Made by a program: the position numbers and the translations under genes
Shown: positions 1-64,000 of the stretch, one piece after another
Layout: the number at the start of each line of letters is the position of its first letter
How positions within the stretch are numbered: position 1 is the first letter of the stretch
The notes under the pieces: model-generated
What the model saw: only the letters and a program-made list of their open reading frames with translations
What the model was told of the DNA's origin: nothing
The model's database searches: none
NCBI RefSeq assembly: GCF_040939785.1
Contig: NZ_CP162553.1
Span: 5,599,001-5,663,000 of the forward strand
Reading direction: 5' to 3'
DNA length: 64,000 nucleotides
Source: Bradyrhizobium lupini
GTDB lineage: Bacteria > Pseudomonadota > Alphaproteobacteria > Rhizobiales > Xanthobacteraceae

Positions 1-77
1 TGTTCGGCCGCCCGCAGCCGATCGAACGGATCCTGTTCGACGCGCCCGCCAAATCGTCGCAACGCGACGCGGCCTGA
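1..77 (+). CDS. C-terminal end of an unknown protein (partial, 5' truncated)
   Basis: The window opens inside a reading frame (frame 3) that reads FGRPQPIERILFDAPAKSS and ends at TGA 75-77. Only about 24 residues are visible. No domain can be named. The frame is preferred because its codons have the G/C-rich third positions of neighbouring genes. It lies about 90 bp upstream of the MFS gene on the same strand, so the two could be co-transcribed. Confidence 0.35.
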   Translation, partial: FGRPQPIERILFDAPAKSSQRDAA

Positions 78-165
78 GGGCGGCCGCCCAAGGATCGCTC
101 AATGAGGCATGCGCGAAAAGCGCTTGACCCGGGCAGTCCTGGATGGTCGGAAGGACCGTCCAGGG

Positions 166-1470
166 ATGAAACACACAATGCGGCTTCCGTTCTTCTACGG
201 CTGGGTCGTGGTCGCGGTGACCTTCGTCACCATGGCCATCGGCGTCAACGCGCGCACCGCCTTCTCGCTGTTCTTCCCTCCCATCATCTCCGAATTCGGC
301 TGGGAGCGCGGCGTCACCGCGGGCGCCTTCTCCTTCGGCTTCGTGGTGTCGGGCATGGTCAGCCCGCTGATCGGCCGGCTGATGGACCGCGCCGGCCCGC
401 GCGCGGTGATGGAGCTCGGCGTCGTTCTGATGGGCGGCGGATTGCTGCTCGCGCCGCTCACGAGCCAGCCATGGCATCTCTATGTCACCATCGGCGTCAT
501 GGTCGGCGCCGGTTCGGTGTGTCTCGGCTATTCCGGGCAGTCGTTGTTCCTGCCGAACTGGTTTATCCGCACGCGCGGCCTCGCCATCGGCATCGCCTTC
601 GCCGGGGTCGGCATCGGCTCGGTCACGCTGCTGCCATGGGTGCAACACATGATCGAAGGGACCGGCTGGCGCACCGCCTGCACGGCGATGGGCCTGATGA
701 TCCTGATCGTGCTGGCGCCGATCAATCTGTTCCTGCATCGACGTCCCGAGGATATCGGCCTGCGGCCTGACGGCGATGCGGCCCCGGCCGCAGGCGCCGC
801 AAAATCCGTCTCCAACATCATCGATCCCGTCTGGGCCGGGACCGAATGGACACTCCGGAAAGCGGTCGCCACGACGCGGTTCTGGTGGATCGCGCTCGGC
901 TATTTCTGCGGCCTCTACATCTGGTACGCGGTGCAGGTGCACCAGACCAAATTCCTGCTCGACATCGGCTTCAGCACGGGTGTCGCGGTGTGGGCGCTCG
1001 GCATCGTCAGCCTGCTCGGCATTCCCGGCCAGATCCTGCTCGGCCATGTCTCCGACCGGATCGGGCGGGAATGGGTTTGGGCGATCAGCTGCGCGGGTTT
1101 TGCGATCTCTTTCGCGGCGCTGATGGCCCTGAAATTCCAGCCGTCATTGTGGCTGGTCTATCTCATGGTGTTCACGCAAGGCGCGCTCGGCTACGGCCTG
1201 ACCTCGATCATGGGCGCGGTGGTGTTCGAGATTTTTCAGGGCAAGCACCAGGGCAGCATTTTCGGCACGATCATGCTGGCAGCATTGGCCGGCGGCGCTG
1301 CCGGTCCCTGGGTCACCGGCTTGCTCTACGATCGGGCCGGCGACTACACGCTGGCCTTTGGAGTTGCCATTATCGTGAGTGGGCTGTCGGCGCTCTCGAT
1401 CTGGCAAGCCGCGCCGCGCAAGGTGCGCGCCGTCGCCGGCAAGCTTCAGGCGGGAACCGGCGCCGAATAG
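166..1470 (+). CDS. MFS transporter (OxlT/monocarboxylate-like)
   Basis: This 434-residue inner-membrane protein of the major facilitator superfamily has about 12 hydrophobic segments in two halves. The N-terminal PFFYGWVVV motif followed by a first helix is typical of the oxalate/formate and monocarboxylate antiporter group. The loop motif GRLMDRAGPRAVM (helices 2-3) and its second-half counterpart GHVSDRIGRE are the MFS motif-A signatures. ATG 166 is chosen because AAGGA lies about ten bases upstream and the protein then begins at the usual place before helix 1; ATG 178 is an alternative. The substrate cannot be read from sequence, but an organic acid is most likely. No catabolic gene adjoins it. 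Confidence 0.88.
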   Translation: MKHTMRLPFFYGWVVVAVTFVTMAIGVNARTAFSLFFPPIISEFGWERGVTAGAFSFGFVVSGMVSPLIGRLMDRAGPRAVMELGVVLMGGGLLLAPLTSQPWHLYVTIGVMVGAGSVCLGYSGQSLFLPNWFIRTRGLAIGIAFAGVGIGSVTLLPWVQHMIEGTGWRTACTAMGLMILIVLAPINLFLHRRPEDIGLRPDGDAAPAAGAAKSVSNIIDPVWAGTEWTLRKAVATTRFWWIALGYFCGLYIWYAVQVHQTKFLLDIGFSTGVAVWALGIVSLLGIPGQILLGHVSDRIGREWVWAISCAGFAISFAALMALKFQPSLWLVYLMVFTQGALGYGLTSIMGAVVFEIFQGKHQGSIFGTIMLAALAGGAAGPWVTGLLYDRAGDYTLAFGVAIIVSGLSALSIWQAAPRKVRAVAGKLQAGTGAE

Positions 1471-1642
1471 GTTCCGTGCGCGCCCAATTACCTTCGTTTC
1501 TTTCGCGGAATGTTAATCATGTCGCGTCTTGGCGCGGTGCGAGGGGACTGCAAAAACGACTTGGACACCATGGTGGCGCTAGCGTCAGTTGCAAATTTTC
1601 CCGATGCCTCCGGGTCTAGCGATGTTCGCCTCCGATTGTGCC

Positions 1643-4207
1643 ATGACAGAAACTCCGGAAGTGCTATTGGCCGCGCTCGAACGCGCCGACGAGGGCATCG
1701 TCATCGTCGACAGCGCGCATCGCATCACGCATTTCAATGCCGGTGCGGAGCGGATCTGGAAACTCGCACGCGCTGATGTGCTCGGTCACGACGCCGAAAT
1801 TCTCACCCTCAAATGCCTTCAGGCCGATCCGGTTGCAGAATTCCGTGACGAGATCAGCCTCGTGCGAAACGACGGCAGCCGCATCCGGGCGGCCATCTCG
1901 CTTTCATCCATTGCAAGTGGAGGCATCACCTATCGCATCGTGTTCGTGCGCGACGTCACCGCGGATGCCGAACGCCGCGCCAGGATCGGGCTTCTCCACG
2001 CCGTCTCCGACCAGACCAACCGCGCGGTGCTCATCACCGACACCGACCAGAACATCGTCTACGTCAATGCCGCCTTCACGACGCTGTTCGGCTACACCAG
2101 CGAGGAAGCCGAGGGCCGCCGTGCCAGGGGCCTGCTCGCCGGCCGCCACACCGATCGCAAGGCCGTTGCGAAGCTCGTCAAGCGCCTGATGGAGGGTGGC
2201 CACCGCGGCGAGGTCGAGATGCTCGCCTATGACAAGGACGGCGAGGAGATCTGGGTCTGCGCTCGCATCGATGCCTTCCGCGACAGGAAGGGCCAGGTCA
2301 AGCACATCTTCGCGCTGCTCGAGGATATCACCGAGACCAAGCAGCTGCGCTCGCTGCAGCAGCTCATCATGGGCGCGCTGGCTGACGAGGTTCCGATCGG
2401 CGAGATCGCCGACCGGCTGTGCCGCCGTGTCGAGCAGATCGCGCCCGACGTCGTCTGTTCGCTGCTTCATATCGATGCCGCGGGCCTGATCCATCCGCTC
2501 GGCGGCCCAAGCCTGCCCGAGGACTATTCCCGCGCACTGGACGGCGTTGCCATCGGCCCCAATGTCGGCTCGTGCGGAACCGCGGCCTTCTACGGCGAGC
2601 CGGTGCTGGCGACGGATCTGGAGACCGATCCGCGCTGGCGGCCGTACAAGGCGATGCCGCTCGCGATTGGCCTGCGCGCATGCTGGTCGACGCCGGTCAA
2701 GGCCAAGGACGGACGGGTCATCGCCACGTTCGCCTTCTACTACCGGGAGCCGCGCGCGCCGAGCAATTGGCATCGGCGCATCGTCGAGGCCTGCGTCAAT
2801 CTCGGCGCTTTCGCGATCGAGCGCAAGGAAGCGCGCGCCGAGATCGCGCGGCTCGCCTATCACGATATCCTCACCGGCCTGCCGAACCGCGCGCAATTGC
2901 GGCGCCTGATCACCACCGCCATCGATGCCTGCCCGACCGGCAGCCACGTCGCGCTGGCCTTCCTCGACGTCGATCATTTCAAGGACGTCAACGACACACT
3001 CGGTCATGCCGCCGGCGACGAGCTCCTGATCCAGCTCGCGCAGCGCCTGCGCGAGCAGATCGGGCCCGAGGACATGCTGGGGCGACTCGGCGGCGACGAG
3101 TTCGTGATCCTGCTGCCGCAGCGCAACGCCGAGGGTGCCGAGCGCGTCGCGGCCGGAATCACCGAAGCGCTGGCCGCGCCGCTGCGGCTCGGCTCGAGGC
3201 AGCTGCAGATGTCGGCGAGCATCGGCGTCAGCCTCTATCCCGATCACGCCACCGACATCGACACGCTGATGCAGCAGGCGGACGCGGCCATGTACATGGC
3301 CAAGCAGGCCGGCCGCTCGACCCATCGCCTGTTCAGCGCCGAGATGAACGGGCTCACCGAGCAGCGGCTGGCCTTGATTGCGGCGCTGCGCCGCGCCATC
3401 GCCGAGGGCGCGCTGACCCTCCGCTATCAGCCGCAGATCCGCAGCTGCGACGGCGCGATCCATGGCGTCGAGGCGCTGGCGCGCTGGCACGATGCCGAGC
3501 TCGGCGACGTCTCGCCGGCAAAATTCATCCCACTCGCCGAAGAGTGCGGCCTGATCGAGCAGATCGGCCTGTGGTCGGTGCGCGAGGCCTGCCGGCAGAT
3601 GGCGAGCTGGCGCCGCGCTGGGCTGAACATTCCATCCGTGTCGGTGAATCTGTCGCCGATCAATTTCCGCAACGTCACGCTGGCCGCGCGGCTCAAGGAT
3701 ATCCTCGCCGAATACGATCTGCCGGCGGATGCGCTGATGCTCGAGATCACCGAGGGCGCGTTCATGCAGGACAGCGTCGCCGCGCTCGAGACGATGAACG
3801 CGATCCGGGAGCTCGGCGTCGGGCTTTCCGTGGACGATTTCGGCACCGGCTATTCCAGCCTCAGCCGGCTCGCCCATCTGCCGATCCGCGAGCTCAAGAT
3901 CGACCGCAGCTTCATGCGCGACATCGAGCGTGACGCCGGCGCGCTCGCGATCGCCACCGCTGTGGTGCGCGTCGGGCAGGGCCTCGGCATGACTGTCGTC
4001 GGCGAAGGGGTTGAGACCGAGGCGCAGCGCAAGGTGCTGGCCGAGCTCGGCTGCGACGTCGTGCAAGGCTTCCTCTACGCGCCCGCGCTGGCGCCCGTCG
4101 CGTTCGAGCGCTGGCTGATCGAGCACTGCGCCGAGCAGGCGCAGGCGATGCTGGCTCGTCTCGACATTGCACCGGCCGGCGCGACCGCGGTGAAGCGGTC
4201 GGCGTAG
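1643..4207 (+). CDS. PAS-PAS-GAF-GGDEF-EAL cyclic-di-GMP signalling protein
   Basis: This is a bifunctional-architecture c-di-GMP protein of about 854 residues. In order it has PAS at about 5-110, PAS at about 125-235, GAF at about 255-400, GGDEF at about 410-575 and EAL at about 590-840. The cyclase active-site motif GGDEF is intact (first Gly near residue 483). The position of the inhibitory RxxD site reads GPED, so product inhibition at the I-site is probably absent. The EAL domain keeps EAL, the SVNLSP Asn, EITEG, DDFGTGYSS, LKIDRSF, the VGEGVET Glu and the VVQGF Gln, so phosphodiesterase activity is plausible. There is no transmembrane segment, so it should be a cytosolic sensor. The start is uncertain (TTG 1589, ATG 1604, 1622 or 1643) because no clear ribosome site precedes any of them. 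Confidence 0.92.
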   Translation: MTETPEVLLAALERADEGIVIVDSAHRITHFNAGAERIWKLARADVLGHDAEILTLKCLQADPVAEFRDEISLVRNDGSRIRAAISLSSIASGGITYRIVFVRDVTADAERRARIGLLHAVSDQTNRAVLITDTDQNIVYVNAAFTTLFGYTSEEAEGRRARGLLAGRHTDRKAVAKLVKRLMEGGHRGEVEMLAYDKDGEEIWVCARIDAFRDRKGQVKHIFALLEDITETKQLRSLQQLIMGALADEVPIGEIADRLCRRVEQIAPDVVCSLLHIDAAGLIHPLGGPSLPEDYSRALDGVAIGPNVGSCGTAAFYGEPVLATDLETDPRWRPYKAMPLAIGLRACWSTPVKAKDGRVIATFAFYYREPRAPSNWHRRIVEACVNLGAFAIERKEARAEIARLAYHDILTGLPNRAQLRRLITTAIDACPTGSHVALAFLDVDHFKDVNDTLGHAAGDELLIQLAQRLREQIGPEDMLGRLGGDEFVILLPQRNAEGAERVAAGITEALAAPLRLGSRQLQMSASIGVSLYPDHATDIDTLMQQADAAMYMAKQAGRSTHRLFSAEMNGLTEQRLALIAALRRAIAEGALTLRYQPQIRSCDGAIHGVEALARWHDAELGDVSPAKFIPLAEECGLIEQIGLWSVREACRQMASWRRAGLNIPSVSVNLSPINFRNVTLAARLKDILAEYDLPADALMLEITEGAFMQDSVAALETMNAIRELGVGLSVDDFGTGYSSLSRLAHLPIRELKIDRSFMRDIERDAGALAIATAVVRVGQGLGMTVVGEGVETEAQRKVLAELGCDVVQGFLYAPALAPVAFERWLIEHCAEQAQAMLARLDIAPAGATAVKRSA

Positions 4208-4272
4208 GGCGTCTACTCTCGGAGCCGCCACGGCAGCAACGACCGGCTAGTCATCGAAATCAACCAAACGCG

Positions 4273-4557
4273 TTACTTCGATCGTGTCTGGTTTGATTTT
4301 GCTCGGCATTGACGCGGCAATGCATAGTGAACGGTCAGCAGGCTTTCGTTCCTGTCATCGAAAATCAAATGATCGGTCAAGGCCATTTCCGCGCGCATCG
4401 CGTTGCAGCAGAAGATCATCCATCGATTGAACGTGGGCAGCTGGCTCATGGAGCGGTAAAGCTCGCCACATTCGATGGTCAGGTTCTGCCGGCCTTGCGC
4501 ATTCGCCAATTCGAGCCGGGATCGAATCTCTTGCCGGAAACCATCCGTTGAAACCAT
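4273..4557 (-). CDS. Small conserved hypothetical protein
   Basis: This 94-residue soluble protein begins MVSTDGFRQEIRSRLELA. It carries a central segment (LTIECGELYRSMSQLPTFNRW, then FCCNAMRAEM) resembling small alphaproteobacterial proteins with an NxGELHR...NRMxxCCxxM pattern. I remember that pattern but cannot assign a function to it. The start at 4557 is supported by GGAG five bases upstream; an in-frame ATG at 4635 would add 26 residues and has no ribosome site. It is a lone gene with the opposite orientation to both neighbours. Confidence 0.6.
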   Translation of the reverse strand: MVSTDGFRQEIRSRLELANAQGRQNLTIECGELYRSMSQLPTFNRWMIFCCNAMRAEMALTDHLIFDDRNESLLTVHYALPRQCRAKSNQTRSK

Positions 4558-4973
4558 GCGACTCCGATAGCCGAAAACCCTTCTGAGAGGGGGATCAGCC
4601 GGCCAGTATTGAAATCGAGCGATGAGCCCCGTCAACTCAGACGTCAGGCCGTGTGACCATAGAGCAATGCCAACACAAAGATACAGCTAATAAAGCCGAT
4701 CGGATCGATGCGCTCGTCTCGCTATTGGGTGACGGCGTTCCTATATGCTCGAGATCACCGCCCGCCCTTGGCAGTTATCGGTGACTGAGAGCATTGCGCT
4801 CCCGCCTCAACCACGCAGGCGGTCGGATGTCCGATATCCCAAAATACAAATCTCCTGGACTGATTGGTATCTCGGGTGCCGGTGCGGGTCGCTTCGTCGG
4901 CCTGCATGCGGCGGAATCCATTTTCAATTGATCTGCGGCAGCGATCTCGCACGCAGATCGTCAGGAGGTTTAC
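4558..4973. other. Gene-poor intergenic region
   Basis: About 416 bases separate the minus-strand small gene from the plus-strand mannose operon. Short open frames exist on both strands, but none has a ribosome site or a recognisable product. The promoter of the operon should lie here. The only clear signal is the AGGAGG at 4963-4968 that serves the next gene. Confidence 0.5.
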
Positions 4974-5165
4974 GTGGCAAACACAGCAACGATCCGAAAT
5001 TCGAACGGACTTCCGGCCACATTCACGGGATCGAAGACCGGGCAGGACGACGCTCCGTTTGTCTTCGTCAAGGTCGGCGATGAAGAGCGCCGCATGCGAA
5101 GGGCCGAATGGGATGCGCTTCCGCCCTGGACCGGTCCGCGCCCGGCACGAACAGTCAACGACTGA
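4974..5165 (+). CDS. Small hypothetical protein, first gene of the mannose operon
   Basis: This 63-residue acidic/basic mixed protein has no signal peptide or membrane segment. The GTG start at 4974 follows a perfect AGGAGG at 4963-4968, the strongest ribosome site in the region, so translation is credible despite the small size. It contains FVFVKVGDEERRMRRAEWDA and ends 24 bases before manA on the same strand. That places it at the head of the manA-glycosyltransferase-GH130 operon. I recognise no family and assign no function. Confidence 0.7.
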   Translation: MANTATIRNSNGLPATFTGSKTGQDDAPFVFVKVGDEERRMRRAEWDALPPWTGPRPARTVND

Positions 5166-5189
5166 TCGCACAGCCTTGGGGAGTCCCGC

Positions 5190-6155
5190 TTGACGGTCGA
5201 ACATGCCATCGTGCGAACCAAGCCGAAGCCCTGGGGCAGCCTCGATCTGCGGCCCTGGAGTGAGACGTCGACGAGCGACGGGCCGATCGGGGAATTGTGG
5301 TTCGAGCGCCCGGGTCTTGCTGCGCCGAAGACGACGTTGCTGCTCAAAATGCTCTTCACCACCGAGCCCCTGTCGATTCAAGTTCACCCGGATGATGCGT
5401 TCGCGCGCTCGATCGGCCTTGCCAACGGCAAGACCGAAGCCTGGTACATCGTCTCTGCGATCCCTGGTGCCGGGGTCGCGGTGGGGCTGAACCATCCGCG
5501 CTCCGCCGCGGAGTTGCGAACCGCGATCACTGATGGCTCGATCGCCGATATCGTGGATTGGCAGCCGGTTCATCCAGGCGACGTCATTCTCATTCCTGCT
5601 GGAACGATCCACGCGATCGGCGCCGGCATCGTGCTCGTGGAAATCCAGCAGCACAGCGACGCCACGTTCCGGCTGTTCGACTATGGACGAGCGCGCGAAC
5701 TGCACATCGACCATGCCGTCGCGGTGGCGACGGCAGGCCCACGCCAGATTCAATCGCCGTCCGAACGCCTGAGCGGCGCGCGAACGGTCCTCACGGTCAA
5801 TTCCTATTTTGCGCTGGAGCAGACGGACCTTGCTCCTGGCTCCGTTTGGATGCTCGACGCACCGAAAGAGACCTGGCTGCTGGCGATCGAAGGCCACGCC
5901 CAACTCGGCTCGACGAGGCTGGCGCCGGGGGAGGCGTTCTTCCTGGAAGCCGACCACGCGGAAATCGAGGTCGGTGCGAGCGGCTTGAAAGCGCTGCTGG
6001 CCTATCCCGGCCCGAAGATAAACCCTGCTGCGCTAACAGAGCGCAGCGCCGCGAGCGCCAGTCGCGCACCGCACGCCTTTCCCGGCACCTTGGTCCCGTC
6101 TCCCGTCGAGACCGCCACGCTCAAACAATCGGAGACGCCAAATTGGCTGCCGTAA
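5190..6155 (+). CDS. manA: Mannose-6-phosphate isomerase, class I
   Basis: This 321-residue cupin-fold metalloenzyme should interconvert mannose-6-phosphate and fructose-6-phosphate in the cytosol. Visible family features are the N-terminal KPKPWGS segment, the metal-binding region IQVHPDD near residue 65, GKTEAWYI, the conserved PAGTIHAIGAG segment near 150 and the EIQQ(H)SD motif. The length fits the short bacterial ManA type. The start is TTG 5190, with GGGGAG seven bases upstream. Its end overlaps the next gene, also started by TTG, by 13 bases, which indicates translational coupling. Its place beside a glycosyltransferase and a GH130 phosphorylase suggests it links a mannose-containing glycan to central metabolism. 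Confidence 0.93.
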   Translation: MTVEHAIVRTKPKPWGSLDLRPWSETSTSDGPIGELWFERPGLAAPKTTLLLKMLFTTEPLSIQVHPDDAFARSIGLANGKTEAWYIVSAIPGAGVAVGLNHPRSAAELRTAITDGSIADIVDWQPVHPGDVILIPAGTIHAIGAGIVLVEIQQHSDATFRLFDYGRARELHIDHAVAVATAGPRQIQSPSERLSGARTVLTVNSYFALEQTDLAPGSVWMLDAPKETWLLAIEGHAQLGSTRLAPGEAFFLEADHAEIEVGASGLKALLAYPGPKINPAALTERSAASASRAPHAFPGTLVPSPVETATLKQSETPNWLP

Positions 6156-8419
6156 ATCGTATTGCATTCATCGGCAATTCGCTTCCCCGCCGCTGCGGCA
6201 TCGCGACCTTCACCACCGACTTGCAGAGCGCCGTTGCGGCGTCCCGGAGTGATCTGGAGACGGTCATCGTCGCGATGACCGATCACGGCCAGGTCTACGA
6301 TTATCCTGCCACCGTGGGCCTGGAGATCAACGACGACAGGCAAGATGATTATGTCCGTGCGGCTGCCTATCTGAATAGCGGCGGCTTCGAGGCCGTTTCG
6401 CTGCAACACGAATTCGGCATTTTCGGCGGCGAAGCCGGATGCCAGATCATGGCGCTTCTGTCGCGCCTGACCATACCGATCGTGACAACCCTGCATACGG
6501 TCTTGTCCGAGCCGACCGAGGCTCAGCGCGACGTCATCACGCGCATCGTCGAGTGCTCGTCCAAGATCGTCGTGATGGCTGAAAAAGGCCGGGAGTTGTT
6601 GCGCTCCGTCTATCACGTGGCTGACGAGAAGATCGAGATCATCCCGCAAGGCATCCCGGAATTTGCGTTCGTCGAACCCGACGCGGCCAAGGCTGCGCTC
6701 GGATTCAGCAACAAGTCGGTCATCCTGACCTTCGGATTGCTGTCGCCGAACAAGGGCATCGAAGTCATGATCGATGCGATGCCTTCGATTCTGAAGACCC
6801 GACCCGACGCCGTTTACGTCGTCCTCGGTGCGACGCATCCCAACCTCGTGCGCGACCGTGGCGAAGCTTATCGTGAGTCCCTGATGGCGCACGCGCGCCA
6901 GGCTGGCGTCGAGGATCACGTCGTGTTCCTCGATCAGTTCGTCGACAAGAAAACGCTGCTCGATTTCATCTCGATGTCCGACGTCTACGTGACGCCGTAC
7001 CTCAGTGAGGCCCAGATGACCTCGGGCACGCTGGCCTACAGTTTTGGCCTCGGTAAAGCCGTGGTGTCCACCCCGTATTGGCATGCCCGTGAACTATTGG
7101 CCGAGGGCCGCGGCATCCTGGTTCCGTTTGGCGACGCGGCAGCGCTCGGCATTGAAATCGCCAAGTTGCTCACCAACGACGTGCTTCGGCAGGCGATGCG
7201 CAAGCGCGCCTTTTCGAGCAGCCGCGCGATGACATGGGAAAGAACCGCCGAGCGCTATATGTCGGTCTTCGAGAACGCCGGCCGCCGGCATCGGCTCAAG
7301 ACCATCGCGCGTATGGATACTGGCACGCTGCTGCGCGACAGCCGCGCCCCGCCGGAAATGCAGCTCGGCCATTTCCTGTCGATGTGCGACGACACGGGAC
7401 TGTTTCAGCATGCCGTTCATAGCGTGCCGGATCGTGCCCACGGCTATTGCGTCGACGACAACGCCCGGGCGCTGCTCGTGGCCTGTGCGCTCAACAATCC
7501 GGGTGAAGAGCGGCTGCCGGAAGCGCTGACGGCGCGATTTGCCGCTTTCGTCCAGCACGCCTGGAATCCGGATACACGACGATTTCGCAATTTCATGGGC
7601 TTCAACCGCTGCTGGTTGGAGGACAAGGGGTCGGAGGACAGTCACGGACGTACGCTCTGGGCCTTGGGCGTGTGCGCGTTGACCGACGCCAGCTCGTCGC
7701 GGCGCTCATGGGCCGCGGCCTTGTTTTCCGAAGCAATGGCGACAGTGGAAGATTTTCGTTCGCCCCGTGCGTGGGCGTTCGTATTGCTGGGCCTCGATGC
7801 TTACTGCTCGGCTGTCCCGGGCGATGTCCAGGCGACCCGCCTGCGTGCCGTGCTTGCCGATCGGTTGATCTTGATCTTCGACACCGTGGCAACCGGCGAT
7901 TGGGTCTGGTTCGAGGACGGGTTGGCCTATGATAACGCGCGCTTGCCCCAGGCGCTGATCATAACCGGTCTTGCCATCAAGACATCGCGCTATGTCAATA
8001 TCGGGCTGGAGTCGTTGCGCTGGCTTGTGAAGCGGCAAACCTCAGCGAAAGGCCAATTCCGCCCGATCGGCACGGCGGGGTTTGGCGATCGACGCCAGCC
8101 GTCGCAAGCCTTCGACCAGCAGCCGCTGGAGGCCGCGGCGACCATCGCGGCATGCCTCGCCGCATGGCGGGCCGATCACGATGTCGAGTGGAAAGCCGAA
8201 GCCGCGCGGGTCTTCGCGTGGTTTCTGGGCAGCAACGACCTGTCGGCCTCGCTGGTCGATCTGGAGACCGGAAGCTGCCGGGATGGCCTGCACCCCGATC
8301 GTCCCAATGAGAACCGCGGAGGGGAATCCGTGGTGTCTTATTTGCTTGGGCTTTCCGAGATTCGGCAAATTGCCCGCCTGAGCGAAAGCCGGGCCAAGCC
8401 TGCTCCTCTCGTCGCTTGA
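6143..8419 (+). CDS. GT4 glycosyltransferase fused to a C-terminal barrel-like domain
   Basis: This 758-residue two-part cytosolic protein starts with TTG 6143, preceded by GGAG and overlapping manA. Residues 1 to about 375 form a GT-B glycosyltransferase of family 4. They include IAFIGNSLPRRCGIATFT (the glycine-rich N-terminal loop), LQHEFGIFGG, FGLLSPNKGIEVMI at the start of the second Rossmann domain, and SGTLAYSFGLGKAVVSTPY in the donor-binding region. Residues about 395-758 form an all-helical domain with SVPDRAHGYCVDDNARALL, GRTLWALG and NENRGGESVVSYLLGL, which looks like an (alpha/alpha)6 fold. The fusion next to manA and GH130 suggests synthesis of a mannose-containing oligosaccharide. 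Donor and acceptor are unknown. Confidence 0.88.
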   Translation: MAAVNRIAFIGNSLPRRCGIATFTTDLQSAVAASRSDLETVIVAMTDHGQVYDYPATVGLEINDDRQDDYVRAAAYLNSGGFEAVSLQHEFGIFGGEAGCQIMALLSRLTIPIVTTLHTVLSEPTEAQRDVITRIVECSSKIVVMAEKGRELLRSVYHVADEKIEIIPQGIPEFAFVEPDAAKAALGFSNKSVILTFGLLSPNKGIEVMIDAMPSILKTRPDAVYVVLGATHPNLVRDRGEAYRESLMAHARQAGVEDHVVFLDQFVDKKTLLDFISMSDVYVTPYLSEAQMTSGTLAYSFGLGKAVVSTPYWHARELLAEGRGILVPFGDAAALGIEIAKLLTNDVLRQAMRKRAFSSSRAMTWERTAERYMSVFENAGRRHRLKTIARMDTGTLLRDSRAPPEMQLGHFLSMCDDTGLFQHAVHSVPDRAHGYCVDDNARALLVACALNNPGEERLPEALTARFAAFVQHAWNPDTRRFRNFMGFNRCWLEDKGSEDSHGRTLWALGVCALTDASSSRRSWAAALFSEAMATVEDFRSPRAWAFVLLGLDAYCSAVPGDVQATRLRAVLADRLILIFDTVATGDWVWFEDGLAYDNARLPQALIITGLAIKTSRYVNIGLESLRWLVKRQTSAKGQFRPIGTAGFGDRRQPSQAFDQQPLEAAATIAACLAAWRADHDVEWKAEAARVFAWFLGSNDLSASLVDLETGSCRDGLHPDRPNENRGGESVVSYLLGLSEIRQIARLSESRAKPAPLVA

Positions 8420-9768
8420 CGGAGCAGGATTACGATTTCCTCCTTCAACCCATCGAGGCCGTCTTGTCGCAATCTCCCTTCCTCAAACGTCAAGCCCTTC
8501 AGCTGCGGCCTGATCCGACCCGTGTCATCGTTCGGCCTTTCAAGCCGGCAACAGAGCCGCGCGACCTCAATCCGACGGACAAGACCCGCGCCAACCATAT
8601 CGTCGAACGGGTCCTCGCGCTCGATGCCGAGACGGCTGACCGGCAATTGGCCGACGTTCTGGAGAATTTCCTCGGCCGTCACCGCAACCTGTTGCAGATA
8701 TTCGAGACACGCGCCGCGGAAATGGAAGAGGCGCTGGCCGACCATGCTGTATTCACGCAGGTGCAGCGCCAACTCGCGGGCGCCTATTTTCTCAACGAAT
8801 ATTCGTTCGAGGCCTCGGCATTGTTCAATCCGAGTATCGTGCCGCATCCCGATCAATCCGGAACGCCGGAAGGCAGCCTTCGCTTCATCCTAAGTCTTCG
8901 TGCCGTCGGCGAGGGTCACGTGTCGTCCCTGACATTTCGCTCGGGGCTTATTGCGGCAGACGGGACCGTGACCATCGACCCGACGGCGCGCCTTGCATCC
9001 AGCCCCGATCTCGTCAAGCTGACATCGGGCGCCGGCGGCGACGAGATTGATGTTACATTTGCGGCCGGCCAGGATCTGAGCGAGCGGGTGATTTTCCCGG
9101 TCACTGAAGCGCAGTCGAACGGGATCGAGGACGCCCGCTTTGTGCATTTCAGCAACGCCGGCGAGACGATCTACTACGCGACCTACACCGCTTATAGCGG
9201 ACGGGCGATCCGGTCGGAGCTGATCGAGACGTCCGACTTTGTATCGTTCCGGCTATCGACCCTGAAAGGCAGTGCCGCGCGCAACAAGGGCATGGCGTTA
9301 TTCCCGCGCAAGATCGGGGGCAGATATGCGATGATCGCGCGCCAGGACAACGAGAACCTCTATCTGATCTTTTCCGAAGACCTCCAGACGTGGGATGGCG
9401 GCCAGCCGATTCTGAAGCCGCGATACCCCTGGGAATTTGTGCAGATCGGCAATTGCGGATCACCCATCGAACTCGACGTCGGGTGGCTGCTTCTGACGCA
9501 CGGCGTCGGACCTTTGCGAAAATATTCGATCGGGGCCGCGCTGCTGGACAAGAACGACCCTTCGAAGGTGCTCGGCCGCCTGCGCGAGCCACTATTGCGC
9601 CCGGACCCTTCCGAACGCGAAGGATATGTTCCAAACGTCGTCTACACTTGCGGCGCGATGCGCCACCAAGACAAGATCATCTTCCCCTACGCGGTCTCCG
9701 ACAGCTACTGCAATTTTGCGACCATCGAGATCGCATCCTTGATCGCGGCCATGGACAGGAGCGCATAG
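8416..9768 (+). CDS. GH130 family glycoside phosphorylase/hydrolase
   Basis: This 450-residue protein has a five-bladed propeller family-130 domain covering roughly residues 115-440. Seen directly are the proton-donor region NGIEDARFV near residue 235, YYATYTAYSG, NKGMALFPRKIGGRYAMIARQ, WEFVQIGNCGSPIELDVGWLLLTHGVG and a C-terminal ifpY motif. GH130 enzymes typically phosphorolyse beta-mannosides to mannose-1-phosphate. About 110 helical residues precede the domain, more than in minimal members. The TTG start at 8416 overlaps the upstream stop as TTGA, so it is coupled to the glycosyltransferase. Specific linkage (beta-1,2 or beta-1,4 mannose) cannot be decided here. Confidence 0.9.
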   Translation: MTEQDYDFLLQPIEAVLSQSPFLKRQALQLRPDPTRVIVRPFKPATEPRDLNPTDKTRANHIVERVLALDAETADRQLADVLENFLGRHRNLLQIFETRAAEMEEALADHAVFTQVQRQLAGAYFLNEYSFEASALFNPSIVPHPDQSGTPEGSLRFILSLRAVGEGHVSSLTFRSGLIAADGTVTIDPTARLASSPDLVKLTSGAGGDEIDVTFAAGQDLSERVIFPVTEAQSNGIEDARFVHFSNAGETIYYATYTAYSGRAIRSELIETSDFVSFRLSTLKGSAARNKGMALFPRKIGGRYAMIARQDNENLYLIFSEDLQTWDGGQPILKPRYPWEFVQIGNCGSPIELDVGWLLLTHGVGPLRKYSIGAALLDKNDPSKVLGRLREPLLRPDPSEREGYVPNVVYTCGAMRHQDKIIFPYAVSDSYCNFATIEIASLIAAMDRSA

Positions 9769-9863
9769 GAACTGCGCTGACCGTTCTCGACATCCATCCG
9801 GTGGATTGGAAAAGCGTGAAGCGGTCGGCGCAGAACACTGCGTCGAGCGGGTGATTTCCGGGC

Positions 9864-10666
9864 TCAGGCATCCGGTTGCAGGAACGTGCCGTACTGCTTG
9901 GTCGCGGCGACCGCGGCCGCGGCCTGTCCGATCATCCGCATCGCGGCCATCATCGGCCACGGCCCAAGGCTGACCCGCCGAACGCCGACGCGAGCCAGAT
10001 CCGGAAGTGCGGGAACGCCTTGTGTCACCATGATGTTGACCGGCAGAGGCGTGAGCTGAACGAACTTTTCAATGAGAGCGAGGTCGGTGAGGCCGGGGAC
10101 GAAAATTCCGTCGGCGCCGGCCTCGGCATAGACCTTCGCCCGCCTTGCCGCTTCATTCATGCACTCGTCCGGCGATCCGAATTTCAGTAGGAACGGATCT
10201 GTTCTCGCATTGATGAATAGCTGAACTCCCAGATCTTTCGCGGCGTCGCGCGCGGCCTTGATCTTGGCGGCATGGAGTTCGGGATTGACCAGTTGCCGCT
10301 TTCCCCCGATAGCCCGTCCTCGATATTGATGCCGACGGCGCCGGCTTTCAAAATCTCGGTCGCCGATCTGGCGGCGGCCTCCGGGGTGTCGCCATATCCT
10401 GCCTCCAGATCGATTGAGACTGGAACCGACACGGCCGCAGTCATCCGCGATACGAGGCCAGTCACCATGTCGAACGGGACATTTTCTCCGTCGGCGTATC
10501 CAAGTGCGGAGGCGACCGCGCCGCTGCTGGTCGCGATGGCCGGAGCGGTCTTCGCGATGGCTTTGGCGGTGGCGGCGTCCCAGGCGTTGAACAGGACGAG
10601 CGGATCGCCCTTCCTGTGAAGGGCATGAAAGGTCTCGGCATATTGATGTTGTGTCTTGGCGTCCAT
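9864..10666 (-). pseudogene. Isocitrate lyase/PEP mutase-family protein, frameshifted
   Basis: Two overlapping pieces belong to one PEP mutase/isocitrate lyase superfamily protein. The N-terminal part has FNAWDAATAKAIAKT, the DLEAGYGDTP metal-binding segment and VGINIEDG. The C-terminal part has YAEAGADGIFVPGL and a GPWPMMAAMRM tail. The reading frame breaks at the C5 run 10303-10307 (G5 on the coding strand). Adding one base there restores SGGKRQLVNPELHAAKI and INARTDPFLLKFG, giving 267 residues, the family's normal length. The start at 10666 has GGAG eight bases upstream. Such proteins cleave or form C-C or P-C bonds on oxoacids. It is either a sequencing error or a recent pseudogene. Confidence 0.88.
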
Positions 10667-10722
10667 TGCGCGCACTCCAGATTAGAAAATCGAAGGATGT
10701 TGTGGGCCACCGCCCTCTGCGT

Positions 10723-11631
10723 TCAGTCAGGCGCGTGCGTCTTGAACCAGTCCATGATCAGGCCGGTGACTTCTTCCTCACGCTCGAGGTGCGGGAAGTG
10801 CCCGACATCGGGCAGGACAATCCGCTTGTGCGGCCCCTTGAACAGCGGCTCCTCCTTGACCGAGTACCTCGCTGTCGGATCGTTGCTGCCATAGATCGTC
10901 AGCGTCGGCGTGTGCATGTCATTGATCGGCAGCCGGCCCGTGAGCCCCGCATCGGTCAGGCCTCCGTAATATTTCAGCGCCGCGGCCATCGTGCCGGGCG
11001 AGCTGAGTGTCTCCTTGATCGAACGGATGTGCTCGGCATTGTTGAATGTCGGTGACCACAGCTTCCAGAGATAGTCGACGAAGGGGAGGCCCTCGGTATT
11101 GACCGCGGATTCGGCGCCGGGCAGCTGGAAAAAATAGACGTGGAAGACGGCTCGAACGAGCTCCGGATCCCGTCTGATGCTCGAAATTGTAATCGGGTGC
11201 GCGGTGTTCATGACCACGGCGGCCTTGATTGCCGATGGCGCCGTGGCCAGCGCCTGAAAGGTCGAGGTGCCGCCCCAATCCATGCCGACGACGCGTGCCT
11301 GTCCGTCGTCGCTCAGCGCCGCGATGAGGGCTTCGAGATCCTTGCCCAGTGCGATCGGATCGAAAATGCCGTCCGCCGGAATCTCGGTCGGCGCATAGCC
11401 ACGCAGGAACGGCGCGACGGCACGATACCCGGCATCCGCGAAGACCTGCAGCTGCTTTCGATACGACCAGGCATTGTCGGGAAAGCCGTGCAGGAACATG
11501 ACCAGGGGGCCATCGCCCTGTTCGAGATAGGCGAAGCGCACGCCGTTGGCCTGCACGTATTTCAAGGCGGGTTCGGTGCCCCTGGTATCCGCTTGGGCAT
11601 TCGCTTGTCGTGCCGCGCTCCGAGTATTCAT
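10723..11631 (-). CDS. Alpha/beta hydrolase, epoxide hydrolase-like
   Basis: This 302-residue alpha/beta-hydrolase contains the oxyanion motif FLHGFPDNAWSY, a nucleophile elbow GMDWGG with Asp (Asp118) rather than Ser, and the catalytic His region VGHFPHLE near the C-terminus. An Asp nucleophile is characteristic of epoxide hydrolases and haloalkane dehalogenases. The HGFPDN motif favours the epoxide hydrolase group. Start 11631 is preferred over 11637 because GGAG sits seven bases upstream of it. It is divergent from a MarR regulator, with two palindromic operators between them, so expression is probably induced by a small molecule. Confidence 0.88.
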   Translation of the reverse strand: MNTRSAARQANAQADTRGTEPALKYVQANGVRFAYLEQGDGPLVMFLHGFPDNAWSYRKQLQVFADAGYRAVAPFLRGYAPTEIPADGIFDPIALGKDLEALIAALSDDGQARVVGMDWGGTSTFQALATAPSAIKAAVVMNTAHPITISSIRRDPELVRAVFHVYFFQLPGAESAVNTEGLPFVDYLWKLWSPTFNNAEHIRSIKETLSSPGTMAAALKYYGGLTDAGLTGRLPINDMHTPTLTIYGSNDPTARYSVKEEPLFKGPHKRIVLPDVGHFPHLEREEEVTGLIMDWFKTHAPD

Positions 11632-11668
11632 CGTCATTCTCCATGTGATCGAGCCCCGCGATCCAAAT

Positions 11669-11687
11669 TATGTGCGGAGCGCACATA
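11669..11687. promoter_or_regulatory. Palindromic operator 1 of the MarR/hydrolase pair
   Basis: The site TATGTGCGGAGCGCACATA has arms TGTGCG and CGCACA around a 3-base centre, with flanking TA/TA extending the dyad. It lies 38 bases upstream of the hydrolase start. The same core recurs in inverted orientation at 11704-11720. It is a likely binding site for the MarR protein at 11731. Confidence 0.75.
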
Positions 11688-11703
11688 TCGTCAAGTTGTT
11701 TTT

Positions 11704-11720
11704 TGTGCGCTCCGCACATA
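11704..11720. promoter_or_regulatory. Palindromic operator 2 of the MarR/hydrolase pair
   Basis: The site TGTGCGCTCCGCACATA is the exact reverse complement of the first 17 bases of operator 1. The dyad centres are about 34 bp apart, close to three helical turns. It ends ten bases before the MarR start codon, which has no Shine-Dalgarno sequence, so binding should block the marR promoter directly. Confidence 0.75.
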
Positions 11721-11730
11721 TTGTCGGTGT

Positions 11731-12240
11731 ATGGAAATTGGAATCGCAAATTTGCTGGGGGCGCTTTCGCTCGCCGTCATGGATCGGATCGAGCAGGGCG
11801 CGCGCGAGGTCATCGGCCGCGGTGGCGAGACCCCTGCGGCACTGGTCGTCATCGGCTATGGCCAGGGCATGACCAACGACAAGCTGCGGCGGATCCTTGG
11901 CCTGTCGCATTCAGGAACGGTCCGGCTGGTGGACCGTCTGGTGTCGGATCGGCTGGTCGAACGTCGGCCCGGACAGGACGGCCGCGAGGTTGCTCTGCAC
12001 CTGACGGCGAAGGGCGCCGCAACCCGCAACGATTTGATGACTTCGCGGATTTCGGCCGTCGCGTCGCTTCTGGATGTACTTTCGCCGGCCGAAACGAAGC
12101 GCCTTGAAACGCTGCTCCATGAGTTGTTGGCTCGGCAGGATACCTCCGAGATGGATCGCTTCACGATCTGCCGCATGTGCGACGACAGCGTTTGTACGAA
12201 TTGCCCCTTGCCCACGGACAAGGGCAAACGCGCTCGCTAG
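11731..12240 (+). CDS. MarR-family transcriptional regulator with Cys-rich tail
   Basis: This 169-residue winged-helix regulator has a recognition-helix region LRRILGLSHSGTVRLVDRLV and wing VERRPGQDGREVALHLTAKG. It ends with an extra segment holding four cysteines, 147, 150, 155 and 158, spaced CX2CX4CX2C. This could bind a metal or a redox centre and is not part of a minimal MarR. The start ATG 11731 is only ten bases after an operator and has no ribosome site, so the mRNA may be leaderless. The regulator is expected to repress itself and the divergent hydrolase. Confidence 0.88.
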   Translation: MEIGIANLLGALSLAVMDRIEQGAREVIGRGGETPAALVVIGYGQGMTNDKLRRILGLSHSGTVRLVDRLVSDRLVERRPGQDGREVALHLTAKGAATRNDLMTSRISAVASLLDVLSPAETKRLETLLHELLARQDTSEMDRFTICRMCDDSVCTNCPLPTDKGKRAR

Positions 12241-12354
12241 CGGGCGCGCTCGAGACTATCATCCGGCTTGGGCGCAACGCGCGTTCACATCGCGGAAAGG
12301 AACGTCCGGCGTTTCCCCACGTTGTCGGCCCACCAGCACAAGCCGGGCCATACG

Positions 12355-12810
12355 ATGAAGAAGATCGCCACCATCCTTGTCATGCTCTGTGCCTTTCCGG
12401 CTGCCGCCCGCGCGGACAGCTGGAGCGGCTATCGCATTCCCGAGACCGGGACCAGCGTCGATATCCCTTCGTCCATCTTCACCGAGCAAGCCGGCCGGCC
12501 CGACGGCTATGGCATGCAGTACCGGACCAGCGACGGCCGTGCGGATTTGACGGTGCAGGCCGTTCCCAATGACGGCAGCTCACCGGCCGCTTTCCTGGCG
12601 CGGAAGAATCCGCCGCCCGGCATCACCTACAAGCGCATCACGCCGCGCTTCTTCGTGGTCTCCAGCACCCGGGGCGGCAAGATCTGGTACGACCGCTGCA
12701 ACTTTGGCCGCCGCTACGTGCATTGCGTGCTGATCAACTATCCGGCCGCCGAGAAGCGGCAGTGGGATGCACTCGTGACCCGCGTCAGCCGCACGCTGAG
12801 CGGCGGTTGA
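12355..12810 (+). CDS. Exported hypothetical protein
   Basis: This 151-residue protein begins MKKIATILVMLCAFPAAARA, a clear Sec signal peptide with an AxA cleavage site near residue 20. The mature part carries two cysteines in a CNFGRRYVHC segment that could form a disulfide in the periplasm. The rest, including IPETGTSVDIPSSIF and a C-terminal RVSRTLSGG, resembles small periplasmic proteins of Rhizobiales of unknown role. It is convergent with the next gene. No function is assigned. Confidence 0.75.
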   Translation: MKKIATILVMLCAFPAAARADSWSGYRIPETGTSVDIPSSIFTEQAGRPDGYGMQYRTSDGRADLTVQAVPNDGSSPAAFLARKNPPPGITYKRITPRFFVVSSTRGGKIWYDRCNFGRRYVHCVLINYPAAEKRQWDALVTRVSRTLSGG

Positions 12811-12842
12811 TCCGTTCACCAACGAAAAACCTGCTCACAAAG

Positions 12843-12868
12843 AAAAACTGCCCGCAGGTTGCGGGCAG
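12843..12868 (-). terminator. Rho-independent terminator of the secreted-protein gene
   Basis: On the minus strand CTGCCCGCA pairs perfectly with TGCGGGCAG (9 bp, 3-base loop) and is followed by TTTTT. It stands 18 bases beyond the stop of the gene ending at 12887. Confidence 0.85.
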
Positions 12869-12886
12869 CAGTCTCGTGAGGATGGT

Positions 12887-13315
12887 TCAGCGCACGTTGG
12901 TCGATGTCGTCGACATGGTCGGCTTGGAGCCCGGCACGTGCGACATGGTCTTGGTGGTCGACCCGACCTCCTCGCCCGCCTTGACTTTCGTGCGGGTGTG
13001 GGAGCGGCTGAACGTACCACCCTCATGCGCCTGCGCGCGCGCATTGGAATTGAGCACCGGACCGTTGCCCTTGTTCATGCTGGTGCCGGACTGCGCCTTG
13101 CCGTTGGCAGACGCGGCGCTGCCGCCCGCTGCAATCGACGAGCCGGTCTGTCCGGAGCCCGACGTCGACGTGCCGCCGGTGCCGAGCGTGCTGGCCGAGG
13201 TGCCGCCGGCCGCGGCCGAGCCCCCAGTGCCGCCGGTCATGCTGGTTTGCGCCGACAACGGCGAGGCGGCGGCAAGCAGGAGTGCGACCGACGAGGTCGC
13301 GATCAACATTCTCAT
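12887..13315 (-). CDS. Secreted Gly/Ser/Thr-rich low-complexity protein 1
   Basis: This 142-residue protein has a signal peptide (MRMLIATSSVALLLAAASPLSAQ), then TGGTGGSAAAGGTSASTLGTGGTS-type low-complexity sequence, then a more basic C-terminal half rich in Ser, Thr and Lys. AAAGGA lies seven bases before the ATG. It is the first-described member of a set of three consecutive minus-strand genes for secreted Gly/Ser-rich proteins. No catalytic motif is visible, and an envelope-associated or structural role is only a guess. Confidence 0.75.
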   Translation of the reverse strand: MRMLIATSSVALLLAAASPLSAQTSMTGGTGGSAAAGGTSASTLGTGGTSTSGSGQTGSSIAAGGSAASANGKAQSGTSMNKGNGPVLNSNARAQAHEGGTFSRSHTRTKVKAGEEVGSTTKTMSHVPGSKPTMSTTSTNVR

Positions 13316-13331
13316 CTGTGAAATCCTTTTG

Positions 13332-13685
13332 CTATGGCGACGATGTCGAGATGGTGCAGCCGTTGACCGTGACGGTGCTCGCGCTGGTCGAACCCGGGCC
13401 GCCGGCCGTCGAGGACGAACTCGACACGTTGCCGCCACCGGCCTGGACGTGCACCGACGATCCGCCGGCCGAGCTAGAGCTCGACAGCGAGCCGCTCGAT
13501 GAGGTCGAGCCGGTGGTGCCCGAACCCGATGACCCCAGCGCGGTAATGCTGCCGTCGGGATGTTTTTCCACCGTGACCCGGCAGGTCTCGCCGGACGCGG
13601 TCTTGCCGGTTTTCTGCATGGTTTCCCCCGCAGCTGCGCTGCTCATCAAAGTCAAAACTGCGATCGCAACGATTGGTCTGTTCAT
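13332..13685 (-). CDS. Secreted Ser/Gly-rich low-complexity protein 2
   Basis: This 117-residue protein has a signal peptide (MNRPIVAIAVLTLMSSAAAG). A short conserved-looking stretch, GETCRVTVEKHPDGSITALG, follows, then a Ser/Gly-rich tail that ends with VTVNGCTISTSSP. The two cysteines flank the low-complexity region and could form a disulfide. GAGGAG precedes the ATG by seven bases. It sits 16 bases upstream (in minus-strand order) of protein 1, so the two are likely one transcript. Confidence 0.75.
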   Translation of the reverse strand: MNRPIVAIAVLTLMSSAAAGETMQKTGKTASGETCRVTVEKHPDGSITALGSSGSGTTGSTSSSGSLSSSSSAGGSSVHVQAGGGNVSSSSSTAGGPGSTSASTVTVNGCTISTSSP

Positions 13686-13710
13686 GCCAGTCCTCCTCAG
13701 GAAGGACGAA

Positions 13711-13732
13711 GGAGCGGCATTGCTGCCGCTCC
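13711..13732 (-). terminator. Hairpin after the repeat-protein gene
   Basis: GGAGCGGC and GCCGCTCC form an 8-bp stem with a 6-base loop just beyond the stop of the gene at 13745. There is no strong T-run, so it may be a weak terminator or a processing hairpin. Confidence 0.45.
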
Positions 13733-13744
13733 GCCGGCCGGATG

Positions 13745-14281
13745 TCAGTCCTTGTCCTTCTTCATCTCGTCCTTGTGGTGGCCTTTGCCCTTTTCCATGC
13801 CCATGTCGCTGGCATGTCCCGCGGAGGAGCCGGCCGCTCCCACGGTCGAGCCGCTCTTGCCGCCGCCGGCCGACGAGCCGCCCGTGCCGACTGTCGATGC
13901 CGAGTTGGAGCCGGAGCCTGCCGCAGAGCCGCCGGTGCCGACGCTGGACGAACTCTTGCCGCCACCCGCCGACGAACCACCGGTGCCGAGCGTCGAGGCC
14001 GAGCCTGAGCCGCTGCCGGAGCCTGCGGCGGAGCCGCCAGTGCCGATCGACGAACTGCTGGTGCCGCCGCCCGCCGACGAGCCGCCGGTGCCAAGCGTCG
14101 AGGCCGAGCCCGATCCGCTGCCCGAACCCGCCGATGAACCGCCCGTGCCTACGGTCGAGTTGCTGGTGCCACCGCCGGCTGACGACCCGCCAGTGCCGAC
14201 CGTCGAACTCGACTGGGCCACGGCGAGCGCGGTACCGGCCAGCAGCGCAGCTGCGGCCGCAGACAATTTCAGAATCCTCAT
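13745..14281 (-). CDS. Secreted repeat protein 3 (GTGGSSAGGG repeats)
   Basis: This 178-residue protein has a signal peptide (MRILKLSAAAAALLAGTALA), then eight tandem repeats of 15-19 residues of the type STVGTGGSSAGGGTS / STLGTGGSSAGSGSGSGSA from about residue 26 to 159. It ends with a charged tail MEKGKGHHKDEMKKDKD. Two repeat types alternate (GGGTS/GGGKS and GSGSGSGSA). GAGGAG precedes the ATG. The composition suggests a disordered exported or surface polymer-like protein whose basic, His-containing tail could contact the envelope. No family is recognised. Confidence 0.8.
   Translation of the reverse strand: MRILKLSAAAAALLAGTALAVAQSSSTVGTGGSSAGGGTSNSTVGTGGSSAGSGSGSGSASTLGTGGSSAGGGTSSSSIGTGGSAAGSGSGSGSASTLGTGGSSAGGGKSSSSVGTGGSAAGSGSNSASTVGTGGSSAGGGKSGSTVGAAGSSAGHASDMGMEKGKGHHKDEMKKDKD
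13805..14206 (-). repeat. In-gene tandem repeat, eight units of 45-57 bp
   Basis: The DNA coding for the GTGGSS repeats of the secreted protein is itself a degenerate tandem repeat that stays in frame. The unit boundaries follow the protein motif S-T/S-V/L/I-G-T-G-G-S. Alternation of a shorter and a longer unit suggests past duplication of a two-unit block. Confidence 0.75.
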
Positions 14282-14468
14282 CGCTGTCTCCTCGAATGAT
14301 CAAATTGCCAAAACAGGCACGGGATAAAGTGGCAAGCTGCAGAAACGTTCCTTGGATCGGTATGAGGATGTGGAAAATGCGCGCGAGAATTGCGACGAGG
14401 TTCCAGCGGCGCGGCGCGCCGATGCCGAGCGGGAACAGCGAAGCGCGACGATCTGAAGAAAACAAACG

Positions 14469-15079
14469 CTACTTCAACGACAATCCCGTCCTGCGCCGCA
14501 GATCCGTGATCGCGCGCAGAAAACTGTCGGCCGGCGTCGTCTCCGGATCGATCAGGCGGTGCAGGCGAAAGCCGTCTTCCAATGCCAGCACGACGGAGGC
14601 CATCCAGGGGGATTGAGCGTGTCGCCCTTCGCGTTGCTCTTCAGCGTTGCCTCGATGATGTCGGCGACCAGCTTGCGCCGCGCGCGCAGGCGCTTTGCAA
14701 GCTCCGGTAGGCGCTTCTCGGCGCGGGCGACAAACAGGATCATCTCCATGTGGAGCAGCGGCGAGCGGCCGAGCGGATCCTGCCTTGTGCGATCCATCGC
14801 CTTCAGCGCCGCGATGAAGTCGTCGAGATTGTCGTGCTGCGCGAGGATGTCCATGTTGCGCCGGATCGACTGCGCGACATGGTCCTCGAGCATGGCGATA
14901 ATCAGCTCGTCCTTGCTCTTGAAGTTGGAATAGAACGCGCCGCGGCTAAATCCGGCCGCCGCCGCGATCGCCTCGATGCTGGCGCCGCCGATGCCGTCCT
15001 GCTCGAACACGCGCGCCGCCGCCTCGAACAGCCTGTCGCGCGTGTCGTCCCTGGTCGGCCTAGTTCTCACCCTTGACAT
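14469..15079 (-). pseudogene. TetR-family regulator, frameshifted near the C-terminus
   Basis: The N-terminal TetR DNA-binding domain is intact: RDRLFEAAARVFEQDGIGGASIEAIAAAAGFSRGAFYSNFKSKDEL region, residues about 13-60. The frame as written ends early (14552) in an atypical WPPSCWHWKTAFACTA tail. Adding one base to the G5 run 14607-14611 restores PPWMASVVLALEDGFRLHRL and continues to TAG at 14469, for 203 residues in all, the usual TetR length. It is divergent from the cytochrome P450 gene, with a palindrome between, so it probably represses that gene. The break may be a sequence error. Confidence 0.88.
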
Positions 15080-15124
15080 CGGGGCAGTTTAGGGCAAAAT
15101 GCAACACGATACAACAATGTATCG
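15073..15124 (+). promoter_or_regulatory. P450 promoter with TetR operator palindrome
   Basis: TTGACA (15073-15078), a 16-base spacer and CAAAAT (15095-15100) form a plausible sigma-70 promoter pointing at the P450 gene. Just downstream lies CGATACA-ACAA-TGTATCG (15107-15124), a perfect 7-bp-arm palindrome at the expected transcription start. The -35 overlaps the TetR start codon, so one bound repressor could control both genes. Confidence 0.6.
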
Positions 15125-15206
15125 AGTTGATAATTCCGGGATGGTTACGCTGCGCAAGAGGGGCTGCGGCGTATGCGATTCATGCGGCAACCGATATGAG
15201 GTCACC

Positions 15207-16437
15207 ATGAACGAGCACGTGCAGGGCACCGGCGGTCCGCTGTTCAACCCGCTGTCGCCGGACTTCATCCGCGATCCCTATCCGCATTATGACCGGCTCC
15301 GCGCGATCTACCCGATTCACGTGACGCCGTTCGGCCAGTTCGTCGCCAGCCGCCATGCCGATGTCAGCCTCGTGATGCGCGACAAGCGTTTTGGCAAGGA
15401 TTTCGTCGAGCGCTCCAGGCGCCGCTATAGCGAAAAAGATCATGGAGGAGCCGGTCTTCCGCAGCATGAGCCACTGGATGCTGCAGGCCGATCCGCCCGA
15501 CCACACCCGCCTGCGCGGCCTCGTCGTGAAGGCCTTCACCGCCCGCCGCGTCGAGGACATGCGGCCACGCATCCAGGAGATCGTCGACCAGACCATCGAT
15601 GCCGTGATCGACCGCGGCCACATGGACCTGATCGAAGACTTCGCCTTCCGCCTGCCTGTGACCATCATCTGCGACATGCTCGGCATCCCCGAGGACCATC
15701 GCGAGACTTTCTATAACAGCTCGCGCGATGGCGGACGGCTGCTCGATCCCGTGCCGCTCTCGCCGGAGGAGATCGCCAAGGGCAACGCCGGCAACATGAT
15801 GGCGCAGATGTATTTCCAGCAGCTGTTCGAGCTTCGTCGCAAAAATCCCGGCCACGATCTCATCACCCAGCTGGTGCAGGCCGAGGAAGACGGCAACAAG
15901 CTCACCAACGAGGAACTGACCGCCAACATCATCCTTTTGTTCGGCGCCGGCCACGAGACCACGGTCAATCTGATCGGCAACGGCCTGCTGGCGCTGCATC
16001 GCAATCCGGACCAGCTCGCGCTTTTGAAGGCGCGGCCGGACCTGATGGTGGGCGCGATCGAGGAGTTTCTGCGCTACGATTCCTCGGTGCAGATGACCGG
16101 GCGGGTCGCGCTGGAGGATATCGACGATCTCGGCGGCGCCAAGATCCCCAAGGGCGAGACCGTGCTCTGCCTGCTGGGCTCGGCCAACCGCGACCCGGCG
16201 GTCTATCCTGACCGCCCCGACCGGCTCGACGTCACCCGCCAGAATGTGAGGCCGCTGTCGTTCGGCGGTGGCATCCATTTCTGCCTGGGGGCCCAATTGG
16301 CCCGGCTCGAGGCCGAGATCGCCATCGCCACGCTGTTGCGTCGGCTGCCCGACCTGCGCATCGACGACGTCGAAAACCCCGAATGGCGGCCGACCTTCGT
16401 GCTGCGCGGCCTGAAGCGGCTGCCTGCGAGCTGGTGA
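15207..16437 (+). pseudogene. Cytochrome P450, frameshifted
   Basis: This is a soluble bacterial P450 with the I-helix FGAGHETTVNL, the K-helix segment EEFLRYDSSVQ, and the heme-ligand motif FGGGIHFCLGAQLA. ATG 15207 has GAGG six bases upstream. The frame breaks at the A5 run 15433-15437; removing one A joins RRRYSEKIMEEPVFRSM and gives 409 residues, the normal length. The enzyme would hydroxylate a small hydrophobic substrate using ferredoxin or flavodoxin electrons; no redox partner gene adjoins it. It is divergent from the TetR gene. It may be a real pseudogene or carry a one-base error. Confidence 0.9.
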
Positions 16438-16577
16438 TGGCTCGCCGGCGTTAACCTCCGCGCGCAACAGTCGCTGTGACTTCGCCACACTTCCCCCTAT
16501 ATAAGGGGCTGTTCCGGTACGTCTGAGGCCCTGCGGCTCAGGCAAGGCCCGCATCCGGTTTGGCCGAGGGGAGACCC

Positions 16578-19500
16578 GTGCAGACGACGCTGCTCGGATT
16601 GGCGATTGCCTTTATCTTAGCGCTGCTGGCCGCTCTGATCGGACCGTACTTCGTCGACTGGAACCAGTTCAGGCCCCAGTTCGAAGCAGAGGCCGGCAGG
16701 ATCATCGGCGTGCCGGTGCGGGTGGCGGGCGAGCTCGACGCGCGGCTGTTGCCGGCGCCGACGCTGCGGCTGCGCGCGGTCACCTTCGGCGGCAACAACG
16801 ATCTCGGCCGCCTGCGCGCCGACAAGCTCGACGTCGAGTTCAGCCTGAGCTCGCTGATGCGCGGCGAATGGCGCGCCACCGAGCTTTCGGTCAACGGCAT
16901 GGCGGTCGATCTCGGTCTCGACGCGCGCGGGCGGGTCGATTTGCCGTCCACCGCGAGCGGCAGCTTCAATCTGGCATCGCTGGCGATCGAGCGGCTGAAC
17001 CTCACCGGCCGCATCGCCCTGCATGATGCCGCCAGCCATTCGACACTGGAGCTCAACGACATCGCTTTCTCCGGCGATGTGCGCTCGCTGGCCGGCTCGG
17101 TCCGGGGCGACGGCAGTTTTGCCCTCAGCGGCGTGCGCTATCCGTTCCGCGTCTCCTCCGGCCCGAGCGCCGACGGCAACGCCACCCGCCTCCACCTCAA
17201 CATCGATCCCGGCGAGCGCGCGATCCTCGCCGATCTCGAAGGCGTGCTCGCCTTCGACAACCGCCTGCCGAAATTCGAGGGCGCGCTGACGTTCGCCGTG
17301 CCGGCGCCGAAGAAGCCGGGCGAGGCGGGGCCGATGCCCTGGAAGCTCACGACGAAACTCAAGGCTGATCCGGCCGGCGCCAAGTTCGAGCAGGTCGACG
17401 CCAGCTTCGGGTCCGAAGACTCCGCGCTGAAGCTCGGCGGCGTCGGCGATATCAGGTTCGGGGCTTCGCCGCTGCTGCGTGCGGTGCTGTCGGCGCGCCA
17501 GGTCGATGCCGACAAGCTGACCGGCAAGGACGAGCCGCAGCGCATCCTTCCGGCGCTCCGCGCAGGCCTCGCCGCAATCCCGCAGGCGCCGATCCCGGCA
17601 CAGATCGAGTTCAACTCCGACCAGATCATGCTCGGCGCACGGCCGCTCCAGAACATCACGGCCGAGCTTGCGACCGACGGACGATCCTGGACCTTCCAGC
17701 GGCTCGAGCTGCGCGCGCCGGGACAGACGCAGCTCTCGCTCAACGGCGCGACGCCCGGCGCCGACAGCTTCAGCGGCCGTCTCAGCGTCGATTCCTCCGA
17801 TCCCGATACGCTAGTGGCCTGGCTCCAGGGCCGCAGCGAGGTCAACCGCCGCAGCACGCGGCCGCTGCGCCTTGCCGGTGACGTGACCATCGCCGCCAAC
17901 CATTTCGCCATCGACAGGCTGAAGGCCGAGATCGACGGCGGCGCGGTCGAAGGCCGCATCGCTTTCGTCCAGACCGGCGCGAGCAAGGGCTCGCGGATCG
18001 ACGCGGAGCTCAAGGCCGACCGCCTTGACCTCGATGCGGCCGCAAGTTTTGTGCGCGCGCTTTCGGGACCGCAGGGCGAATGGCCGGAGGAAGCGAAGCT
18101 GTCGCTCGATATCGGCCGCGCGATCTCGGCCGGGCAGGAGCTGCGGCCGTTCACCGCGAAACTCGGCTACGGCCCCGCATCGCTCTCGCTGGAGCAGTTG
18201 CGGTTCGGCCAGGCCAGTGGCGTGACCACGGAAGCAAGTGGCAGCTTCGACCGCGCCAAGGCCACGGGCAAGCTCGCGCTGAAATCCTCCGCCAATTCGC
18301 TGCGCGATCTCACTGCACTGCTCGAGCCATTTGCGCCATCGGTGCGCGCGCGCTTCGACGCCATCCCGTCGCTGCCGGGTGCGACCCGCCTGAAGCTCGA
18401 CCTCAGCCTCGACAAGAACGCCGAGCACGCCGATCGCAACGACGCGCGCGCTGTCCTCGAACTCGACGCGCCGCAGCTCAAGGCCACCGCGACGCTGGCT
18501 GCGCAGACGCCGGTGGCCGCCGTCAACGGCATCGACGTCGACCGCTTGCGCAACAGCGACTTCACGCTGGACTCGAAAGTCGCGACACCGCAAGCCAGTG
18601 CACTGCTGGCGTTGCTCGGGCTCGATCGCGTGGTGGCCGCAGGCGAGGGCGCTTCGCAGTTCGAAGGCCGCTTGAGCGGCGCGTGGCGCCATCAGCTGCA
18701 ATTGAATGCCAAGCTTAGCGGCGGCGGGTTGGATGCGGACGCACAAGGCAACGTCGAATTGTCGGAGCCGAAAGGCAGCGTAAATTTGCGCGTGCGCAAC
18801 GCCAATCTGGGGCCGCTGTTCGGGACCAGCCCGGCCGATAAATCGGTGCAGAGCGTCAATCTGTCCTCGCGCGTCGGCCTCTCCGGCAACCGCCTGACCT
18901 TCAACGATCTCGAGAGCACCCTGGCCGGCTCGCATTTGCGCGGTCATCTGGCGGTGACGCTCGATCAGGAGAAGACCGTCGACGGCGAAGTCGGCCTCGA
19001 TACGCTCGAGCTCGTGCCCGCGCTCGCGATGGCCATCGGCGCGGCCGGACACGATGCCAATGCGCCGCTGAGTGCCGGGCTTCTCGGCGGCTGGCGCGGC
19101 CGCGTCGCCTTCCAGGCGTTGCACGGCACGTTGCCCGGCGGCATCGAGCTGCGCCCCTTCGGCGGTACGGTCCGGAGCGACGGTCAGTCGCTCGCGCTCG
19201 ACGCAATGAAGGGCGGCGTCGGCGGCGGCGAGATGTCGGCGAGCCTTGATGCGCGCAATGGCGCCAATGGTCTGACGCTCAACGCGCGCATCGAGCTCGG
19301 CAATGTCGACGCGGCGGCGCTGCGCTACCGCGACCTCGCGCTGCCGAAGGGACGAGCCTCGGCGCAGATGGCGCTGACCAGCCAGGGCCGTAGCGTCGCG
19401 GCGCTCACCGGTGCGCTCGCCGGCAACGGTACGGTGACGCTCGAATCCGCTGAAATCTCCGGCCTCAATCCACGCGCCTTCGAAATCGCCATCCGCGCCA

Positions 19501-20201
19501 GCGACGGCGGCCAAATTGCCGACGACAATCGGCTGCGGCAGCTGGTCGAGCCCGCGCTGTCGGCGGGTCCGATTGCAGTGGCCTCGGCGCAGATCCCGTT
19601 CACGATCCGGGACGGGCGCCTGCGCGTCGGCGCAACGTCGCTAGAGGCGAAGAACGCGCGTGCCATCGTCTCCGGCGGTTACGACATCCCCGCCGACCAG
19701 GCCGACATCCGTGCCAGCCTGACGCCGATCATGACCGGGCTCTCCGGCGCGCCGCCCGAAATCCAGCTGTTCGCGGCCGGTCCCCCCGACAGGCTCAATC
19801 GCACCGTCGATCTTGGGCCGCTGTCGTCGTGGCTCGCGGTACGCACGATCGATCGCGAGACGCGCCGGCTGGACGCCATCGAGCGCGGCGAGCCGCCGCC
19901 GGCCACCGCCGCGTTGCCGACGCTGGTGTCGCCCGAACCGGCGCCGGAGCCGTCGCTCACGGATGTGCCGATGCCCGGCCGCGATCCGCGCCGTGCGCCG
20001 CCGCCGAAGCCCAAGTCCGATATCAGGGTTGCGCCGACGCCAAAGGCGCCGCAGGCCGCTCCCGCGGCACCAAGCCCGCCGCTTGCAAGCACGCAGATCG
20101 CGCCGCTGCCTCCGCCGATCGACGTCAGGCCGGCCCCGGGCCCGCCGCCCGCAAAGCCCAAGCCAAAGCCGCCGCTGGTGCTGACGCCGTCAAATCCGTA
20201 G
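16578..20201 (+). CDS. AsmA-family outer-membrane biogenesis protein
   Basis: This very large protein (about 1207 residues) has a single N-terminal membrane anchor (TTLLGLAIAFILALLAALIG). The AsmA-type start DWNQFRPQFEAEAGRIIGVPVRVAG follows. A long periplasmic beta-rich body and a C-terminal AsmA region (TGALAGNGTVTLESAEISGL, near residue 955) come next. The last 100 residues are Pro-rich (PPPKPK) and could extend through or along the envelope. AsmA/TamB-like proteins form lipid-transport bridges and affect outer-membrane lipid balance. GTG 16578 is preferred over TTG 16560 because AGGGGAG sits five bases upstream of it and the anchor then starts at residue 2. It stands alone. Confidence 0.88.
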   Translation: MQTTLLGLAIAFILALLAALIGPYFVDWNQFRPQFEAEAGRIIGVPVRVAGELDARLLPAPTLRLRAVTFGGNNDLGRLRADKLDVEFSLSSLMRGEWRATELSVNGMAVDLGLDARGRVDLPSTASGSFNLASLAIERLNLTGRIALHDAASHSTLELNDIAFSGDVRSLAGSVRGDGSFALSGVRYPFRVSSGPSADGNATRLHLNIDPGERAILADLEGVLAFDNRLPKFEGALTFAVPAPKKPGEAGPMPWKLTTKLKADPAGAKFEQVDASFGSEDSALKLGGVGDIRFGASPLLRAVLSARQVDADKLTGKDEPQRILPALRAGLAAIPQAPIPAQIEFNSDQIMLGARPLQNITAELATDGRSWTFQRLELRAPGQTQLSLNGATPGADSFSGRLSVDSSDPDTLVAWLQGRSEVNRRSTRPLRLAGDVTIAANHFAIDRLKAEIDGGAVEGRIAFVQTGASKGSRIDAELKADRLDLDAAASFVRALSGPQGEWPEEAKLSLDIGRAISAGQELRPFTAKLGYGPASLSLEQLRFGQASGVTTEASGSFDRAKATGKLALKSSANSLRDLTALLEPFAPSVRARFDAIPSLPGATRLKLDLSLDKNAEHADRNDARAVLELDAPQLKATATLAAQTPVAAVNGIDVDRLRNSDFTLDSKVATPQASALLALLGLDRVVAAGEGASQFEGRLSGAWRHQLQLNAKLSGGGLDADAQGNVELSEPKGSVNLRVRNANLGPLFGTSPADKSVQSVNLSSRVGLSGNRLTFNDLESTLAGSHLRGHLAVTLDQEKTVDGEVGLDTLELVPALAMAIGAAGHDANAPLSAGLLGGWRGRVAFQALHGTLPGGIELRPFGGTVRSDGQSLALDAMKGGVGGGEMSASLDARNGANGLTLNARIELGNVDAAALRYRDLALPKGRASAQMALTSQGRSVAALTGALAGNGTVTLESAEISGLNPRAFEIAIRASDGGQIADDNRLRQLVEPALSAGPIAVASAQIPFTIRDGRLRVGATSLEAKNARAIVSGGYDIPADQADIRASLTPIMTGLSGAPPEIQLFAAGPPDRLNRTVDLGPLSSWLAVRTIDRETRRLDAIERGEPPPATAALPTLVSPEPAPEPSLTDVPMPGRDPRRAPPPKPKSDIRVAPTPKAPQAAPAAPSPPLASTQIAPLPPPIDVRPAPGPPPAKPKPKPPLVLTPSNP

Positions 20202-20210
20202 GCGATAGTC

Positions 20211-20296
20211 CGTCATGCCCGGGCTTGTCCCGGGCATCCACGTTCTCCGTCCCAGGCGGTGAGACGTGGATGGCCGGGACAAGCCCGGCCATGACG
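20211..20296. repeat. Inverted pair of 33-bp REP-like elements
   Basis: The two arms (20211-20243 and 20264-20296) begin CGTCATGCCCGGGCTTG and end CATGACG, face each other and can fold into one large hairpin. Each arm also has its own small inverted repeat (CCCGGG). The same element pair occurs at 42055-42141. The arrangement is like a BIME and sits between two co-directional genes. Confidence 0.85.
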
Positions 20297-20319
20297 CCGG
20301 AGAGACACCCTCACCCCAA

Positions 20320-20343
20320 CCCTCTCCCGCAAGCGGGAGAGGG
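20320..20343. repeat. CCCTCTCCCGC hairpin repeat
   Basis: CCCTCTCCCGC, AA, GCGGGAGAGGG is a perfect 11-bp stem with a 2-base loop, preceded by CCTCACCCCAA. This is a common intergenic repeat type in Proteobacteria. It abuts the REP pair and may end AsmA transcription. Confidence 0.75.
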
Positions 20344-20527
20344 GGCGCAGCTTCCTCGTGACGTACCGGTAAACTCATTCTCTCGCTTTTTATCGAATTT
20401 TCCGCGGCAAAACTGATCTGCCGACTTTACCGGATTCTCGCGTTTGTTCCCTAGCCTCTGTTCCCAGAGGAACTCGGCGTCCTGCCGGCACAAGCAGGAT
20501 GGCCAGCCAAGAACTGGGGTCATCGGG

Positions 20528-21646
20528 ATGAACGGCGCGACAACACTTCTGCAGGATCTGGACGACGCAATCGCACGCGGCACCGACGAAAGCCGGACCA
20601 AGGCGTTGTGGCATGCGACCGACATTCTGATCACCGGTCGCTACAGCGACGACGAGATCAGCACGTTCGGCGAAGTCATCGGCCGGCTCGCCGACGAGAT
20701 CGAGGTCGCCGCACGGGTGCAGCTCTCCGAGGTGATGGCAGCCTGCGATCACGCTCCGCTCAATGTCATTGCGCAACTCGCGATCGCCGACGAAATCGAG
20801 GTCGCCGGTCCCGTGCTGCGCGATTCCAATCGTATCGACGAGAAGCTGCTGGTCGAGAGCGCCATGACCAAGAGCCAGTCGCATCTGCTCGCGATCGCCC
20901 AGCGCAAGTCGATCGGCGAGGCCGTCACCGACGTGCTGGTCAAGCGCGGCGACCAGGAGGTCGTGACGTCGGTCGCCAAAAACGAGGGCGCGCGCTTTTC
21001 AGGTTCGGGTCTGCTCCACATGGTCCGCCGCGCCGAGGGTGACTCGATTCTCGCCGAGCAGCTTGGCCTGCGCAAGGACGTGCCGCGTCACATCTTCCAG
21101 CAACTGATCTCGAAGGCGTCGGAGGACGTCCGTCGCCGGCTCGAGCACGAGCGCCCGGAAATGATGGCGCAGATCCAGAGCTCGGTAAGCGACGTCACCG
21201 GCGATCTGCAGTCCAAGTTCGGCCCGTCCTCGCGCAGCTATTTCGTTGCCAAGCGCGTGGTGACGACGCAGTACCGGCAGGGCAACCTCAACCAGGACTC
21301 GATCTCGAACTATGCTCGCCAGCACCGGTCCGACGAGGTGCAGATCGGCCTGTCGCTGTTGTCGTCGCTGCCGGTCGACGTGATCGAGCGTGCGATGATG
21401 GACCGCAATCGCGAGATGATCCTGGTGCTGTGCAAGGCGCTCGACTTCTCCTGGGACACCACCATGTCGCTGCTGTTCCTCGGCGCCAAGGATCATCTGA
21501 TCACGGCGCGCGAGCTCCACGACAACGAGCGCGATTTCGGCAAGCTCAAGATCGAGACCTCGCGCAGCGTCTTGAAGTTCTACCAATCGCGCAAGACCGG
21601 CACCGATCCCGTCACGGGTCGTCAGCCCGAGCTGCAGGTGCACTGA
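20528..21646 (+). CDS. DUF2336 domain-containing protein
   Basis: This 372-residue soluble, mostly helical protein matches the alphaproteobacterial DUF2336 family in overall pattern. It begins MNGATTLLQDLDDAIARG, contains repeated helical units such as APLNVIAQLAIADEIEVAGPVLRDS (residues about 77-100), and ends in a basic FYQSRKTGTDPV tail. The function of the family is not established. The start is ATG 20528. A small conserved gene follows 58 bases downstream and may be co-transcribed. Confidence 0.82.
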   Translation: MNGATTLLQDLDDAIARGTDESRTKALWHATDILITGRYSDDEISTFGEVIGRLADEIEVAARVQLSEVMAACDHAPLNVIAQLAIADEIEVAGPVLRDSNRIDEKLLVESAMTKSQSHLLAIAQRKSIGEAVTDVLVKRGDQEVVTSVAKNEGARFSGSGLLHMVRRAEGDSILAEQLGLRKDVPRHIFQQLISKASEDVRRRLEHERPEMMAQIQSSVSDVTGDLQSKFGPSSRSYFVAKRVVTTQYRQGNLNQDSISNYARQHRSDEVQIGLSLLSSLPVDVIERAMMDRNREMILVLCKALDFSWDTTMSLLFLGAKDHLITARELHDNERDFGKLKIETSRSVLKFYQSRKTGTDPVTGRQPELQVH

Positions 21647-21704
21647 GCGGTACACCGAACAGGTACACCGAGCATCATCCGGGAATTGGCAGGGAGTATT
21701 TTCA

Positions 21705-21947
21705 ATGTTGCCTCAATTCGGCACCGCAGTTCGCAAGAAGAACCTCAACAACGCCGCAGCCGGCGAGATCGGCGGCGGAGCGGCGGACCAGGCCTCGGTC
21801 GATGCGGCATGGCTCGTGCTGGAAGCCGCCAACGACCTCGGCGACCATGCCGCGATCGAGGCTTGCCGCCGCGTCATCGACGCCGAGCTGAACGGCACGG
21901 CGGCCGGCAGCGCGGATGTCGATCTCGTGCTCGGGTATTTCAGGTAA
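21705..21947 (+). CDS. Small hypothetical protein
   Basis: This 80-residue protein begins MLPQFGTAVRKKNLNNAAAG and contains a helix-rich centre (ASVDAAWLVLEAANDLGDHAAIEACRRVID). GGGAG lies before the ATG. No signal peptide or membrane segment is seen. It follows the DUF2336 gene closely in the same orientation. I recognise no function. Confidence 0.65.
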   Translation: MLPQFGTAVRKKNLNNAAAGEIGGGAADQASVDAAWLVLEAANDLGDHAAIEACRRVIDAELNGTAAGSADVDLVLGYFR

Positions 21948-22217
21948 GACTCCGCGGGCGTCCGCTCCATCCGCGCGATAGCGGCTGTTTCCACACCGTC
22001 ATTGCGAGCGCAGGGCACCGCCGTCGCTCCTTCAACGGCACATTAACGCGCCGACAGCCCCAGACCGGGCGGCCATCCCGCGAACACGCGCATCGCACGC
22101 AGCTGTGATCTCCGGAACCGGCCGACGCGGGTAACGACCGAAGCTCCCCTTCGTACAGCCTTCAGCGAGCGTAGTCTCGCAGAGCTGATGGATGTGAAAC
22201 CGGGGAGACATGGTCGG

Positions 22218-22703
22218 ATGAAAGAGTTCAACGTCGCTGAGGTCGGGGGCGGTTCCTATCGTCCTCTTGCCATTCTGCGCTGGGTCATGGTGATCATCTT
22301 CGTATCGTTTGGCATGCAGAAATTCACGCCGCAATCTGCGCAGGGCATCGCGCAGTTCATCAGCAACAGCCCGTTCATCTCCTGGCTGTCGGTGTTCGGC
22401 CTGAGGGGAGAGGCCTATGTCCTCGGTGTCGCTGAATTCGTGATTGCGGCGCTGCTCGCGGCAGGCAGCTTCAGCCCGGTTTCGTCCGCCCTCGGTTCAT
22501 TCATGGGCATGGTGACCTTTGCGATCACCTGGTCGTTCTTCTTCACGACGCCCGGTGTGGTCAAATGGAGCCTTTCATCCGATCCGATGGCGTGGAATCT
22601 GACCGGCGAATTTCTGTTCAAGGACATCGTCCTGCTGTGCGTTTGCGCGGTGTTGTTTCTGGCCTCCCTGCCGCAATCGGTTGTCCGGCTGCGCACCGGG
22701 TGA
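22218..22703 (+). CDS. DUF417 (YkgB/RclC-like) inner-membrane protein
   Basis: This 161-residue membrane protein has four hydrophobic segments: LAILRWVMVIIFVSFGMQKF near 15-35, then about 70-90, 95-115 and 135-155. The FGMQKFTPQSAQGI segment after helix 1 and the SPFISWLSVFG stretch are DUF417 traits. The family includes E. coli RclC, linked to reactive chlorine resistance, but neither RclA nor RclR is near. The start may instead be ATG 22188. Confidence 0.8.
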   Translation: MKEFNVAEVGGGSYRPLAILRWVMVIIFVSFGMQKFTPQSAQGIAQFISNSPFISWLSVFGLRGEAYVLGVAEFVIAALLAAGSFSPVSSALGSFMGMVTFAITWSFFFTTPGVVKWSLSSDPMAWNLTGEFLFKDIVLLCVCAVLFLASLPQSVVRLRTG

Positions 22704-22718
22704 TCGTCAGGCCGTCTC

Positions 22719-23216
22719 TCACCGCCGGATCCGGTAGAGGACGCCGTTCTCGCCGTGACGGAACGTGGTTCGCTCGAGGAGATAGTTGGACTTCTCCAGA
22801 ACTCGGCGCGATGCGCCATTGCCGACATAGACCAGGCCAATGAGGGACGGCAGCTCATGGTGTAACAGTCCAATATCGGTGAGTGCGGTCGCGGTCTCGC
22901 TTGCAAGGCCACGGCCCCAGAATTCGCGCTTGAACGCGTAGGCAATCTCGATCTCGTCGACATCGTCCACGAGGATATGCCTGATGCCCGCTCGCCCGGC
23001 GAATGCCCCGTCTTTCGTTCGCAGCACCCACAGACCGAAGCCATGCTGATCCCAATGCGCCATATTGGCGTCGAGATAGGTCTTCGTCTTCTCCGCCGAA
23101 CGGACGCCGCCGAGATAGCGCGAAACCTCGGCATCGAGATGCAACGCGACGAGGTCGGCGAGATGATTTTCACGAAGCCTTTCGGCGCTGAGCCTCGCCG
23201 TTCTGAAATGTTCCAT
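22719..23216 (-). CDS. GNAT-family N-acetyltransferase (RimJ/RimL type)
   Basis: This 165-residue protein begins MEHFRTARLSAERLREN. It has the acetyl-CoA binding region EIAYAFKREFWGRGLASETA, near residues 90-110, and the C-terminal NGASRRVLEKSNYLLERTT typical of RimJ/RimL-like acetyltransferases, which modify protein N-termini or small amines. It is convergent with the DUF417 gene and diverges from the kinase gene downstream. Confidence 0.85.
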   Translation of the reverse strand: MEHFRTARLSAERLRENHLADLVALHLDAEVSRYLGGVRSAEKTKTYLDANMAHWDQHGFGLWVLRTKDGAFAGRAGIRHILVDDVDEIEIAYAFKREFWGRGLASETATALTDIGLLHHELPSLIGLVYVGNGASRRVLEKSNYLLERTTFRHGENGVLYRIRR

Positions 23217-23359
23217 TGGGAACAGATAGCCGCTTCCGAGGTGGGGCGTCGAGTAACATTGACGCGGAATGACTTGGCTGGCAGTGCTTTTCACCGTTGC
23301 AAGGACGCGCTTTCAGTTGGGCGGCCGGCCCGGGGCGAATGTTCCCAAGCGGAGTGGCA

Positions 23360-24535
23360 ATGGATTTCGAGCGCGACATAGCCAAGATCAGCGGGATCGC
23401 TGCGGTCTCGACCATCCTCGACGTGGTCAGCCGGACCACCGGCATGGGGTTTACGGCCGTTGCCCGCGTCACCGAGGACAGGTGGATCACATGTGCCTCG
23501 CGTGACGAACTTGCGTTCGGGCTGAAACCCGGTGACGAGCTCAAGGTCGAGACCACGATCTGCCATGAGATCCGGCAGAGCCGCGAGGCGGTCGTCATCG
23601 AGAATGTCAGCAAAGACGCCGGCTACTGCAAGCATCACACGCCTGCACAATATGGCTTCCAAAGCTACATCTCCGTGCCGATCATTCTGCCCGACGGTTC
23701 ATTCTTCGGAACTCTTTGTGCGATCGATCCGAAGCCGCGCAAGCTTCGGACTCCCGAAGTCATCGGCATGTTCAAGCTTTTTGCCGAGCTGATCGCGTCT
23801 CATCTCGACGCGGCCGAGCGCGTCGAACTGATCGAGAACAGGCTCGCGCTGGAACAACGCAATGCGGAACTGCGCGAGCAGTTCATCGCCGTGCTCGGTC
23901 ACGACCTCCGAAACCCTCTTGCCTCGATCCAGGGCGGCCTGCGGCTTCTGAACAAGAAGGTCGATGACGAGGGGAAGAACTGGATCAACCTCCTGCAGGG
24001 AAGCGTGGGCCGGATGGCGGGCCTGATCGACAATGTCATGGACTTCGCCCGCGCGCGGCTCGGCGCCGGGATGCAGCTCAAGTTGAAAGAACAGCCACTC
24101 GAGCCTGTCATCAGGCAAATCGTCGCGGAGTTCGAGAACGTGCACCCGGATCGCGTCATCGAAACGGTCGTCAACGTTCCGGGACCTGTGAGAATCGACG
24201 CCGACCGCATAGGTCAGATGCTGTCCAATCTTCTCGGCAACGCGATTTCCTATGGCGCCGCCGACAAGCCGATCAGGGTGCTGGCGCAGACGACCGGCGC
24301 TGGCTTTGATCTCAGCGTTGCCAACAAAGGCGCGCCAATTCCGGCTGATGCGATCCCGCGCCTTTTCACTGCGTTCGATCGCGGCGACGTTCTGCCGAAC
24401 CAGAAAGGGCTTGGGCTCGGACTGTACATTGCCCAAGAGATCGCGCGCGCCCATGGCGGGTTGATCGTCGCGTCGTCGATGCGGGATGAAACGGTGTTCA
24501 CCGCGACGTTTCCGGCGAGCCCGGCCCGCGGCTGA
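23360..24535 (+). CDS. GAF-domain sensor histidine kinase
   Basis: This 391-residue cytosolic kinase has a GAF domain (about residues 15-160, with CHEIRQSREAVVIENVSKD and a YISVPI core). A coiled linker follows, then a HisKA domain with the phosphoacceptor motif GHDLRNPLASI near residue 185. The HATPase domain comes last (N box MLSNLLGNAISYG, then F box FTAFDRG and G box GLGLGLYIA). ATG 23360 has GGAG five bases upstream. No response regulator adjoins it, so it is an orphan kinase. The GAF ligand is unknown. Confidence 0.9.
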   Translation: MDFERDIAKISGIAAVSTILDVVSRTTGMGFTAVARVTEDRWITCASRDELAFGLKPGDELKVETTICHEIRQSREAVVIENVSKDAGYCKHHTPAQYGFQSYISVPIILPDGSFFGTLCAIDPKPRKLRTPEVIGMFKLFAELIASHLDAAERVELIENRLALEQRNAELREQFIAVLGHDLRNPLASIQGGLRLLNKKVDDEGKNWINLLQGSVGRMAGLIDNVMDFARARLGAGMQLKLKEQPLEPVIRQIVAEFENVHPDRVIETVVNVPGPVRIDADRIGQMLSNLLGNAISYGAADKPIRVLAQTTGAGFDLSVANKGAPIPADAIPRLFTAFDRGDVLPNQKGLGLGLYIAQEIARAHGGLIVASSMRDETVFTATFPASPARG

Positions 24536-24854
24536 GAAGGCGTGCTACGCCGGCCTAGCTTGCCGTCACGAAGCGTCGCGCCAATTCTCCGACAATACCA
24601 TCATGCGCCTGTTTTGCGCGACGGTGCAACCGGCGAACAGCTGATAGCGCTGATTGTGCGAGGCTCTTTCCGGATGCGGTCCGGCGATTTTCTTGCGGGC
24701 AAGGCATTGTGCCTCTTCAGAGAGAGAGCTGCACGAAAACGTCCAGAGGATGTGAATTGGTTCACACACACGTGGTCGCTCCGGATTTACGGTACGCCTA
24801 ATTCCGCGTAGAGCGGCCCGTTCGAACTATCTCGCTCAAGAGGGAGTTCAGGCT
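24536..24854. other. Intergenic region carrying a degenerate dispersed repeat
   Basis: About 319 bases lie between the kinase and the membrane-protein gene. The segment around 24598-24635 is a degenerate copy of the repeat at 26547. The rest holds no gene I can support. GGGAG before ATG 24855 serves the next gene. Confidence 0.55.
24598..24635 (+). repeat. Dispersed repeat copy A (CATCATGCxCCTGTTTTGC)
   Basis: This stretch of about 38 bases matches the one at 26547-26584 in most positions, with shared words CATCATG, CCTGTTTTGC, CGACGG and GCAAC. The two copies are direct repeats flanking the gene 24855-26516. Confidence 0.6.
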
Positions 24855-26516
24855 ATGGCTAGCATCGTGTTGGGAATTGTCATTTCCATTTTACTATCGA
24901 CACAAGCCTCCGCAGATCAGGTCGGTGACGCCGCGTCCGACCTGGTTCCTTCGCTGGTGCGCTGGTCCATCACGTTGTTGGGCCTGGTGGTGGCAGGCCG
25001 GTTGGCCTGGCAGGCTTTTGGCCGCGCGGTCAACATTGCCGAAGTCCCGACTTTCCCGCGATACATGACGACCCGGCAGCAGTATCGATTGGGCGGGTTC
25101 ATCTTTGTCGTATTCTCATGCGGCTTCTTCCTTCTTCTCATCCATGAGAACCGCGACGTCATTGCCCTGGCGCCGCTGGTTCCTGCATTTCCGGTAGCCT
25201 TCATAGAGGCTGCGAAAAGTCAGTCTGCTCCGTACCTGACCGTCGTCGCCGCAATGGGGATCGTGTATCTGTTCCTCCTGACGAAGGAGGCTCAATGGAA
25301 CGTCCTGCTGATGGTGCGCGATGTGATCCAGAGCTGGATCAGCGTGCCTCAGCTCGCGAAGCAGATCATGGCGCAAATCCGCTTTTCGCTGCGTGTGCCG
25401 CAGGAGGTGCTCTCGAAAGTCATCGCGAATTCTCCGGATGTCGTCGATCAGGACTTCCGCAAGGATCCGAACACCCCGGATCGGATGTGGGCGGAAATCT
25501 GTTACATGAAATGGTGGCTGACGCAGGGACGCGACACCGGAGATGACGCCACCTTCTTCACCGAGGACAGCTTTGGTTTCGACAAGCTGATGGCAGACTT
25601 CCAGCAGGGGGCGCCGACGATGAGCCAGTGGAAGGCTGGGACGTTGACGGGCCTTGCTGCGCCCCAGGCCACGCAACTGATCAAGGACCTCTACAACCGA
25701 TTTGCCCGGCTTGTCGCGTGTTACCTGATCTATCGCAACGGCTCCCGCATCGACCTGCGCAACGAGGCCAGCAAATTCGGCATCGAAATCGATGCGCCCA
25801 TTCACGACAATCCGCTACGGTACTGGATCGTCTATATCATTGCCTTGATCTGCTCCGTTTATCTGGGCGTGACCATTTCGGCCGTGATTTATGACGTGCT
25901 GCAAGGCAGAGGCGTCGTCTGGGCGCAGGACCCCAATCGCTCCATTGCATGGGTCATGTATTCGCTTTGCAATTATGGATTGGCAATCGTCGTCGTTCTC
26001 TTGCTTCGATTTGCGATGTCGTCTCTGGGAAGCGATTCAGATCAGTCCCACCTCACCACTTATTGCTGGAGCTTCCTGGTCGCGCTCGCCGTAGGGCCCG
26101 CTGGTCTGACGTTGGCCGTGCATAACTTTGGCGAGGGCAATTTGCGGGAAATGTCCCTCGCCAGCCTTTACTTTGCGATGTTGCGGTGGGGCCTCGGGCC
26201 GGCGCTCGTGACAGTCTATATTTCGTACTATCTCGACAGGCAGAGCTGCTCCGATCTGCCGGACATCGACAATTCGATGCGAACGGTCGCGTGGCGGCTG
26301 TTCAATTGCTTCGGCTTTGCGGCAACCAATGTGTTCTTGCTTCTGCCCCAACTGCTGTCGCTGATGGCACAGGAGGGGGCAATCTGGGAAACCAATAAGC
26401 TGCGCTTCATTGCGGCTGGGACGACGTTCTGCCTGGCATTCGGCCTCGCATTGGCCGCGCAGTTCGCGCTCAAGAAGGAGCGGATTGGAACGGTGCTGGC
26501 GCATAAACCGGCTTGA
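24855..26516 (+). CDS. Large unrecognised membrane protein
   Basis: This 553-residue protein has an N-terminal hydrophobic/signal-like segment ending QASADQ. Hydrophobic helices follow near 32-50, 78-98, 125-142, 325-350, 365-388, 400-420, 435-455, 485-505 and 520-540, with a soluble segment of about 180 residues between (roughly 145-320; WAEICYMKWWLTQGRDTGDD is characteristic). I know no family with this layout. GGGAG precedes ATG 24855. It stands alone between two copies of a dispersed repeat, which suggests an acquired or relocated gene. No function is assigned. Confidence 0.75.
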   Translation: MASIVLGIVISILLSTQASADQVGDAASDLVPSLVRWSITLLGLVVAGRLAWQAFGRAVNIAEVPTFPRYMTTRQQYRLGGFIFVVFSCGFFLLLIHENRDVIALAPLVPAFPVAFIEAAKSQSAPYLTVVAAMGIVYLFLLTKEAQWNVLLMVRDVIQSWISVPQLAKQIMAQIRFSLRVPQEVLSKVIANSPDVVDQDFRKDPNTPDRMWAEICYMKWWLTQGRDTGDDATFFTEDSFGFDKLMADFQQGAPTMSQWKAGTLTGLAAPQATQLIKDLYNRFARLVACYLIYRNGSRIDLRNEASKFGIEIDAPIHDNPLRYWIVYIIALICSVYLGVTISAVIYDVLQGRGVVWAQDPNRSIAWVMYSLCNYGLAIVVVLLLRFAMSSLGSDSDQSHLTTYCWSFLVALAVGPAGLTLAVHNFGEGNLREMSLASLYFAMLRWGLGPALVTVYISYYLDRQSCSDLPDIDNSMRTVAWRLFNCFGFAATNVFLLLPQLLSLMAQEGAIWETNKLRFIAAGTTFCLAFGLALAAQFALKKERIGTVLAHKPA

Positions 26517-26546
26517 CGCCAGATATGGTCGGTCGTGGCGATGATG

Positions 26547-26584
26547 GCATCATGCTCCTGTTTTGCCCGACGGAGCAACTGGCG
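26547..26584 (+). repeat. Dispersed repeat copy B
   Basis: This is the better-preserved copy of the repeat at 24598. It continues through CGATTTTCGCACAAG and CTACTGTGCATGGGGTTG to about 26675. From memory, such CATCATGCTCCTGTTTTGCC elements recur between genes in Bradyrhizobium chromosomes, but I cannot confirm that here. Confidence 0.6.
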
Positions 26585-26685
26585 CAGCCCTGCGGCCGGA
26601 CGATTTTCGCACAAGTGTAAGTCATTGATTTCACAACACCCGTCTACTGTGCATGGGGTTGTTTTCGCAGTTTTTTGTTTGGGGC

Positions 26686-28558
26686 CTACCCCGCCCCGAA
26701 CGCGACCGCGACATTGTAGGTCAGAAGGCTCGCGGCATAGGCCAGCACCAGCATGTAGAAGAAGGTGACGGCCATCCAGGTCCAGCTTCCGGTCTCGCGC
26801 CGGATCACGGCCAGCGTCGATGCGCATTGCGGGGCAAAGATGTACCAGGCAAGCATCGACAGCGCGGTCGCGAGCGACCATTTCGTCGCCAGCACCTGGC
26901 CGATCTGCTCGGCCGCTTCCTTGCCGCCTTCGATCGCATAGACGGTGCCGAGCGCCGCGACCGCGACCTCGCGCGCCGCCATGCCGGGGATCAGCGCGAC
27001 CGCGATCTGCCAATTGAAGCCGACCGGCGCCAGCAGCGGCTCGAGTGCCTTGCCGATGATCGCAGCGAGGCTGAAATCGATCGCCGGTTCGGTTGCGCCT
27101 GCGGGCGGCTGCGGGAACGAGGCCAGGAACCAGATCAGCACCATCATCGAGAAGATCGTGGTGCCGGCGCGGTGCAGGAACATCTTGGCCCGCGTGTAGA
27201 CGCCGATCGCGATCGATTTCAGCCGCGGCATCTTGTAGTCCGGCAGCTCCAGCATGAACGGCGCCGGCGCATAGTCGCGCAGCATGAAGAATTTGATGAG
27301 AAACGAGACCAGCAGCGCGCTGATGATGCCGGCAGCGTAGAGGCCGAACATCACGAGGCCCTGGAGGTTGATGAAGCCCCAGACGTCTTTGGCCGGAATG
27401 AAGGCGGAGATGATCAGCGTGTAGACGGGAATGCGCGCCGAGCAGGTCATCAGCGGCGCGATCAGGATCGTGGTCAGCCGGTCGCGCTTGTTGTCGATCA
27501 CGCGCGTCGCCATGATGCCGGGGATGGCGCAGGCGAAGCTCGACAGCAGCGGAATGAAGGCGCGGCCGTGCAGGCCGGCGCCGCCCATGATGCGGTCCAT
27601 CAGGAACGCGGCGCGCGCCATGTAGCCGAAATCTTCCAGCAGCAGGATAAACAGGAAGATGATGATGATCTGCGGCAGGAACACGACGACGCTGCCGACG
27701 CCTGAGATCACGCCGTTCTGAAGGAAGCTCTGCAGCAGGCCTGCGGGTAAGGTCGCGTGCACGAACTCGCCGAGGGAGGTCGAAGCCGGAATTGAGCAAC
27801 TCCATCAGCGGCTGCGCCCAGGCGAACACCGCCTGGAACATCACGAACAGGATCGCCGCGAGCACGATCAGCCCCCCGACGGGATGCAGCACGACCGCGT
27901 CGATCCGCGCCGTCCAGGTGTCGGGCCGGCTGGGCAGGCTGACGCAGTCGGCGATGATGCGGTCGGCTTCGCGCTGGGTGGCGCGCAAGTCGGCCACGCT
28001 GAGCGCCCGCCAATTGTTCTCTCCCGGCTCGGCGGCGAGCTTTGCCGAAATCTCGTCGGTCAGCGACAGCAGGTCGGCCGTGCCGCCCTTGCGCACCGCG
28101 ATCGAGGTGACCACGGGCACGCCGAGCTCCTTGGCGAGCCGCTCGACGTCGACAGTGATGCCGCGGCGGGTCGCGATGTCGAACATGTTGAGCACGAGGA
28201 TCATCGGCCGGCCGGTGCGCTTGAGCTCCAGCAGCAGGCGGATGGTCAGGCGCAGATTAGTCGAGTCCGCCACGCACAGCACGAGGTCGGGCACGATCTC
28301 GCCGGTGGCCTTGCCGAGCACGAAGTCCCGGGTGATCTCCTCGTCCGGGCTCCGTCCGCGCAGCGAATAGGTGCCCGGCAGGTCGACCACGGAGACCTGG
28401 CGTCCCAAGGGCGTGACGAAGAAGCCTTCCTTGCGCTCGACGGTGACGCCGGGATAGTTCGCGACCTTCTGCCGGCTGCCGGTCAGCGCATTGAACAGCG
28501 AGGTCTTGCCGCTGTTTGGCGTGCCGACCAGGGCGAGATGCAGCAGGGGTGCTTCCAT
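26686..28558 (-). pseudogene. feoB: Ferrous iron transporter B, frameshifted
   Basis: FeoB imports Fe2+ across the inner membrane. The N-terminal G domain is intact: GTPNSGKTS (G1), YPGVTVE, DLPGTYS (G3) and NMFD (G4). The membrane part shows Gate motifs, including CAIPGIMATR and MTCSARIPVYTL. The frame breaks at GGG 27774-27776: removing one base changes GFDLPRRVRARD to GFDLLGEFVHATLPAG and joins the two parts into 623 residues ending at 26686. Without correction the frame reads on antisense into the upstream membrane-protein gene. It lies 20 bases after feoA. This is a likely one-base error, or an inactive Feo system. Confidence 0.92.
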
Positions 28559-28578
28559 GGAATTGGGGTCCGGTCGCT

Positions 28579-28854
28579 TCAGGCGACGATAATGGCCATG
28601 GCTTCGCGACGGCGGACCGCGATGGTGATGCTGTCGACCCGCACGGCGATCGGGTCGCGGCCGACCAACCCCTCGTGCAGGATCTCGACCCGCGCGCCCT
28701 CGACGAAGCCGAGCTCGATCAGCCGACTCTCGAGTTCGATGTCCGAGAGTGCCGAGCCTGCGTCCTTGGGGGAAAGGTGCTGGATGACGCCGGTATAGCC
28801 GCGCTGGGCCAGGCCCAGCGGCATCTGCGGACGCGTATCATGGATGTCGGTCAT
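28579..28854 (-). CDS. feoA: Ferrous iron transport protein A
   Basis: This 91-residue SH3-like cytosolic protein begins MTDIHDTRPQMPLGLAQRG. It carries the conserved LIELGFVEGARVEILHEG segment and ends with IAVRRREAMAIIV, the hallmark of FeoA, which assists FeoB. It is the first gene of feoAB. The start may be 28869. A possible iron-responsive dyad lies 60 bases upstream. Confidence 0.93.
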   Translation of the reverse strand: MTDIHDTRPQMPLGLAQRGYTGVIQHLSPKDAGSALSDIELESRLIELGFVEGARVEILHEGLVGRDPIAVRVDSITIAVRRREAMAIIVA

Positions 28855-28913
28855 GCCCTGTATTTTCAACGCAGGGCATCGAGGTCAAGCGCGCTCGGTC
28901 GCTGAAACTGCAC

Positions 28914-28931
28914 CTTAGAGTGATTTTAAAG
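28914..28931 (-). promoter_or_regulatory. Possible Irr/ICE-type iron control element
   Basis: On the minus strand CTTTAAAATCACTCTAAG is an imperfect, AT-rich dyad in an otherwise GC-rich region, 60 bases upstream of feoA. It resembles the TTTAGAA-n-TTCTAAA form of iron control elements bound by Irr in Bradyrhizobium, but only the outer bases and a few others match. Confidence 0.3.
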
Positions 28932-28994
28932 TACCAGCTTCGTGACAGAAGCGATCGGCGCCAGGATCGGCATCAAGGATCGGCGCAAAGACGG

Positions 28995-29249
28995 CTACTG
29001 GGCCGGGACCTTTTCCGCCTGGATGGCGGCCATGGCGCGGCTCTTGAAGTAGTCGAGCACGAACAGGCGGATCGCCGAGGACAGATTGCCCTGCTGGCGG
29101 TTGCTGTCGATCTCGCCGACCAGCTCGGACAGCGTCATGTTGCGCAGGCCCGAGATCTCCTTCATGCCGTTCCAGAACGCCTCTTCCAGGCTGACACTGG
29201 TCTTGTGGCCGGCGACGACGATCGACCGTTTCACGACGGGCGACTTCAT
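28995..29249 (-). CDS. Ribbon-helix-helix domain protein
   Basis: This 84-residue protein begins MKSPVVKRSIVVAGHKTSVS. It has the pattern of the alphaproteobacterial ribbon-helix-helix family (strand VVKRSIVVAGHKTSVSLE, then helices EAFWNGMKEISGLRN and SAIRLFVLDYF). It is a probable DNA-binding protein. Its ATG overlaps the stop of the DUF4169 gene as ATGA, so the two are translationally coupled. Confidence 0.85.
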   Translation of the reverse strand: MKSPVVKRSIVVAGHKTSVSLEEAFWNGMKEISGLRNMTLSELVGEIDSNRQQGNLSSAIRLFVLDYFKSRAMAAIQAEKVPAQ

Positions 29250-29434
29250 GGCTGCTCCTCGCAATCGATCCGGTGCTGGTCCAGGTGCGTCTTCGCCTGA
29301 TCCGCGCGCGTCTCCTCCGCCGACCGCTCCGCCTTCGTGCGGCCGAACTTCGTTCGGTTGGCGTCCGCCTGCTTCGCCGTGGCTTCCCGCTCGGCGCGCT
29401 TCCGGAAACGATTCAGGTTGATGACGTTCGCCAT
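29246..29434 (-). CDS. DUF4169 family protein
   Basis: This 62-residue highly charged protein begins MANVINLNRFRKRAEREATA, the typical DUF4169 N-terminus, and is mostly a single basic/acidic helix. It overlaps the RHH gene by four bases. Its function is unknown, but the tight pairing suggests the two act together. Confidence 0.85.
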   Translation of the reverse strand: MANVINLNRFRKRAEREATAKQADANRTKFGRTKAERSAEETRADQAKTHLDQHRIDCEEQP

Positions 29435-29710
29435 GTCGCGTCTCCATCATCCGATCCTCCGTGGGCAGGATGAAACATTCAGAAACTGTGCGCCGAATTG
29501 CGCCCGATGAGACTTGATCGCCATTCGCTTGTCCTCGTCAATCGACCCTTGGGCCATCAAACGATGAATTCCGCCCCGTGGGGGCGGAGGGGCTACGTAA
29601 CACGCAATCCCGCCGCGACATTGACGGTAATCAAATCCCGTCCTTTAAGCCCTACATTTAATGGAGCTAGGGGCTCCGTATCATTACGGATGGCTATCGG
29701 AATTCGGAAT

Positions 29711-31156
29711 TTATCCCGGGCTGGTCATCTTCTCGGGGCGCACCAGGCGGTCGAATTCCTCGCTTGAGACGAAGCCAAGCCGCAGCGCCTCTTCCTTCAG
29801 GGTGGTGCCGTTGGCATGCGCCGTCTTGGCCACCTTGGCCGCGTTGTCGTAGCCGATCTTGGGGGCGAGCGCCGTCACCAGCATCAGCGAGCGCTGCATC
29901 AGTTCCTTGATGCGCTTCTCGTCGGCGCGGATGCCGCTGACGCAATGCTCGGTGAAGGAGCGCGCGGCGTCCGCCATCAGCCGGATCGAGTGCAGCATGT
30001 TGTAGGCCAGTACGGGCTTATAGACGTTGAGCTCGAAATGGCCCTGGCTGCCGGCGACCGTGATCGCGGTGTGATTGCCGAACACCTGGCAGCACACCAT
30101 CGTCATCGCCTCGCACTGCGTCGGATTGACCTTGCCCGGCATGATCGAGGAGCCCGGCTCGTTCTCCGGCAGCATGAGTTCGCCGAGGCCCGAACGCGGA
30201 CCCGATCCGAGCAGGCGGATGTCGTTGGCGATCTTGAACAGGCCTGTCGCGACCGAATTGATGGCGCCGTGCGCCGATACATAGGCGTCGTTCGAAGCCA
30301 GCGCCTCAAATTTGTTGGCCGCGCTGGTGAACGGCAGCTTGGTAATCCCGGCAACGTGCTTTGCGAACAGTTTTGCAAAGCGCGGCTTCGAATTGAGGCC
30401 GGTGCCGACGGCGGTGCCGCCCTGCGCCAGCGGATAGAGCTCCTTCACCGCGACCTTGAGCCGGGCGATGCCGCTTTCGACCTGTGCGGCATAGCCGGAA
30501 AATTCCTGGCCGAGCGTCAACGGCGTCGCGTCCTGGGTGTGGGTGCGGCCGATCTTGACGATCTTTGCGAACTCCTTCTCCTTCTTGCGCAGTGCACGCA
30601 GCAATTCGCCAAGGGCAGGGACCAGATCGGCGGTAATGCGGCTTGCCGCCGCGATATGCATCGCGGTCGGGAACGAGTCGTTCGACGACTGGCTCATGTT
30701 GACGTGATCGTTGGGATGCACCGGCTTCTTGGCGCCAAGCTCGCCGCCCAGGATCTCATTGGCGCGGTTGGCGATGACCTCGTTGAGATTCATGTTGCTC
30801 TGGGTGCCCGAGCCGGTCTGCCACACCACCAGCGGAAAATGATCGTCCAGCTTGCCCTCGATCACCTCGCGCGCAGCGCGGATGATGGCGTTGGCGCGGC
30901 GCTGGTCGAGCAAACCGAGCTCCTGGTTGGACTGCGCTGCGGCGAGCTTGACGATGCCGAGCGCATGCACGAGCGAGATCGGCATGCGATCGATGCCGAT
31001 GCGAAAATTCTGGCGCGAGCGTTCGGTCTGCGCGCCCCAATAACGATCGGCGAGGACCTCGATCGGGCCGAAGCTGTCGGTCTCGGTGCGGGTCGCCGGG
31101 CGCGAGGAGCCGTCGGTCTTCGAGGGGGAAGTCTTCGAGAGGGAAGTTTTGGCCAT
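29711..31156 (-). CDS. fumC: Fumarate hydratase class II
   Basis: This is a 481-residue iron-independent fumarase of the TCA cycle (fumarate + water to malate, cytosol). Seen are [14 protein letters not shown] near residue 120, [14 protein letters not shown] near 155 and the superfamily signature [13 protein letters not shown] near 335. About 20 Ser/Thr/Lys-rich residues at the N-terminus come before the usual FGPIEV start and are longer than in enteric FumC. ATG 31156 is taken; ATG 31168 is possible. It is a single gene. Confidence 0.95.
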
Positions 31157-31255
31157 GAGCACATCCATTCCGCCGCGCGAAATGCCGCGCGGCCTCATCA
31201 TGTGCCTCTATATAGGGAGTTTGGCCGCCTGCGACGGGCGCCGACCCGATCTAGA

Positions 31256-31771
31256 TCATTTCTTGCGGAAACGATCCAATCGCACGACTTCGGCGCCGCC
31301 CTGGTTCGGAGCCGCCGGCTCCTCAGTGCCTTCCGCAGGGTCAGTGGCAGGGGCTACCGCGACCGCGGACGGGGCGGGAGCGGCCGGCAAGGTCTCGGCC
31401 GAGACGTCGGCGACATCGGAGGTGTCGAACTGGAGGCCGAATTTCACGGACGGATCAAGGAAGCTCTTGATGGCGCTGAACGGCACGATCAGCCGCTCCG
31501 GAATGCCGCCGAAAGACAGGCCGACCTCGAAGCGGTCCTCGAGCACGGTCAAATCCCAGAACTGGTGCTGCAGGATGATCGTCATCTCTTCTGGATATTG
31601 GGCCAGCAGCCGCGACGACAGCTTCACGCCCTCCGCCTTCGACACGAAGGTGATGAAGAAATGATGCTCGCCGGGTAGTCCCTGGGACGCGGCGTCGGTC
31701 AGCACCTTGCGCAACACGCCGCGCAGCGCGTCGCGGGCCAGCACATCGTATCGGATATGATCGGTCGCCAT
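31256..31771 (-). CDS. sspB: SspB-family ClpXP adaptor
   Basis: This 171-residue protein begins MATDHIRYDVLARDALRGVL. It has the SspB-alpha fold motif stretch FFITFVSKAEGVKLSSRLLA and GLSFGGIPERLIVPFSAI. It ends with a Pro/Ala-rich linker and a short basic EVVRLDRFRKK tail, the typical ClpX-binding end. SspB tethers ssrA-tagged substrates to ClpXP. The ssrA gene lies about 100 bases upstream on the same strand, so tag and adaptor genes are neighbours. Confidence 0.93.
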   Translation of the reverse strand: MATDHIRYDVLARDALRGVLRKVLTDAASQGLPGEHHFFITFVSKAEGVKLSSRLLAQYPEEMTIILQHQFWDLTVLEDRFEVGLSFGGIPERLIVPFSAIKSFLDPSVKFGLQFDTSDVADVSAETLPAAPAPSAVAVAPATDPAEGTEEPAAPNQGGAEVVRLDRFRKK

Positions 31772-31869
31772 GGTGGTCCTGTTGCATTCCAGGAGCTGGG
31801 CCCTGCCGGCCCGACTCGCCAAGTCGCAATAGTACCGCGCCTGACGGGTCAGCAGGAGTCCCCGCGGGG

Positions 31870-32222
31870 TAGGAAATAAGAGGTAAGTGGAGGCTTCTGT
31901 TGCCAGGTGCCTCCGAACCCCGCCTAACGGAGCTTAACCCGTTAGGACTTCAGAATGGTCTTTCAAACTGCGTTACGCAGCCTGAGCAACCGGAGCAAAG
32001 TTGTCGTTGGCAACTATTGCATAGCCCGATAACGGCGGAACAATACCGGGAAAAAGAACGCCCTTTACGCCCTCGTCGATCCTATTTCGCCCCCGCCAAA
32101 GCCCGCTTTCAGGGCCAGCCCGCTGATGGGCTTTGGTGGAGGCGCCGGGTACCGCCCCCGGGTCCGAATGGTTTATTGCGACGACCGTTTATTTCCATAG
32201 CCGGCGAACCGGCACTCCCAAT
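31870..32222 (-). ncRNA. ssrA: tmRNA, circularly permuted two-piece type
   Basis: Read on the minus strand, an acceptor piece ends CGCCTCCACCA (3' CCA at 32134). An intervening segment of about 39 bases follows, and then the coding piece begins GGGGGCGAAATAGGATCGAC at 32094. GGGGGCG pairs with CGCCTCC, including the G3-U wobble that marks alanine charging. Downstream is the tag frame GCC...TAA (32011-31973). A strong CCTAACGG/CCGTTAGG stem (31925-31944) follows. This order (acceptor before coding) is the permuted arrangement known in Alphaproteobacteria, with excision of the intervening segment giving two RNAs. Outer ends are approximate. Confidence 0.92.
31973..32011 (-). other. tmRNA tag reading frame ANDNFAPVAQAA
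   Basis: The resume codon GCC at 32011-32009 follows AATAGTT and starts ANDNFAPVAQAA, ended by TAA at 31973. With the alanine from charged tmRNA the tag is AANDNFAPVAQAA. The first residues (AANDN) are those recognised by SspB-alpha and the last (AQAA) resemble ClpX signals. Confidence 0.92.
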
Positions 32223-32336
32223 ATAGGGGGCAAACGTTTCAAATAACAGGTGTTTCGAGCGATCATTCCGAGGTTCCCTCTGGATAGGTTCCCGGCAGGC
32301 TTGGCCGCCTGCCGGCCGGCGTTCTAAGCTCCTGAC

Positions 32337-32953
32337 ATGTCCGAGGATTCCGCACCGGTCGCGCAACAACCAGTTCAAGAGCCGGACGGTCCAGCCACCA
32401 GCGCCGTTCCGCCGGGCTTGCTCGCGCTGTTCCTCGCCTTCGCCAGGATGTCGCTGGCGGGCTTCGGAGGGTTTTGGTATTCGCCCGGCAGGCCATCGTC
32501 GAGCAGCACCGCTGGATGACGGCGGACGAGTTCAACGAGACTTTTGCGCTCTGCCATTTCCTGCCCGGGCCCAACATCGTCAATCTCTCGATGGTGTTCG
32601 GCGCGCGGCTGCGCGGGATCGCCGGCGGCATTGCCGCCTTTGCAGGGCTGTTGCTGCCGCCCACGCTGATCATGACGGTGCTCGCGATCATCTACGCCCG
32701 GTTCGGCGATGTGGACGTGCTGCGCCGCATCCTCGCGGGCATTTCCTGTGCGGCCGTCGGCCTCTTGATCGCGGTGGTCTTCCGGATGATGACGCCGCTG
32801 CTCAAGCGGCTGGACGCCTTGGCGCTCATCCTGATGCTGGGCGTGTTCCTCGCCATCGGCGTCCTTCGCCTGCCGCTCCAGGCCGTGCTTTTGGTCGCGA
32901 TCCCCGTCAGCGTCGGCGCCACTTTCCTGATGCGGCGGAAGGTAGCAGCATGA
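32337..32953 (+). pseudogene. chrA: Chromate transporter domain protein 1 (short ChrA), frameshifted
   Basis: This is a short CHR-family membrane protein: FLAFARMSLAGFGG near residue 30, then QAIVEQHRWMTADEFNETFALCHFLPGPN and further hydrophobic helices. The frame breaks at GGG 32469-32471; adding one G restores AGFGGVLVFARQAIVE and gives 205 residues, the size of a normal half-ChrA. It overlaps the second half-gene by four bases (ATGA). Two-gene ChrA systems export chromate or related anions. It is a likely one-base error. Confidence 0.88.
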
Positions 32954-33480
32954 ACGCGGAGAACCCGATCTGGGGGCTGATCTCGACCTTCGGTCTGATG
33001 TCGCTGTTCGCGGTCGGCGGTGCCGCGGCGGCGGTGCCCGAGATGCACCGCATCGCGGTCGATGTGCATCACTGGATGACCGACAAGCAGTTCGCCGATG
33101 CCTATGCGATCGCGCAGCTCTCACCAGGTCCGAATGTGCTTATCGTCACGTTGATCGGCTATGCTGTCGCCGGCATCCCCGGCGCCCTGGCGGCGACTTT
33201 GGCCATGTGCCTGCCCACCGCGTTGCTTGCCTATTATGTCAGCCGGCTCCTCAACCGGCCGAACCAATCGCGCTGGCCCGGGCTGATCCAGGCTGCACTG
33301 GTTCCGCTCTCGATCGGCCTGATGGCGGCGAGCGCCCTGATCCTCGCCGAGTCGACCGATCGTACGCTTGCTGCGCTGCTTCTGACCGCGACGGTTGCAT
33401 TGGTCGCATCCGTCTCGCGCATCAATCCACTATGGATTTTGCTCGTCGGGGGCTTGTTGGGTTTTGCTGGCATTGTGTAA
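32950..33480 (+). CDS. chrA: Chromate transporter domain protein 2 (short ChrA)
   Basis: This 176-residue membrane protein is the second half of the short-chain chromate ion transporter pair. Seen are LISTFGLMSLFAVGGAAAAVPEM, WMTDKQFADAYAIAQLSPGPN (the CHR motif, parallel to that of the first gene) and hydrophobic helices at about 85-105, 115-140 and 150-172. It starts within the end of the first gene. Confidence 0.92.
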   Translation: MNAENPIWGLISTFGLMSLFAVGGAAAAVPEMHRIAVDVHHWMTDKQFADAYAIAQLSPGPNVLIVTLIGYAVAGIPGALAATLAMCLPTALLAYYVSRLLNRPNQSRWPGLIQAALVPLSIGLMAASALILAESTDRTLAALLLTATVALVASVSRINPLWILLVGGLLGFAGIV

Positions 33481-33575
33481 TGAAAATGGCTAGGCAGGGA
33501 TCCGGGCGGGGGCATCGATTTCCAGCCGATTAGAACAACAGTGCTCGTGGCTTACGGGTCGCGGAGGAGACATGC

Positions 33576-34337
33576 ATGGCCGATACGATGGGCCACTCGG
33601 CGACAGCCAACCGAAACACCTCGGTGGTGATCAGCTTTTGTCTGCTGGCCATAGCGCCGCAGATTTTCGAATTCATCTGGTCGTTCGGGACGATCTTTGG
33701 CTGGGGCGCTGGACGCGGGCCGGCCGCCGTCGTCATCAGCCACGCGACTGCGCTGCTCGCGGGGGCGCCCGGCGCGTTGCTCGGGGCGGTCGGCGGTGAC
33801 ACCAAGAAGGCGTCATCCGATGTGCTGCTGGCGCTGATCTATTCCTATCCGATCTTTGCGGTGGCGATTCTCACGTTCTTCATGACGATCAGGTCCGCGC
33901 AGGACTATGTCGGCGGAATCGTGCTGATGGCGCTCGCCTTGTTCGCACTGTGGGCCTCTAGCGATTTGCAGGGGATGCGGGGCTTCTCCTTTGGCGCCGG
34001 CACGGCGCCGCGGATGTTTGGCGGGCTCCTCGTCGCACTTGGCGCCGGCATCGCGTTGACGGGGCTGCTGACCGACGGGCCCAGCATGGCGCACTATGCC
34101 TGGCGTGGGCCGCTCTTCGTGATGTTCTCGATCGTCTTCTTCGCGCTGGCGATTCGTCCGCTTGGGGTGGTGGTAACGGCGTTCGCAAGCTTCATGATCG
34201 CGGCGATGGGTACGCATGAGACACGCTGGGTCGAAGCGCTCATTGTCGGCGCCTGCCTGACGCTCGGCTGCGCGCTGCTCTTCCCCTACGTGCTAGGCCT
34301 GCCGATGCCGATGTTCCCGCGCTTCCTGGTTCAGTGA
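33576..34337 (+). CDS. Tripartite tricarboxylate transporter TctB-like small membrane subunit
   Basis: This 253-residue protein has a C-terminal TctB region of about 150 residues with four or five hydrophobic helices (SAQDYVGGIVLMALALFALW ... APRMFGGLLVALGAG). About 95 N-terminal residues also carry hydrophobic segments, which is longer than a minimal TctB (about 150). It is followed after seven bases by TctA. No TctC binding protein is encoded nearby. Confidence 0.85.
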   Translation: MADTMGHSATANRNTSVVISFCLLAIAPQIFEFIWSFGTIFGWGAGRGPAAVVISHATALLAGAPGALLGAVGGDTKKASSDVLLALIYSYPIFAVAILTFFMTIRSAQDYVGGIVLMALALFALWASSDLQGMRGFSFGAGTAPRMFGGLLVALGAGIALTGLLTDGPSMAHYAWRGPLFVMFSIVFFALAIRPLGVVVTAFASFMIAAMGTHETRWVEALIVGACLTLGCALLFPYVLGLPMPMFPRFLVQ

Positions 34338-34344
34338 GGGTGTG

Positions 34345-35910
34345 ATGTTCGATCTCTTCCACAATCTGGGCCTTGGTTTCGGTGTGGTGTTTCAGATCTC
34401 CTGGTGGTCACCCTGGTGGCTCTACGGTCTGTCGCTCCCGATCTCGATCAATATTCTCATGTGCCTGATTGGCGCATTGGTTGGCACACTGGTCGGCGTG
34501 CTGCCCGGTATCGGCACCGTCGCAACCGTGGCGATGCTCCTGCCGATCACGTTCGGATTGCCGCCGGTCGGCGCGCTGATCATGCTCGCCGGCATCTATT
34601 ATGGTGCCCAGTACGGCGGCTCCACCACCTCGATCCTGGTCAATATTCCCGGTGAGGCGACGTCGGTCGTTACCGCCATCGACGGTCACCAGATGGCGAA
34701 GCAAGGCCGTGCCGGCCCGGCGCTGGCGATCGCGGCGATCGGCTCGTTCTTCGCCGGATGCGTTGCGACCGTGCTCATCGCCGTGCTCGGTGCGCCGCTG
34801 ACCAAGCTCGCTCTGGCGTTCGGCCCGGCGGAATATTTCTCGCTGATGGTGCTCGGCCTGATCTTTGCGGTGGTGCTGGCCAAGGGCTCGGTCCTGAAAG
34901 CGATCGCGATGATCGTGTTCGGCCTGATGCTGTCGATGGTCGGCTCCGACATCGAGACCGGCGCCTCGCGCATGGCGTTCAACATTCCGGAGCTTGCCGA
35001 CGGTCTCGGCTTTGCGACGGTGGCGATGGGCGTGTTCGGCTTCGCCGAGATCATCCGCAACCTCGACGCCGGCGCCGAGATGAACCGCGACCTCGTGCAG
35101 CAGAAGATCACCGGCCTGATGCCGACCAGGAAAGACCTGATCGACTCGGCGCCTGCGATCCTGCGCGGCACCGTGCTCGGATCGATCCTCGGTATCCTGC
35201 CGGGCGGCGGCGCGGTCATCGCGTCCTTTGCGTCCTACACGCTCGAGAAGAAGATCGCCAAGAACCCGTCGCGGTTCGGCCGCGGTGCGATCGAAGGCGT
35301 GGCGGCGCCGGAAAGCGCCAACAATGCCGCGGCGCAGACCTCCTTCATCCCGCTGCTGACACTCGGCATCCCGCCCAATGCCGTGATGGCGCTGATGGTG
35401 GGCGCGATGACCATCCACGGCATCGTGCCCGGTCCGCAGGTGATGCAGAAGCAGCCGGAGCTGGTTTGGGGCATGATCGCCTCGATGTGGATTGGCAATC
35501 TGATGCTGATCATCATCAACCTGCCGCTGGTCGGAATCTGGGTGCGGCTGTTGCGCGTCCCTTACCGGCTGATGTTCCCCTCGATCGTGATCTTCTGCGC
35601 GATCGGCATCTACTCGGTGAACAACGCGCCGGTCGACGTCATCCTGGCAGGCGTGTTCGGTCTGGTCGGCTACTGGCTGATCAAGCACGATTTCGAGCCG
35701 GCGCCGCTGCTGCTCGGCATGGTGCTCGGACCGCTGATGGAAGAGAACCTGCGCCGCGCGCTGCTGATCTCGCGCGGCGACTGGAGCGTGTTCCTGACGC
35801 GTCCGCTGTCGGCCGTGCTGCTCGGCATCGCCGCTTTCCTCCTGGTGCTCACGGTGCTGCCGGCGTTGCGTGCCAAGCGCGACGAGGTGTTCACCGAATC
35901 CGAAAACTAG
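34345..35910 (+). CDS. Tripartite tricarboxylate transporter TctA family permease
   Basis: This 521-residue permease has about 11-12 helices. It carries the TctA features GVLPGIGTVATVAMLLPIT, YGAQYGGSTTSILVNIPGE, GILPGGGAVIASFASYTLEK, APESANNAAAQTSFIPLL and LGIPPNAVMALMVGA. The two GxLPGxG segments are the duplicated core motif. ATG 34345 is preferred over GTG 34342. It pairs with TctB upstream and probably uses a TctC encoded elsewhere for citrate or another carboxylate. Confidence 0.92.
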   Translation: MFDLFHNLGLGFGVVFQISWWSPWWLYGLSLPISINILMCLIGALVGTLVGVLPGIGTVATVAMLLPITFGLPPVGALIMLAGIYYGAQYGGSTTSILVNIPGEATSVVTAIDGHQMAKQGRAGPALAIAAIGSFFAGCVATVLIAVLGAPLTKLALAFGPAEYFSLMVLGLIFAVVLAKGSVLKAIAMIVFGLMLSMVGSDIETGASRMAFNIPELADGLGFATVAMGVFGFAEIIRNLDAGAEMNRDLVQQKITGLMPTRKDLIDSAPAILRGTVLGSILGILPGGGAVIASFASYTLEKKIAKNPSRFGRGAIEGVAAPESANNAAAQTSFIPLLTLGIPPNAVMALMVGAMTIHGIVPGPQVMQKQPELVWGMIASMWIGNLMLIIINLPLVGIWVRLLRVPYRLMFPSIVIFCAIGIYSVNNAPVDVILAGVFGLVGYWLIKHDFEPAPLLLGMVLGPLMEENLRRALLISRGDWSVFLTRPLSAVLLGIAAFLLVLTVLPALRAKRDEVFTESEN

Positions 35911-35982
35911 GGGCGCCGCCAGCGTCGGCGCGCCGTGACCCGAACCCAAGCCGGCAAGTTGGCCAGCAGGATCAATCTGATA

Positions 35983-36017
35983 GACAAGGGGCGGGACGCT
36001 GAGTTCCGCCCCTTGTC
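35983..36017 (+). terminator. Strong hairpin after tctA
   Basis: GACAAGGGGCGG and CCGCCCCTTGTC form a perfect 12-bp stem with an 11-base loop, followed by GTTT. It lies about 70 bases after the tctA stop and probably ends that transcript before thyA. Confidence 0.8.
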
Positions 36018-36131
36018 GTTTGCACCGGGAGCGCTCACTTTTCCGGGTATAATGCGCATGGATGGCGAATCGCCGCTGTCGCAGCGCGGGGGCGGCCGCT
36101 AAGTTCGCCGCCTCCCCAAAGGCTCACGCAC

Positions 36132-36926
36132 ATGCACCAGTATCAGGACCTGCTCGAGCGGATTCTTTCAGACGGCGCCGAAAAGACCGACCGGACCGGC
36201 ACCGGCACGCTGTCGGTGTTCGGCCATCAGATGCGCTTCAACCTGTCCGCCGGTTTTCCGATGCTGACGACAAAGCGCCTGCCGCTGAAGGCGATCGTGC
36301 ACGAACTGTTGTGGTTCCTGAAAGGCGATACCAACATCAAATATCTGCGCGACAACGGCGTCACCATCTGGGACGAGTGGGCCGACGCCAACGGCGATCT
36401 TGGCCCCGTCTACGGCCACCAGTGGCGCTCCTGGCCCGCGCCGGACGGACGCAGCATCGATCAGATCGCGAATGTGATCGACATGATCAAGCGCAACCCG
36501 GACTCGCGCCGCCTGATCGTCTCGGCCTGGAATCCGGCCGAGGTCGACAAGATGGCGTTGCCGCCGTGCCACTGCCTGTTCCAGTTCTATGTCGCCAACG
36601 GCAAGCTGTCGTGCCAGCTCTATCAGCGTTCGGCCGACGTGTTCCTCGGCGTCCCCTTCAACATCGCCTCCTACGCACTGCTCACCATGATGGTGGCGCA
36701 GGTCACGGGCTTGAAGCCCGGCGACTTCGTGCATTCGTTCGGTGACACCCATCTCTATTCCAACCATCTGGAGCAGGCGAAGCTCCAGCTCACGCGCGCA
36801 CCGCGCGCGCTGCCGGTGATGCGGATCAACCCCGACGTGAAGGACATCTTCTCCTTCCGTTACGAGGACTTCGAGCTCGTCGGCTACGATCCGCATCCGC
36901 ACATCAAGGCCGCGGTCGCGGTCTGA
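36132..36926 (+). CDS. thyA: Thymidylate synthase
   Basis: This 264-residue enzyme (264 is also the E. coli length) makes dTMP from dUMP using methylene-tetrahydrofolate. The nucleophile is Cys146 in [23 protein letters not shown] and [20 protein letters not shown] are substrate- and folate-binding signatures. It is followed by a GNAT gene and folA, which regenerates the tetrahydrofolate that ThyA consumes, a common pairing. Confidence 0.97.
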
Positions 36927-36931
36927 AGTCG

Positions 36932-37417
36932 ATGCAGCTCAACATCCGCCGTGTGCGTCCCGGTGAGGCCGGGCTGGTTCTCGCTTTCATCCGCGAGCTC
37001 GCCGAGTACGAAAAACTTTCGCACGAGGTCGAGGCGACCGAGGCTGACATCGCCGACGCACTGTTCGGCGAACGACCGCAACTCCATTGCGCTCTCGCCG
37101 AGTGGAACGGCGAGCCGGTCGGCTTCGCGGTGTGGTTTGCGAATTTTTCGACGTTCAGCGGCCGCCACGGCATCTATCTCGAAGATTTGTATGTGCGGCC
37201 ATCGCATCGGGGCAGGGGCCTCGGCAAGGCTCTGCTCGTGCACCTCGCCAGGGAATGCGTCGAGAACGGCTGGTCGCGGCTGCAATGGGCGGTGCTTGAC
37301 TGGAACGCGCCGTCGATCGCGTTCTACAAATCGCTCGGTGCCATCATGCTGGAGGACTGGACGCTGTGCCGCGTCACCGGTCCGGCGCTGACGCGGCTTG
37401 CCGGGAGCGCGACCTGA
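36932..37417 (+). CDS. GNAT-family N-acetyltransferase
   Basis: This 161-residue protein has the acetyl-CoA motif YVRPSHRGRGLGKALL near residues 88-103 and NAPSIAFYKSLGA near 130, matching the diamine/spermidine acetyltransferase-like group. It lies five bases after thyA, and its stop overlaps the folA start by one base (TGATG), so it is part of the thyA-folA transcript. The substrate is unknown. Confidence 0.88.
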   Translation: MQLNIRRVRPGEAGLVLAFIRELAEYEKLSHEVEATEADIADALFGERPQLHCALAEWNGEPVGFAVWFANFSTFSGRHGIYLEDLYVRPSHRGRGLGKALLVHLARECVENGWSRLQWAVLDWNAPSIAFYKSLGAIMLEDWTLCRVTGPALTRLAGSAT

Positions 37418-37926
37418 TGGAGATCGTCTTCGTCGTCGCGATCGCGGAGAACGGCGTCATCGGGGCCGGCAACGCAATGCCGTGGCGAATGAAATCCGAC
37501 ATGGCGCGCTTCAAGGCGCTCACGATCGGCAAGCCCGTGATCATGGGCCGCAGGACCTTCGAATCCCTGCCCCGGCCGCTTCCCGGCCGCACCAACATCG
37601 TCGTCACGCGCGATGCGGATTATCGCGCCGCCGGCGCCATCGTGACGACATCGACTGCCGCCGCAGACGCCATCGCGCGCGGCGATGCCCTGCGGCGTTC
37701 GGTCGCCGAGATCGCCGTGATTGGCGGCGCCGAAATCTTTCGGCAATGGCTCGATCGCGCCGATCGCCTCGAGATCACCGAAGTGCATGCCCGGCCCGAA
37801 GGCGACACGCATTTCGACATCGACAGGGCAGAGTGGGATGAGGTTGAACGCATCCGTCATCCTGCCGGACCCCACGACAGCGCCGACTACTCCTATGTGA
37901 CATATCGTCGGCGGGCAGGCCATTAA
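37417..37926 (+). CDS. folA: Dihydrofolate reductase
   Basis: This 169-residue enzyme reduces dihydrofolate to tetrahydrofolate with NADPH. Visible are VVAIAENGVIGAGNAMPW (with the conserved N-A-M-P-W loop), KPVIMGRRTFESLP, VIGGAEIFRQWL and a C-terminal strand. Its ATG overlaps the GNAT stop, indicating coupled translation. It restores folate oxidised by ThyA upstream. Confidence 0.96.
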   Translation: MEIVFVVAIAENGVIGAGNAMPWRMKSDMARFKALTIGKPVIMGRRTFESLPRPLPGRTNIVVTRDADYRAAGAIVTTSTAAADAIARGDALRRSVAEIAVIGGAEIFRQWLDRADRLEITEVHARPEGDTHFDIDRAEWDEVERIRHPAGPHDSADYSYVTYRRRAGH

Positions 37927-38079
37927 CCGCATTTGCCAATGTTAACATTGACTTTTCTGCCCCCAAGCTTAGCTCGGAGGGCGGCGAGGGCTGCGTTGTA
38001 AGGGACCTGCCTGTCCCCTATAAAGCCGGACCGGACAAAGCGGGCGGGGGCAATTTCACCCTGCCGAGGAGAGCGTCGA

Positions 38080-39216
38080 ATGCCGTGGAAGAATCAGGGC
38101 GGTGGCCCATGGGGCTCGGGTCCGAAGGGACCATGGGGCAACGGCCCGCAACCGGTCGGGCCAAGGCCGCCGGATCTGGAAGATCTTCTGCGGCGCGGCC
38201 AGGATCGCCTCCAGCAGATCATGCCGGGTGGCTATTTCTCCGGCATCGGCATCACGCTGATCGTGCTGCTCATCGTCGCGTTCTGGCTGCTGTCGGGCTT
38301 CTTCCGGGTGCAGTCCGAAGAGCTCGGCGTCGTGCTGCGCTTCGGCAAGCATGTCCGCACCGTGGAGCCCGGCCTGAACTACCATCTGCCCTATCCAATC
38401 GAGACCGTGCTGCTGCCAAAGGCCTTGCGCGTTTCCACCATCTCCATCGGCATGACGCTGATCGACGACCCGGCGCGGCGCGGCCGCTCCATTCGTGACG
38501 TGCCGGAAGAGAGCCTGATGCTGACCGGCGACGAGAACATCGTCGACGTCGACTTCACCGTGCTCTGGCGCATCAAGCCCAACGGCGTCGGCGATTTCCT
38601 CTTCAACATCCAGAATCCCGAAGGCACCGTGAAGGCGGTCGCCGAGAGCGCGATGCGCGAGGTGATCGGCCGCTCGCAGATCCAGCCGATCCTGACCGGC
38701 GCGCGCAACGTTACCGAACAAGGCGTGCAGGAACTAATCCAGAAGACCCTGGACAGCTACGGCGCCGGCATTCAGATCAGCCAGGTGCAGATGCAGAAGG
38801 TCGACCCGCCGGCGCAGGTGATCGACGCCTTCCGCGACGTCCAGGCGGCGCGCGCCAATCTCGAGCAGCTGCAGAACGAGGCGCAGACGTATGCCAACCA
38901 GGTCGTGCCGCAGGCACGCGGGCGTGCGGCGCAGATCATGCAGGCCGCCGAAGGCTACAGGGAGCAGACCGTCGCCGAGGCCAAGGGCCAGAGCTCGCGC
39001 TTCCTGAAGGTTTACGAGGAATACAAGAAGGCGCCCGACGTGACGCGTGAACGGATTTATCTGGAGACGATGGAGCGCGTGCTCGGCGGTTCGGAAAAGC
39101 TCATTTATGACGGCGGCCAGTCGGGCCAGGGCGTCGTGCCTTATCTGCCGCTCAGCGAGTTGACGGCCAAGCGGCCGCCTGCAACCGGCCAGCAGACGAC
39201 CGGAGGCAACCGATGA
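38080..39216 (+). CDS. hflK: FtsH protease modulator HflK
   Basis: This 378-residue protein has a Gly/Pro/Trp-rich N-terminus (WGSGPKGPWGNGPQ), one membrane helix at about 62-80 (GIGITLIVLLIVAFWLLSGFF), then the SPFH/Band-7 domain (EELGVVLRFGKHVRTVEPGL ... ) and a coiled region with RAAQIMQAAEGYREQTVAEA. HflK and HflC form a large cage around FtsH on the periplasmic side of the inner membrane. GAGGAG precedes ATG 38080, and the stop overlaps hflC by four bases (ATGA). Confidence 0.95.
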   Translation: MPWKNQGGGPWGSGPKGPWGNGPQPVGPRPPDLEDLLRRGQDRLQQIMPGGYFSGIGITLIVLLIVAFWLLSGFFRVQSEELGVVLRFGKHVRTVEPGLNYHLPYPIETVLLPKALRVSTISIGMTLIDDPARRGRSIRDVPEESLMLTGDENIVDVDFTVLWRIKPNGVGDFLFNIQNPEGTVKAVAESAMREVIGRSQIQPILTGARNVTEQGVQELIQKTLDSYGAGIQISQVQMQKVDPPAQVIDAFRDVQAARANLEQLQNEAQTYANQVVPQARGRAAQIMQAAEGYREQTVAEAKGQSSRFLKVYEEYKKAPDVTRERIYLETMERVLGGSEKLIYDGGQSGQGVVPYLPLSELTAKRPPATGQQTTGGNR

Positions 39217-40109
39217 GATCTCCGGTCACAGGTATCGTCACGCTGCTCGGCCTCCTGCTCGTCGTGATCGTGGGCTACATGTCCCTGTTCACGGTGGCGC
39301 AGACCGAGCAGACCATCGTGCTGCAGTTCGGCAAGCCCGTCGATGTCGTTACCGCTCCCGGCCTGCACTTCAAGGCGCCGTGGAATTCGGTGATCAACAT
39401 CGACAAGCGCATCCTCGATCTGGAGAACCCGTCGCAGGAAGCGATCGCGTCCGACCAGAAGCGGCTCGTGGTCGACGCCTTCGCGCGTTACCGCATCAAG
39501 GACGCGCTCCGCTTCTATCAGAGCATCGGCTCGATCCAGGCCGCCAACATCCAGCTCACCACGCTCTTGAACGCTGCGCTGCGCCGCGTGCTCGGCGAGG
39601 TCACCTTCATCAACGTGGTCCGCGACGACCGCGAGAAGCTGATGCAGCGCATCCGCGATCAGCTCGACCACGAGGCCGACGGCTACGGCATCCAGGTCGT
39701 CGACGTCCGGATCCGCCGCGCCGATCTGCCGGAGCAGAACAGCCAGGCGGTCTATCAGCGCATGAAGACGGAACGCGAGCGCGAAGCCGCCGAGTTCCGC
39801 GCGCAGGGCGGCCAGAAGGCCCAGGAGATCCGCTCCAAGGCCGACCGCGAGGCGACCGTGATCGAGGCGGATGCAAGGTCGCTGGCCGAGCAGACGCGCG
39901 GCGTCGGCGATGCCGAGCGCAACCGTCTGTTCGCCGAAGCCTACGGCCAGGACGCGGATTTCTTCGCCTTCTACCGTTCGATGGCGGCCTATGAGACCGG
40001 GCTGCGCGCGAACGACACCCGCTTCCTGCTGCGCCCGGACTCGGATTTCTTCCGGTTCTTTGGTAACCCGTCCGGCAAGACGGCGACCACGACGCCAGCG
40101 AAGCCGTAA
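39213..40109 (+). CDS. hflC: FtsH protease modulator HflC
   Basis: This 298-residue SPFH protein has an N-terminal membrane anchor (about residues 7-26), then VAQTEQTIVLQFGKPVDVVTAPGLHFKAPW, a typical HflC start. A coiled region around TEREREAAEFRAQGGQKAQE follows, and it ends FRFFGNPS. It is the partner of HflK in the HflKC-FtsH complex and is coupled to it by overlap. Confidence 0.95.
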   Translation: MRSPVTGIVTLLGLLLVVIVGYMSLFTVAQTEQTIVLQFGKPVDVVTAPGLHFKAPWNSVINIDKRILDLENPSQEAIASDQKRLVVDAFARYRIKDALRFYQSIGSIQAANIQLTTLLNAALRRVLGEVTFINVVRDDREKLMQRIRDQLDHEADGYGIQVVDVRIRRADLPEQNSQAVYQRMKTEREREAAEFRAQGGQKAQEIRSKADREATVIEADARSLAEQTRGVGDAERNRLFAEAYGQDADFFAFYRSMAAYETGLRANDTRFLLRPDSDFFRFFGNPSGKTATTTPAKP

Positions 40110-40116
40110 GTGAGAC

Positions 40117-40141
40117 AAGGGCGGCAAGTCTGGCCGCCCTT
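40117..40141 (+). terminator. Hairpin after hflC
   Basis: AAGGGCGGC and GCCGCCCTT form a perfect 9-bp stem with a 7-base loop, ending in TTC, just after the hflC stop. A weak T-run suggests partial termination before the DUF2065 gene. Confidence 0.55.
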
Positions 40142-40180
40142 CGTCCAGACAAGAACAGCACAACGGGAGGTTCCAATCCG

Positions 40181-40387
40181 ATGAGGTCCATTGCGTTCGC
40201 CGACTTCCTCATCGGTTTGGGCATCCTGTTCGTGCTGGAAGGCTTGATGTTCGCGGCAAGTCCGGCCTGGATGCGCAAGGCCATGAAAAGCGCGATGGCC
40301 ACGCCGGATAACGTCCTGCGGGCGGTCGGCATTGGTTCGGCCGTGGCCGGCCTGGTCCTGATCTGGGTTATGCGACGTCCAATTTAG
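40181..40387 (+). CDS. DUF2065 family membrane protein
   Basis: This 68-residue protein has two hydrophobic helices (IAFADFLIGLGILFVLEGLMF and VLRAVGIGSAVAGLVLIWVM). This is the DUF2065 pattern, a small family regularly found between hflC and degP genes in Alphaproteobacteria. GGGAGG lies before the ATG. The function is unknown, but location suggests a role with the membrane protease complex. Confidence 0.88.
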   Translation: MRSIAFADFLIGLGILFVLEGLMFAASPAWMRKAMKSAMATPDNVLRAVGIGSAVAGLVLIWVMRRPI

Positions 40388-40409
40388 CCGTCGCACCAAC
40401 GCCAAAGTG

Positions 40410-40434
40410 AAGGCGAGGGACCGGTTTTCGCCTT
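40410..40434 (+). terminator. Hairpin between DUF2065 gene and degP
   Basis: AAGGCGA and TCGCCTT (7 bp, 11-base loop) are followed by ATTAT. This may end the hflKC transcript or be part of the degP leader. Confidence 0.4.
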
Positions 40435-40531
40435 ATTATCCGGGTCTTGAGGCCCGTTAAGGTCCGCGCTTGCGCCGTCCCCCCGTTCGAGCGCAGTCTT
40501 GACGTCGAATCCTTGTTTCCTGGAGATCACA

Positions 40532-42034
40532 ATGACCGCTGCCACCATTGCCCCGACCCGTTTGCGCTTAGGGCTGGCCGCGCTCGCCGTTGGCGCTTTC
40601 AGCGCACTCGGCACACCGGCCTATGCGCGCGGACCGGATGGCATCGCCGACGTCGCCGAGAAGGTGATTGACGCGGTCGTCAACATCTCGACCTCGCAGA
40701 CCGTCGAAGCCAAGGGCGGGGGCGGCGGCAGCAATGCCATGCCGCAACTGCCGCCCGGTTCGCCCTTCGAGGAGTTCTTCGACGACTTCTTCAAGAACCG
40801 CAAGGGTCCCGGCGGCGGCAGCAAGGGCGGCGAGAACAGCCCGGCGCCGCGCAAGACCAACTCGCTCGGAAGTGGCTTCATCATCGACACGTCAGGCGTC
40901 GTCGTCACCAACAACCATGTCATCGCGGACGCCGATGAGATTAACGTCATTCTCAACGACGGGACCAAGATCAAGGCCGAACTGGTCGGAGTCGACAAGA
41001 AGACCGACCTTGCCGTGCTCAAGTTCAAGCCGTCGAAGCCGCTGGTGTCGGTGAAGTTCGGTGATTCCGACAAGCTGCGCCTCGGCGACTGGGTCGTCGC
41101 GATCGGCAATCCTTTCAGCCTCGGCGGCACCGTGACGGCCGGTATCGTTTCGGCGAAGAACCGTGACATCTCCTCAGGTCCCTACGACAGCTACATTCAG
41201 ACCGACGCCTCCATCAACCGCGGAAATTCCGGCGGTCCGCTGTTCAACCTCGATGGCGACGTCATCGGCGTCAACACGCTGATCATCTCGCCGTCCGGCG
41301 GCTCGATCGGCATCGGCTTCGCCGTACCGTCGAAGACGGTGGCGGGTGTCGTCGACCAGCTCCGCCAGTTCGGCGAATTGCGCCGCGGCTGGCTTGGCGT
41401 GCGCATCCAGAGCGTCACCGACGAGATCGCCGAGAGCCTCAACATCAAGCCGCCGCGCGGCGCGCTGGTTGCCGGTGTCGACGACAAGGGCCCGGCCAAA
41501 CCGGCCGGCATCGAGCCCGGCGACGTCGTCGTCAAGTTCGACGGCAAGGACGTCAAGGACCCGAAGGATCTGTCTCGCGTGGTCGCCGACACGGCGGTCG
41601 GCAAGGAGGTCGACGTCGTCATCATCCGCAAGAGCCAGGAGGAAACCAAGAAGGTCACGCTCGGCCGGTTGCAGGATGCCGACAAGGTGCAGGCCGCGGT
41701 GAAGACCGACGAGCCTCCGCCTGAAAAAACCGTGACACAGAAGGCGCTCGGCCTCGATCTCGCCGCGCTGAGCAAGGACCTGCGTGCGCGCTACAAGATC
41801 AAGGACAGCGTCAAGGGCGTGGTCGTCACCAATGTCGACGCCAATTCGGATGCCGCCGAGAAGCGCCTCTCGGCCGGCGACGTCATTGTCGAGGTGGCGC
41901 AGGAGGCCGTCTCCAGCGGCGCCGACATCCAGAAACGGGTCGACCAGCTCAAGAAGGACGGCAAGAAATCGGTGCTGCTGCTGGTGTCGAACGCCGACGG
42001 CGAGCTGCGTTTTGTCGCGCTGAGCGTGCAGTAA
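40532..42034 (+). CDS. degP: Periplasmic serine endoprotease Do family (DegP/DegQ)
   Basis: This 500-residue trypsin-like protease has a signal peptide (hydrophobic run then TPAYA-RG near residue 30), a Gly-rich loop, and the catalytic triad His129 (NNHVI), Asp159 (KTDLAVL) and Ser233 (RGNSGGPLFN). Two PDZ domains follow, at about 295-385 and 405-495 (KGVVVTNVDANSDAAEK). It degrades or refolds misfolded periplasmic proteins. ATG 40532 has GGAG seven bases upstream. It follows hflK-hflC, giving a quality-control cluster. DegP and DegQ cannot be separated here. Confidence 0.95.
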   Translation: MTAATIAPTRLRLGLAALAVGAFSALGTPAYARGPDGIADVAEKVIDAVVNISTSQTVEAKGGGGGSNAMPQLPPGSPFEEFFDDFFKNRKGPGGGSKGGENSPAPRKTNSLGSGFIIDTSGVVVTNNHVIADADEINVILNDGTKIKAELVGVDKKTDLAVLKFKPSKPLVSVKFGDSDKLRLGDWVVAIGNPFSLGGTVTAGIVSAKNRDISSGPYDSYIQTDASINRGNSGGPLFNLDGDVIGVNTLIISPSGGSIGIGFAVPSKTVAGVVDQLRQFGELRRGWLGVRIQSVTDEIAESLNIKPPRGALVAGVDDKGPAKPAGIEPGDVVVKFDGKDVKDPKDLSRVVADTAVGKEVDVVIIRKSQEETKKVTLGRLQDADKVQAAVKTDEPPPEKTVTQKALGLDLAALSKDLRARYKIKDSVKGVVVTNVDANSDAAEKRLSAGDVIVEVAQEAVSSGADIQKRVDQLKKDGKKSVLLLVSNADGELRFVALSVQ

Positions 42035-42054
42035 GAGCGCTCGCTTTCACCTCT

Positions 42055-42141
42055 CGTCATGGCCGGGCTTGACCCGGCCGTCCACGCCTTGCCATGCGGA
42101 CGAGCGTAACGTGGATGCCCGGGACAAGCCCGGGCATGACG
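42055..42141. repeat. Second inverted pair of REP-like elements
   Basis: The arms at 42055-42086 (CGTCATGGCCGGGCTTGACC...) and 42109-42141 (ACGTGGATGCCCGGGACAAG...GACG) face each other as in 20211-20296. It lies between the convergent genes degP and serB and may serve as a shared terminator. Confidence 0.85.
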
Positions 42142-42156
42142 GCGGAGAGGAGGAGG

Positions 42157-43062
<906 letters not shown>

Positions 43063-43073
43063 TTGAGGTTTTC

Positions 43074-44030
43074 GTGAGCGAGGGGCAAGTCGGCAGAAGG
43101 CATGTTGGCAAGGCGGTGCTTATCGCAGGCCCGACCGCCAGCGGCAAGTCGGCGCTGGCGCTCGAGCTTGCGCTCGCTGCGGGCGGGGTCGTGATCAATG
43201 CCGATTCCATGCAGGTCTACCGTGACCTCCGCATCATCACCGCGCGCCCCACCCTTGGCGACGAGGCGCAGGTGCCTCATCGCCTGTACGGCCATGTCGA
43301 TGCGGCCGTGAATTTTTCAGCCGGTGCCTGGGTGGGCGACGCGGCCAAGGCGCTCGAAGCGGCGAAAGCCGAAGGGCGCCTGCCGATCTTCATCGGCGGC
43401 ACCGGGCTCTATTTCAAGGCGCTCACGGCGGGCCTTTCCGTGGTGCCACCGATCCCTCTCGAGGTGCGCGAGGACGTCCGGGCGCGGCTGGAGCGGAACG
43501 GCGTCGAAGCGCTGCACGACGAACTCGCAGCCTCCGATCCGCGGGCGGCCGAGCGCTTGAACCGTCGCGATCGCACGCGCATTGCGCGCGCGCTCGAAGT
43601 GGTCGAAGCCACCGGCCGTTCGCTGCTGGACTGGCATCATGAGGGCCAGCCGCCGCTCTTGCCCAAGGACAGTTTTCGGGCGGTGTTCCTCGCGCCCGAG
43701 CGCGACGAGCTCTATCCGCGCATCGACGCCCGCTTCGACGCCATGTTGGGTGCCGGCGCGCTAGAGGAGGCGGTGCGTCTCGCCGCCCGAAACCTCGATC
43801 CGCTGCTGCCGGCGATGAAGGCTCATGGCGTGCCGGCGCTAATCCGGCATCTGCGCGGTGAGCTCAGCCTGGAGCAGGCGGCGACCATCGGCCGCGCCGA
43901 CACCCGCCACTACGCCAAGCGGCAGTTCACCTGGTTCCGGCACCAATTGCCCGAATTCGAGTGGGTGAAGCCGGGGGAGATTCGGGGCTGGCTGGCGGCG
44001 ATCGTGAACGCGGCGCGGGACCAAGGCTGA
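43074..44030 (+). CDS. miaA: tRNA dimethylallyltransferase
   Basis: This 318-residue enzyme transfers dimethylallyl from DMAPP to A37 of tRNAs reading UNN codons. Seen are the P-loop [16 protein letters not shown] near residue 16, the [11 protein letters not shown] motif near 40, [14 protein letters not shown] near 105 and a C-terminal [18 protein letters not shown] segment. The start GTG 43074 has GAGG five bases upstream; no ATG fits. It is divergent from serB with overlapping promoter space. Confidence 0.95.
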
Positions 44031-44124
44031 CACGCTTTTGTGCCTCGGCTCCCGAATTTACCTCTCGCCCAACCCCGGGAACACCGCTACACTGCCAAAA
44101 TCGCGCGGGAACGGCCGCATTGCC

Positions 44125-44152
44125 TTGACATCGGGGCGCTGGCCGCTATGTT
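44125..44152 (+). promoter_or_regulatory. Sigma-70-type promoter of the ilv leader
   Basis: TTGACA (44125-44130), a 16-base spacer and TATGTT (44147-44152) lie 32 bases before the leader peptide ATG. The consensus -35 and the downstream attenuator strongly suggest this is the ilvB operon promoter. Confidence 0.7.
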
Positions 44153-44184
44153 TCGCGCAACCTTTGGGAAGCCGGGCACCTGCC

Positions 44185-44250
44185 ATGCGTAACATTATTA
44201 CCAAACTCCTTATCGCCGTCGTACCCAGGCACACCGCCGGGGGTGGCTAG
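44185..44250 (+). CDS. ilv operon leader peptide
   Basis: A 21-residue reading frame starts at ATG 44185 and ends TAG. It contains IITKLLIAVV, so seven of ten consecutive residues are Ile, Leu or Val, and then PRHTAGGG. It is followed by overlapping hairpins and a T-run before ilvB. This is the classic design of a branched-chain amino acid attenuator: ribosome stalling at scarce Ile/Leu/Val tRNA favours read-through. Confidence 0.85.
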   Translation: MRNIITKLLIAVVPRHTAGGG

Positions 44251-44303
44251 CTGCCATCCACATGACAGGCGGTGTGCATGGGCCCTCTTCGGGGCCTTTT
44301 TTA
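44229..44303 (+). promoter_or_regulatory. Transcription attenuator of ilvB operon
   Basis: GCACACCGCC (44229-44238, within the leader-peptide frame) pairs perfectly with GGCGGTGTGC (44268-44277). Just after, GGCCC (44281-44285) and GGGCC (44292-44296) form a hairpin followed by TTTTTT (44297-44302), a Rho-independent terminator. The first stem and the terminator sit next to each other, so stalling in the peptide can change the fold. It ends 57 bases before the ilvB start. Confidence 0.8.
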
Positions 44304-44360
44304 TTTCCGAAAACCCGACACGAACGAAGCCGCTGACAACAGCGCATCCGGAGCAAGCCA

Positions 44361-46136
44361 ATGAGCGACAAGAGCCACGATCCGAACCAGATGACCGGCG
44401 CCGCGATGATCGTCCGCGCGCTCATCGATCATGGCGTGACCGACATTTTCGGCTACCCCGGCGGCGCGGTGCTCCCGATCTACGACGAGATCTTCCAGCA
44501 GAGCGAGGTCCAGCACATCCTGGTCCGCCACGAGCAGGGTGCGGGTCACGCCGCCGAGGGCTATGCGCGTTCGACCGGCCGGCCCGGCGTTGCCCTGGTG
44601 ACCTCCGGTCCCGGCGCCACCAACATGGTGACGCCGCTCACCGACGCGCTGATGGACTCGATCCCGCTGGTCTGCATCTCCGGCCAGGTGCCGACGCATC
44701 TGATCGGCAACGACGCGTTCCAGGAATGCGACACCGTCGGCATCACGCGCCCCTGCACCAAGCACAATTGGCTGGTGCGCGACGTCAACGATCTCGCAAA
44801 GGTGCTGCACGAGGCGTTTTACGTTGCGACTACGGGTCGACCGGGCCCGGTGCTCGTCGACGTGCCCAAGGACGTGCAGTTCGCGACCGGCACCTATCAT
44901 CCGCCGCGCAAATCCGACGTGCATCGCTCCTACGCGCCGCGGGTGAAGGGCGATGCGACGCAGATCCGCAAGGCCGTGGCGCTGCTCTCAGGCGCCAAGC
45001 GCCCCGTAATCTACAGCGGCGGCGGCGTGATCAATTCCGGCCCTGAAGCCACCAGGCTGCTGCGGGAGCTGGTCGAGGTCACCGGCTTTCCGATCACCTC
45101 CACGCTGATGGGCCTCGGCGCATATCCCGCCTCGGGCAAGAGCTGGCTCGGCATGCTCGGCATGCACGGCACCTACGAAGCCAACATGACCATGCATGAT
45201 TGCGACGTCATGCTGTGCGTCGGTGCGCGCTTCGACGACCGCATCACCGGCCGCGTCGATGCGTTCTCGCCGGGCTCGAAGAAGATCCACATCGACATCG
45301 ACCCGTCCTCGATCAACAAGAACATCCGCGTCGACGTGCCGATCATCGGCGACTGCGGCAACATTCTCGGCGACATTCTCCAGGTGTTCAAGGCGGAGGC
45401 GAAGAAGCCCGACATCAAGGCCTGGTGGCAGCAGATCGCGCAGTGGCGCGCCCGCAACTCGCTCTATTTCAGGAAGAGCAACGACGTCATCCTGCCGCAG
45501 CATGCGATCCAGAGCCTGTTCGAGGCGACGCGTGGCAAGGACACCTACATCACCACCGAGGTTGGCCAGCATCAGATGTGGGCCGCGCAGTTCTACGGCT
45601 TCGAGGAGCCGCATCGCTGGATGACCTCGGGCGGTCTCGGCACCATGGGCTACGGCCTGCCGGCCGCGGTTGGCGTGCAGGTTGCCCATCCCGACAGCCT
45701 CGTCATCGACATCGCGGGTGATGCCTCGGTGCAGATGACGATGCAGGAGATGTCGACGGCTGTGCAGTACGAGCTGCCGATCAAGATCTTCATTCTGAAC
45801 AACCAGTACATGGGCATGGTGCGGCAGTGGCAGCAGCTGCTCCATGGCAACCGCCTGTCGCATTCCTATTCGGAGGCGATGCCGGACTTCGTCAAGCTCG
45901 CGGAAGCCTACGGCGGCGTCGGCCTCCAGGTGCACAAGCCCGGTGATCTCGACGGAGCCATCCAGGAGATGATCTCGGTCAAGCGCCCGGTGCTGTTCGA
46001 CTGCCGCGTCGCGTCGCTGGAAAACTGTTTCCCGATGATCCCCTCCGGCAAGGCGCACAACGAGATGCTGTTGCCGGAGCAGGCCAACGACGAAGCCACC
46101 GCGAAGGCGTTCGCCGGCGGTAAGGCGCTGGTGTGA
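44361..46136 (+). CDS. ilvB: Acetolactate synthase large (catalytic) subunit
   Basis: This 591-residue thiamine-diphosphate enzyme forms acetolactate or acetohydroxybutyrate, the first common step of Ile/Val/Leu synthesis. Seen are the TPP-activating Glu in RHEQGAGHAAEGYAR near residue 58, the middle FAD-binding domain (GMLGMHGTYEANMTM), the QHQMWAAQFY region, and the C-terminal TPP motif beginning GDASVQMTMQEMSTAV and ending ILNN. GGAG lies seven bases before ATG 44361. The operon is under the attenuator upstream and continues into the dehydratase gene by GTGA overlap. Confidence 0.96.
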   Translation: MSDKSHDPNQMTGAAMIVRALIDHGVTDIFGYPGGAVLPIYDEIFQQSEVQHILVRHEQGAGHAAEGYARSTGRPGVALVTSGPGATNMVTPLTDALMDSIPLVCISGQVPTHLIGNDAFQECDTVGITRPCTKHNWLVRDVNDLAKVLHEAFYVATTGRPGPVLVDVPKDVQFATGTYHPPRKSDVHRSYAPRVKGDATQIRKAVALLSGAKRPVIYSGGGVINSGPEATRLLRELVEVTGFPITSTLMGLGAYPASGKSWLGMLGMHGTYEANMTMHDCDVMLCVGARFDDRITGRVDAFSPGSKKIHIDIDPSSINKNIRVDVPIIGDCGNILGDILQVFKAEAKKPDIKAWWQQIAQWRARNSLYFRKSNDVILPQHAIQSLFEATRGKDTYITTEVGQHQMWAAQFYGFEEPHRWMTSGGLGTMGYGLPAAVGVQVAHPDSLVIDIAGDASVQMTMQEMSTAVQYELPIKIFILNNQYMGMVRQWQQLLHGNRLSHSYSEAMPDFVKLAEAYGGVGLQVHKPGDLDGAIQEMISVKRPVLFDCRVASLENCFPMIPSGKAHNEMLLPEQANDEATAKAFAGGKALV

Positions 46137-47125
46137 GCGTGATGTTCGACCTGAACGAGCTCGAACGCGCACATGCGATCGTGGGGCAGGCGGTGCCGGC
46201 AACGCCGGCGCACGCCTGGCCGCTGCTCGCCGAGCGGCTCGGCACGCAGGTCGTGGTCAAGCACGAGAATCACACGCCGGCGGGCGCCTTCAAGGTGCGC
46301 GGCGGGTTGGTCTATCTCGATCGGCTGAAGCGCGAACGGCCGAACATTCCGGGCATCATCTCGGCGACGCGCGGCAATCATGGCCAGAGCCTCGCCTTTG
46401 CGGCGAGCCGCCATGGCGTAACTGCCGTGATCTATGTGCCGCGCGGCAATTCGGTCGAGAAGAACCGCGCGATGAAGGCGTTCGGCGCCGAACTCGTTGA
46501 GCACGGCGAGGACTTTCAGGCCGCACGCGAGGAAGCCGGACGCCACGCGCAGTTCGCCGGGCTGCACATCGTGCCGTCGTTCCATACGGACCTGGTGCTG
46601 GGCGTGGCGACCTATGCGCTCGAATTGTTCCGGGCCGCGCCCGATCTCGACATCCTCTATGTGCCGATCGGGCAAGGCTCGGGGATCTGCGGCTGTATCA
46701 TGGCGCGCGATCTGCTCGGCCTGAAGACCGAGATCGTGGGCGTGCAGTCGACCGAGGCGCCGTCCTACGCGCTGTCGTTCGCGGCGGGTCAGGTGGTGAC
46801 CACCGAGACCAGCAACACGCTCGCGGACGGCATGGCGACGCGGATTCCCGATCCGGAAGCGCTCGCGGTCATCCTCAAGGGCGCCTCGCGTATCGTCCAG
46901 GTGACGGACGATGAAATCGCGCTCGCGATCCATGCGCTCTGGACCGACACGCACAACCTTGCCGAAGGCGCTGGCGCCGCCGCGCTCTCCGCGGCGCTTC
47001 AGGAAAAGACAACATTGTCGGGCAAGCGCGTCGGTCTCGTGCTGTCCGGCGGCAATATCGATTTCGATCTGTTCCGCGGTTGGGTCGGGACGGATGCGCC
47101 GGTCGCTCATCGGGCGACGGCGTAA
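46133..47125 (+). CDS. Threonine dehydratase-like PLP enzyme
   Basis: This 330-residue PLP-fold II enzyme shows the Schiff-base Lys54 in AGAFKVRGG, the phosphate/cofactor Gly-rich loop GQGSGICG near residue 187 and the C-terminal LVLSGGNID. It lacks the ACT regulatory domain of biosynthetic IlvA, so it is like the catabolic/shorter type and probably deaminates threonine (or serine) to 2-oxobutanoate. GTG 46133 overlaps the ilvB stop (GTGA). Its place between ilvB and ilvN suggests it supplies 2-oxobutanoate for isoleucine without Ile feedback through its own domain. Confidence 0.9.
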   Translation: MSVMFDLNELERAHAIVGQAVPATPAHAWPLLAERLGTQVVVKHENHTPAGAFKVRGGLVYLDRLKRERPNIPGIISATRGNHGQSLAFAASRHGVTAVIYVPRGNSVEKNRAMKAFGAELVEHGEDFQAAREEAGRHAQFAGLHIVPSFHTDLVLGVATYALELFRAAPDLDILYVPIGQGSGICGCIMARDLLGLKTEIVGVQSTEAPSYALSFAAGQVVTTETSNTLADGMATRIPDPEALAVILKGASRIVQVTDDEIALAIHALWTDTHNLAEGAGAAALSAALQEKTTLSGKRVGLVLSGGNIDFDLFRGWVGTDAPVAHRATA

Positions 47126-47148
47126 CGACGAGAATGAAGGGGACGACA

Positions 47149-47691
47149 ATGAACCAGCCCGCATCCGCCTATTTCATCGAGGAGCGCCACGACCCGAACG
47201 AGACGCACACGCTTTCGGTGCTCGTGCAGAACGAGCCCGGCGTGCTCGCGCGCGTCATCGGCCTGTTCTCGGGGCGCGGCTACAATATCGAGAGCCTCAC
47301 GGTCTCGGAGACCGAGAGCCAGAAGCATCTCTCGCGCATCACCATCGTCACCACGGGTACGCCCATGGTGATCGAGCAGATCAAGCATCAGCTCGACCGC
47401 ATGATCCCGGTCTATCGCGTCGTCGACATGACGCTGACCAAGCGCTCGATCGAGCGCGAGCTGGCGATGGTCAAGGTGCGCGGGCAGGGCGAGCATCGCG
47501 TCGAGGCGCTGCGGCTGGCGGACGCGTTCCGCGCCCGCGTGATCGACGCCACCACCGAGAGCTTTGTGTTCGAGATCACAGGCAATACAGATAAGATCAA
47601 TCAGTTTATCGACCTGATGCGTCCGCTTGGCCTCGTCGAAGTGTCGCGCACCGGTGTTGCCGCGATTGGTCGCGGGCCTGAAGGAATGTGA
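47149..47691 (+). CDS. ilvN: Acetolactate synthase small (regulatory) subunit
   Basis: This 180-residue regulatory subunit (IlvH/IlvN type) has an N-terminal ACT domain: LSVLVQNEPGVLARVIGLFSGRGYNIESLTVS, residues about 20-52, with the valine-binding NEPGVL. The C-terminal half includes MRPLGLVEVSRTGVAAIGRG. It binds Val and activates and feedback-inhibits IlvB. ATG 47149 follows the dehydratase stop by 23 bases. Confidence 0.95.
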   Translation: MNQPASAYFIEERHDPNETHTLSVLVQNEPGVLARVIGLFSGRGYNIESLTVSETESQKHLSRITIVTTGTPMVIEQIKHQLDRMIPVYRVVDMTLTKRSIERELAMVKVRGQGEHRVEALRLADAFRARVIDATTESFVFEITGNTDKINQFIDLMRPLGLVEVSRTGVAAIGRGPEGM

Positions 47692-47694
47692 GCC

Positions 47695-48384
47695 ATGCTG
47701 GCGCGCGACTGGTATTACAACGAGCGGAACCGGATAGGGATCGGGCCTGCAGTGGCCTCGATCTACGACAGTCATGACGATGCCGATCTACGGGCGCGCG
47801 CCGCGCTGAAAATGCTCGGCGTCCAGCGCGGCTGGCGCATTGCCGATATCGGTTGCGGCAACGGCGTGCTCGCGACCGAGGCGGCGCTGATGGGCGCCGA
47901 GGTCGATGCCATCGACATCTCGCCCGCGATGCTGGCGCTCGCCGAGATCTACGCGCGCGAGCGCAAGGCGCCCGTGCGCACGCAGTCCGCCGGCCTGCTC
48001 AGCTTCGCCTACCGGCCGGAATCCTATGACCTGATCGTCAGCGAGTTCACGCTGCACCATCTGCCGGATTTCTGGAAGGCGGTAGCCATGTCGCGGATCT
48101 ATCGCGCGCTCAAGCCCGGTGCCACTTTCTATTTGCGCGACATCGTCTACGCCTCGATGCCCGATGCGCTCGAGCGCGACGTTGACCAATGGGCCGACTT
48201 TGAGATCAAGAACCACGATGTCCCGCGTGAAAGCGTCGTCACCCACATGCGCGACGAGTATTCCACTTTCGGCTGGGTCATGGAGCGGATGCTGACCGAC
48301 GTCGGCTTCACGCTGGTCTCGGCCGATTACCACGCCCCGATGCACGGCACCTATCTGCTGCGGAAACCCAATTCCTCGACGTAA
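47695..48384 (+). CDS. Class I SAM-dependent methyltransferase
   Basis: This 229-residue protein has the SAM motif IADIGCGNGVLATEAALMGA near residues 49-68, AIDISPAML and a SEFTLHHLPDFWKAV motif. It resembles the Rossmann methyltransferases acting on small molecules (UbiE/Coq5-like group). It starts three bases after the ilvN stop (ATG 47695), so it is co-transcribed, but its link to branched-chain synthesis is unclear. Confidence 0.88.
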   Translation: MLARDWYYNERNRIGIGPAVASIYDSHDDADLRARAALKMLGVQRGWRIADIGCGNGVLATEAALMGAEVDAIDISPAMLALAEIYARERKAPVRTQSAGLLSFAYRPESYDLIVSEFTLHHLPDFWKAVAMSRIYRALKPGATFYLRDIVYASMPDALERDVDQWADFEIKNHDVPRESVVTHMRDEYSTFGWVMERMLTDVGFTLVSADYHAPMHGTYLLRKPNSST

Positions 48385-48453
48385 CGGCCGGCGAGCAAGG
48401 CTCGACCAGAACAACAAACAGGGCTGCACGACAGGGCAGAACCGGGAACGACA

Positions 48454-49329
48454 ATGAAGCCGGCCGACATCCTCATCGCCATCCTGGTGGCGGTCATCTG
48501 GGGGCTTGCCTTCGTGGCAAGCCGGATCGCGCTCGACGAATTTTCGCCGGAGCTGATGACGGCGATGCGCTTCACCATTGCCGCGGTGCCGTGCCTATTC
48601 ATCCGCAAGCCCAAAGTCGCCTGGTCGCTCCTGATCGCGATCAGCTTCACGCTCTTTCTCGGCCAATTTCTGAGCCAGGCCTATGGCATCGCCCATGGCG
48701 TGCCGGTGGGGCTGACCAGCGTCGTCGTGCAGAGCCAGGCGCTGTTCACGATCGGCTTTGCCGCGATCGCATTCCGTGAGCGGCCGACGCCGGTGCAGAC
48801 GCTGGGCATCGTCATCGCAGCCATCGGCCTTTTGATGATCTGCGGCACGGTCGGCTATGATTTCAGCGTCGGTGCCTTCGCCGTGCTGATGATCGCGCCG
48901 GTCAGCTTTGCGGTCGGCAATGTCCTGCTGCGCGGCGCCCGCGGCGTGCCGATGTTCGATCTGTTCGCCTGGTTGTGCCTCGCCACCGCGGTGCCGCTGT
49001 TCGCGCTCACGCTGGTGGTCAACGGACCGACGCCGACCTGGCAGTCGCTGGTCCACATGTCGCTCACCGGCCTCATTTGCCTGCTGTTGATCGGCGCCAT
49101 CTCCACCAGCATCGCCTATTGGCTGTGGGGCCGGCTGCTGCGTGACTATCCCACCGCGCAAGTGGTGCCGTTCGCGCTGCTGGTGCCGTTCGTCGGCTCG
49201 GCTGCGTCCAGCATCGTGTTCGGCGAGCGGTTCGGCCCGCTGCGTCTCGCCGGCATGCTCACCGTGATCGGCGGTATCGCGGTGATGGTGCTCGCGAAGC
49301 GTCCGCAGGTCCTGCCGAAGACCGCTTGA
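48454..49329 (+). CDS. EamA family (DMT) transporter
   Basis: This 291-residue membrane protein has about ten hydrophobic helices in two EamA repeats: residues about 5-130 (ILVAVIWGLAFVASRIAL start, SVVVQSQALFTIGFAAIAFRER) and about 145-285 (SVVF-type end VGSAASSIVFGERFGPLRLAG). Both repeats keep the GER signature. Drug/metabolite-superfamily exporters often remove amino acids such as Thr, Cys or aromatic compounds. It is followed by a LysE-type exporter seven bases on, suggesting metabolite export linked to the neighbouring ilv operon. Confidence 0.9.
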   Translation: MKPADILIAILVAVIWGLAFVASRIALDEFSPELMTAMRFTIAAVPCLFIRKPKVAWSLLIAISFTLFLGQFLSQAYGIAHGVPVGLTSVVVQSQALFTIGFAAIAFRERPTPVQTLGIVIAAIGLLMICGTVGYDFSVGAFAVLMIAPVSFAVGNVLLRGARGVPMFDLFAWLCLATAVPLFALTLVVNGPTPTWQSLVHMSLTGLICLLLIGAISTSIAYWLWGRLLRDYPTAQVVPFALLVPFVGSAASSIVFGERFGPLRLAGMLTVIGGIAVMVLAKRPQVLPKTA

Positions 49330-49336
49330 GGTGACT

Positions 49337-49939
49337 ATGGCCTATTCGCTCTTCTATGCCTTCCTCGCCTTTATGGTCGTGATGTATTTCACGCCCGGGC
49401 CGAACAACATCATGCTGCTGGCCTCGGGCCTGACCTACGGCTTTCGGCGCACCATCCCCCACATCGCCGGTATCGTCATCGGCTTTGCTTTCATGATCGC
49501 CGCCGTGGGTCTCGGGCTCGGTACAGTGTTTCTGGCCTATCCGATCCTTCAGACCATCCTGAAATACGCCGGCGCGGTCTATCTGATTTACCTTGCCGCC
49601 GTGATTGCTTTGTCCGGCCCGACCACGCCGGACGGCGAGACCGGCCGCGGCCCGATGACCTTCTGGGGCGCGGCGATGTTCCAGTGGATCAACGCCAAGG
49701 GCTGGGTGATCGTGATCGGCACAATCACCGCCTACGCGGCGATTGCCCAATTCCCCATCAATATCGCGATCCAGACCCTGGTCAGCCTACTCGTCGGCGC
49801 GGTCTCGACCGTGGTCTGGGTCCTGTTCGGCACTGCACTACGGCCGGTGTTGACCTCCGAGCGGCTGGTCCGCGCCTTCAACATCCTGATGGCGATCCTG
49901 CTGCTGGCGTCTCTCTACCCCGTCGTTATGGATGCATGA
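49337..49939 (+). CDS. LysE/RhtB family amino acid exporter
   Basis: This 200-residue protein has about six helices. The N-terminal MYFTPGPNNIMLLASGLTYG motif, TFWGAAMFQWINAKGWVI in the middle and the VLFGTALRPVL end fit the LysE/RhtB family, which exports amino acids (Thr, Leu or homoserine). ATG 49337 is used with GAGG upstream; GTG 49331 is possible. It lies just before ilvC, which may therefore be co-transcribed with it or start from its own leader. Confidence 0.9.
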   Translation: MAYSLFYAFLAFMVVMYFTPGPNNIMLLASGLTYGFRRTIPHIAGIVIGFAFMIAAVGLGLGTVFLAYPILQTILKYAGAVYLIYLAAVIALSGPTTPDGETGRGPMTFWGAAMFQWINAKGWVIVIGTITAYAAIAQFPINIAIQTLVSLLVGAVSTVVWVLFGTALRPVLTSERLVRAFNILMAILLLASLYPVVMDA

Positions 49940-49993
49940 TGCCTCAGCTTTCCATGCAGAAACGGGTTTCCCAGGGGGCCGAAAATGCTCTAG

Positions 49994-51106
<1,113 letters not shown>

Positions 51107-51115
51107 GCGGCCGTT

Positions 51116-51146
51116 CGGATGCGGCGTATCGGTTGCGCCGCATCCG
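51116..51146 (+). terminator. Hairpin after ilvC
   Basis: CGGATGCGGCG and CGCCGCATCCG form a perfect 11-bp stem with a 9-base loop, ten bases after the ilvC stop. There is no T-run; it may stabilise the mRNA or terminate with Rho. Confidence 0.6.
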
Positions 51147-51211
51147 GACACGCGAGCGAAAACACAAGCTTCGCTCGCCAAACCAATTCTTAAATCTTCG
51201 CGATTATATTC

Positions 51212-51244
51212 GAGCGAGATCGCAACCAGCGGTCTCGCTCTTTT
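51212..51244 (+). terminator. Rho-independent terminator downstream of ilvC
   Basis: GAGCGAGA and TCTCGCTC pair perfectly (8 bp, 13-base loop) and are followed by TTTT at 51241-51244. It comes about 65 bases after the first hairpin. Confidence 0.75.
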
Positions 51245-51577
51245 CGTCTCGCGCGAAGCATTGCTGCTTCATTCAAATTCTTCGCGAGCTGAAGTGCTCC
51301 CTGAGCATGAAGAACTGACGCTTAAACCACATTCTTGGTCTCGCGTTGTTTTCGGAATTTCTCAGAAGCTCCCGATCCTCAAAAGCCCAGCGTCTTCAGG
51401 GTCAAGGATTCGGCTCTTCATCCATACCTTCAGGATGCAATCAATCGCACGTCGCGAGGTTCGCACCTCGCTTCAACTTAAGAACTGACACCCGCGGCGT
51501 CTCCTTGAGCGGTGGACGGCATTGCGCCCCGGCACCTTTCGCCTGCATGATCGCGGGAGCTCTTGGGGAGGAAGATC
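51245..51577. other. Gene-free region before the SDR gene
   Basis: About 333 bases lie between the ilvC terminator and the SDR start. Codon use is lower in GC than its surroundings (many TTC, CTT and AAT). I see short open frames only, with no ribosome site. AGGA before 51578 serves the SDR. I can name nothing else here. Confidence 0.5.
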
Positions 51578-52429
51578 ATGCGATCCGTCGTCGTCACCGG
51601 CGCGTCCACTGGCATCGGCTGGGCCATTGCGAAGTTTCTGATCGGGCGCGGCTATCGTGTTTTCGGTAGTGTCCGCAAGCAGGCCGATGCGGATCGGCTC
51701 ATGGGTGAATTCGGTACGAACTTCACGGCGCTGCTGTTCGACGTCACCGACGAGGCGGCGGTCCTCGCGGCTGCGCGAAAAGTCCGCGAGGCGCTGGGCG
51801 GCGAGACGCTGGCCGGTCTCGTCAACAACGCCGGCGTCGCGGTCGCCGGTCCCGTGCTCGAATTGTCGGTCGACGACTTTCGCCGGCAGATGGAGATCAA
51901 CGTCATCGGCCCGGTCATCGCGACGCAGGCCTTTGGGCCGCTGCTGGGCGCCGACCCGTCGCTGGAGGGACCGAAGGGCCGGATCGTGATGATCAGCTCG
52001 GTCGCGGGCAAGAACGGCAATCCGTTGTCGGCGCCTTACTGCACGTCCAAGCATGCCATCGAAGGTCTGTCGGAGAGCTTGCGCCGCGAATTGATGCTGT
52101 TTGGCATCGACGTCATTATCGTCGCACCCGGCGCCGTCAAGACGCCGATCTGGAGCAAGGCCGAGCAGATCGATCTTTCGGTCTACCAGAACTCGCCTTA
52201 TCTGCCGGCGCTGAACAAGGTCATGGCGTTCATGATGAAGCTCGGCGAGACCGGGCTGCCGGCCGAGCGGATTGCCGAGGTCGTTTTCGAGGCGCTCACC
52301 GCCGAGAGGCCCAAGGTTCGCTACCAGATCACGCCGGACCGGATGCGGCATTTGATGACGGCCACGCTGCCCAAGCGTGTGGTCGACCGCATCATCGCCA
52401 AGCGGCTCGGGCTGCTGCCGCAGGGCTGA
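51578..52429 (+). CDS. SDR-family oxidoreductase
   Basis: This 283-residue short-chain dehydrogenase has the N-terminal nucleotide loop VTGASTGIGWAIAKFL, NNAGVAVAG near residue 80, the catalytic Ser region SSVAGKNGNPLSAPYCTSKHA (Ser, Tyr and Lys seen) and a C-terminal loop extension typical of classical SDRs that act on lipids, sterols or retinoids. The ATG 51578 is preceded by GGGGAGGAAG. It is NAD(P)-dependent; the substrate is unknown. Confidence 0.92.
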   Translation: MRSVVVTGASTGIGWAIAKFLIGRGYRVFGSVRKQADADRLMGEFGTNFTALLFDVTDEAAVLAAARKVREALGGETLAGLVNNAGVAVAGPVLELSVDDFRRQMEINVIGPVIATQAFGPLLGADPSLEGPKGRIVMISSVAGKNGNPLSAPYCTSKHAIEGLSESLRRELMLFGIDVIIVAPGAVKTPIWSKAEQIDLSVYQNSPYLPALNKVMAFMMKLGETGLPAERIAEVVFEALTAERPKVRYQITPDRMRHLMTATLPKRVVDRIIAKRLGLLPQG

Positions 52430-52491
52430 GCCTCCGAGGTGAGACCATTGCCGGACAGGTGATCAATTTCCGATCGTGGGAGCGTCTTGAG

Positions 52492-52782
52492 ATGCCGGCT
52501 TATGTGATTTTCGACGTCGAGATCAGGGATTTGCAGCAGTACCAAAGCTTCATGTTGGGCGTGAAGCCCGCCCTGGAGGCCGCTGGAGCTCGATATCTGG
52601 CGCGAGGGGGCGCCCACAAGGTCTACGAGGGAGACTGGCAGCCCCGCAGGATCGTTCTGCTGGAATTCCCATCCGTCGCAGCCTGGGAGGCATTTTACAC
52701 AGGCGCGACCTACCAGGGACTCAAAGCGGTCCGGGACGCTTGCAGTTCTGCCCGCCTGGTCAGCGTCGAAGGCCTCGACTAG
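52492..52782 (+). CDS. DUF1330 domain-containing protein
   Basis: This 96-residue protein begins MPAYVIFDVEIRDLQQYQSF. It carries RYLARGGAHKVYEGDWQPRR and IVLLEFPSVAAWEAFYTGATYQ, the whole-length pattern of DUF1330, a ferredoxin-like alpha/beta fold (dimeric alpha/beta barrel superfamily) of unknown activity. It follows the SDR gene on the same strand by 62 bases. Confidence 0.9.
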   Translation: MPAYVIFDVEIRDLQQYQSFMLGVKPALEAAGARYLARGGAHKVYEGDWQPRRIVLLEFPSVAAWEAFYTGATYQGLKAVRDACSSARLVSVEGLD

Positions 52783-53014
52783 ACGGCAAGTCGGTTCTGC
52801 ACTGCGGGATTTGCCCTAGGGACGAATTGGGCCCGGAGACCGATCGGCTTCCGCTAACATTAAGCGAAGGTCGGACCGCGACACGCGTTGCTTGTCCGTG
52901 ACCTTTCAATTACAGTTTTATGACACGGTGCAGGCCTTCCGGCTGCGCCGAACGCCGCAGGCCCGGTCAGCCGGCTCGGCATCACCGTGCCGGACCAGCA
53001 GTTGCGTGTCGTCG

Positions 53015-54727
53015 ATGGCGTCCGCGCCCAATCCAGGTCCTTCTGCCACGACCGCCGTGCTGGCAAGCGTCGCTGCGCTCGGCATCTGGCGGCTGCTCGC
53101 GGTTGCAGCGCCGCATCTCGCGGCGCTCGTCCTGATGTACGAGACCGAGACGGATTTCGGCGCACGGCTCTCCTTCGTGCTGGCCTGGGGCATCCTCAAC
53201 TTCTTCTGGATCGCGCTGCTGCGGCGGCCGGCGCTCTCGGGTGCGCTGTCGCTGACTATGGTCGTGGTGCTGGTGCTGCTGTCACGGCTGAAGCACGACG
53301 TCGTGCAGATGACGGCCAACTTCATCGACCTGATGATGATCGACCGCGACACGGTGGCGTTCCTGTTCACGATCTTCCCGAATTTGCGCTGGTCGGTGAT
53401 CGGGGCCGGCCTGGTCACGCTGCCGCTGATGTATGCGCTGTGGTGGCTCGACCCATTCCGCATCCGTAGGCTACCGGCGCTCGCCTCGATGCTCGCCTGC
53501 CTCGCCGCGCTGGTCGGCTATTCGCTCTACCATCCGGACGAGGCTTGGCGCGGCTATTACGACGACGGCTATCTCTCGAAGTTCTTCCGCTCCGGCGTCA
53601 GCGCGGTCTCCGACTTCGCGCATTACGGCTTCATGGAGTCGGCCGCTTCGACCAACGAACGGCTCAACATGCCGCTGGTCGATGCCTGCCATCCTGCCGG
53701 CCGGCGGCCGAACATCATCATGGTCCATGATGAATCGAGCTTCGACATCCGCGCCGCGCAGGGCATCAAGGTGCCGGCCGGCTACGGCAGCCATTTCAAA
53801 TCCTGGGACGGCAAGGAGCGCGCGTTCCTGGCCGAGAGCAATGGCGGGCCGAGCTGGTTCACCGAATACAACGTGCTCGCGGGGTTGTCGTCGCGCTCGT
53901 TCGGCCGCTTCGCCTATTTCGTGACGCGCATTGCAACAGGCCGTGTCGAGCGCGGCCTGCCGCTGGCGCTGCGCCGCTGCGGCTACGACACGATGTCGCT
54001 CTACCCCGCCTATGGCGGCTTCATGGCCGCGCGCAGCTTTCAGGTGACGACCGGCATCGAACGCTTCCTCGACTCCAAGGATCTCGGCGCCAAGGATGTC
54101 GAGCCGGATAGCTTCTTCTACGACAAGGCGCTCCGGCTGATCGGCGAGCGGACGCCGAACAAGCCGCTGTTCACCTTCATCTATCTCGGCGCCAATCATT
54201 TCCCCTGGGAGACGCGCTTCCGCCCGGATCTGCTGCCGAACTGGCGCGCACCGGGCAATGTGCCGTCCATCGACGAGTACCTGCGGCGGCAGGCGATGAG
54301 CGCCGAGCAGTACAACGCTTTCCTCGCGGGCTTGAAGAAGAAATTTCCCGGCGAACCCTTCCTGATCGTGCGCTACGGCGATCATCAGCCGGAATTCGCG
54401 CCCGGTATCCTCGAGCCCGGGCTCGACGAGGGCGCTCTCGGCAAGAAGCTCGACGCCTACGACCCACGTCTCTACGCGACTTACTACGCGATCGACGCCG
54501 TCAATTTCGAGCCGGTGAAAAGCGAGGCCGTGATGGACACGGTCGACGGCCCGTATCTGCCGCTGGTCATCCAGGAAGCCGCCGGCATCCCGCTCGATCC
54601 GTCCTTCGCCGAGCAGAAGGAGATCATGCTCCGCTGCAAGGGCATCTTCTACGGCTGCAAGGACGGGGCCGAAGCGCGCCGGCTGAACCGGCTGCTGATC
54701 GATGCGGGGATGATCAGGGGGCTGTAG
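53015..54727 (+). CDS. LTA-synthase-like sulfatase-family membrane protein
   Basis: This protein of about 570 residues has four or five N-terminal helices (within residues 10-165) and then a periplasmic alkaline-phosphatase-fold domain. Motifs are PNIIMVHDESSFDIR near residue 237 (first metal ligand Glu), GGPSWFTEYNVLAGLS near 278 (nucleophile loop, with Ser280), FTFIYLGANHFPWE and VRYGDHQPEF (late His/Asp ligands). It probably moves a phospho- or phosphoglycerol-type group onto an envelope glycan. Start 53015 is uncertain; an in-frame start at 52892 would add 41 residues of poor quality. Confidence 0.8.
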   Translation: MASAPNPGPSATTAVLASVAALGIWRLLAVAAPHLAALVLMYETETDFGARLSFVLAWGILNFFWIALLRRPALSGALSLTMVVVLVLLSRLKHDVVQMTANFIDLMMIDRDTVAFLFTIFPNLRWSVIGAGLVTLPLMYALWWLDPFRIRRLPALASMLACLAALVGYSLYHPDEAWRGYYDDGYLSKFFRSGVSAVSDFAHYGFMESAASTNERLNMPLVDACHPAGRRPNIIMVHDESSFDIRAAQGIKVPAGYGSHFKSWDGKERAFLAESNGGPSWFTEYNVLAGLSSRSFGRFAYFVTRIATGRVERGLPLALRRCGYDTMSLYPAYGGFMAARSFQVTTGIERFLDSKDLGAKDVEPDSFFYDKALRLIGERTPNKPLFTFIYLGANHFPWETRFRPDLLPNWRAPGNVPSIDEYLRRQAMSAEQYNAFLAGLKKKFPGEPFLIVRYGDHQPEFAPGILEPGLDEGALGKKLDAYDPRLYATYYAIDAVNFEPVKSEAVMDTVDGPYLPLVIQEAAGIPLDPSFAEQKEIMLRCKGIFYGCKDGAEARRLNRLLIDAGMIRGL

Positions 54728-54735
54728 CGTCTCTC

Positions 54736-54769
54736 CAACGTCGTCCTGGCGAAGGCCAGGACGACGTTG
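54736..54769. terminator. Perfect 15-bp hairpin between convergent genes
   Basis: CAACGTCGTCCTGGC and GCCAGGACGACGTTG flank the 4-base loop GAAG. It lies eight bases after the sulfatase stop and 14 bases from the end of the facing ABC gene. It is a bidirectional terminator or a CGTCCTGGC-type repeat also recalled from rhizobia. Confidence 0.75.
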
Positions 54770-54783
54770 AACGAATGGCGCGG

Positions 54784-56343
54784 CTACCGCCCACCCACCT
54801 TCTCCCATAGCCATTTCGCCACTGCATCCGGCGACGAATTCGCGTCATTGCCGGCGGCGCGCAAATTAGCTTCGCGCATGGTCGCGATGTCGATCTTGCC
54901 GAGCAGCGGCTTCACCGCGGCCCGCAGCCGTTCGTCGCCGGCGCGCTTTGGGGCCAGCAACAGGATCGCATCGTAGGGCGGGATCGCGTGGCTGGGATCG
55001 TCGAGCGCAACGAGATCGTATTTTGCGATCAACCCGTCGCTGGTGTAGCCGGCGATGACATCGACCTCGCCGCTGGCGACGGCCGCATACATGAAGTCCG
55101 GCTGCATCTGGCGCTGGGCGCGGAACGAGAGGCCATAGGCTTTTTGCAGCGCCGCCCATTCGGGTCGCGAGAAAAACTCATAGTCGCCGGCGATCGACAG
55201 GGTCGAAGCATGCGCGGCGAGATCGGCGATGGTGCGGATGCCAAGCGCCTCCGCGCGCTTCTTCGGGATCACCAGCGCATAGGCGTTCTCGAAACCGAGC
55301 TCGCCGAGCAGGGTGATGTTCTCCTTCGCAAGCGTTGTCTGCAGCTCCGCCAACAGCTCCGCGCGCGGCTTGATGTCCGTGCGGTGAAGCTGATTGGCCC
55401 AGAGCGTGCCGGAATAATCGACGTAGAGATCGATATCGCCGGCTTTCAACGCCTCGAAGATCACGCTTGAGCCGAGACCGGATCGTGCGACGGCGGAGAG
55501 ACCGGCGGCCTGAAGCCGGTCCCGCATCAGCGCCGACAGCACATACTGCTCGGCGAACGTCTTGGCGCCGACGACATAGTTCTGTGACGAGCGCCCCATC
55601 GTCGGCACCAATGTTGCGGCGACCAGTGCCGCGATCCCGGCCGCGCCAAGCGCCGCACGCACGCGGCTGCGCCAGCGCAGGCCGCTCTCGATCAGGCCGA
55701 GCAGTTGATCGACGGCGAGCGCCAGCAGGGCCGAGGCAAAGCAGCCGAACAGCACGAACACCCAGTTCTGGGTCTGGAGCCCGGCAAAGATGTAATTGCC
55801 GAGGCTGGTCTGCCCGATCGGGGTCGACAGCGTCGCGGTGCCGATCACCCACACCGCGGCGGTGCGGATCCCCGCCATCATGACCGGCAGCGCCAGCGGC
55901 AGTTCGACCATCACCAGCGACTGCCGCGCGGTCATTCCGACGCCTTTGGCAGCCTCTATCAGCGCGGGATCGATGCCGTTGAGGCCGGTGATGCCATTGC
56001 GCAGCACCGGCAGCATCGAATAGAGCGCCAGCGCCAGCATCGCCGGCAGGAAGCCGAAAGCGGAGAAGGAGACGCCGAACCAGGCCAGCGCCACGGAGGC
56101 CGCGAGCAGCAGGAGCGGATAGAACAGCGCGAGCAGCGCCAGCCCGGGCACCGTCTGCACGATGCTGGCGAGCGCGAGCAGCACAGCGCGCGGCGTGGGA
56201 CGGTTGCGCGTCAGAATCGCCAGCGGCAGGCTGACGATCAGGCCGAGCGCAAGCGCGGCGAGACTCACCCGCACGTGGTTGCCGAGATAGTCGGGCAAAT
56301 GCGCCAGCGCTTCGCCCCAACGCGGATCCGTGAAAAGGCTCAT
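54784..56343 (-). CDS. Betaine/choline ABC permease fused to substrate-binding domain (OpuBB-OpuBC type)
   Basis: This 519-residue fusion has an N-terminal permease domain, about residues 20-215 with five or six helices and the EAA-like loop IDPALIEAAKGVGMTARQSL. An anchored periplasmic OpuAC-type domain (about 250-519) follows, starting NYVVGAKTFAEQYVLSALM, with GLGSSVIFEALKAGDIDLYVDYSGTLW. Such permease-binding fusions import glycine betaine, choline or related quaternary amines. The start overlaps the ATPase stop as ATGA, so the two are one operon. Confidence 0.9.
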   Translation of the reverse strand: MSLFTDPRWGEALAHLPDYLGNHVRVSLAALALGLIVSLPLAILTRNRPTPRAVLLALASIVQTVPGLALLALFYPLLLLAASVALAWFGVSFSAFGFLPAMLALALYSMLPVLRNGITGLNGIDPALIEAAKGVGMTARQSLVMVELPLALPVMMAGIRTAAVWVIGTATLSTPIGQTSLGNYIFAGLQTQNWVFVLFGCFASALLALAVDQLLGLIESGLRWRSRVRAALGAAGIAALVAATLVPTMGRSSQNYVVGAKTFAEQYVLSALMRDRLQAAGLSAVARSGLGSSVIFEALKAGDIDLYVDYSGTLWANQLHRTDIKPRAELLAELQTTLAKENITLLGELGFENAYALVIPKKRAEALGIRTIADLAAHASTLSIAGDYEFFSRPEWAALQKAYGLSFRAQRQMQPDFMYAAVASGEVDVIAGYTSDGLIAKYDLVALDDPSHAIPPYDAILLLAPKRAGDERLRAAVKPLLGKIDIATMREANLRAAGNDANSSPDAVAKWLWEKVGGR

Positions 56344-57107
56344 GCCGCCCCGCCCTTTAGCAGGAGCGCGTTCAATCGCTCGACCTGGCGTCGCGGCGTC
56401 CGCAGCAGCTCCAGCACGTAGGCGTCGCTGCTTTTCGAGAGCTCCACTGGCGTGCCCTGCGCCAGCAGCTTCCCGCTGCGCATCACCGCGATGCGGTCGG
56501 CGAGCAGGATCGCTTCCGTCATGTCGTGGGTGATCATCACGGTGGTCAGGCCGAGCTTGCGGTGCAGCTCGCGAAAATCGTCGCCGAGCGCATCGCGGGT
56601 AAGGGGATCGAGCGCGCCGAATGGCTCATCCATCAGCACGATGCGGGGCCTTGCCGCAAGCGCCCGCGCCACGCCGACACGCTGGCGCTGGCCGCCCGAG
56701 AGCGCATCCGGCAACCGCCCGCGATGGGCGGCCCGGTCGAGCTGCACGAGCTCGAGCAACTCATCGACCCGTGTTGCGATATCCGCTGCCGAGACGCCGA
56801 GCAGCTTCGGCGTGATCCCGATATTGTCGGCGACGCTCAGATGCGGGAACAGTCCGCCGCTCTGGAAAACGTAGCCGATGCGGCGCCGCAGCGCGACCGG
56901 ATCGACGGATTGCACGTCGTCGCCCTCGACCGTGATCGTGCCCCCATCCGCCTCGATCAGGCGGTTGGCGAGCCGCAGCAGCGTCGTCTTGCCCGAACCC
57001 GAGCCGCCGACGACGGCTACAAATTCGCCTTCGGCGATGTCGAGTGACACATCGTCCACGGCCTTGAGCGCGCCGAAGCTCTTGGTGACGTGGGCATAGC
57101 CAATCAT
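56340..57107 (-). CDS. ABC transporter ATP-binding protein (betaine/choline/proline type)
   Basis: This 255-residue ATPase shows Walker A GGSGSGKTTLL, the Q loop, signature LSGGQRQRVGVARAL and Walker B IVLMDEPFGALDPL, with the H-loop MITHDMTEA. It lacks C-terminal CBS domains, unlike ProV/OpuAA. It pairs with the fused permease-binding protein downstream. ATG 57107 is chosen; 57122 or further upstream is possible because the upstream frame is open. Confidence 0.9.
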   Translation of the reverse strand: MIGYAHVTKSFGALKAVDDVSLDIAEGEFVAVVGGSGSGKTTLLRLANRLIEADGGTITVEGDDVQSVDPVALRRRIGYVFQSGGLFPHLSVADNIGITPKLLGVSAADIATRVDELLELVQLDRAAHRGRLPDALSGGQRQRVGVARALAARPRIVLMDEPFGALDPLTRDALGDDFRELHRKLGLTTVMITHDMTEAILLADRIAVMRSGKLLAQGTPVELSKSSDAYVLELLRTPRRQVERLNALLLKGGAA

Positions 57108-57269
57108 CGGCCTGGACGGCATCGGGCGGGGCTCACTGCGCTGACCCGCCCCAGGGAAGGGAGGGGGGAAGGGAGGTGATGACAAGGCCCATGCGTAGCA
57201 CGCTTGGCGGCTTGATTGAACTTGGTCGCGCGAGCGGCTAAGGCATCGGGCCAAGTTCGGAGGAAGCAT

Positions 57270-58088
57270 ATGATAACGCCTACGGCAGTGGCGCTGGAAG
57301 ATGCCAAGGTCGCGTTCCAGTTGGGGGACGGGCGGGTCTATACGGCGGTGGAGAAGGCGCATCTGACGGTGGCGCAGGGCGAGTTCGTCGCCATCGTCGG
57401 CCCGACCGGCTGCGGGAAATCAACACTGCTCAACGTCGCGGCCGGGCTGCTGAAGCCGGCTGCGGGGAGCGTCAGGATATTCGACCAGCCACTTGCCGGG
57501 CTGAACCGGGACGCCGGCTACCTGTTCCAGGCCGATGCGCTGTTCCCCTGGAAGACCGCGCTCGACAACGTCGCGATCGGGCTCGAAGTCAGCGGCACGC
57601 CGCGCAGCGAGGCACTGCCGCGGGCGCAGAAATGGCTGACCTCGGTCGGCTTGGGTGCCTTCGCCAACCGCTATCCGCACATGCTCTCGGGCGGCCAGCG
57701 CAAGCGCGTGGCGCTGGCGCAGGTGCTGATCCGCGATCCAAAGATCCTGCTGATGGATGAGCCGTTCGGACCGCTGGATGCACAGACCCGGCAGGTGATG
57801 GGCAACCTGTTGCTCGACCTCTGGAACGCTGACCGCAAGGCCGTGCTGTTCGTCACCCATGATCTGGAAGAGGCGATCGCGCTCGCCGACCGCGTCGTGA
57901 TCATGTCGGCGGGGCCGTCCTCCCGCATCATCGGCGACTGGCGCGTGAGCCTGCCGCGCCCGCGCGACATTTTCGAAGTGCGGCTGGACAAGGAATTCCA
58001 TGCGCTTCATCGCGAGATCTGGAGCGTGCTCAAGGACGAGGTCATGAAGGGCTATGCGCAGTCCACGCAAGCGGCGGAGGCGGTCTGA
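57270..58088 (+). CDS. ABC transporter ATP-binding protein, NitT/TauT type
   Basis: This 272-residue ATPase has Walker A VGPTGCGKSTLLNVAAG, signature LSGGQRKRVALAQVL, Walker B ILLMDEPFGPLDAQT and the H-loop FVTHDLEEAIALADRV. It is of the nitrate/sulfonate/taurine/pyrimidine transporter group. GGAGGAAG directly precedes ATG 57270. Its stop overlaps the permease start (TGATG). Confidence 0.93.
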   Translation: MITPTAVALEDAKVAFQLGDGRVYTAVEKAHLTVAQGEFVAIVGPTGCGKSTLLNVAAGLLKPAAGSVRIFDQPLAGLNRDAGYLFQADALFPWKTALDNVAIGLEVSGTPRSEALPRAQKWLTSVGLGAFANRYPHMLSGGQRKRVALAQVLIRDPKILLMDEPFGPLDAQTRQVMGNLLLDLWNADRKAVLFVTHDLEEAIALADRVVIMSAGPSSRIIGDWRVSLPRPRDIFEVRLDKEFHALHREIWSVLKDEVMKGYAQSTQAAEAV

Positions 58089-58873
58089 TGTCGCGCGTCA
58101 CGCTGCTTACGCTGCAAGTGCTGGTCGCGGTGGTCTGCCTCGCGCTGTGGCAATTGCTGTCGACCGTGCCCGTGTTCGGCAAGATCCTGCTGCCGCCGTT
58201 CTTCTTCTCCAATCCGGTCGATGTCTTCGCCCAGATCGTCAAATGGTTCTCGTCCGGTGTGATCTGGAAGCATCTCGGCATCACGCTGACGGAATCGATC
58301 CTGGCCTTCGTGATCGGATCGGCCGGCGGTGTGCTGATCGGCTTCTGGTTCGCGCGCCAGCCGCTGGTCGCCGCGGTGTTCGATCCCTACGTCAAGATGG
58401 TCAACGCTCTGCCGCGTGTGGTGCTGGCGCCGATCTTCGCGCTGTGGCTTGGGCTGGGCATCTGGTCCAAGGTCGCGCTCGGCGTGACGCTGGTGTTCTT
58501 CATCGTGTTCTTCAACGTCTATCAGGGCGTCAAGGAGGTCAGCCGCACCGTGCTGGACAACGGCCGCATGCTCGGCATGAGCGAGCGGCAGCTGATGCAG
58601 CACGTCTATTGGCCTTCGGCGCTGTCGTGGATGTTCTCCTCGCTGCACACGTCGGTCGGTTTTGCCGTGGTCGGTGCCGTCGTCGGCGAGTATCTGGGAT
58701 CGGCGGCGGGGCTCGGCTACCTCATTCAGCAGGCCGAGGGCATATTCGACGTCGCCGGCGTCTTCGCCGGCATGTTCGTGCTGTCGGCCTTCGTCATCCT
58801 GATCGACTTTGGCGTGACGTTGGTGGAGCGGAGACTGCTGGTGTGGCGCCCGACCGTGGACGGACGCGGCTAG
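58088..58873 (+). CDS. ABC transporter permease, NitT/TauT type
   Basis: This 261-residue membrane protein has six helices and the EAA loop RMLGMSERQLMQHVYWPSALSW near residue 165. It forms the channel with the ATPase upstream. The substrate-binding protein of the same family is encoded 0.6 kb on, after a facing cupin gene. Confidence 0.92.
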   Translation: MSRVTLLTLQVLVAVVCLALWQLLSTVPVFGKILLPPFFFSNPVDVFAQIVKWFSSGVIWKHLGITLTESILAFVIGSAGGVLIGFWFARQPLVAAVFDPYVKMVNALPRVVLAPIFALWLGLGIWSKVALGVTLVFFIVFFNVYQGVKEVSRTVLDNGRMLGMSERQLMQHVYWPSALSWMFSSLHTSVGFAVVGAVVGEYLGSAAGLGYLIQQAEGIFDVAGVFAGMFVLSAFVILIDFGVTLVERRLLVWRPTVDGRG

Positions 58874-58880
58874 GCCGCAA

Positions 58881-58905
58881 GGGGCCCGCGCAACGCGCGA
58901 GCCCC
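58881..58905. terminator. Bidirectional hairpin between permease and cupin genes
   Basis: GGGGC-C-CGCGC and GCGCG-A-GCCCC form a 10-bp stem with one mismatch and a 3-base loop between the convergent stops at 58873 and 58913. No T-run is present. Confidence 0.5.
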
Positions 58906-58912
58906 GGATCGA

Positions 58913-59362
58913 TCAGTCCAGCAGCTTGGTGTCATCGGGCGCCTGCGGCGGCGTCTTGATCGCGATCGCCTTGACCTGTCCGCTGATCGGCTTGGTGCCG
59001 CCATGCGGCGTCCCCTTCGGGATGATGACGAGGTCGCCCGGCTTCACCGTGACTTCCTTGTCACCGAACCAGATCGTGCCGGTGCCCTCTAAAATGTACT
59101 GGATCTCGTTGGTGTTGGGATGCATGTGCTTGGGCACATTGCCGACCTGGATCGAGATGGTGGCGCCATCGGCGCTTGCGAACGTCTTGGAGCGGTAGCC
59201 GACGGCGTTGGCGTTCCCCAGCGCGTCGCCCTCCATCTCGCCGGTGTGGATGATCTGCGGAGTGATGTTCTCCGCGGCCAGCGCCGGCCGCAGCAGGTGG
59301 GTTGCGCCGCATCCGGCGGCAAAAGCGGTGGCGATCGACAGTCCGATTGCAAGGCGATTCAT
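58913..59362 (-). CDS. Exported cupin-domain protein
   Basis: This 149-residue protein has an N-terminal signal/lipoprotein-like segment (hydrophobic run ending AFAAGCGATH, then ALAAE). A cupin barrel with metal ligands PKHMHPNTNEIQYILEGTG, then DLVIIPKGTPHGG follows. It is probably a periplasmic small-molecule binding protein or dioxygenase-like enzyme. It lies antisense between the permease and binding-protein genes of the NitT/TauT system, splitting them. Confidence 0.88.
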   Translation of the reverse strand: MNRLAIGLSIATAFAAGCGATHLLRPALAAENITPQIIHTGEMEGDALGNANAVGYRSKTFASADGATISIQVGNVPKHMHPNTNEIQYILEGTGTIWFGDKEVTVKPGDLVIIPKGTPHGGTKPISGQVKAIAIKTPPQAPDDTKLLD

Positions 59363-59500
59363 GGATGATCCTCCCCATCAAGAATTGTTCTTGTGGGCTT
59401 CATGCTATTGCGCCGAAAGGCCGATGGCCAGCGCCTTCGGTCCTGCTTCTCAAGCCAGCCCGGCTGCTTTATGGTGCCGCCAGCCGAACGGAGGAAACCA

Positions 59501-60526
59501 ATGAAGAACACGATAGCCAGGCTCGCGGGCGCGCTGCTCGCGCTGACGCTCACCACCGGTCTTGCCGCGGCGCAAAGCAAGGTCACGATCGCGATCGGCG
59601 GCGGCTCCTGTTTGTGCTATTTGCCGACGGTGCTGGCAAAGCAGCTCGGCGAATACGACAAGGCGGGTCTCGACGTTGAGCTCGTGGACCTCAAGGGCGG
59701 CTCGGACGCGCTCAAGGCCGTGCTCGGCGGCAGCGCCGACGTGGTCTCCGGCTATTTCGACCATTGCGTCAACCTCGCGGCCAAGAAGCAGGAGCTTCAG
59801 GCCTTCGTGGTCTATGACCGTTATCCCGGCCTCGTGCTGGTGGTTTCGCCGTCGCACACCAACGAGATCAAGTCGATCAAGGACCTCGCCGGCAAGAAGG
59901 TCGGCGTCAGCGCGCCCGGCTCCTCCACTGACTTCTTCCTGAAGTATATGCTGAAGAAGAATGGCGTCGATCCCGCCAGCACCGCCGTGATCGGCGTTGG
60001 CCTCGGCGCCACTGCGGTCGCCGCCATGGAGCAGGGCCAGATCGATGCGGCCGTGATGCTCGATCCCTCCGTGACCGTGCTCCAGGGCAGCCACAAGGAT
60101 CTGCGCATCCTCTCGGACACCCGCACGCAAAAGGATACGCTTGAGACGTTCGGCGGCGAATATCCGGGCGGCGCGCTGTACTCGACCGCGGCCTGGGTCG
60201 CCGGCCACGAGAAGGAGACGCAGGCGCTGACCAACGCGATCCTGGGCACGCTCGCCTGGATCCACTCGCACTCGCCCGAGGAGATCATGGCGAAGATGCC
60301 GGAGGAGACGGTTGGCAAGAACAAGGACCTCTATCTCGCGGCACTGAAGAACACGATCCCAATGTTCTCCGAGACCGGCAAGATGGACCCGAAGGGCGCC
60401 GACGCCGTGCTCGCGGTGTTCAGCGTTGGATCGCCCGAGGTCGCCAACGCCAAGATCGACGTCAGCAAGACCTTCACCAACAAGTATGTCGAGCAGGCCA
60501 AGAAGACCACGGGAAGCGTCAAATAA
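59501..60526 (+). CDS. NitT/TauT-type ABC substrate-binding protein
   Basis: This 341-residue periplasmic protein has a signal peptide (MKNTIARLAGALLALTLTTG, cleavage near AAAQ). The NMT1/THI5-like fold follows, including AIGGGSCLCYLPTVLAKQLGEY, GGSDALKAVLGGSADVVSGYF and VGVSAPGSSTDFFLKYML. Cys residues in SCLC could form a pair. GGAGGAAACC lies just before ATG 59501. It serves the ATPase and permease at 57270-58873. The ligand may be an aromatic or sulfonate-type compound, but this is a guess. Confidence 0.92.
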   Translation: MKNTIARLAGALLALTLTTGLAAAQSKVTIAIGGGSCLCYLPTVLAKQLGEYDKAGLDVELVDLKGGSDALKAVLGGSADVVSGYFDHCVNLAAKKQELQAFVVYDRYPGLVLVVSPSHTNEIKSIKDLAGKKVGVSAPGSSTDFFLKYMLKKNGVDPASTAVIGVGLGATAVAAMEQGQIDAAVMLDPSVTVLQGSHKDLRILSDTRTQKDTLETFGGEYPGGALYSTAAWVAGHEKETQALTNAILGTLAWIHSHSPEEIMAKMPEETVGKNKDLYLAALKNTIPMFSETGKMDPKGADAVLAVFSVGSPEVANAKIDVSKTFTNKYVEQAKKTTGSVK

Positions 60527-60555
60527 CTGACGCGAAGGCGTGGTCATCAGGCGTC

Positions 60556-61260
60556 ATGACGTCACCAATCATTCATCGCGTCACGACGCTTGAACTTGCC
60601 GTGCGGCCGATCGTCTGGGCGTTCGCGGAGGAGCGGCGCGCCGAGATCGCCACGCATTTCGCCGAGAAGCAGCGCGAGCGGCCAAAGATCTGGAACGGTC
60701 GCGTCCTGCTCGGGCGTGATGCAACGTTCGCGGACGGGCATCTTTCTGCGACCTATTTCGAGACCGATTTCGCGAGCTTCCTCGCCTGGCGCGATTGGGG
60801 TTTTCCCGACAAGGCCGTGTTCAACGGTTTTGGCATGGGCGCGTTGCGCGCCTCCGACGGCGCCTTCGTCATGGGTGAGATGGCGCAGCACACCGCCAAT
60901 GCGGGCCGGATTTATTTCCCGTCCGGTACGCCCGATCTCGAAGACGTCAGGGGCCACACGCTGGACATTCCCGGCAGCGTGATCCGCGAACTCGAGGAAG
61001 AGACCGGCCTGACCGCCGCCGACTATCGGGTCGAGCCGGACTGGCACTGCGTCGTCACCGGCCCGACGATTGCGATGTTGCAAATCGTCAACCTGGACAT
61101 GCCGGGTGATGTGGCGCGTGCGCGGATCGAAGCCAATCTGGCGGACGAGGCCGAGCCAGAGCTCTCGGCCATTCATCTCGTGCGCGGGGTGAGCGATCTC
61201 ACGCCGTCCATGCCGCGATTTGTCACGGCCTTCGTCGAGCAGCAGTTCGCGTTGCGCTGA
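60556..61260 (+). CDS. Nudix hydrolase-family protein
   Basis: This 234-residue protein has an N-terminal domain of about 110 residues and a Nudix fold in the second half. The catalytic helix reads RELEEETGL, but the Gly and first Glu of the canonical GX5EX7REUXEEXGU box are replaced (the glycine by Asp, the Glu by Leu). The metal-binding REUXEEXGU half is intact, so activity is possible. It follows the binding-protein gene by 29 bases, likely on the same transcript. Confidence 0.78.
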   Translation: MTSPIIHRVTTLELAVRPIVWAFAEERRAEIATHFAEKQRERPKIWNGRVLLGRDATFADGHLSATYFETDFASFLAWRDWGFPDKAVFNGFGMGALRASDGAFVMGEMAQHTANAGRIYFPSGTPDLEDVRGHTLDIPGSVIRELEEETGLTAADYRVEPDWHCVVTGPTIAMLQIVNLDMPGDVARARIEANLADEAEPELSAIHLVRGVSDLTPSMPRFVTAFVEQQFALR

Positions 61261-61270
61261 TGCGCGAGGC

Positions 61271-61299
61271 TTGACATCGCTGCGCTCAGCCCATGTGAT
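61271..61299 (+). promoter_or_regulatory. Candidate promoter of the branched-chain ABC operon
   Basis: TTGACA (61271-61276), a 17-base spacer and TGTGAT (61294-61299) lie about 58 bases before livK. The -10 is weak, and an AT-rich stretch AAAATATAAAACC follows. Confidence 0.35.
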
Positions 61300-61356
61300 G
61301 GGCGAAAATATAAAACCAAAAAGAATGCAATGCACAATCGTCCAGGGGAGGTTTTG

Positions 61357-62679
61357 ATGCGCGTGCGCAGGGCTGCCCGTTTGGTACGTGGGCTGTTGGT
61401 CGCGATATCAGCGACGGGCTTGGCGGCGTCCGCCCAGGCTCAGGATCAAGGCAAAGAGAAGAAGATTAAGATCGGCGTCGTTTTCGATTTGACCGGGCCT
61501 CTCGCCGGCGGTGGCTCTGAACTCGGCTATATCGGCGCAAAGATCATTCTCGACCATTTCGCCAGGACCGGCGTCGAGGGTTACAAGATCGAAGCGGTCT
61601 ATGCCGATGCGCAAAGCAAGCCCGACATCGCGATCAACGAATCCGTCCGCCTGCTCGAGCAGGAAAAGGTCGACATGGTGCTCGGCTTCTTCTCCTCGGC
61701 GCAATGTGTGCCGGTCGCGGCCCGCGTCGAGCAGCTCAAGAAGTTCATGTGGATGACGACTTGCATCTCGTCGGCCGTGTTCAACGAGAAGGGTTACAAA
61801 TATGTCTTCCGCCCGCAGGCGAGCGGCGACCAGTTCGGCATGATGACCATGGATTTCATCGCGCAGAATGCCAAGGCGAAGTTCGACAAGGAGCCGAAGG
61901 ATCTGCGCGTCGCCATCATTCACGAAGACGGCGCCTATGGCGTCGACGTGTCCAGGGGCAACGAGGCCGGCGCGAAGAAGGCGGGATTCAACGTCGTGAT
62001 GAAGGAAGGCTACTCGGCCACCGCGCCTGACCTCTCCGCGCTGGTGACCAAGTTGAAGCGCGCCAAGCCCGACGTCATTTTCCACACCGGCTACAACCCC
62101 GATATCACGCTGTTGCTGCGTCAGGCGCGCGAGCAGGGGCTGAAGTTCGGCGCGCTGATGGGGCACGGCGCGGGTTACGGCGTCTATGAGAAGCTGAAGG
62201 AAGGCATGGGGGTGGATGCCACCTACATCTTCAACACCGACCCGATTTCGATCTGGCTTGCCAACCAGAAGACCATGGATCCCAAGCTCCCGCCGGTGAT
62301 CAAGATGGTCGGCGAGGAGTTCGACAAAATCCGGCCCGGGGTCGCCATCCGCTCGGCGCATGTCGGCATCGGTGCGTCCAACACGTATGTGTTCATGAAC
62401 GACGTGCTGCCGCGCGCGATCAAGAAGTATGGCGGGGTCGATCCGGATGCGCTGCGCAAGGCTGCGCTCGACACCGATATTCCCGAAGGAGGCACCATGC
62501 TCGGATTCGGCGTCAAGTTTTACGGCGAGGGCACGCCGATGGCCGGGCAGAACGAGCGCTCATTCCCGGTCGTGATCCAGTATATCGACGACAAATCCTC
62601 CGTGGTGTGGCCCAAGAGTCAGGCGCAGCGCGAGGCCGTGCTGCCGCTGCCGAAGGGCACCACCTACAGCAACCAGTAG
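61357..62679 (+). CDS. livK: Branched-chain amino acid-type ABC substrate-binding protein
   Basis: This 440-residue periplasmic-binding-fold I protein has a signal peptide of about 27 residues (hydrophobic VRGLLVAISATGLAASAQAQ) and a LivK-type body. The KIGVVFDLTGPLAGGG opening, VDMVLGFFSSAQCVPVAARV and AIIHEDGAYGVDVSRGNEAG fit HAAT-family amino acid or amide receptors. GGGGAGG lies before ATG 61357. It heads an operon with two ATPases; the permeases livH and livM must lie beyond the window. Confidence 0.9.
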   Translation: MRVRRAARLVRGLLVAISATGLAASAQAQDQGKEKKIKIGVVFDLTGPLAGGGSELGYIGAKIILDHFARTGVEGYKIEAVYADAQSKPDIAINESVRLLEQEKVDMVLGFFSSAQCVPVAARVEQLKKFMWMTTCISSAVFNEKGYKYVFRPQASGDQFGMMTMDFIAQNAKAKFDKEPKDLRVAIIHEDGAYGVDVSRGNEAGAKKAGFNVVMKEGYSATAPDLSALVTKLKRAKPDVIFHTGYNPDITLLLRQAREQGLKFGALMGHGAGYGVYEKLKEGMGVDATYIFNTDPISIWLANQKTMDPKLPPVIKMVGEEFDKIRPGVAIRSAHVGIGASNTYVFMNDVLPRAIKKYGGVDPDALRKAALDTDIPEGGTMLGFGVKFYGEGTPMAGQNERSFPVVIQYIDDKSSVVWPKSQAQREAVLPLPKGTTYSNQ

Positions 62680-62710
62680 CGCCAGGGCGCGCAGAGAGGA
62701 GAGCGGGACG

Positions 62711-63481
62711 GTGCTGGAAGTCAGCGGGCTGGTGAAGCGGTTTGGTGGCTTCACCGCCGTCAACAATGTGTCGTTCAAAGTCGACCAGGGCGAGATCCTC
62801 GGCCTGATCGGCCCCAACGGTTCGGGCAAGAGCACGATCTTCAATATGCTCTCGGGCACGCTGGCGCCGACGTCCGGTTCGATCCTGTTCGACGGCTTCG
62901 AGATCGCGGGCCTTCCGCCGCACCGGATCATCAACAGCGGCATCGGTCGCACCTTCCAGATCCCGCGGCCATTCCGCCGCCTGACGATCTTCGAGAACGT
63001 CGCGCTCGCCGGATTCTACGGCCAGGGCCGCCACAGCCGTGCCAGGGCCGAGGAGGCGGCCGAAAGATCGTTGGCGATGGTCGGCTTGCCGACCGATCGG
63101 CATGCCAGCGTCGACGGCCTCGGCGCAGCCGGCCTGAAAAAGCTCGAACTGGCGAAAGCGCTCGCCACCGCGCCAAAACTTCTGCTGGCCGATGAGAGCC
63201 TCGGCGGCCTCGACGAGGCCGAGATGGGTCAGGCGGCCGACATGCTGCGCAACATCCGCGACGAGCTCGGCATCACCATCATCTGGGTCGAGCACATCAT
63301 GGGCGTGCTGATGCGCGTCGTCGATCGCGTCATGGTGCTCGATCACGGCGAGAAGATCTCGGAAGGTTTGCCGAGTGCCGTTGCCGGCGATCCCCGCGTC
63401 ATCGAGGTCTATCTCGGCACCGATGCCGAGACCACGCAGGCCGCGGCCGCCGCAGCGCGCCGCCGCGCGGGGGTGCAGTGA
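62711..63481 (+). CDS. livG: Branched-chain amino acid ABC ATP-binding protein LivG-like
   Basis: This 256-residue ATPase shows Walker A IGPNGSGKSTIFNMLSG, an LivG-type GRTFQIPRPFRRLTIFENV segment and Walker B KLLLADESLGGLDEAE. The GTG start at 62711 has GGAGAG upstream. The usual LSGGQ-type signature reads GLGAAGLKKLELAKALA, which is unusual. The C-terminus overlaps LivF by one base. Confidence 0.88.
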   Translation: MLEVSGLVKRFGGFTAVNNVSFKVDQGEILGLIGPNGSGKSTIFNMLSGTLAPTSGSILFDGFEIAGLPPHRIINSGIGRTFQIPRPFRRLTIFENVALAGFYGQGRHSRARAEEAAERSLAMVGLPTDRHASVDGLGAAGLKKLELAKALATAPKLLLADESLGGLDEAEMGQAADMLRNIRDELGITIIWVEHIMGVLMRVVDRVMVLDHGEKISEGLPSAVAGDPRVIEVYLGTDAETTQAAAAAARRRAGVQ

Positions 63482-64000
63482 TGTTGGAGCTCCGCGGCGT
63501 CAATGCCGGCTATGGTACCTTCCAGGCACTGTTCGACGTCGATCTCGACGTGAGGGCGGGTGAGGCCGTCGGCGTCATCGGTCCCAACGGGGCCGGCAAG
63601 ACCACCCTGATGCGCGTCATCTCCGGCCTGATCCGCCCCTCGCGCGGCTCGATCAGAATGGAAGCCGTCGACGTCGTGGCCACGCCGCCGCACAAGATCG
63701 TCAGCCTCGGGATCGCGCATGTGCCGGAGAACCGGCGGCTGTTTCCGCAGCTCTCGGTCGACGACAATCTCAAGATGGGCGCCTTCATGCAGGAGGCGCG
63801 CGGCCACTATGCCGAGCGGCTGGACGTGGTGTTCGAGCTGTTTCCGCGCCTGAAGGAGCGCCGCCACCAGATGGCGGGCACCATGTCCGGCGGCGAGCAG
63901 CAGATGTGCGCGATCGGCCGCGCGCTGATGTCGAATCCAAAGCTGCTGCTGCTCGACGAGCCGTCGGCGGGGCTCGCGCCGGTCGTGGTGCAGCAGGTGT
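63481..64000 (+). CDS. livF: Branched-chain amino acid ABC ATP-binding protein LivF-like (3' truncated)
   Basis: The frame starts at ATG 63481 (overlapping the livG stop, TGATG) and runs off the window end after about 173 codons. It shows Walker A VIGPNGAGKTTLMRVISG, HVPENRRLFPQLSVDDNLKMG, the signature MSGGEQQMCAIGRALMSNP and Walker B LLLLDEPSAGLAP, typical of LivF. The final part is missing. Confidence 0.93.
   Translation, partial: MLELRGVNAGYGTFQALFDVDLDVRAGEAVGVIGPNGAGKTTLMRVISGLIRPSRGSIRMEAVDVVATPPHKIVSLGIAHVPENRRLFPQLSVDDNLKMGAFMQEARGHYAERLDVVFELFPRLKERRHQMAGTMSGGEQQMCAIGRALMSNPKLLLLDEPSAGLAPVVVQQV

What the first reader, a model, noticed from the sequence alone, without database searches (positions are those of the whole stretch)
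4974..9768. Mannose-linked glycan cassette: small protein, ManA, GT4-barrel fusion and GH130 in one overlapping operon
Four genes are tightly packed (24-base gap, then 13-base and 4-base overlaps). Seen: a ManA, a GT4 enzyme fused to a large helical domain, and a GH130 with an extra N-terminal helical region. GH130 enzymes normally phosphorolyse beta-mannosides; GT4 enzymes build glycosides. Having both in one operon suggests synthesis and recycling of a mannose-containing oligosaccharide, perhaps an osmolyte or reserve, whose product is not known to me.
Basis: partly seen in the sequence, partly recalled or inferred. Interest (0 to 1): 0.75.

Follow-up and report, generated by a model that had tools for sequence, protein, structure and literature searches.

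The report
Paired sugar-building and sugar-cutting gene cassette
A soil bacterium carries a tightly packed gene set, found again in distant bacteria, in which a sugar-joining enzyme fused to a second, barrel-shaped enzyme sits beside a member of a mannose-cutting enzyme family; the two are nearly always inherited together, but what sugar chain they make or recycle is unknown.

Summary
In detail: a 63-aa gene, a ManA-like cupin, a GT4 enzyme fused to an (alpha/alpha)6 barrel, and a GH130 are packed at 4974-9768. The GT4-barrel/GH130 pairing is conserved. The same 22 of 60 related genomes have both, adjacent; 38 have neither. Of 80 loci from Alphaproteobacteria, Verrucomicrobia, Ignavibacteriales and others, 74 have GH130 directly 3' of the barrel, 3 end at a contig edge, 3 lack it. 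ManA is variable: 38 of 80; 8 rhizobial loci have an AGE-type epimerase instead. The barrel resembles an uncharacterised exported protein and AGE epimerases by fold without a Pfam match. Best reading: an intracellular mannose-containing glycan turnover module, in which GT4 extends, the barrel trims and GH130 adds or removes beta-mannosyl units. GT4 (retaining) and GH130 (inverting, beta) should act on different bonds. Substrate, donor and direction are not shown. A GT4+GH130 cluster (Thermoanaerobacter) and a GT4+(alpha/alpha)6 hydrolase cluster (mycobacterial MMP) are the nearest precedents.

The parts
4974..5165 (+). small conserved protein, 63 aa, GTG start, no Pfam match; accessory, rare
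   Evidence: tblastn match in 4 of 80 loci
5190..6155 (+). ManA-like cupin (type I mannose-6-phosphate isomerase-like, below curated cut-offs), 321 aa, TTG start
   Evidence: the only TIGR00218 match in the 7.83 Mb genome
6143..8419 (+). GT4 glycosyltransferase fused to an (alpha/alpha)6 barrel, 758 aa, TTG start
6143..7303 (+). GT4 (GT-B) domain, residues about 1-387
7013..7039 (+). Q291-x7-Y299 at the place of the EX7E motif (ungapped reading)
   Evidence: Q291 48 of 48, Y299 47 of 48; Q..SG[TA]L in 78 of 78 homologues
7352..8389 (+). (alpha/alpha)6 barrel, residues about 404-749, no Pfam match, invariant acidic residues
8416..9768 (+). GH130-family protein, 450 aa; N-terminal helical region (helices between residues about 48 and 124) before the propeller
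9442..9444 (+). codon of GH130 Gln343, at the position where beta-1,2-mannoside phosphorylases and Uhgb_MS have Lys or Arg
   Evidence: alignments; Q in 45 of 45 and QxG[NTSA]CG in 78 of 78

Best explanation
A co-inherited enzyme module for turnover of an intracellular, mannose-containing oligo- or polysaccharide. SHOWN by sequence: the GT4-barrel fusion and a distinct GH130 subfamily are inherited and positioned together. INFERRED: the GT4 half extends a chain by retaining (alpha) transfer from a nucleotide sugar; the fused barrel is a hydrolase-like (or less likely epimerase-like) domain that trims the same chain, as MmpH does for ManT in the mycobacterial methylmannose polysaccharide pathway; the GH130 forms or breaks a beta-mannosyl (probably beta-1,2) unit on it, linking the chain to the alpha-mannose-1-phosphate pool or to another donor or acceptor; ManA-like or AGE-type proteins link released or supplied mannose (or its 6-phosphate) to fructose metabolism. 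No transport or export gene was seen to recur with the pair across the loci examined, which suggests a cytosolic product in this lineage.
For: Same 22 of 60 relatives hold both genes, adjacent; 74 of 80 loci. GT-barrel and GH130 distances correlate: r 0.879, 0 of 2000 permutations as high, 69 loci. ManA is joined to GT4-barrel in one open frame in a Hyphomicrobium MAG, L104. An AGE-type gene follows in 8 rhizobial loci, in none of which ManA was seen (7 have room upstream to tell; PF07221 tested on the L118 protein, the others by similarity to it). The barrel's invariant Asp/Glu and its fold point to an enzyme. In Ignavibacteriales L145 a stand-alone barrel (lipoprotein-like N-terminus by eye), a short GH130, a GH2 protein and ABC sugar-transport genes lie on one strand with the pair. 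GH130 closest to beta-1,2-mannoside phosphorylases by sequence and fold. Precedents: PMC4264767 (passages), PMC9883506 (passages).
Against: No donor, acceptor, product or direction is shown. The GT4 lacks EX7E and the GH130 has Gln at a presumed phosphate-binding position, so ordinary GDP-Man transfer or ordinary phosphorolysis is not assured. In L145 the context looks like uptake and breakdown. ManA was not found in 42 of 80 loci (8 of these end too close upstream to tell). Three loci have the fusion with 5.9-10 kb downstream and no GH130 (L094, L098, L108). pTM of the fusion model is 0.55, so domain placement is unsure.
Confidence: 0.4

Rival explanations
1. Catabolic salvage: imported mannoside oligosaccharides are cut by the barrel and phosphorolysed by GH130, giving alpha-Man1P for GDP-mannose, as proposed for Thermoanaerobacter; GT4 re-uses the product.
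For: L145 gene run with SBP, two permeases, second GH130 and GH2; the Teth514 cluster holds GT4, guanylyltransferase, ABC genes and two GH130 (PMC4264767, passages).
Against: No transporter family recurs widely beside the pair (largest, an ABC ATPase judged by eye, within 9 kb in 14 of the 90 loci put in). The window's nearest transporter, an MFS gene at 109-1467, is 3.5 kb upstream behind another gene. The linked GH130 lacks the Lys/Arg found in the phosphorylases.
Confidence: 0.25
2. The GH130-like protein is a beta-mannosyl transferase/synthase rather than a phosphorylase (as Uhgb_MS or GT108), building a bacterial mannogen-like beta-mannan primed by the GT4-barrel.
Confidence: 0.15
3. Soluble osmolyte: a small mannosyl disaccharide (mannosylglycerate type).
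For: GT4-type synthases and phosphorylases occur in osmolyte pathways (recalled; PMC8950772 passages mention phosphorylases of glucosylglycerol and glucosylglycerate).
Against: No osmolyte-type gene was recognised among the recurrent neighbours; a fused barrel and GH130 are not part of such pathways known to me.
Confidence: 0.05
4. Only neighbouring genes that travel together without a common pathway.
For: ManA and the small ORF are variable.
Against: Adjacency persists in several phyla, with order and strand changes (GH130 5' of GT in L054 and L055, convergent in L058), with GT4 and barrel as separate genes in one locus (L128), and with presence or absence as a pair.
Confidence: 0.03

Closest known systems
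Thermoanaerobacter sp. X-514 cluster Teth514_1785-1796 (PMC4264767, passages)
   Same: GT4 predicted alpha-mannosyltransferase beside GH130 beta-1,2-mannoside phosphorylases; these GH130s are the closest solved relatives of this one.
   Different: No fused barrel is described for its GT4 in the passages read; it has a mannose-1-phosphate guanylyltransferase and ABC transporter; its two GH130s have Lys/Arg where this has Gln.
Mycobacterial MMP cluster: ManT (GT4) and MmpH ((alpha/alpha)6 endomannosidase) (PMC9883506, passages)
   Different: Separate genes, methyltransferases, no GH130 in the described cluster; ManT has Glu313 (and Glu321, eight on) where this has no EX7E. Homology of MmpH to this barrel was not tested.
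AGE superfamily (cellobiose/mannobiose 2-epimerase) with GH130 mannosylglucose phosphorylase pathway
   Different: No PF07221 match to the fusion at E<=1; the barrel's conserved motifs (DDNAR, SEDSHGR, FDQQP, NENxGxES) differ from AGE motifs as I recall them.
7tem, putative exported protein YPO2471 (no function given in the entry title)
   Different: Named as exported; no GT4 part in the solved chain.
GT108 / Leishmania mannogen enzymes
   Different: Distant; sequence relation not tested.

Membership tests
GH130 | PF04041 over gathering score | tested here: met
   111.1 bits against 26
GH130 | propeller fold of known GH130 structures | tested here: met
GH130 | invariant catalytic Asp (GxED) | tested here: met
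   D239 45 of 45, aligned with phosphorylase GxED; invariance of this Asp in GH130 from PMC4599007
GH130 beta-mannoside phosphorylase | three basic phosphate-binding residues | tested here: inconclusive
   K291, R309, H362 kept, but Q343 replaces Lys/Arg, 45 of 45; which residues are the three is recalled, not read
beta-1,2-mannobiose phosphorylase (NF052550) | curated score cut-off | tested here: not met
   154.1 bits against 450
GT4 | Glycos_transf_1 over gathering score and GT-B fold | tested here: met
GT4 | EX7E retaining motif (motif name recalled) | tested here: not met
   second Glu is Tyr299 (47 of 48). First Glu falls on Gln291 (48 of 48) ungapped, or on residue 290 (Ala 41, Glu 1 of 48) in HMMER's gapped alignment to PimA
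GT4 | catalytic-site His (PimA His118) and donor-binding Lys | tested here: met
   H118 and K204 48 of 48; roles of the equivalent His and Lys in ManT from PMC9883506
AGE epimerase (PF07221) | Pfam match | tested here: not met
   no match of the fusion at E<=1
AGE epimerase (PF07221) | (alpha/alpha)6 barrel fold | tested here: met
type I mannose-6-phosphate isomerase (ManA) | TIGR00218 / PF20511 cut-off | tested here: not met
   66.7 against 116.2; 17.7 against 22
MMP hydrolase MmpH | sequence or structural homology | not tested
   no MmpH sequence at hand; only 50 rows are shown
GH130 | activity on beta-mannosides | not testable with these tools
   bench assay needed

The most novel reading that the evidence does not exclude
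A previously undescribed bacterial glycan pathway: a mannogen-like intracellular mannoside made and recycled by a GT4-barrel bifunctional enzyme with a non-EX7E donor site and by a GH130 subfamily that has lost one phosphate-binding residue and acts as a beta-mannosyl transferase, spread over several phyla.
Probability: 0.2. Interest if true: 0.8.

Novelty: new variant of a known kind. Interest (0 to 1): 0.58.

Why it matters
A conserved multi-phylum pair of carbohydrate enzymes with no product that I could find assigned is directly testable. It includes an enzyme-like barrel without a Pfam match, a GT4 without its signature glutamates and a GH130 with an altered anion site. If it makes a mannan, it would give bacteria a beta-mannoside turnover system comparable with Leishmania mannogen; if not, it would widen what GH130 and GT4 do.

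Tried and rejected
Shared conserved neighbours: clustering ORFs of 80 aa or more within 9 kb, from 90 loci put in, gave among families seen in 6 or more loci the core, short ORFs that I took for shadow ORFs, and longer proteins judged by eye as generic (ABC ATPase, histidine kinase, SDR, AKR, transglutaminase-like), apart from AGE in rhizobia. Pfam was run on 20 neighbour proteins from 9 loci only; 231 candidates had been listed. Promoter and terminator scans gave no more than chance (1 found, mean 1.3; 6 found, mean 5.3), so operon limits rest on packing alone. Osmolyte idea: no support found. 'ManA feeds GDP-mannose': the genome has two full-length bifunctional GMP-PMI genes elsewhere, so the operon ManA should not be needed for that. 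'Lys/Arg in all other GH130': of four further GH130s near related loci, three have Lys/Arg and one (L054) has Thr, so Gln is a mark of this subfamily, not proof of lost phosphorolysis. MmpH is not among the rows shown; that is no evidence. Literature: nine answered searches listed no paper that I recognised as being on a GT4-barrel/GH130 pair; the library holds open-licence papers only, and I saw listings plus passages of six papers (PMC8950772, PMC4599007 with sections 19 and 20, PMC4264767, PMC9883506, PMC11131427, PMC6657660). The last two only report GH130 genes in archaea. One search gave 73 paired loci and 34 with ManA because long stop-to-stop ORFs threw off its distances, by match positions, gives 74 and 38.
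Full report
WHAT IS THERE. The window lies in a 7.83 Mb single-contig genome; its nearest named relatives are Bradyrhizobium. Between 4974 and 9768 on the + strand are four packed genes: a 63-aa protein, a ManA-like cupin (321 aa), a 758-aa GT4 fusion and a 450-aa GH130. Pfam matches cover only the GT4 half of the fusion. The ManA-like protein stays below the curated cut-offs but is the only TIGR00218 match in the genome. Two full-length bifunctional GMP-PMI genes lie elsewhere, so this gene should not be needed for housekeeping GDP-mannose.

CONSERVED PAIRING. Of 60 relatives (own genome included), 22 have the GH130 and 22 have the barrel; they are the same genomes, each with both adjacent on one contig, and 38 have neither. 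In an evenly drawn class sample, 7 of 385 genomes have the barrel and 8 of 385 the GH130. All 7 have both; the eighth, G066, has a GT4 match cut by its contig end near the GH130 (L057). A scan of genome contigs kept the best 80 of at least 559 relatives, so it favours close ones. A GH130 match starts within 700 bases 3' of the barrel match in 74 of 80; in 3 the contig ends (L134, L142, L143); in 3 (L094, L098, L108) it is absent with 5.9-10 kb downstream. Order is not fixed: GH130 precedes the fusion in L054 and L055 and is convergent with it in L058. A long GH130 copy without a fusion beside it exists in L053. For 69 loci with both proteins near full length, pairwise distances correlate at r 0.879; none of 2000 permutations reached it, the highest being 0.294. 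Relatedness of the hosts contributes to this.

VARIABLE PARTS. ManA lies 5' in 38 of 80 loci; 34 lack it with at least 1.2 kb upstream, and 8 end too close. Eight loci named Rhizobium, Neorhizobium, Rhizobiaceae or only Rhizobiales have an AGE-type gene 3' of the GH130 (PF07221 for the L118 protein; the others by similarity to it). None has ManA, but one of them (L117) ends too close upstream to tell. This may be one evolutionary event. In a Hyphomicrobium MAG (L104), ManA and GT4-barrel form one open frame. In a Sphingomonadales MAG (L128), GT4 and barrel are separate genes with the same motifs; an assembly fault cannot be excluded. In L098, L113 and L114 the two halves lie in neighbouring open frames; I did not ask why. 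In Ignavibacteriales L145, on one strand, lie a solute-binding protein, two permeases, GT4-barrel, long GH130, a short GH130 with Lys at the site discussed below, a stand-alone barrel with a lipoprotein-like N-terminus (by eye) and a GH2 protein whose mannosidase Ig-domain matches stay below cut-off.

The EX7E motif is missing. Residue 299, opposite its second Glu in PimA, is Tyr in 47 of 48. Counting eight back gives residue 291, Gln in 48 of 48; HMMER's alignment to PimA instead sets the first Glu opposite residue 290 (Ala 41, Glu 1 of 48) with Gln291 as an insertion. Residue 289 is Glu in 35 of 48, so a shifted Glu could help in some members. H118 and K204 are kept in 48 of 48. The Q..SG[TA]L signature is in 78 of 78 homologues, and in the three database proteins printed, two of them named Pirellulales and Calditrichia. 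In ManT the corresponding Glu313 is needed for full activity (PMC9883506, passages).

HOW IT MOST LIKELY WORKS. GT4 enzymes retain configuration and GH130 enzymes invert and act on beta-mannosides (established family knowledge; PMC8950772 passages), so the two should not make and break one bond. The MMP pathway gives a model in which an (alpha/alpha)6 hydrolase makes primers that a GT4 extends (PMC9883506, passages). Here both activities would sit in one chain, with the GH130 adding or removing a beta-mannosyl unit. Whether the flow is synthetic or degradative is open: L145 looks catabolic, while the window, with no transporter in the packed set, looks like internal turnover.

RELATION TO KNOWN SYSTEMS. 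GT4 beside GH130 is published for Thermoanaerobacter (PMC4264767, passages). The fusion, the missing EX7E, the Gln343 mark and the multi-phylum pairing did not appear in the listings and passages that I saw. I class it as a new variant of a known kind.

Noticed in passing
window 9867-10675 (- strand): A PEP-mutase-family gene, convergent with GH130, is split into two reading-frame pieces matching profile positions 1-109 and 156-239; it looks broken here.
   Followed up: partly
window about 14460-16434: A TetR-like gene and a cytochrome P450 gene each match an intact open frame of a relative (L068) in pieces in different frames, so both look frame-broken here or the sequence has indel errors.
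   Followed up: partly
window 12887-14465 (- strand): Small Gly/Ser-rich proteins with repeated GTGGSSAGGG-type units in neighbouring open frames.
   Followed up: no
L104:7715-11209: ManA, GT4 and barrel in a single open reading frame of a Hyphomicrobium MAG.
   Followed up: yes
L145:12103-13380: Stand-alone barrel with lipoprotein-like N-terminus (by eye); 3532 homologues at E<=0.001 among 6429 candidates; 118 of the 120 listed carry no Pfam domain, and most are unnamed or 'hypothetical': an unassigned enzyme-like family.
   Followed up: partly
L053:9677-11341: A second long GH130 copy without a GT4-barrel neighbour in a genome (G071) that also has a pair.
   Followed up: no
window 1589-4207: PAS-GAF-GGDEF-EAL protein upstream of the cassette.
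   Followed up: no
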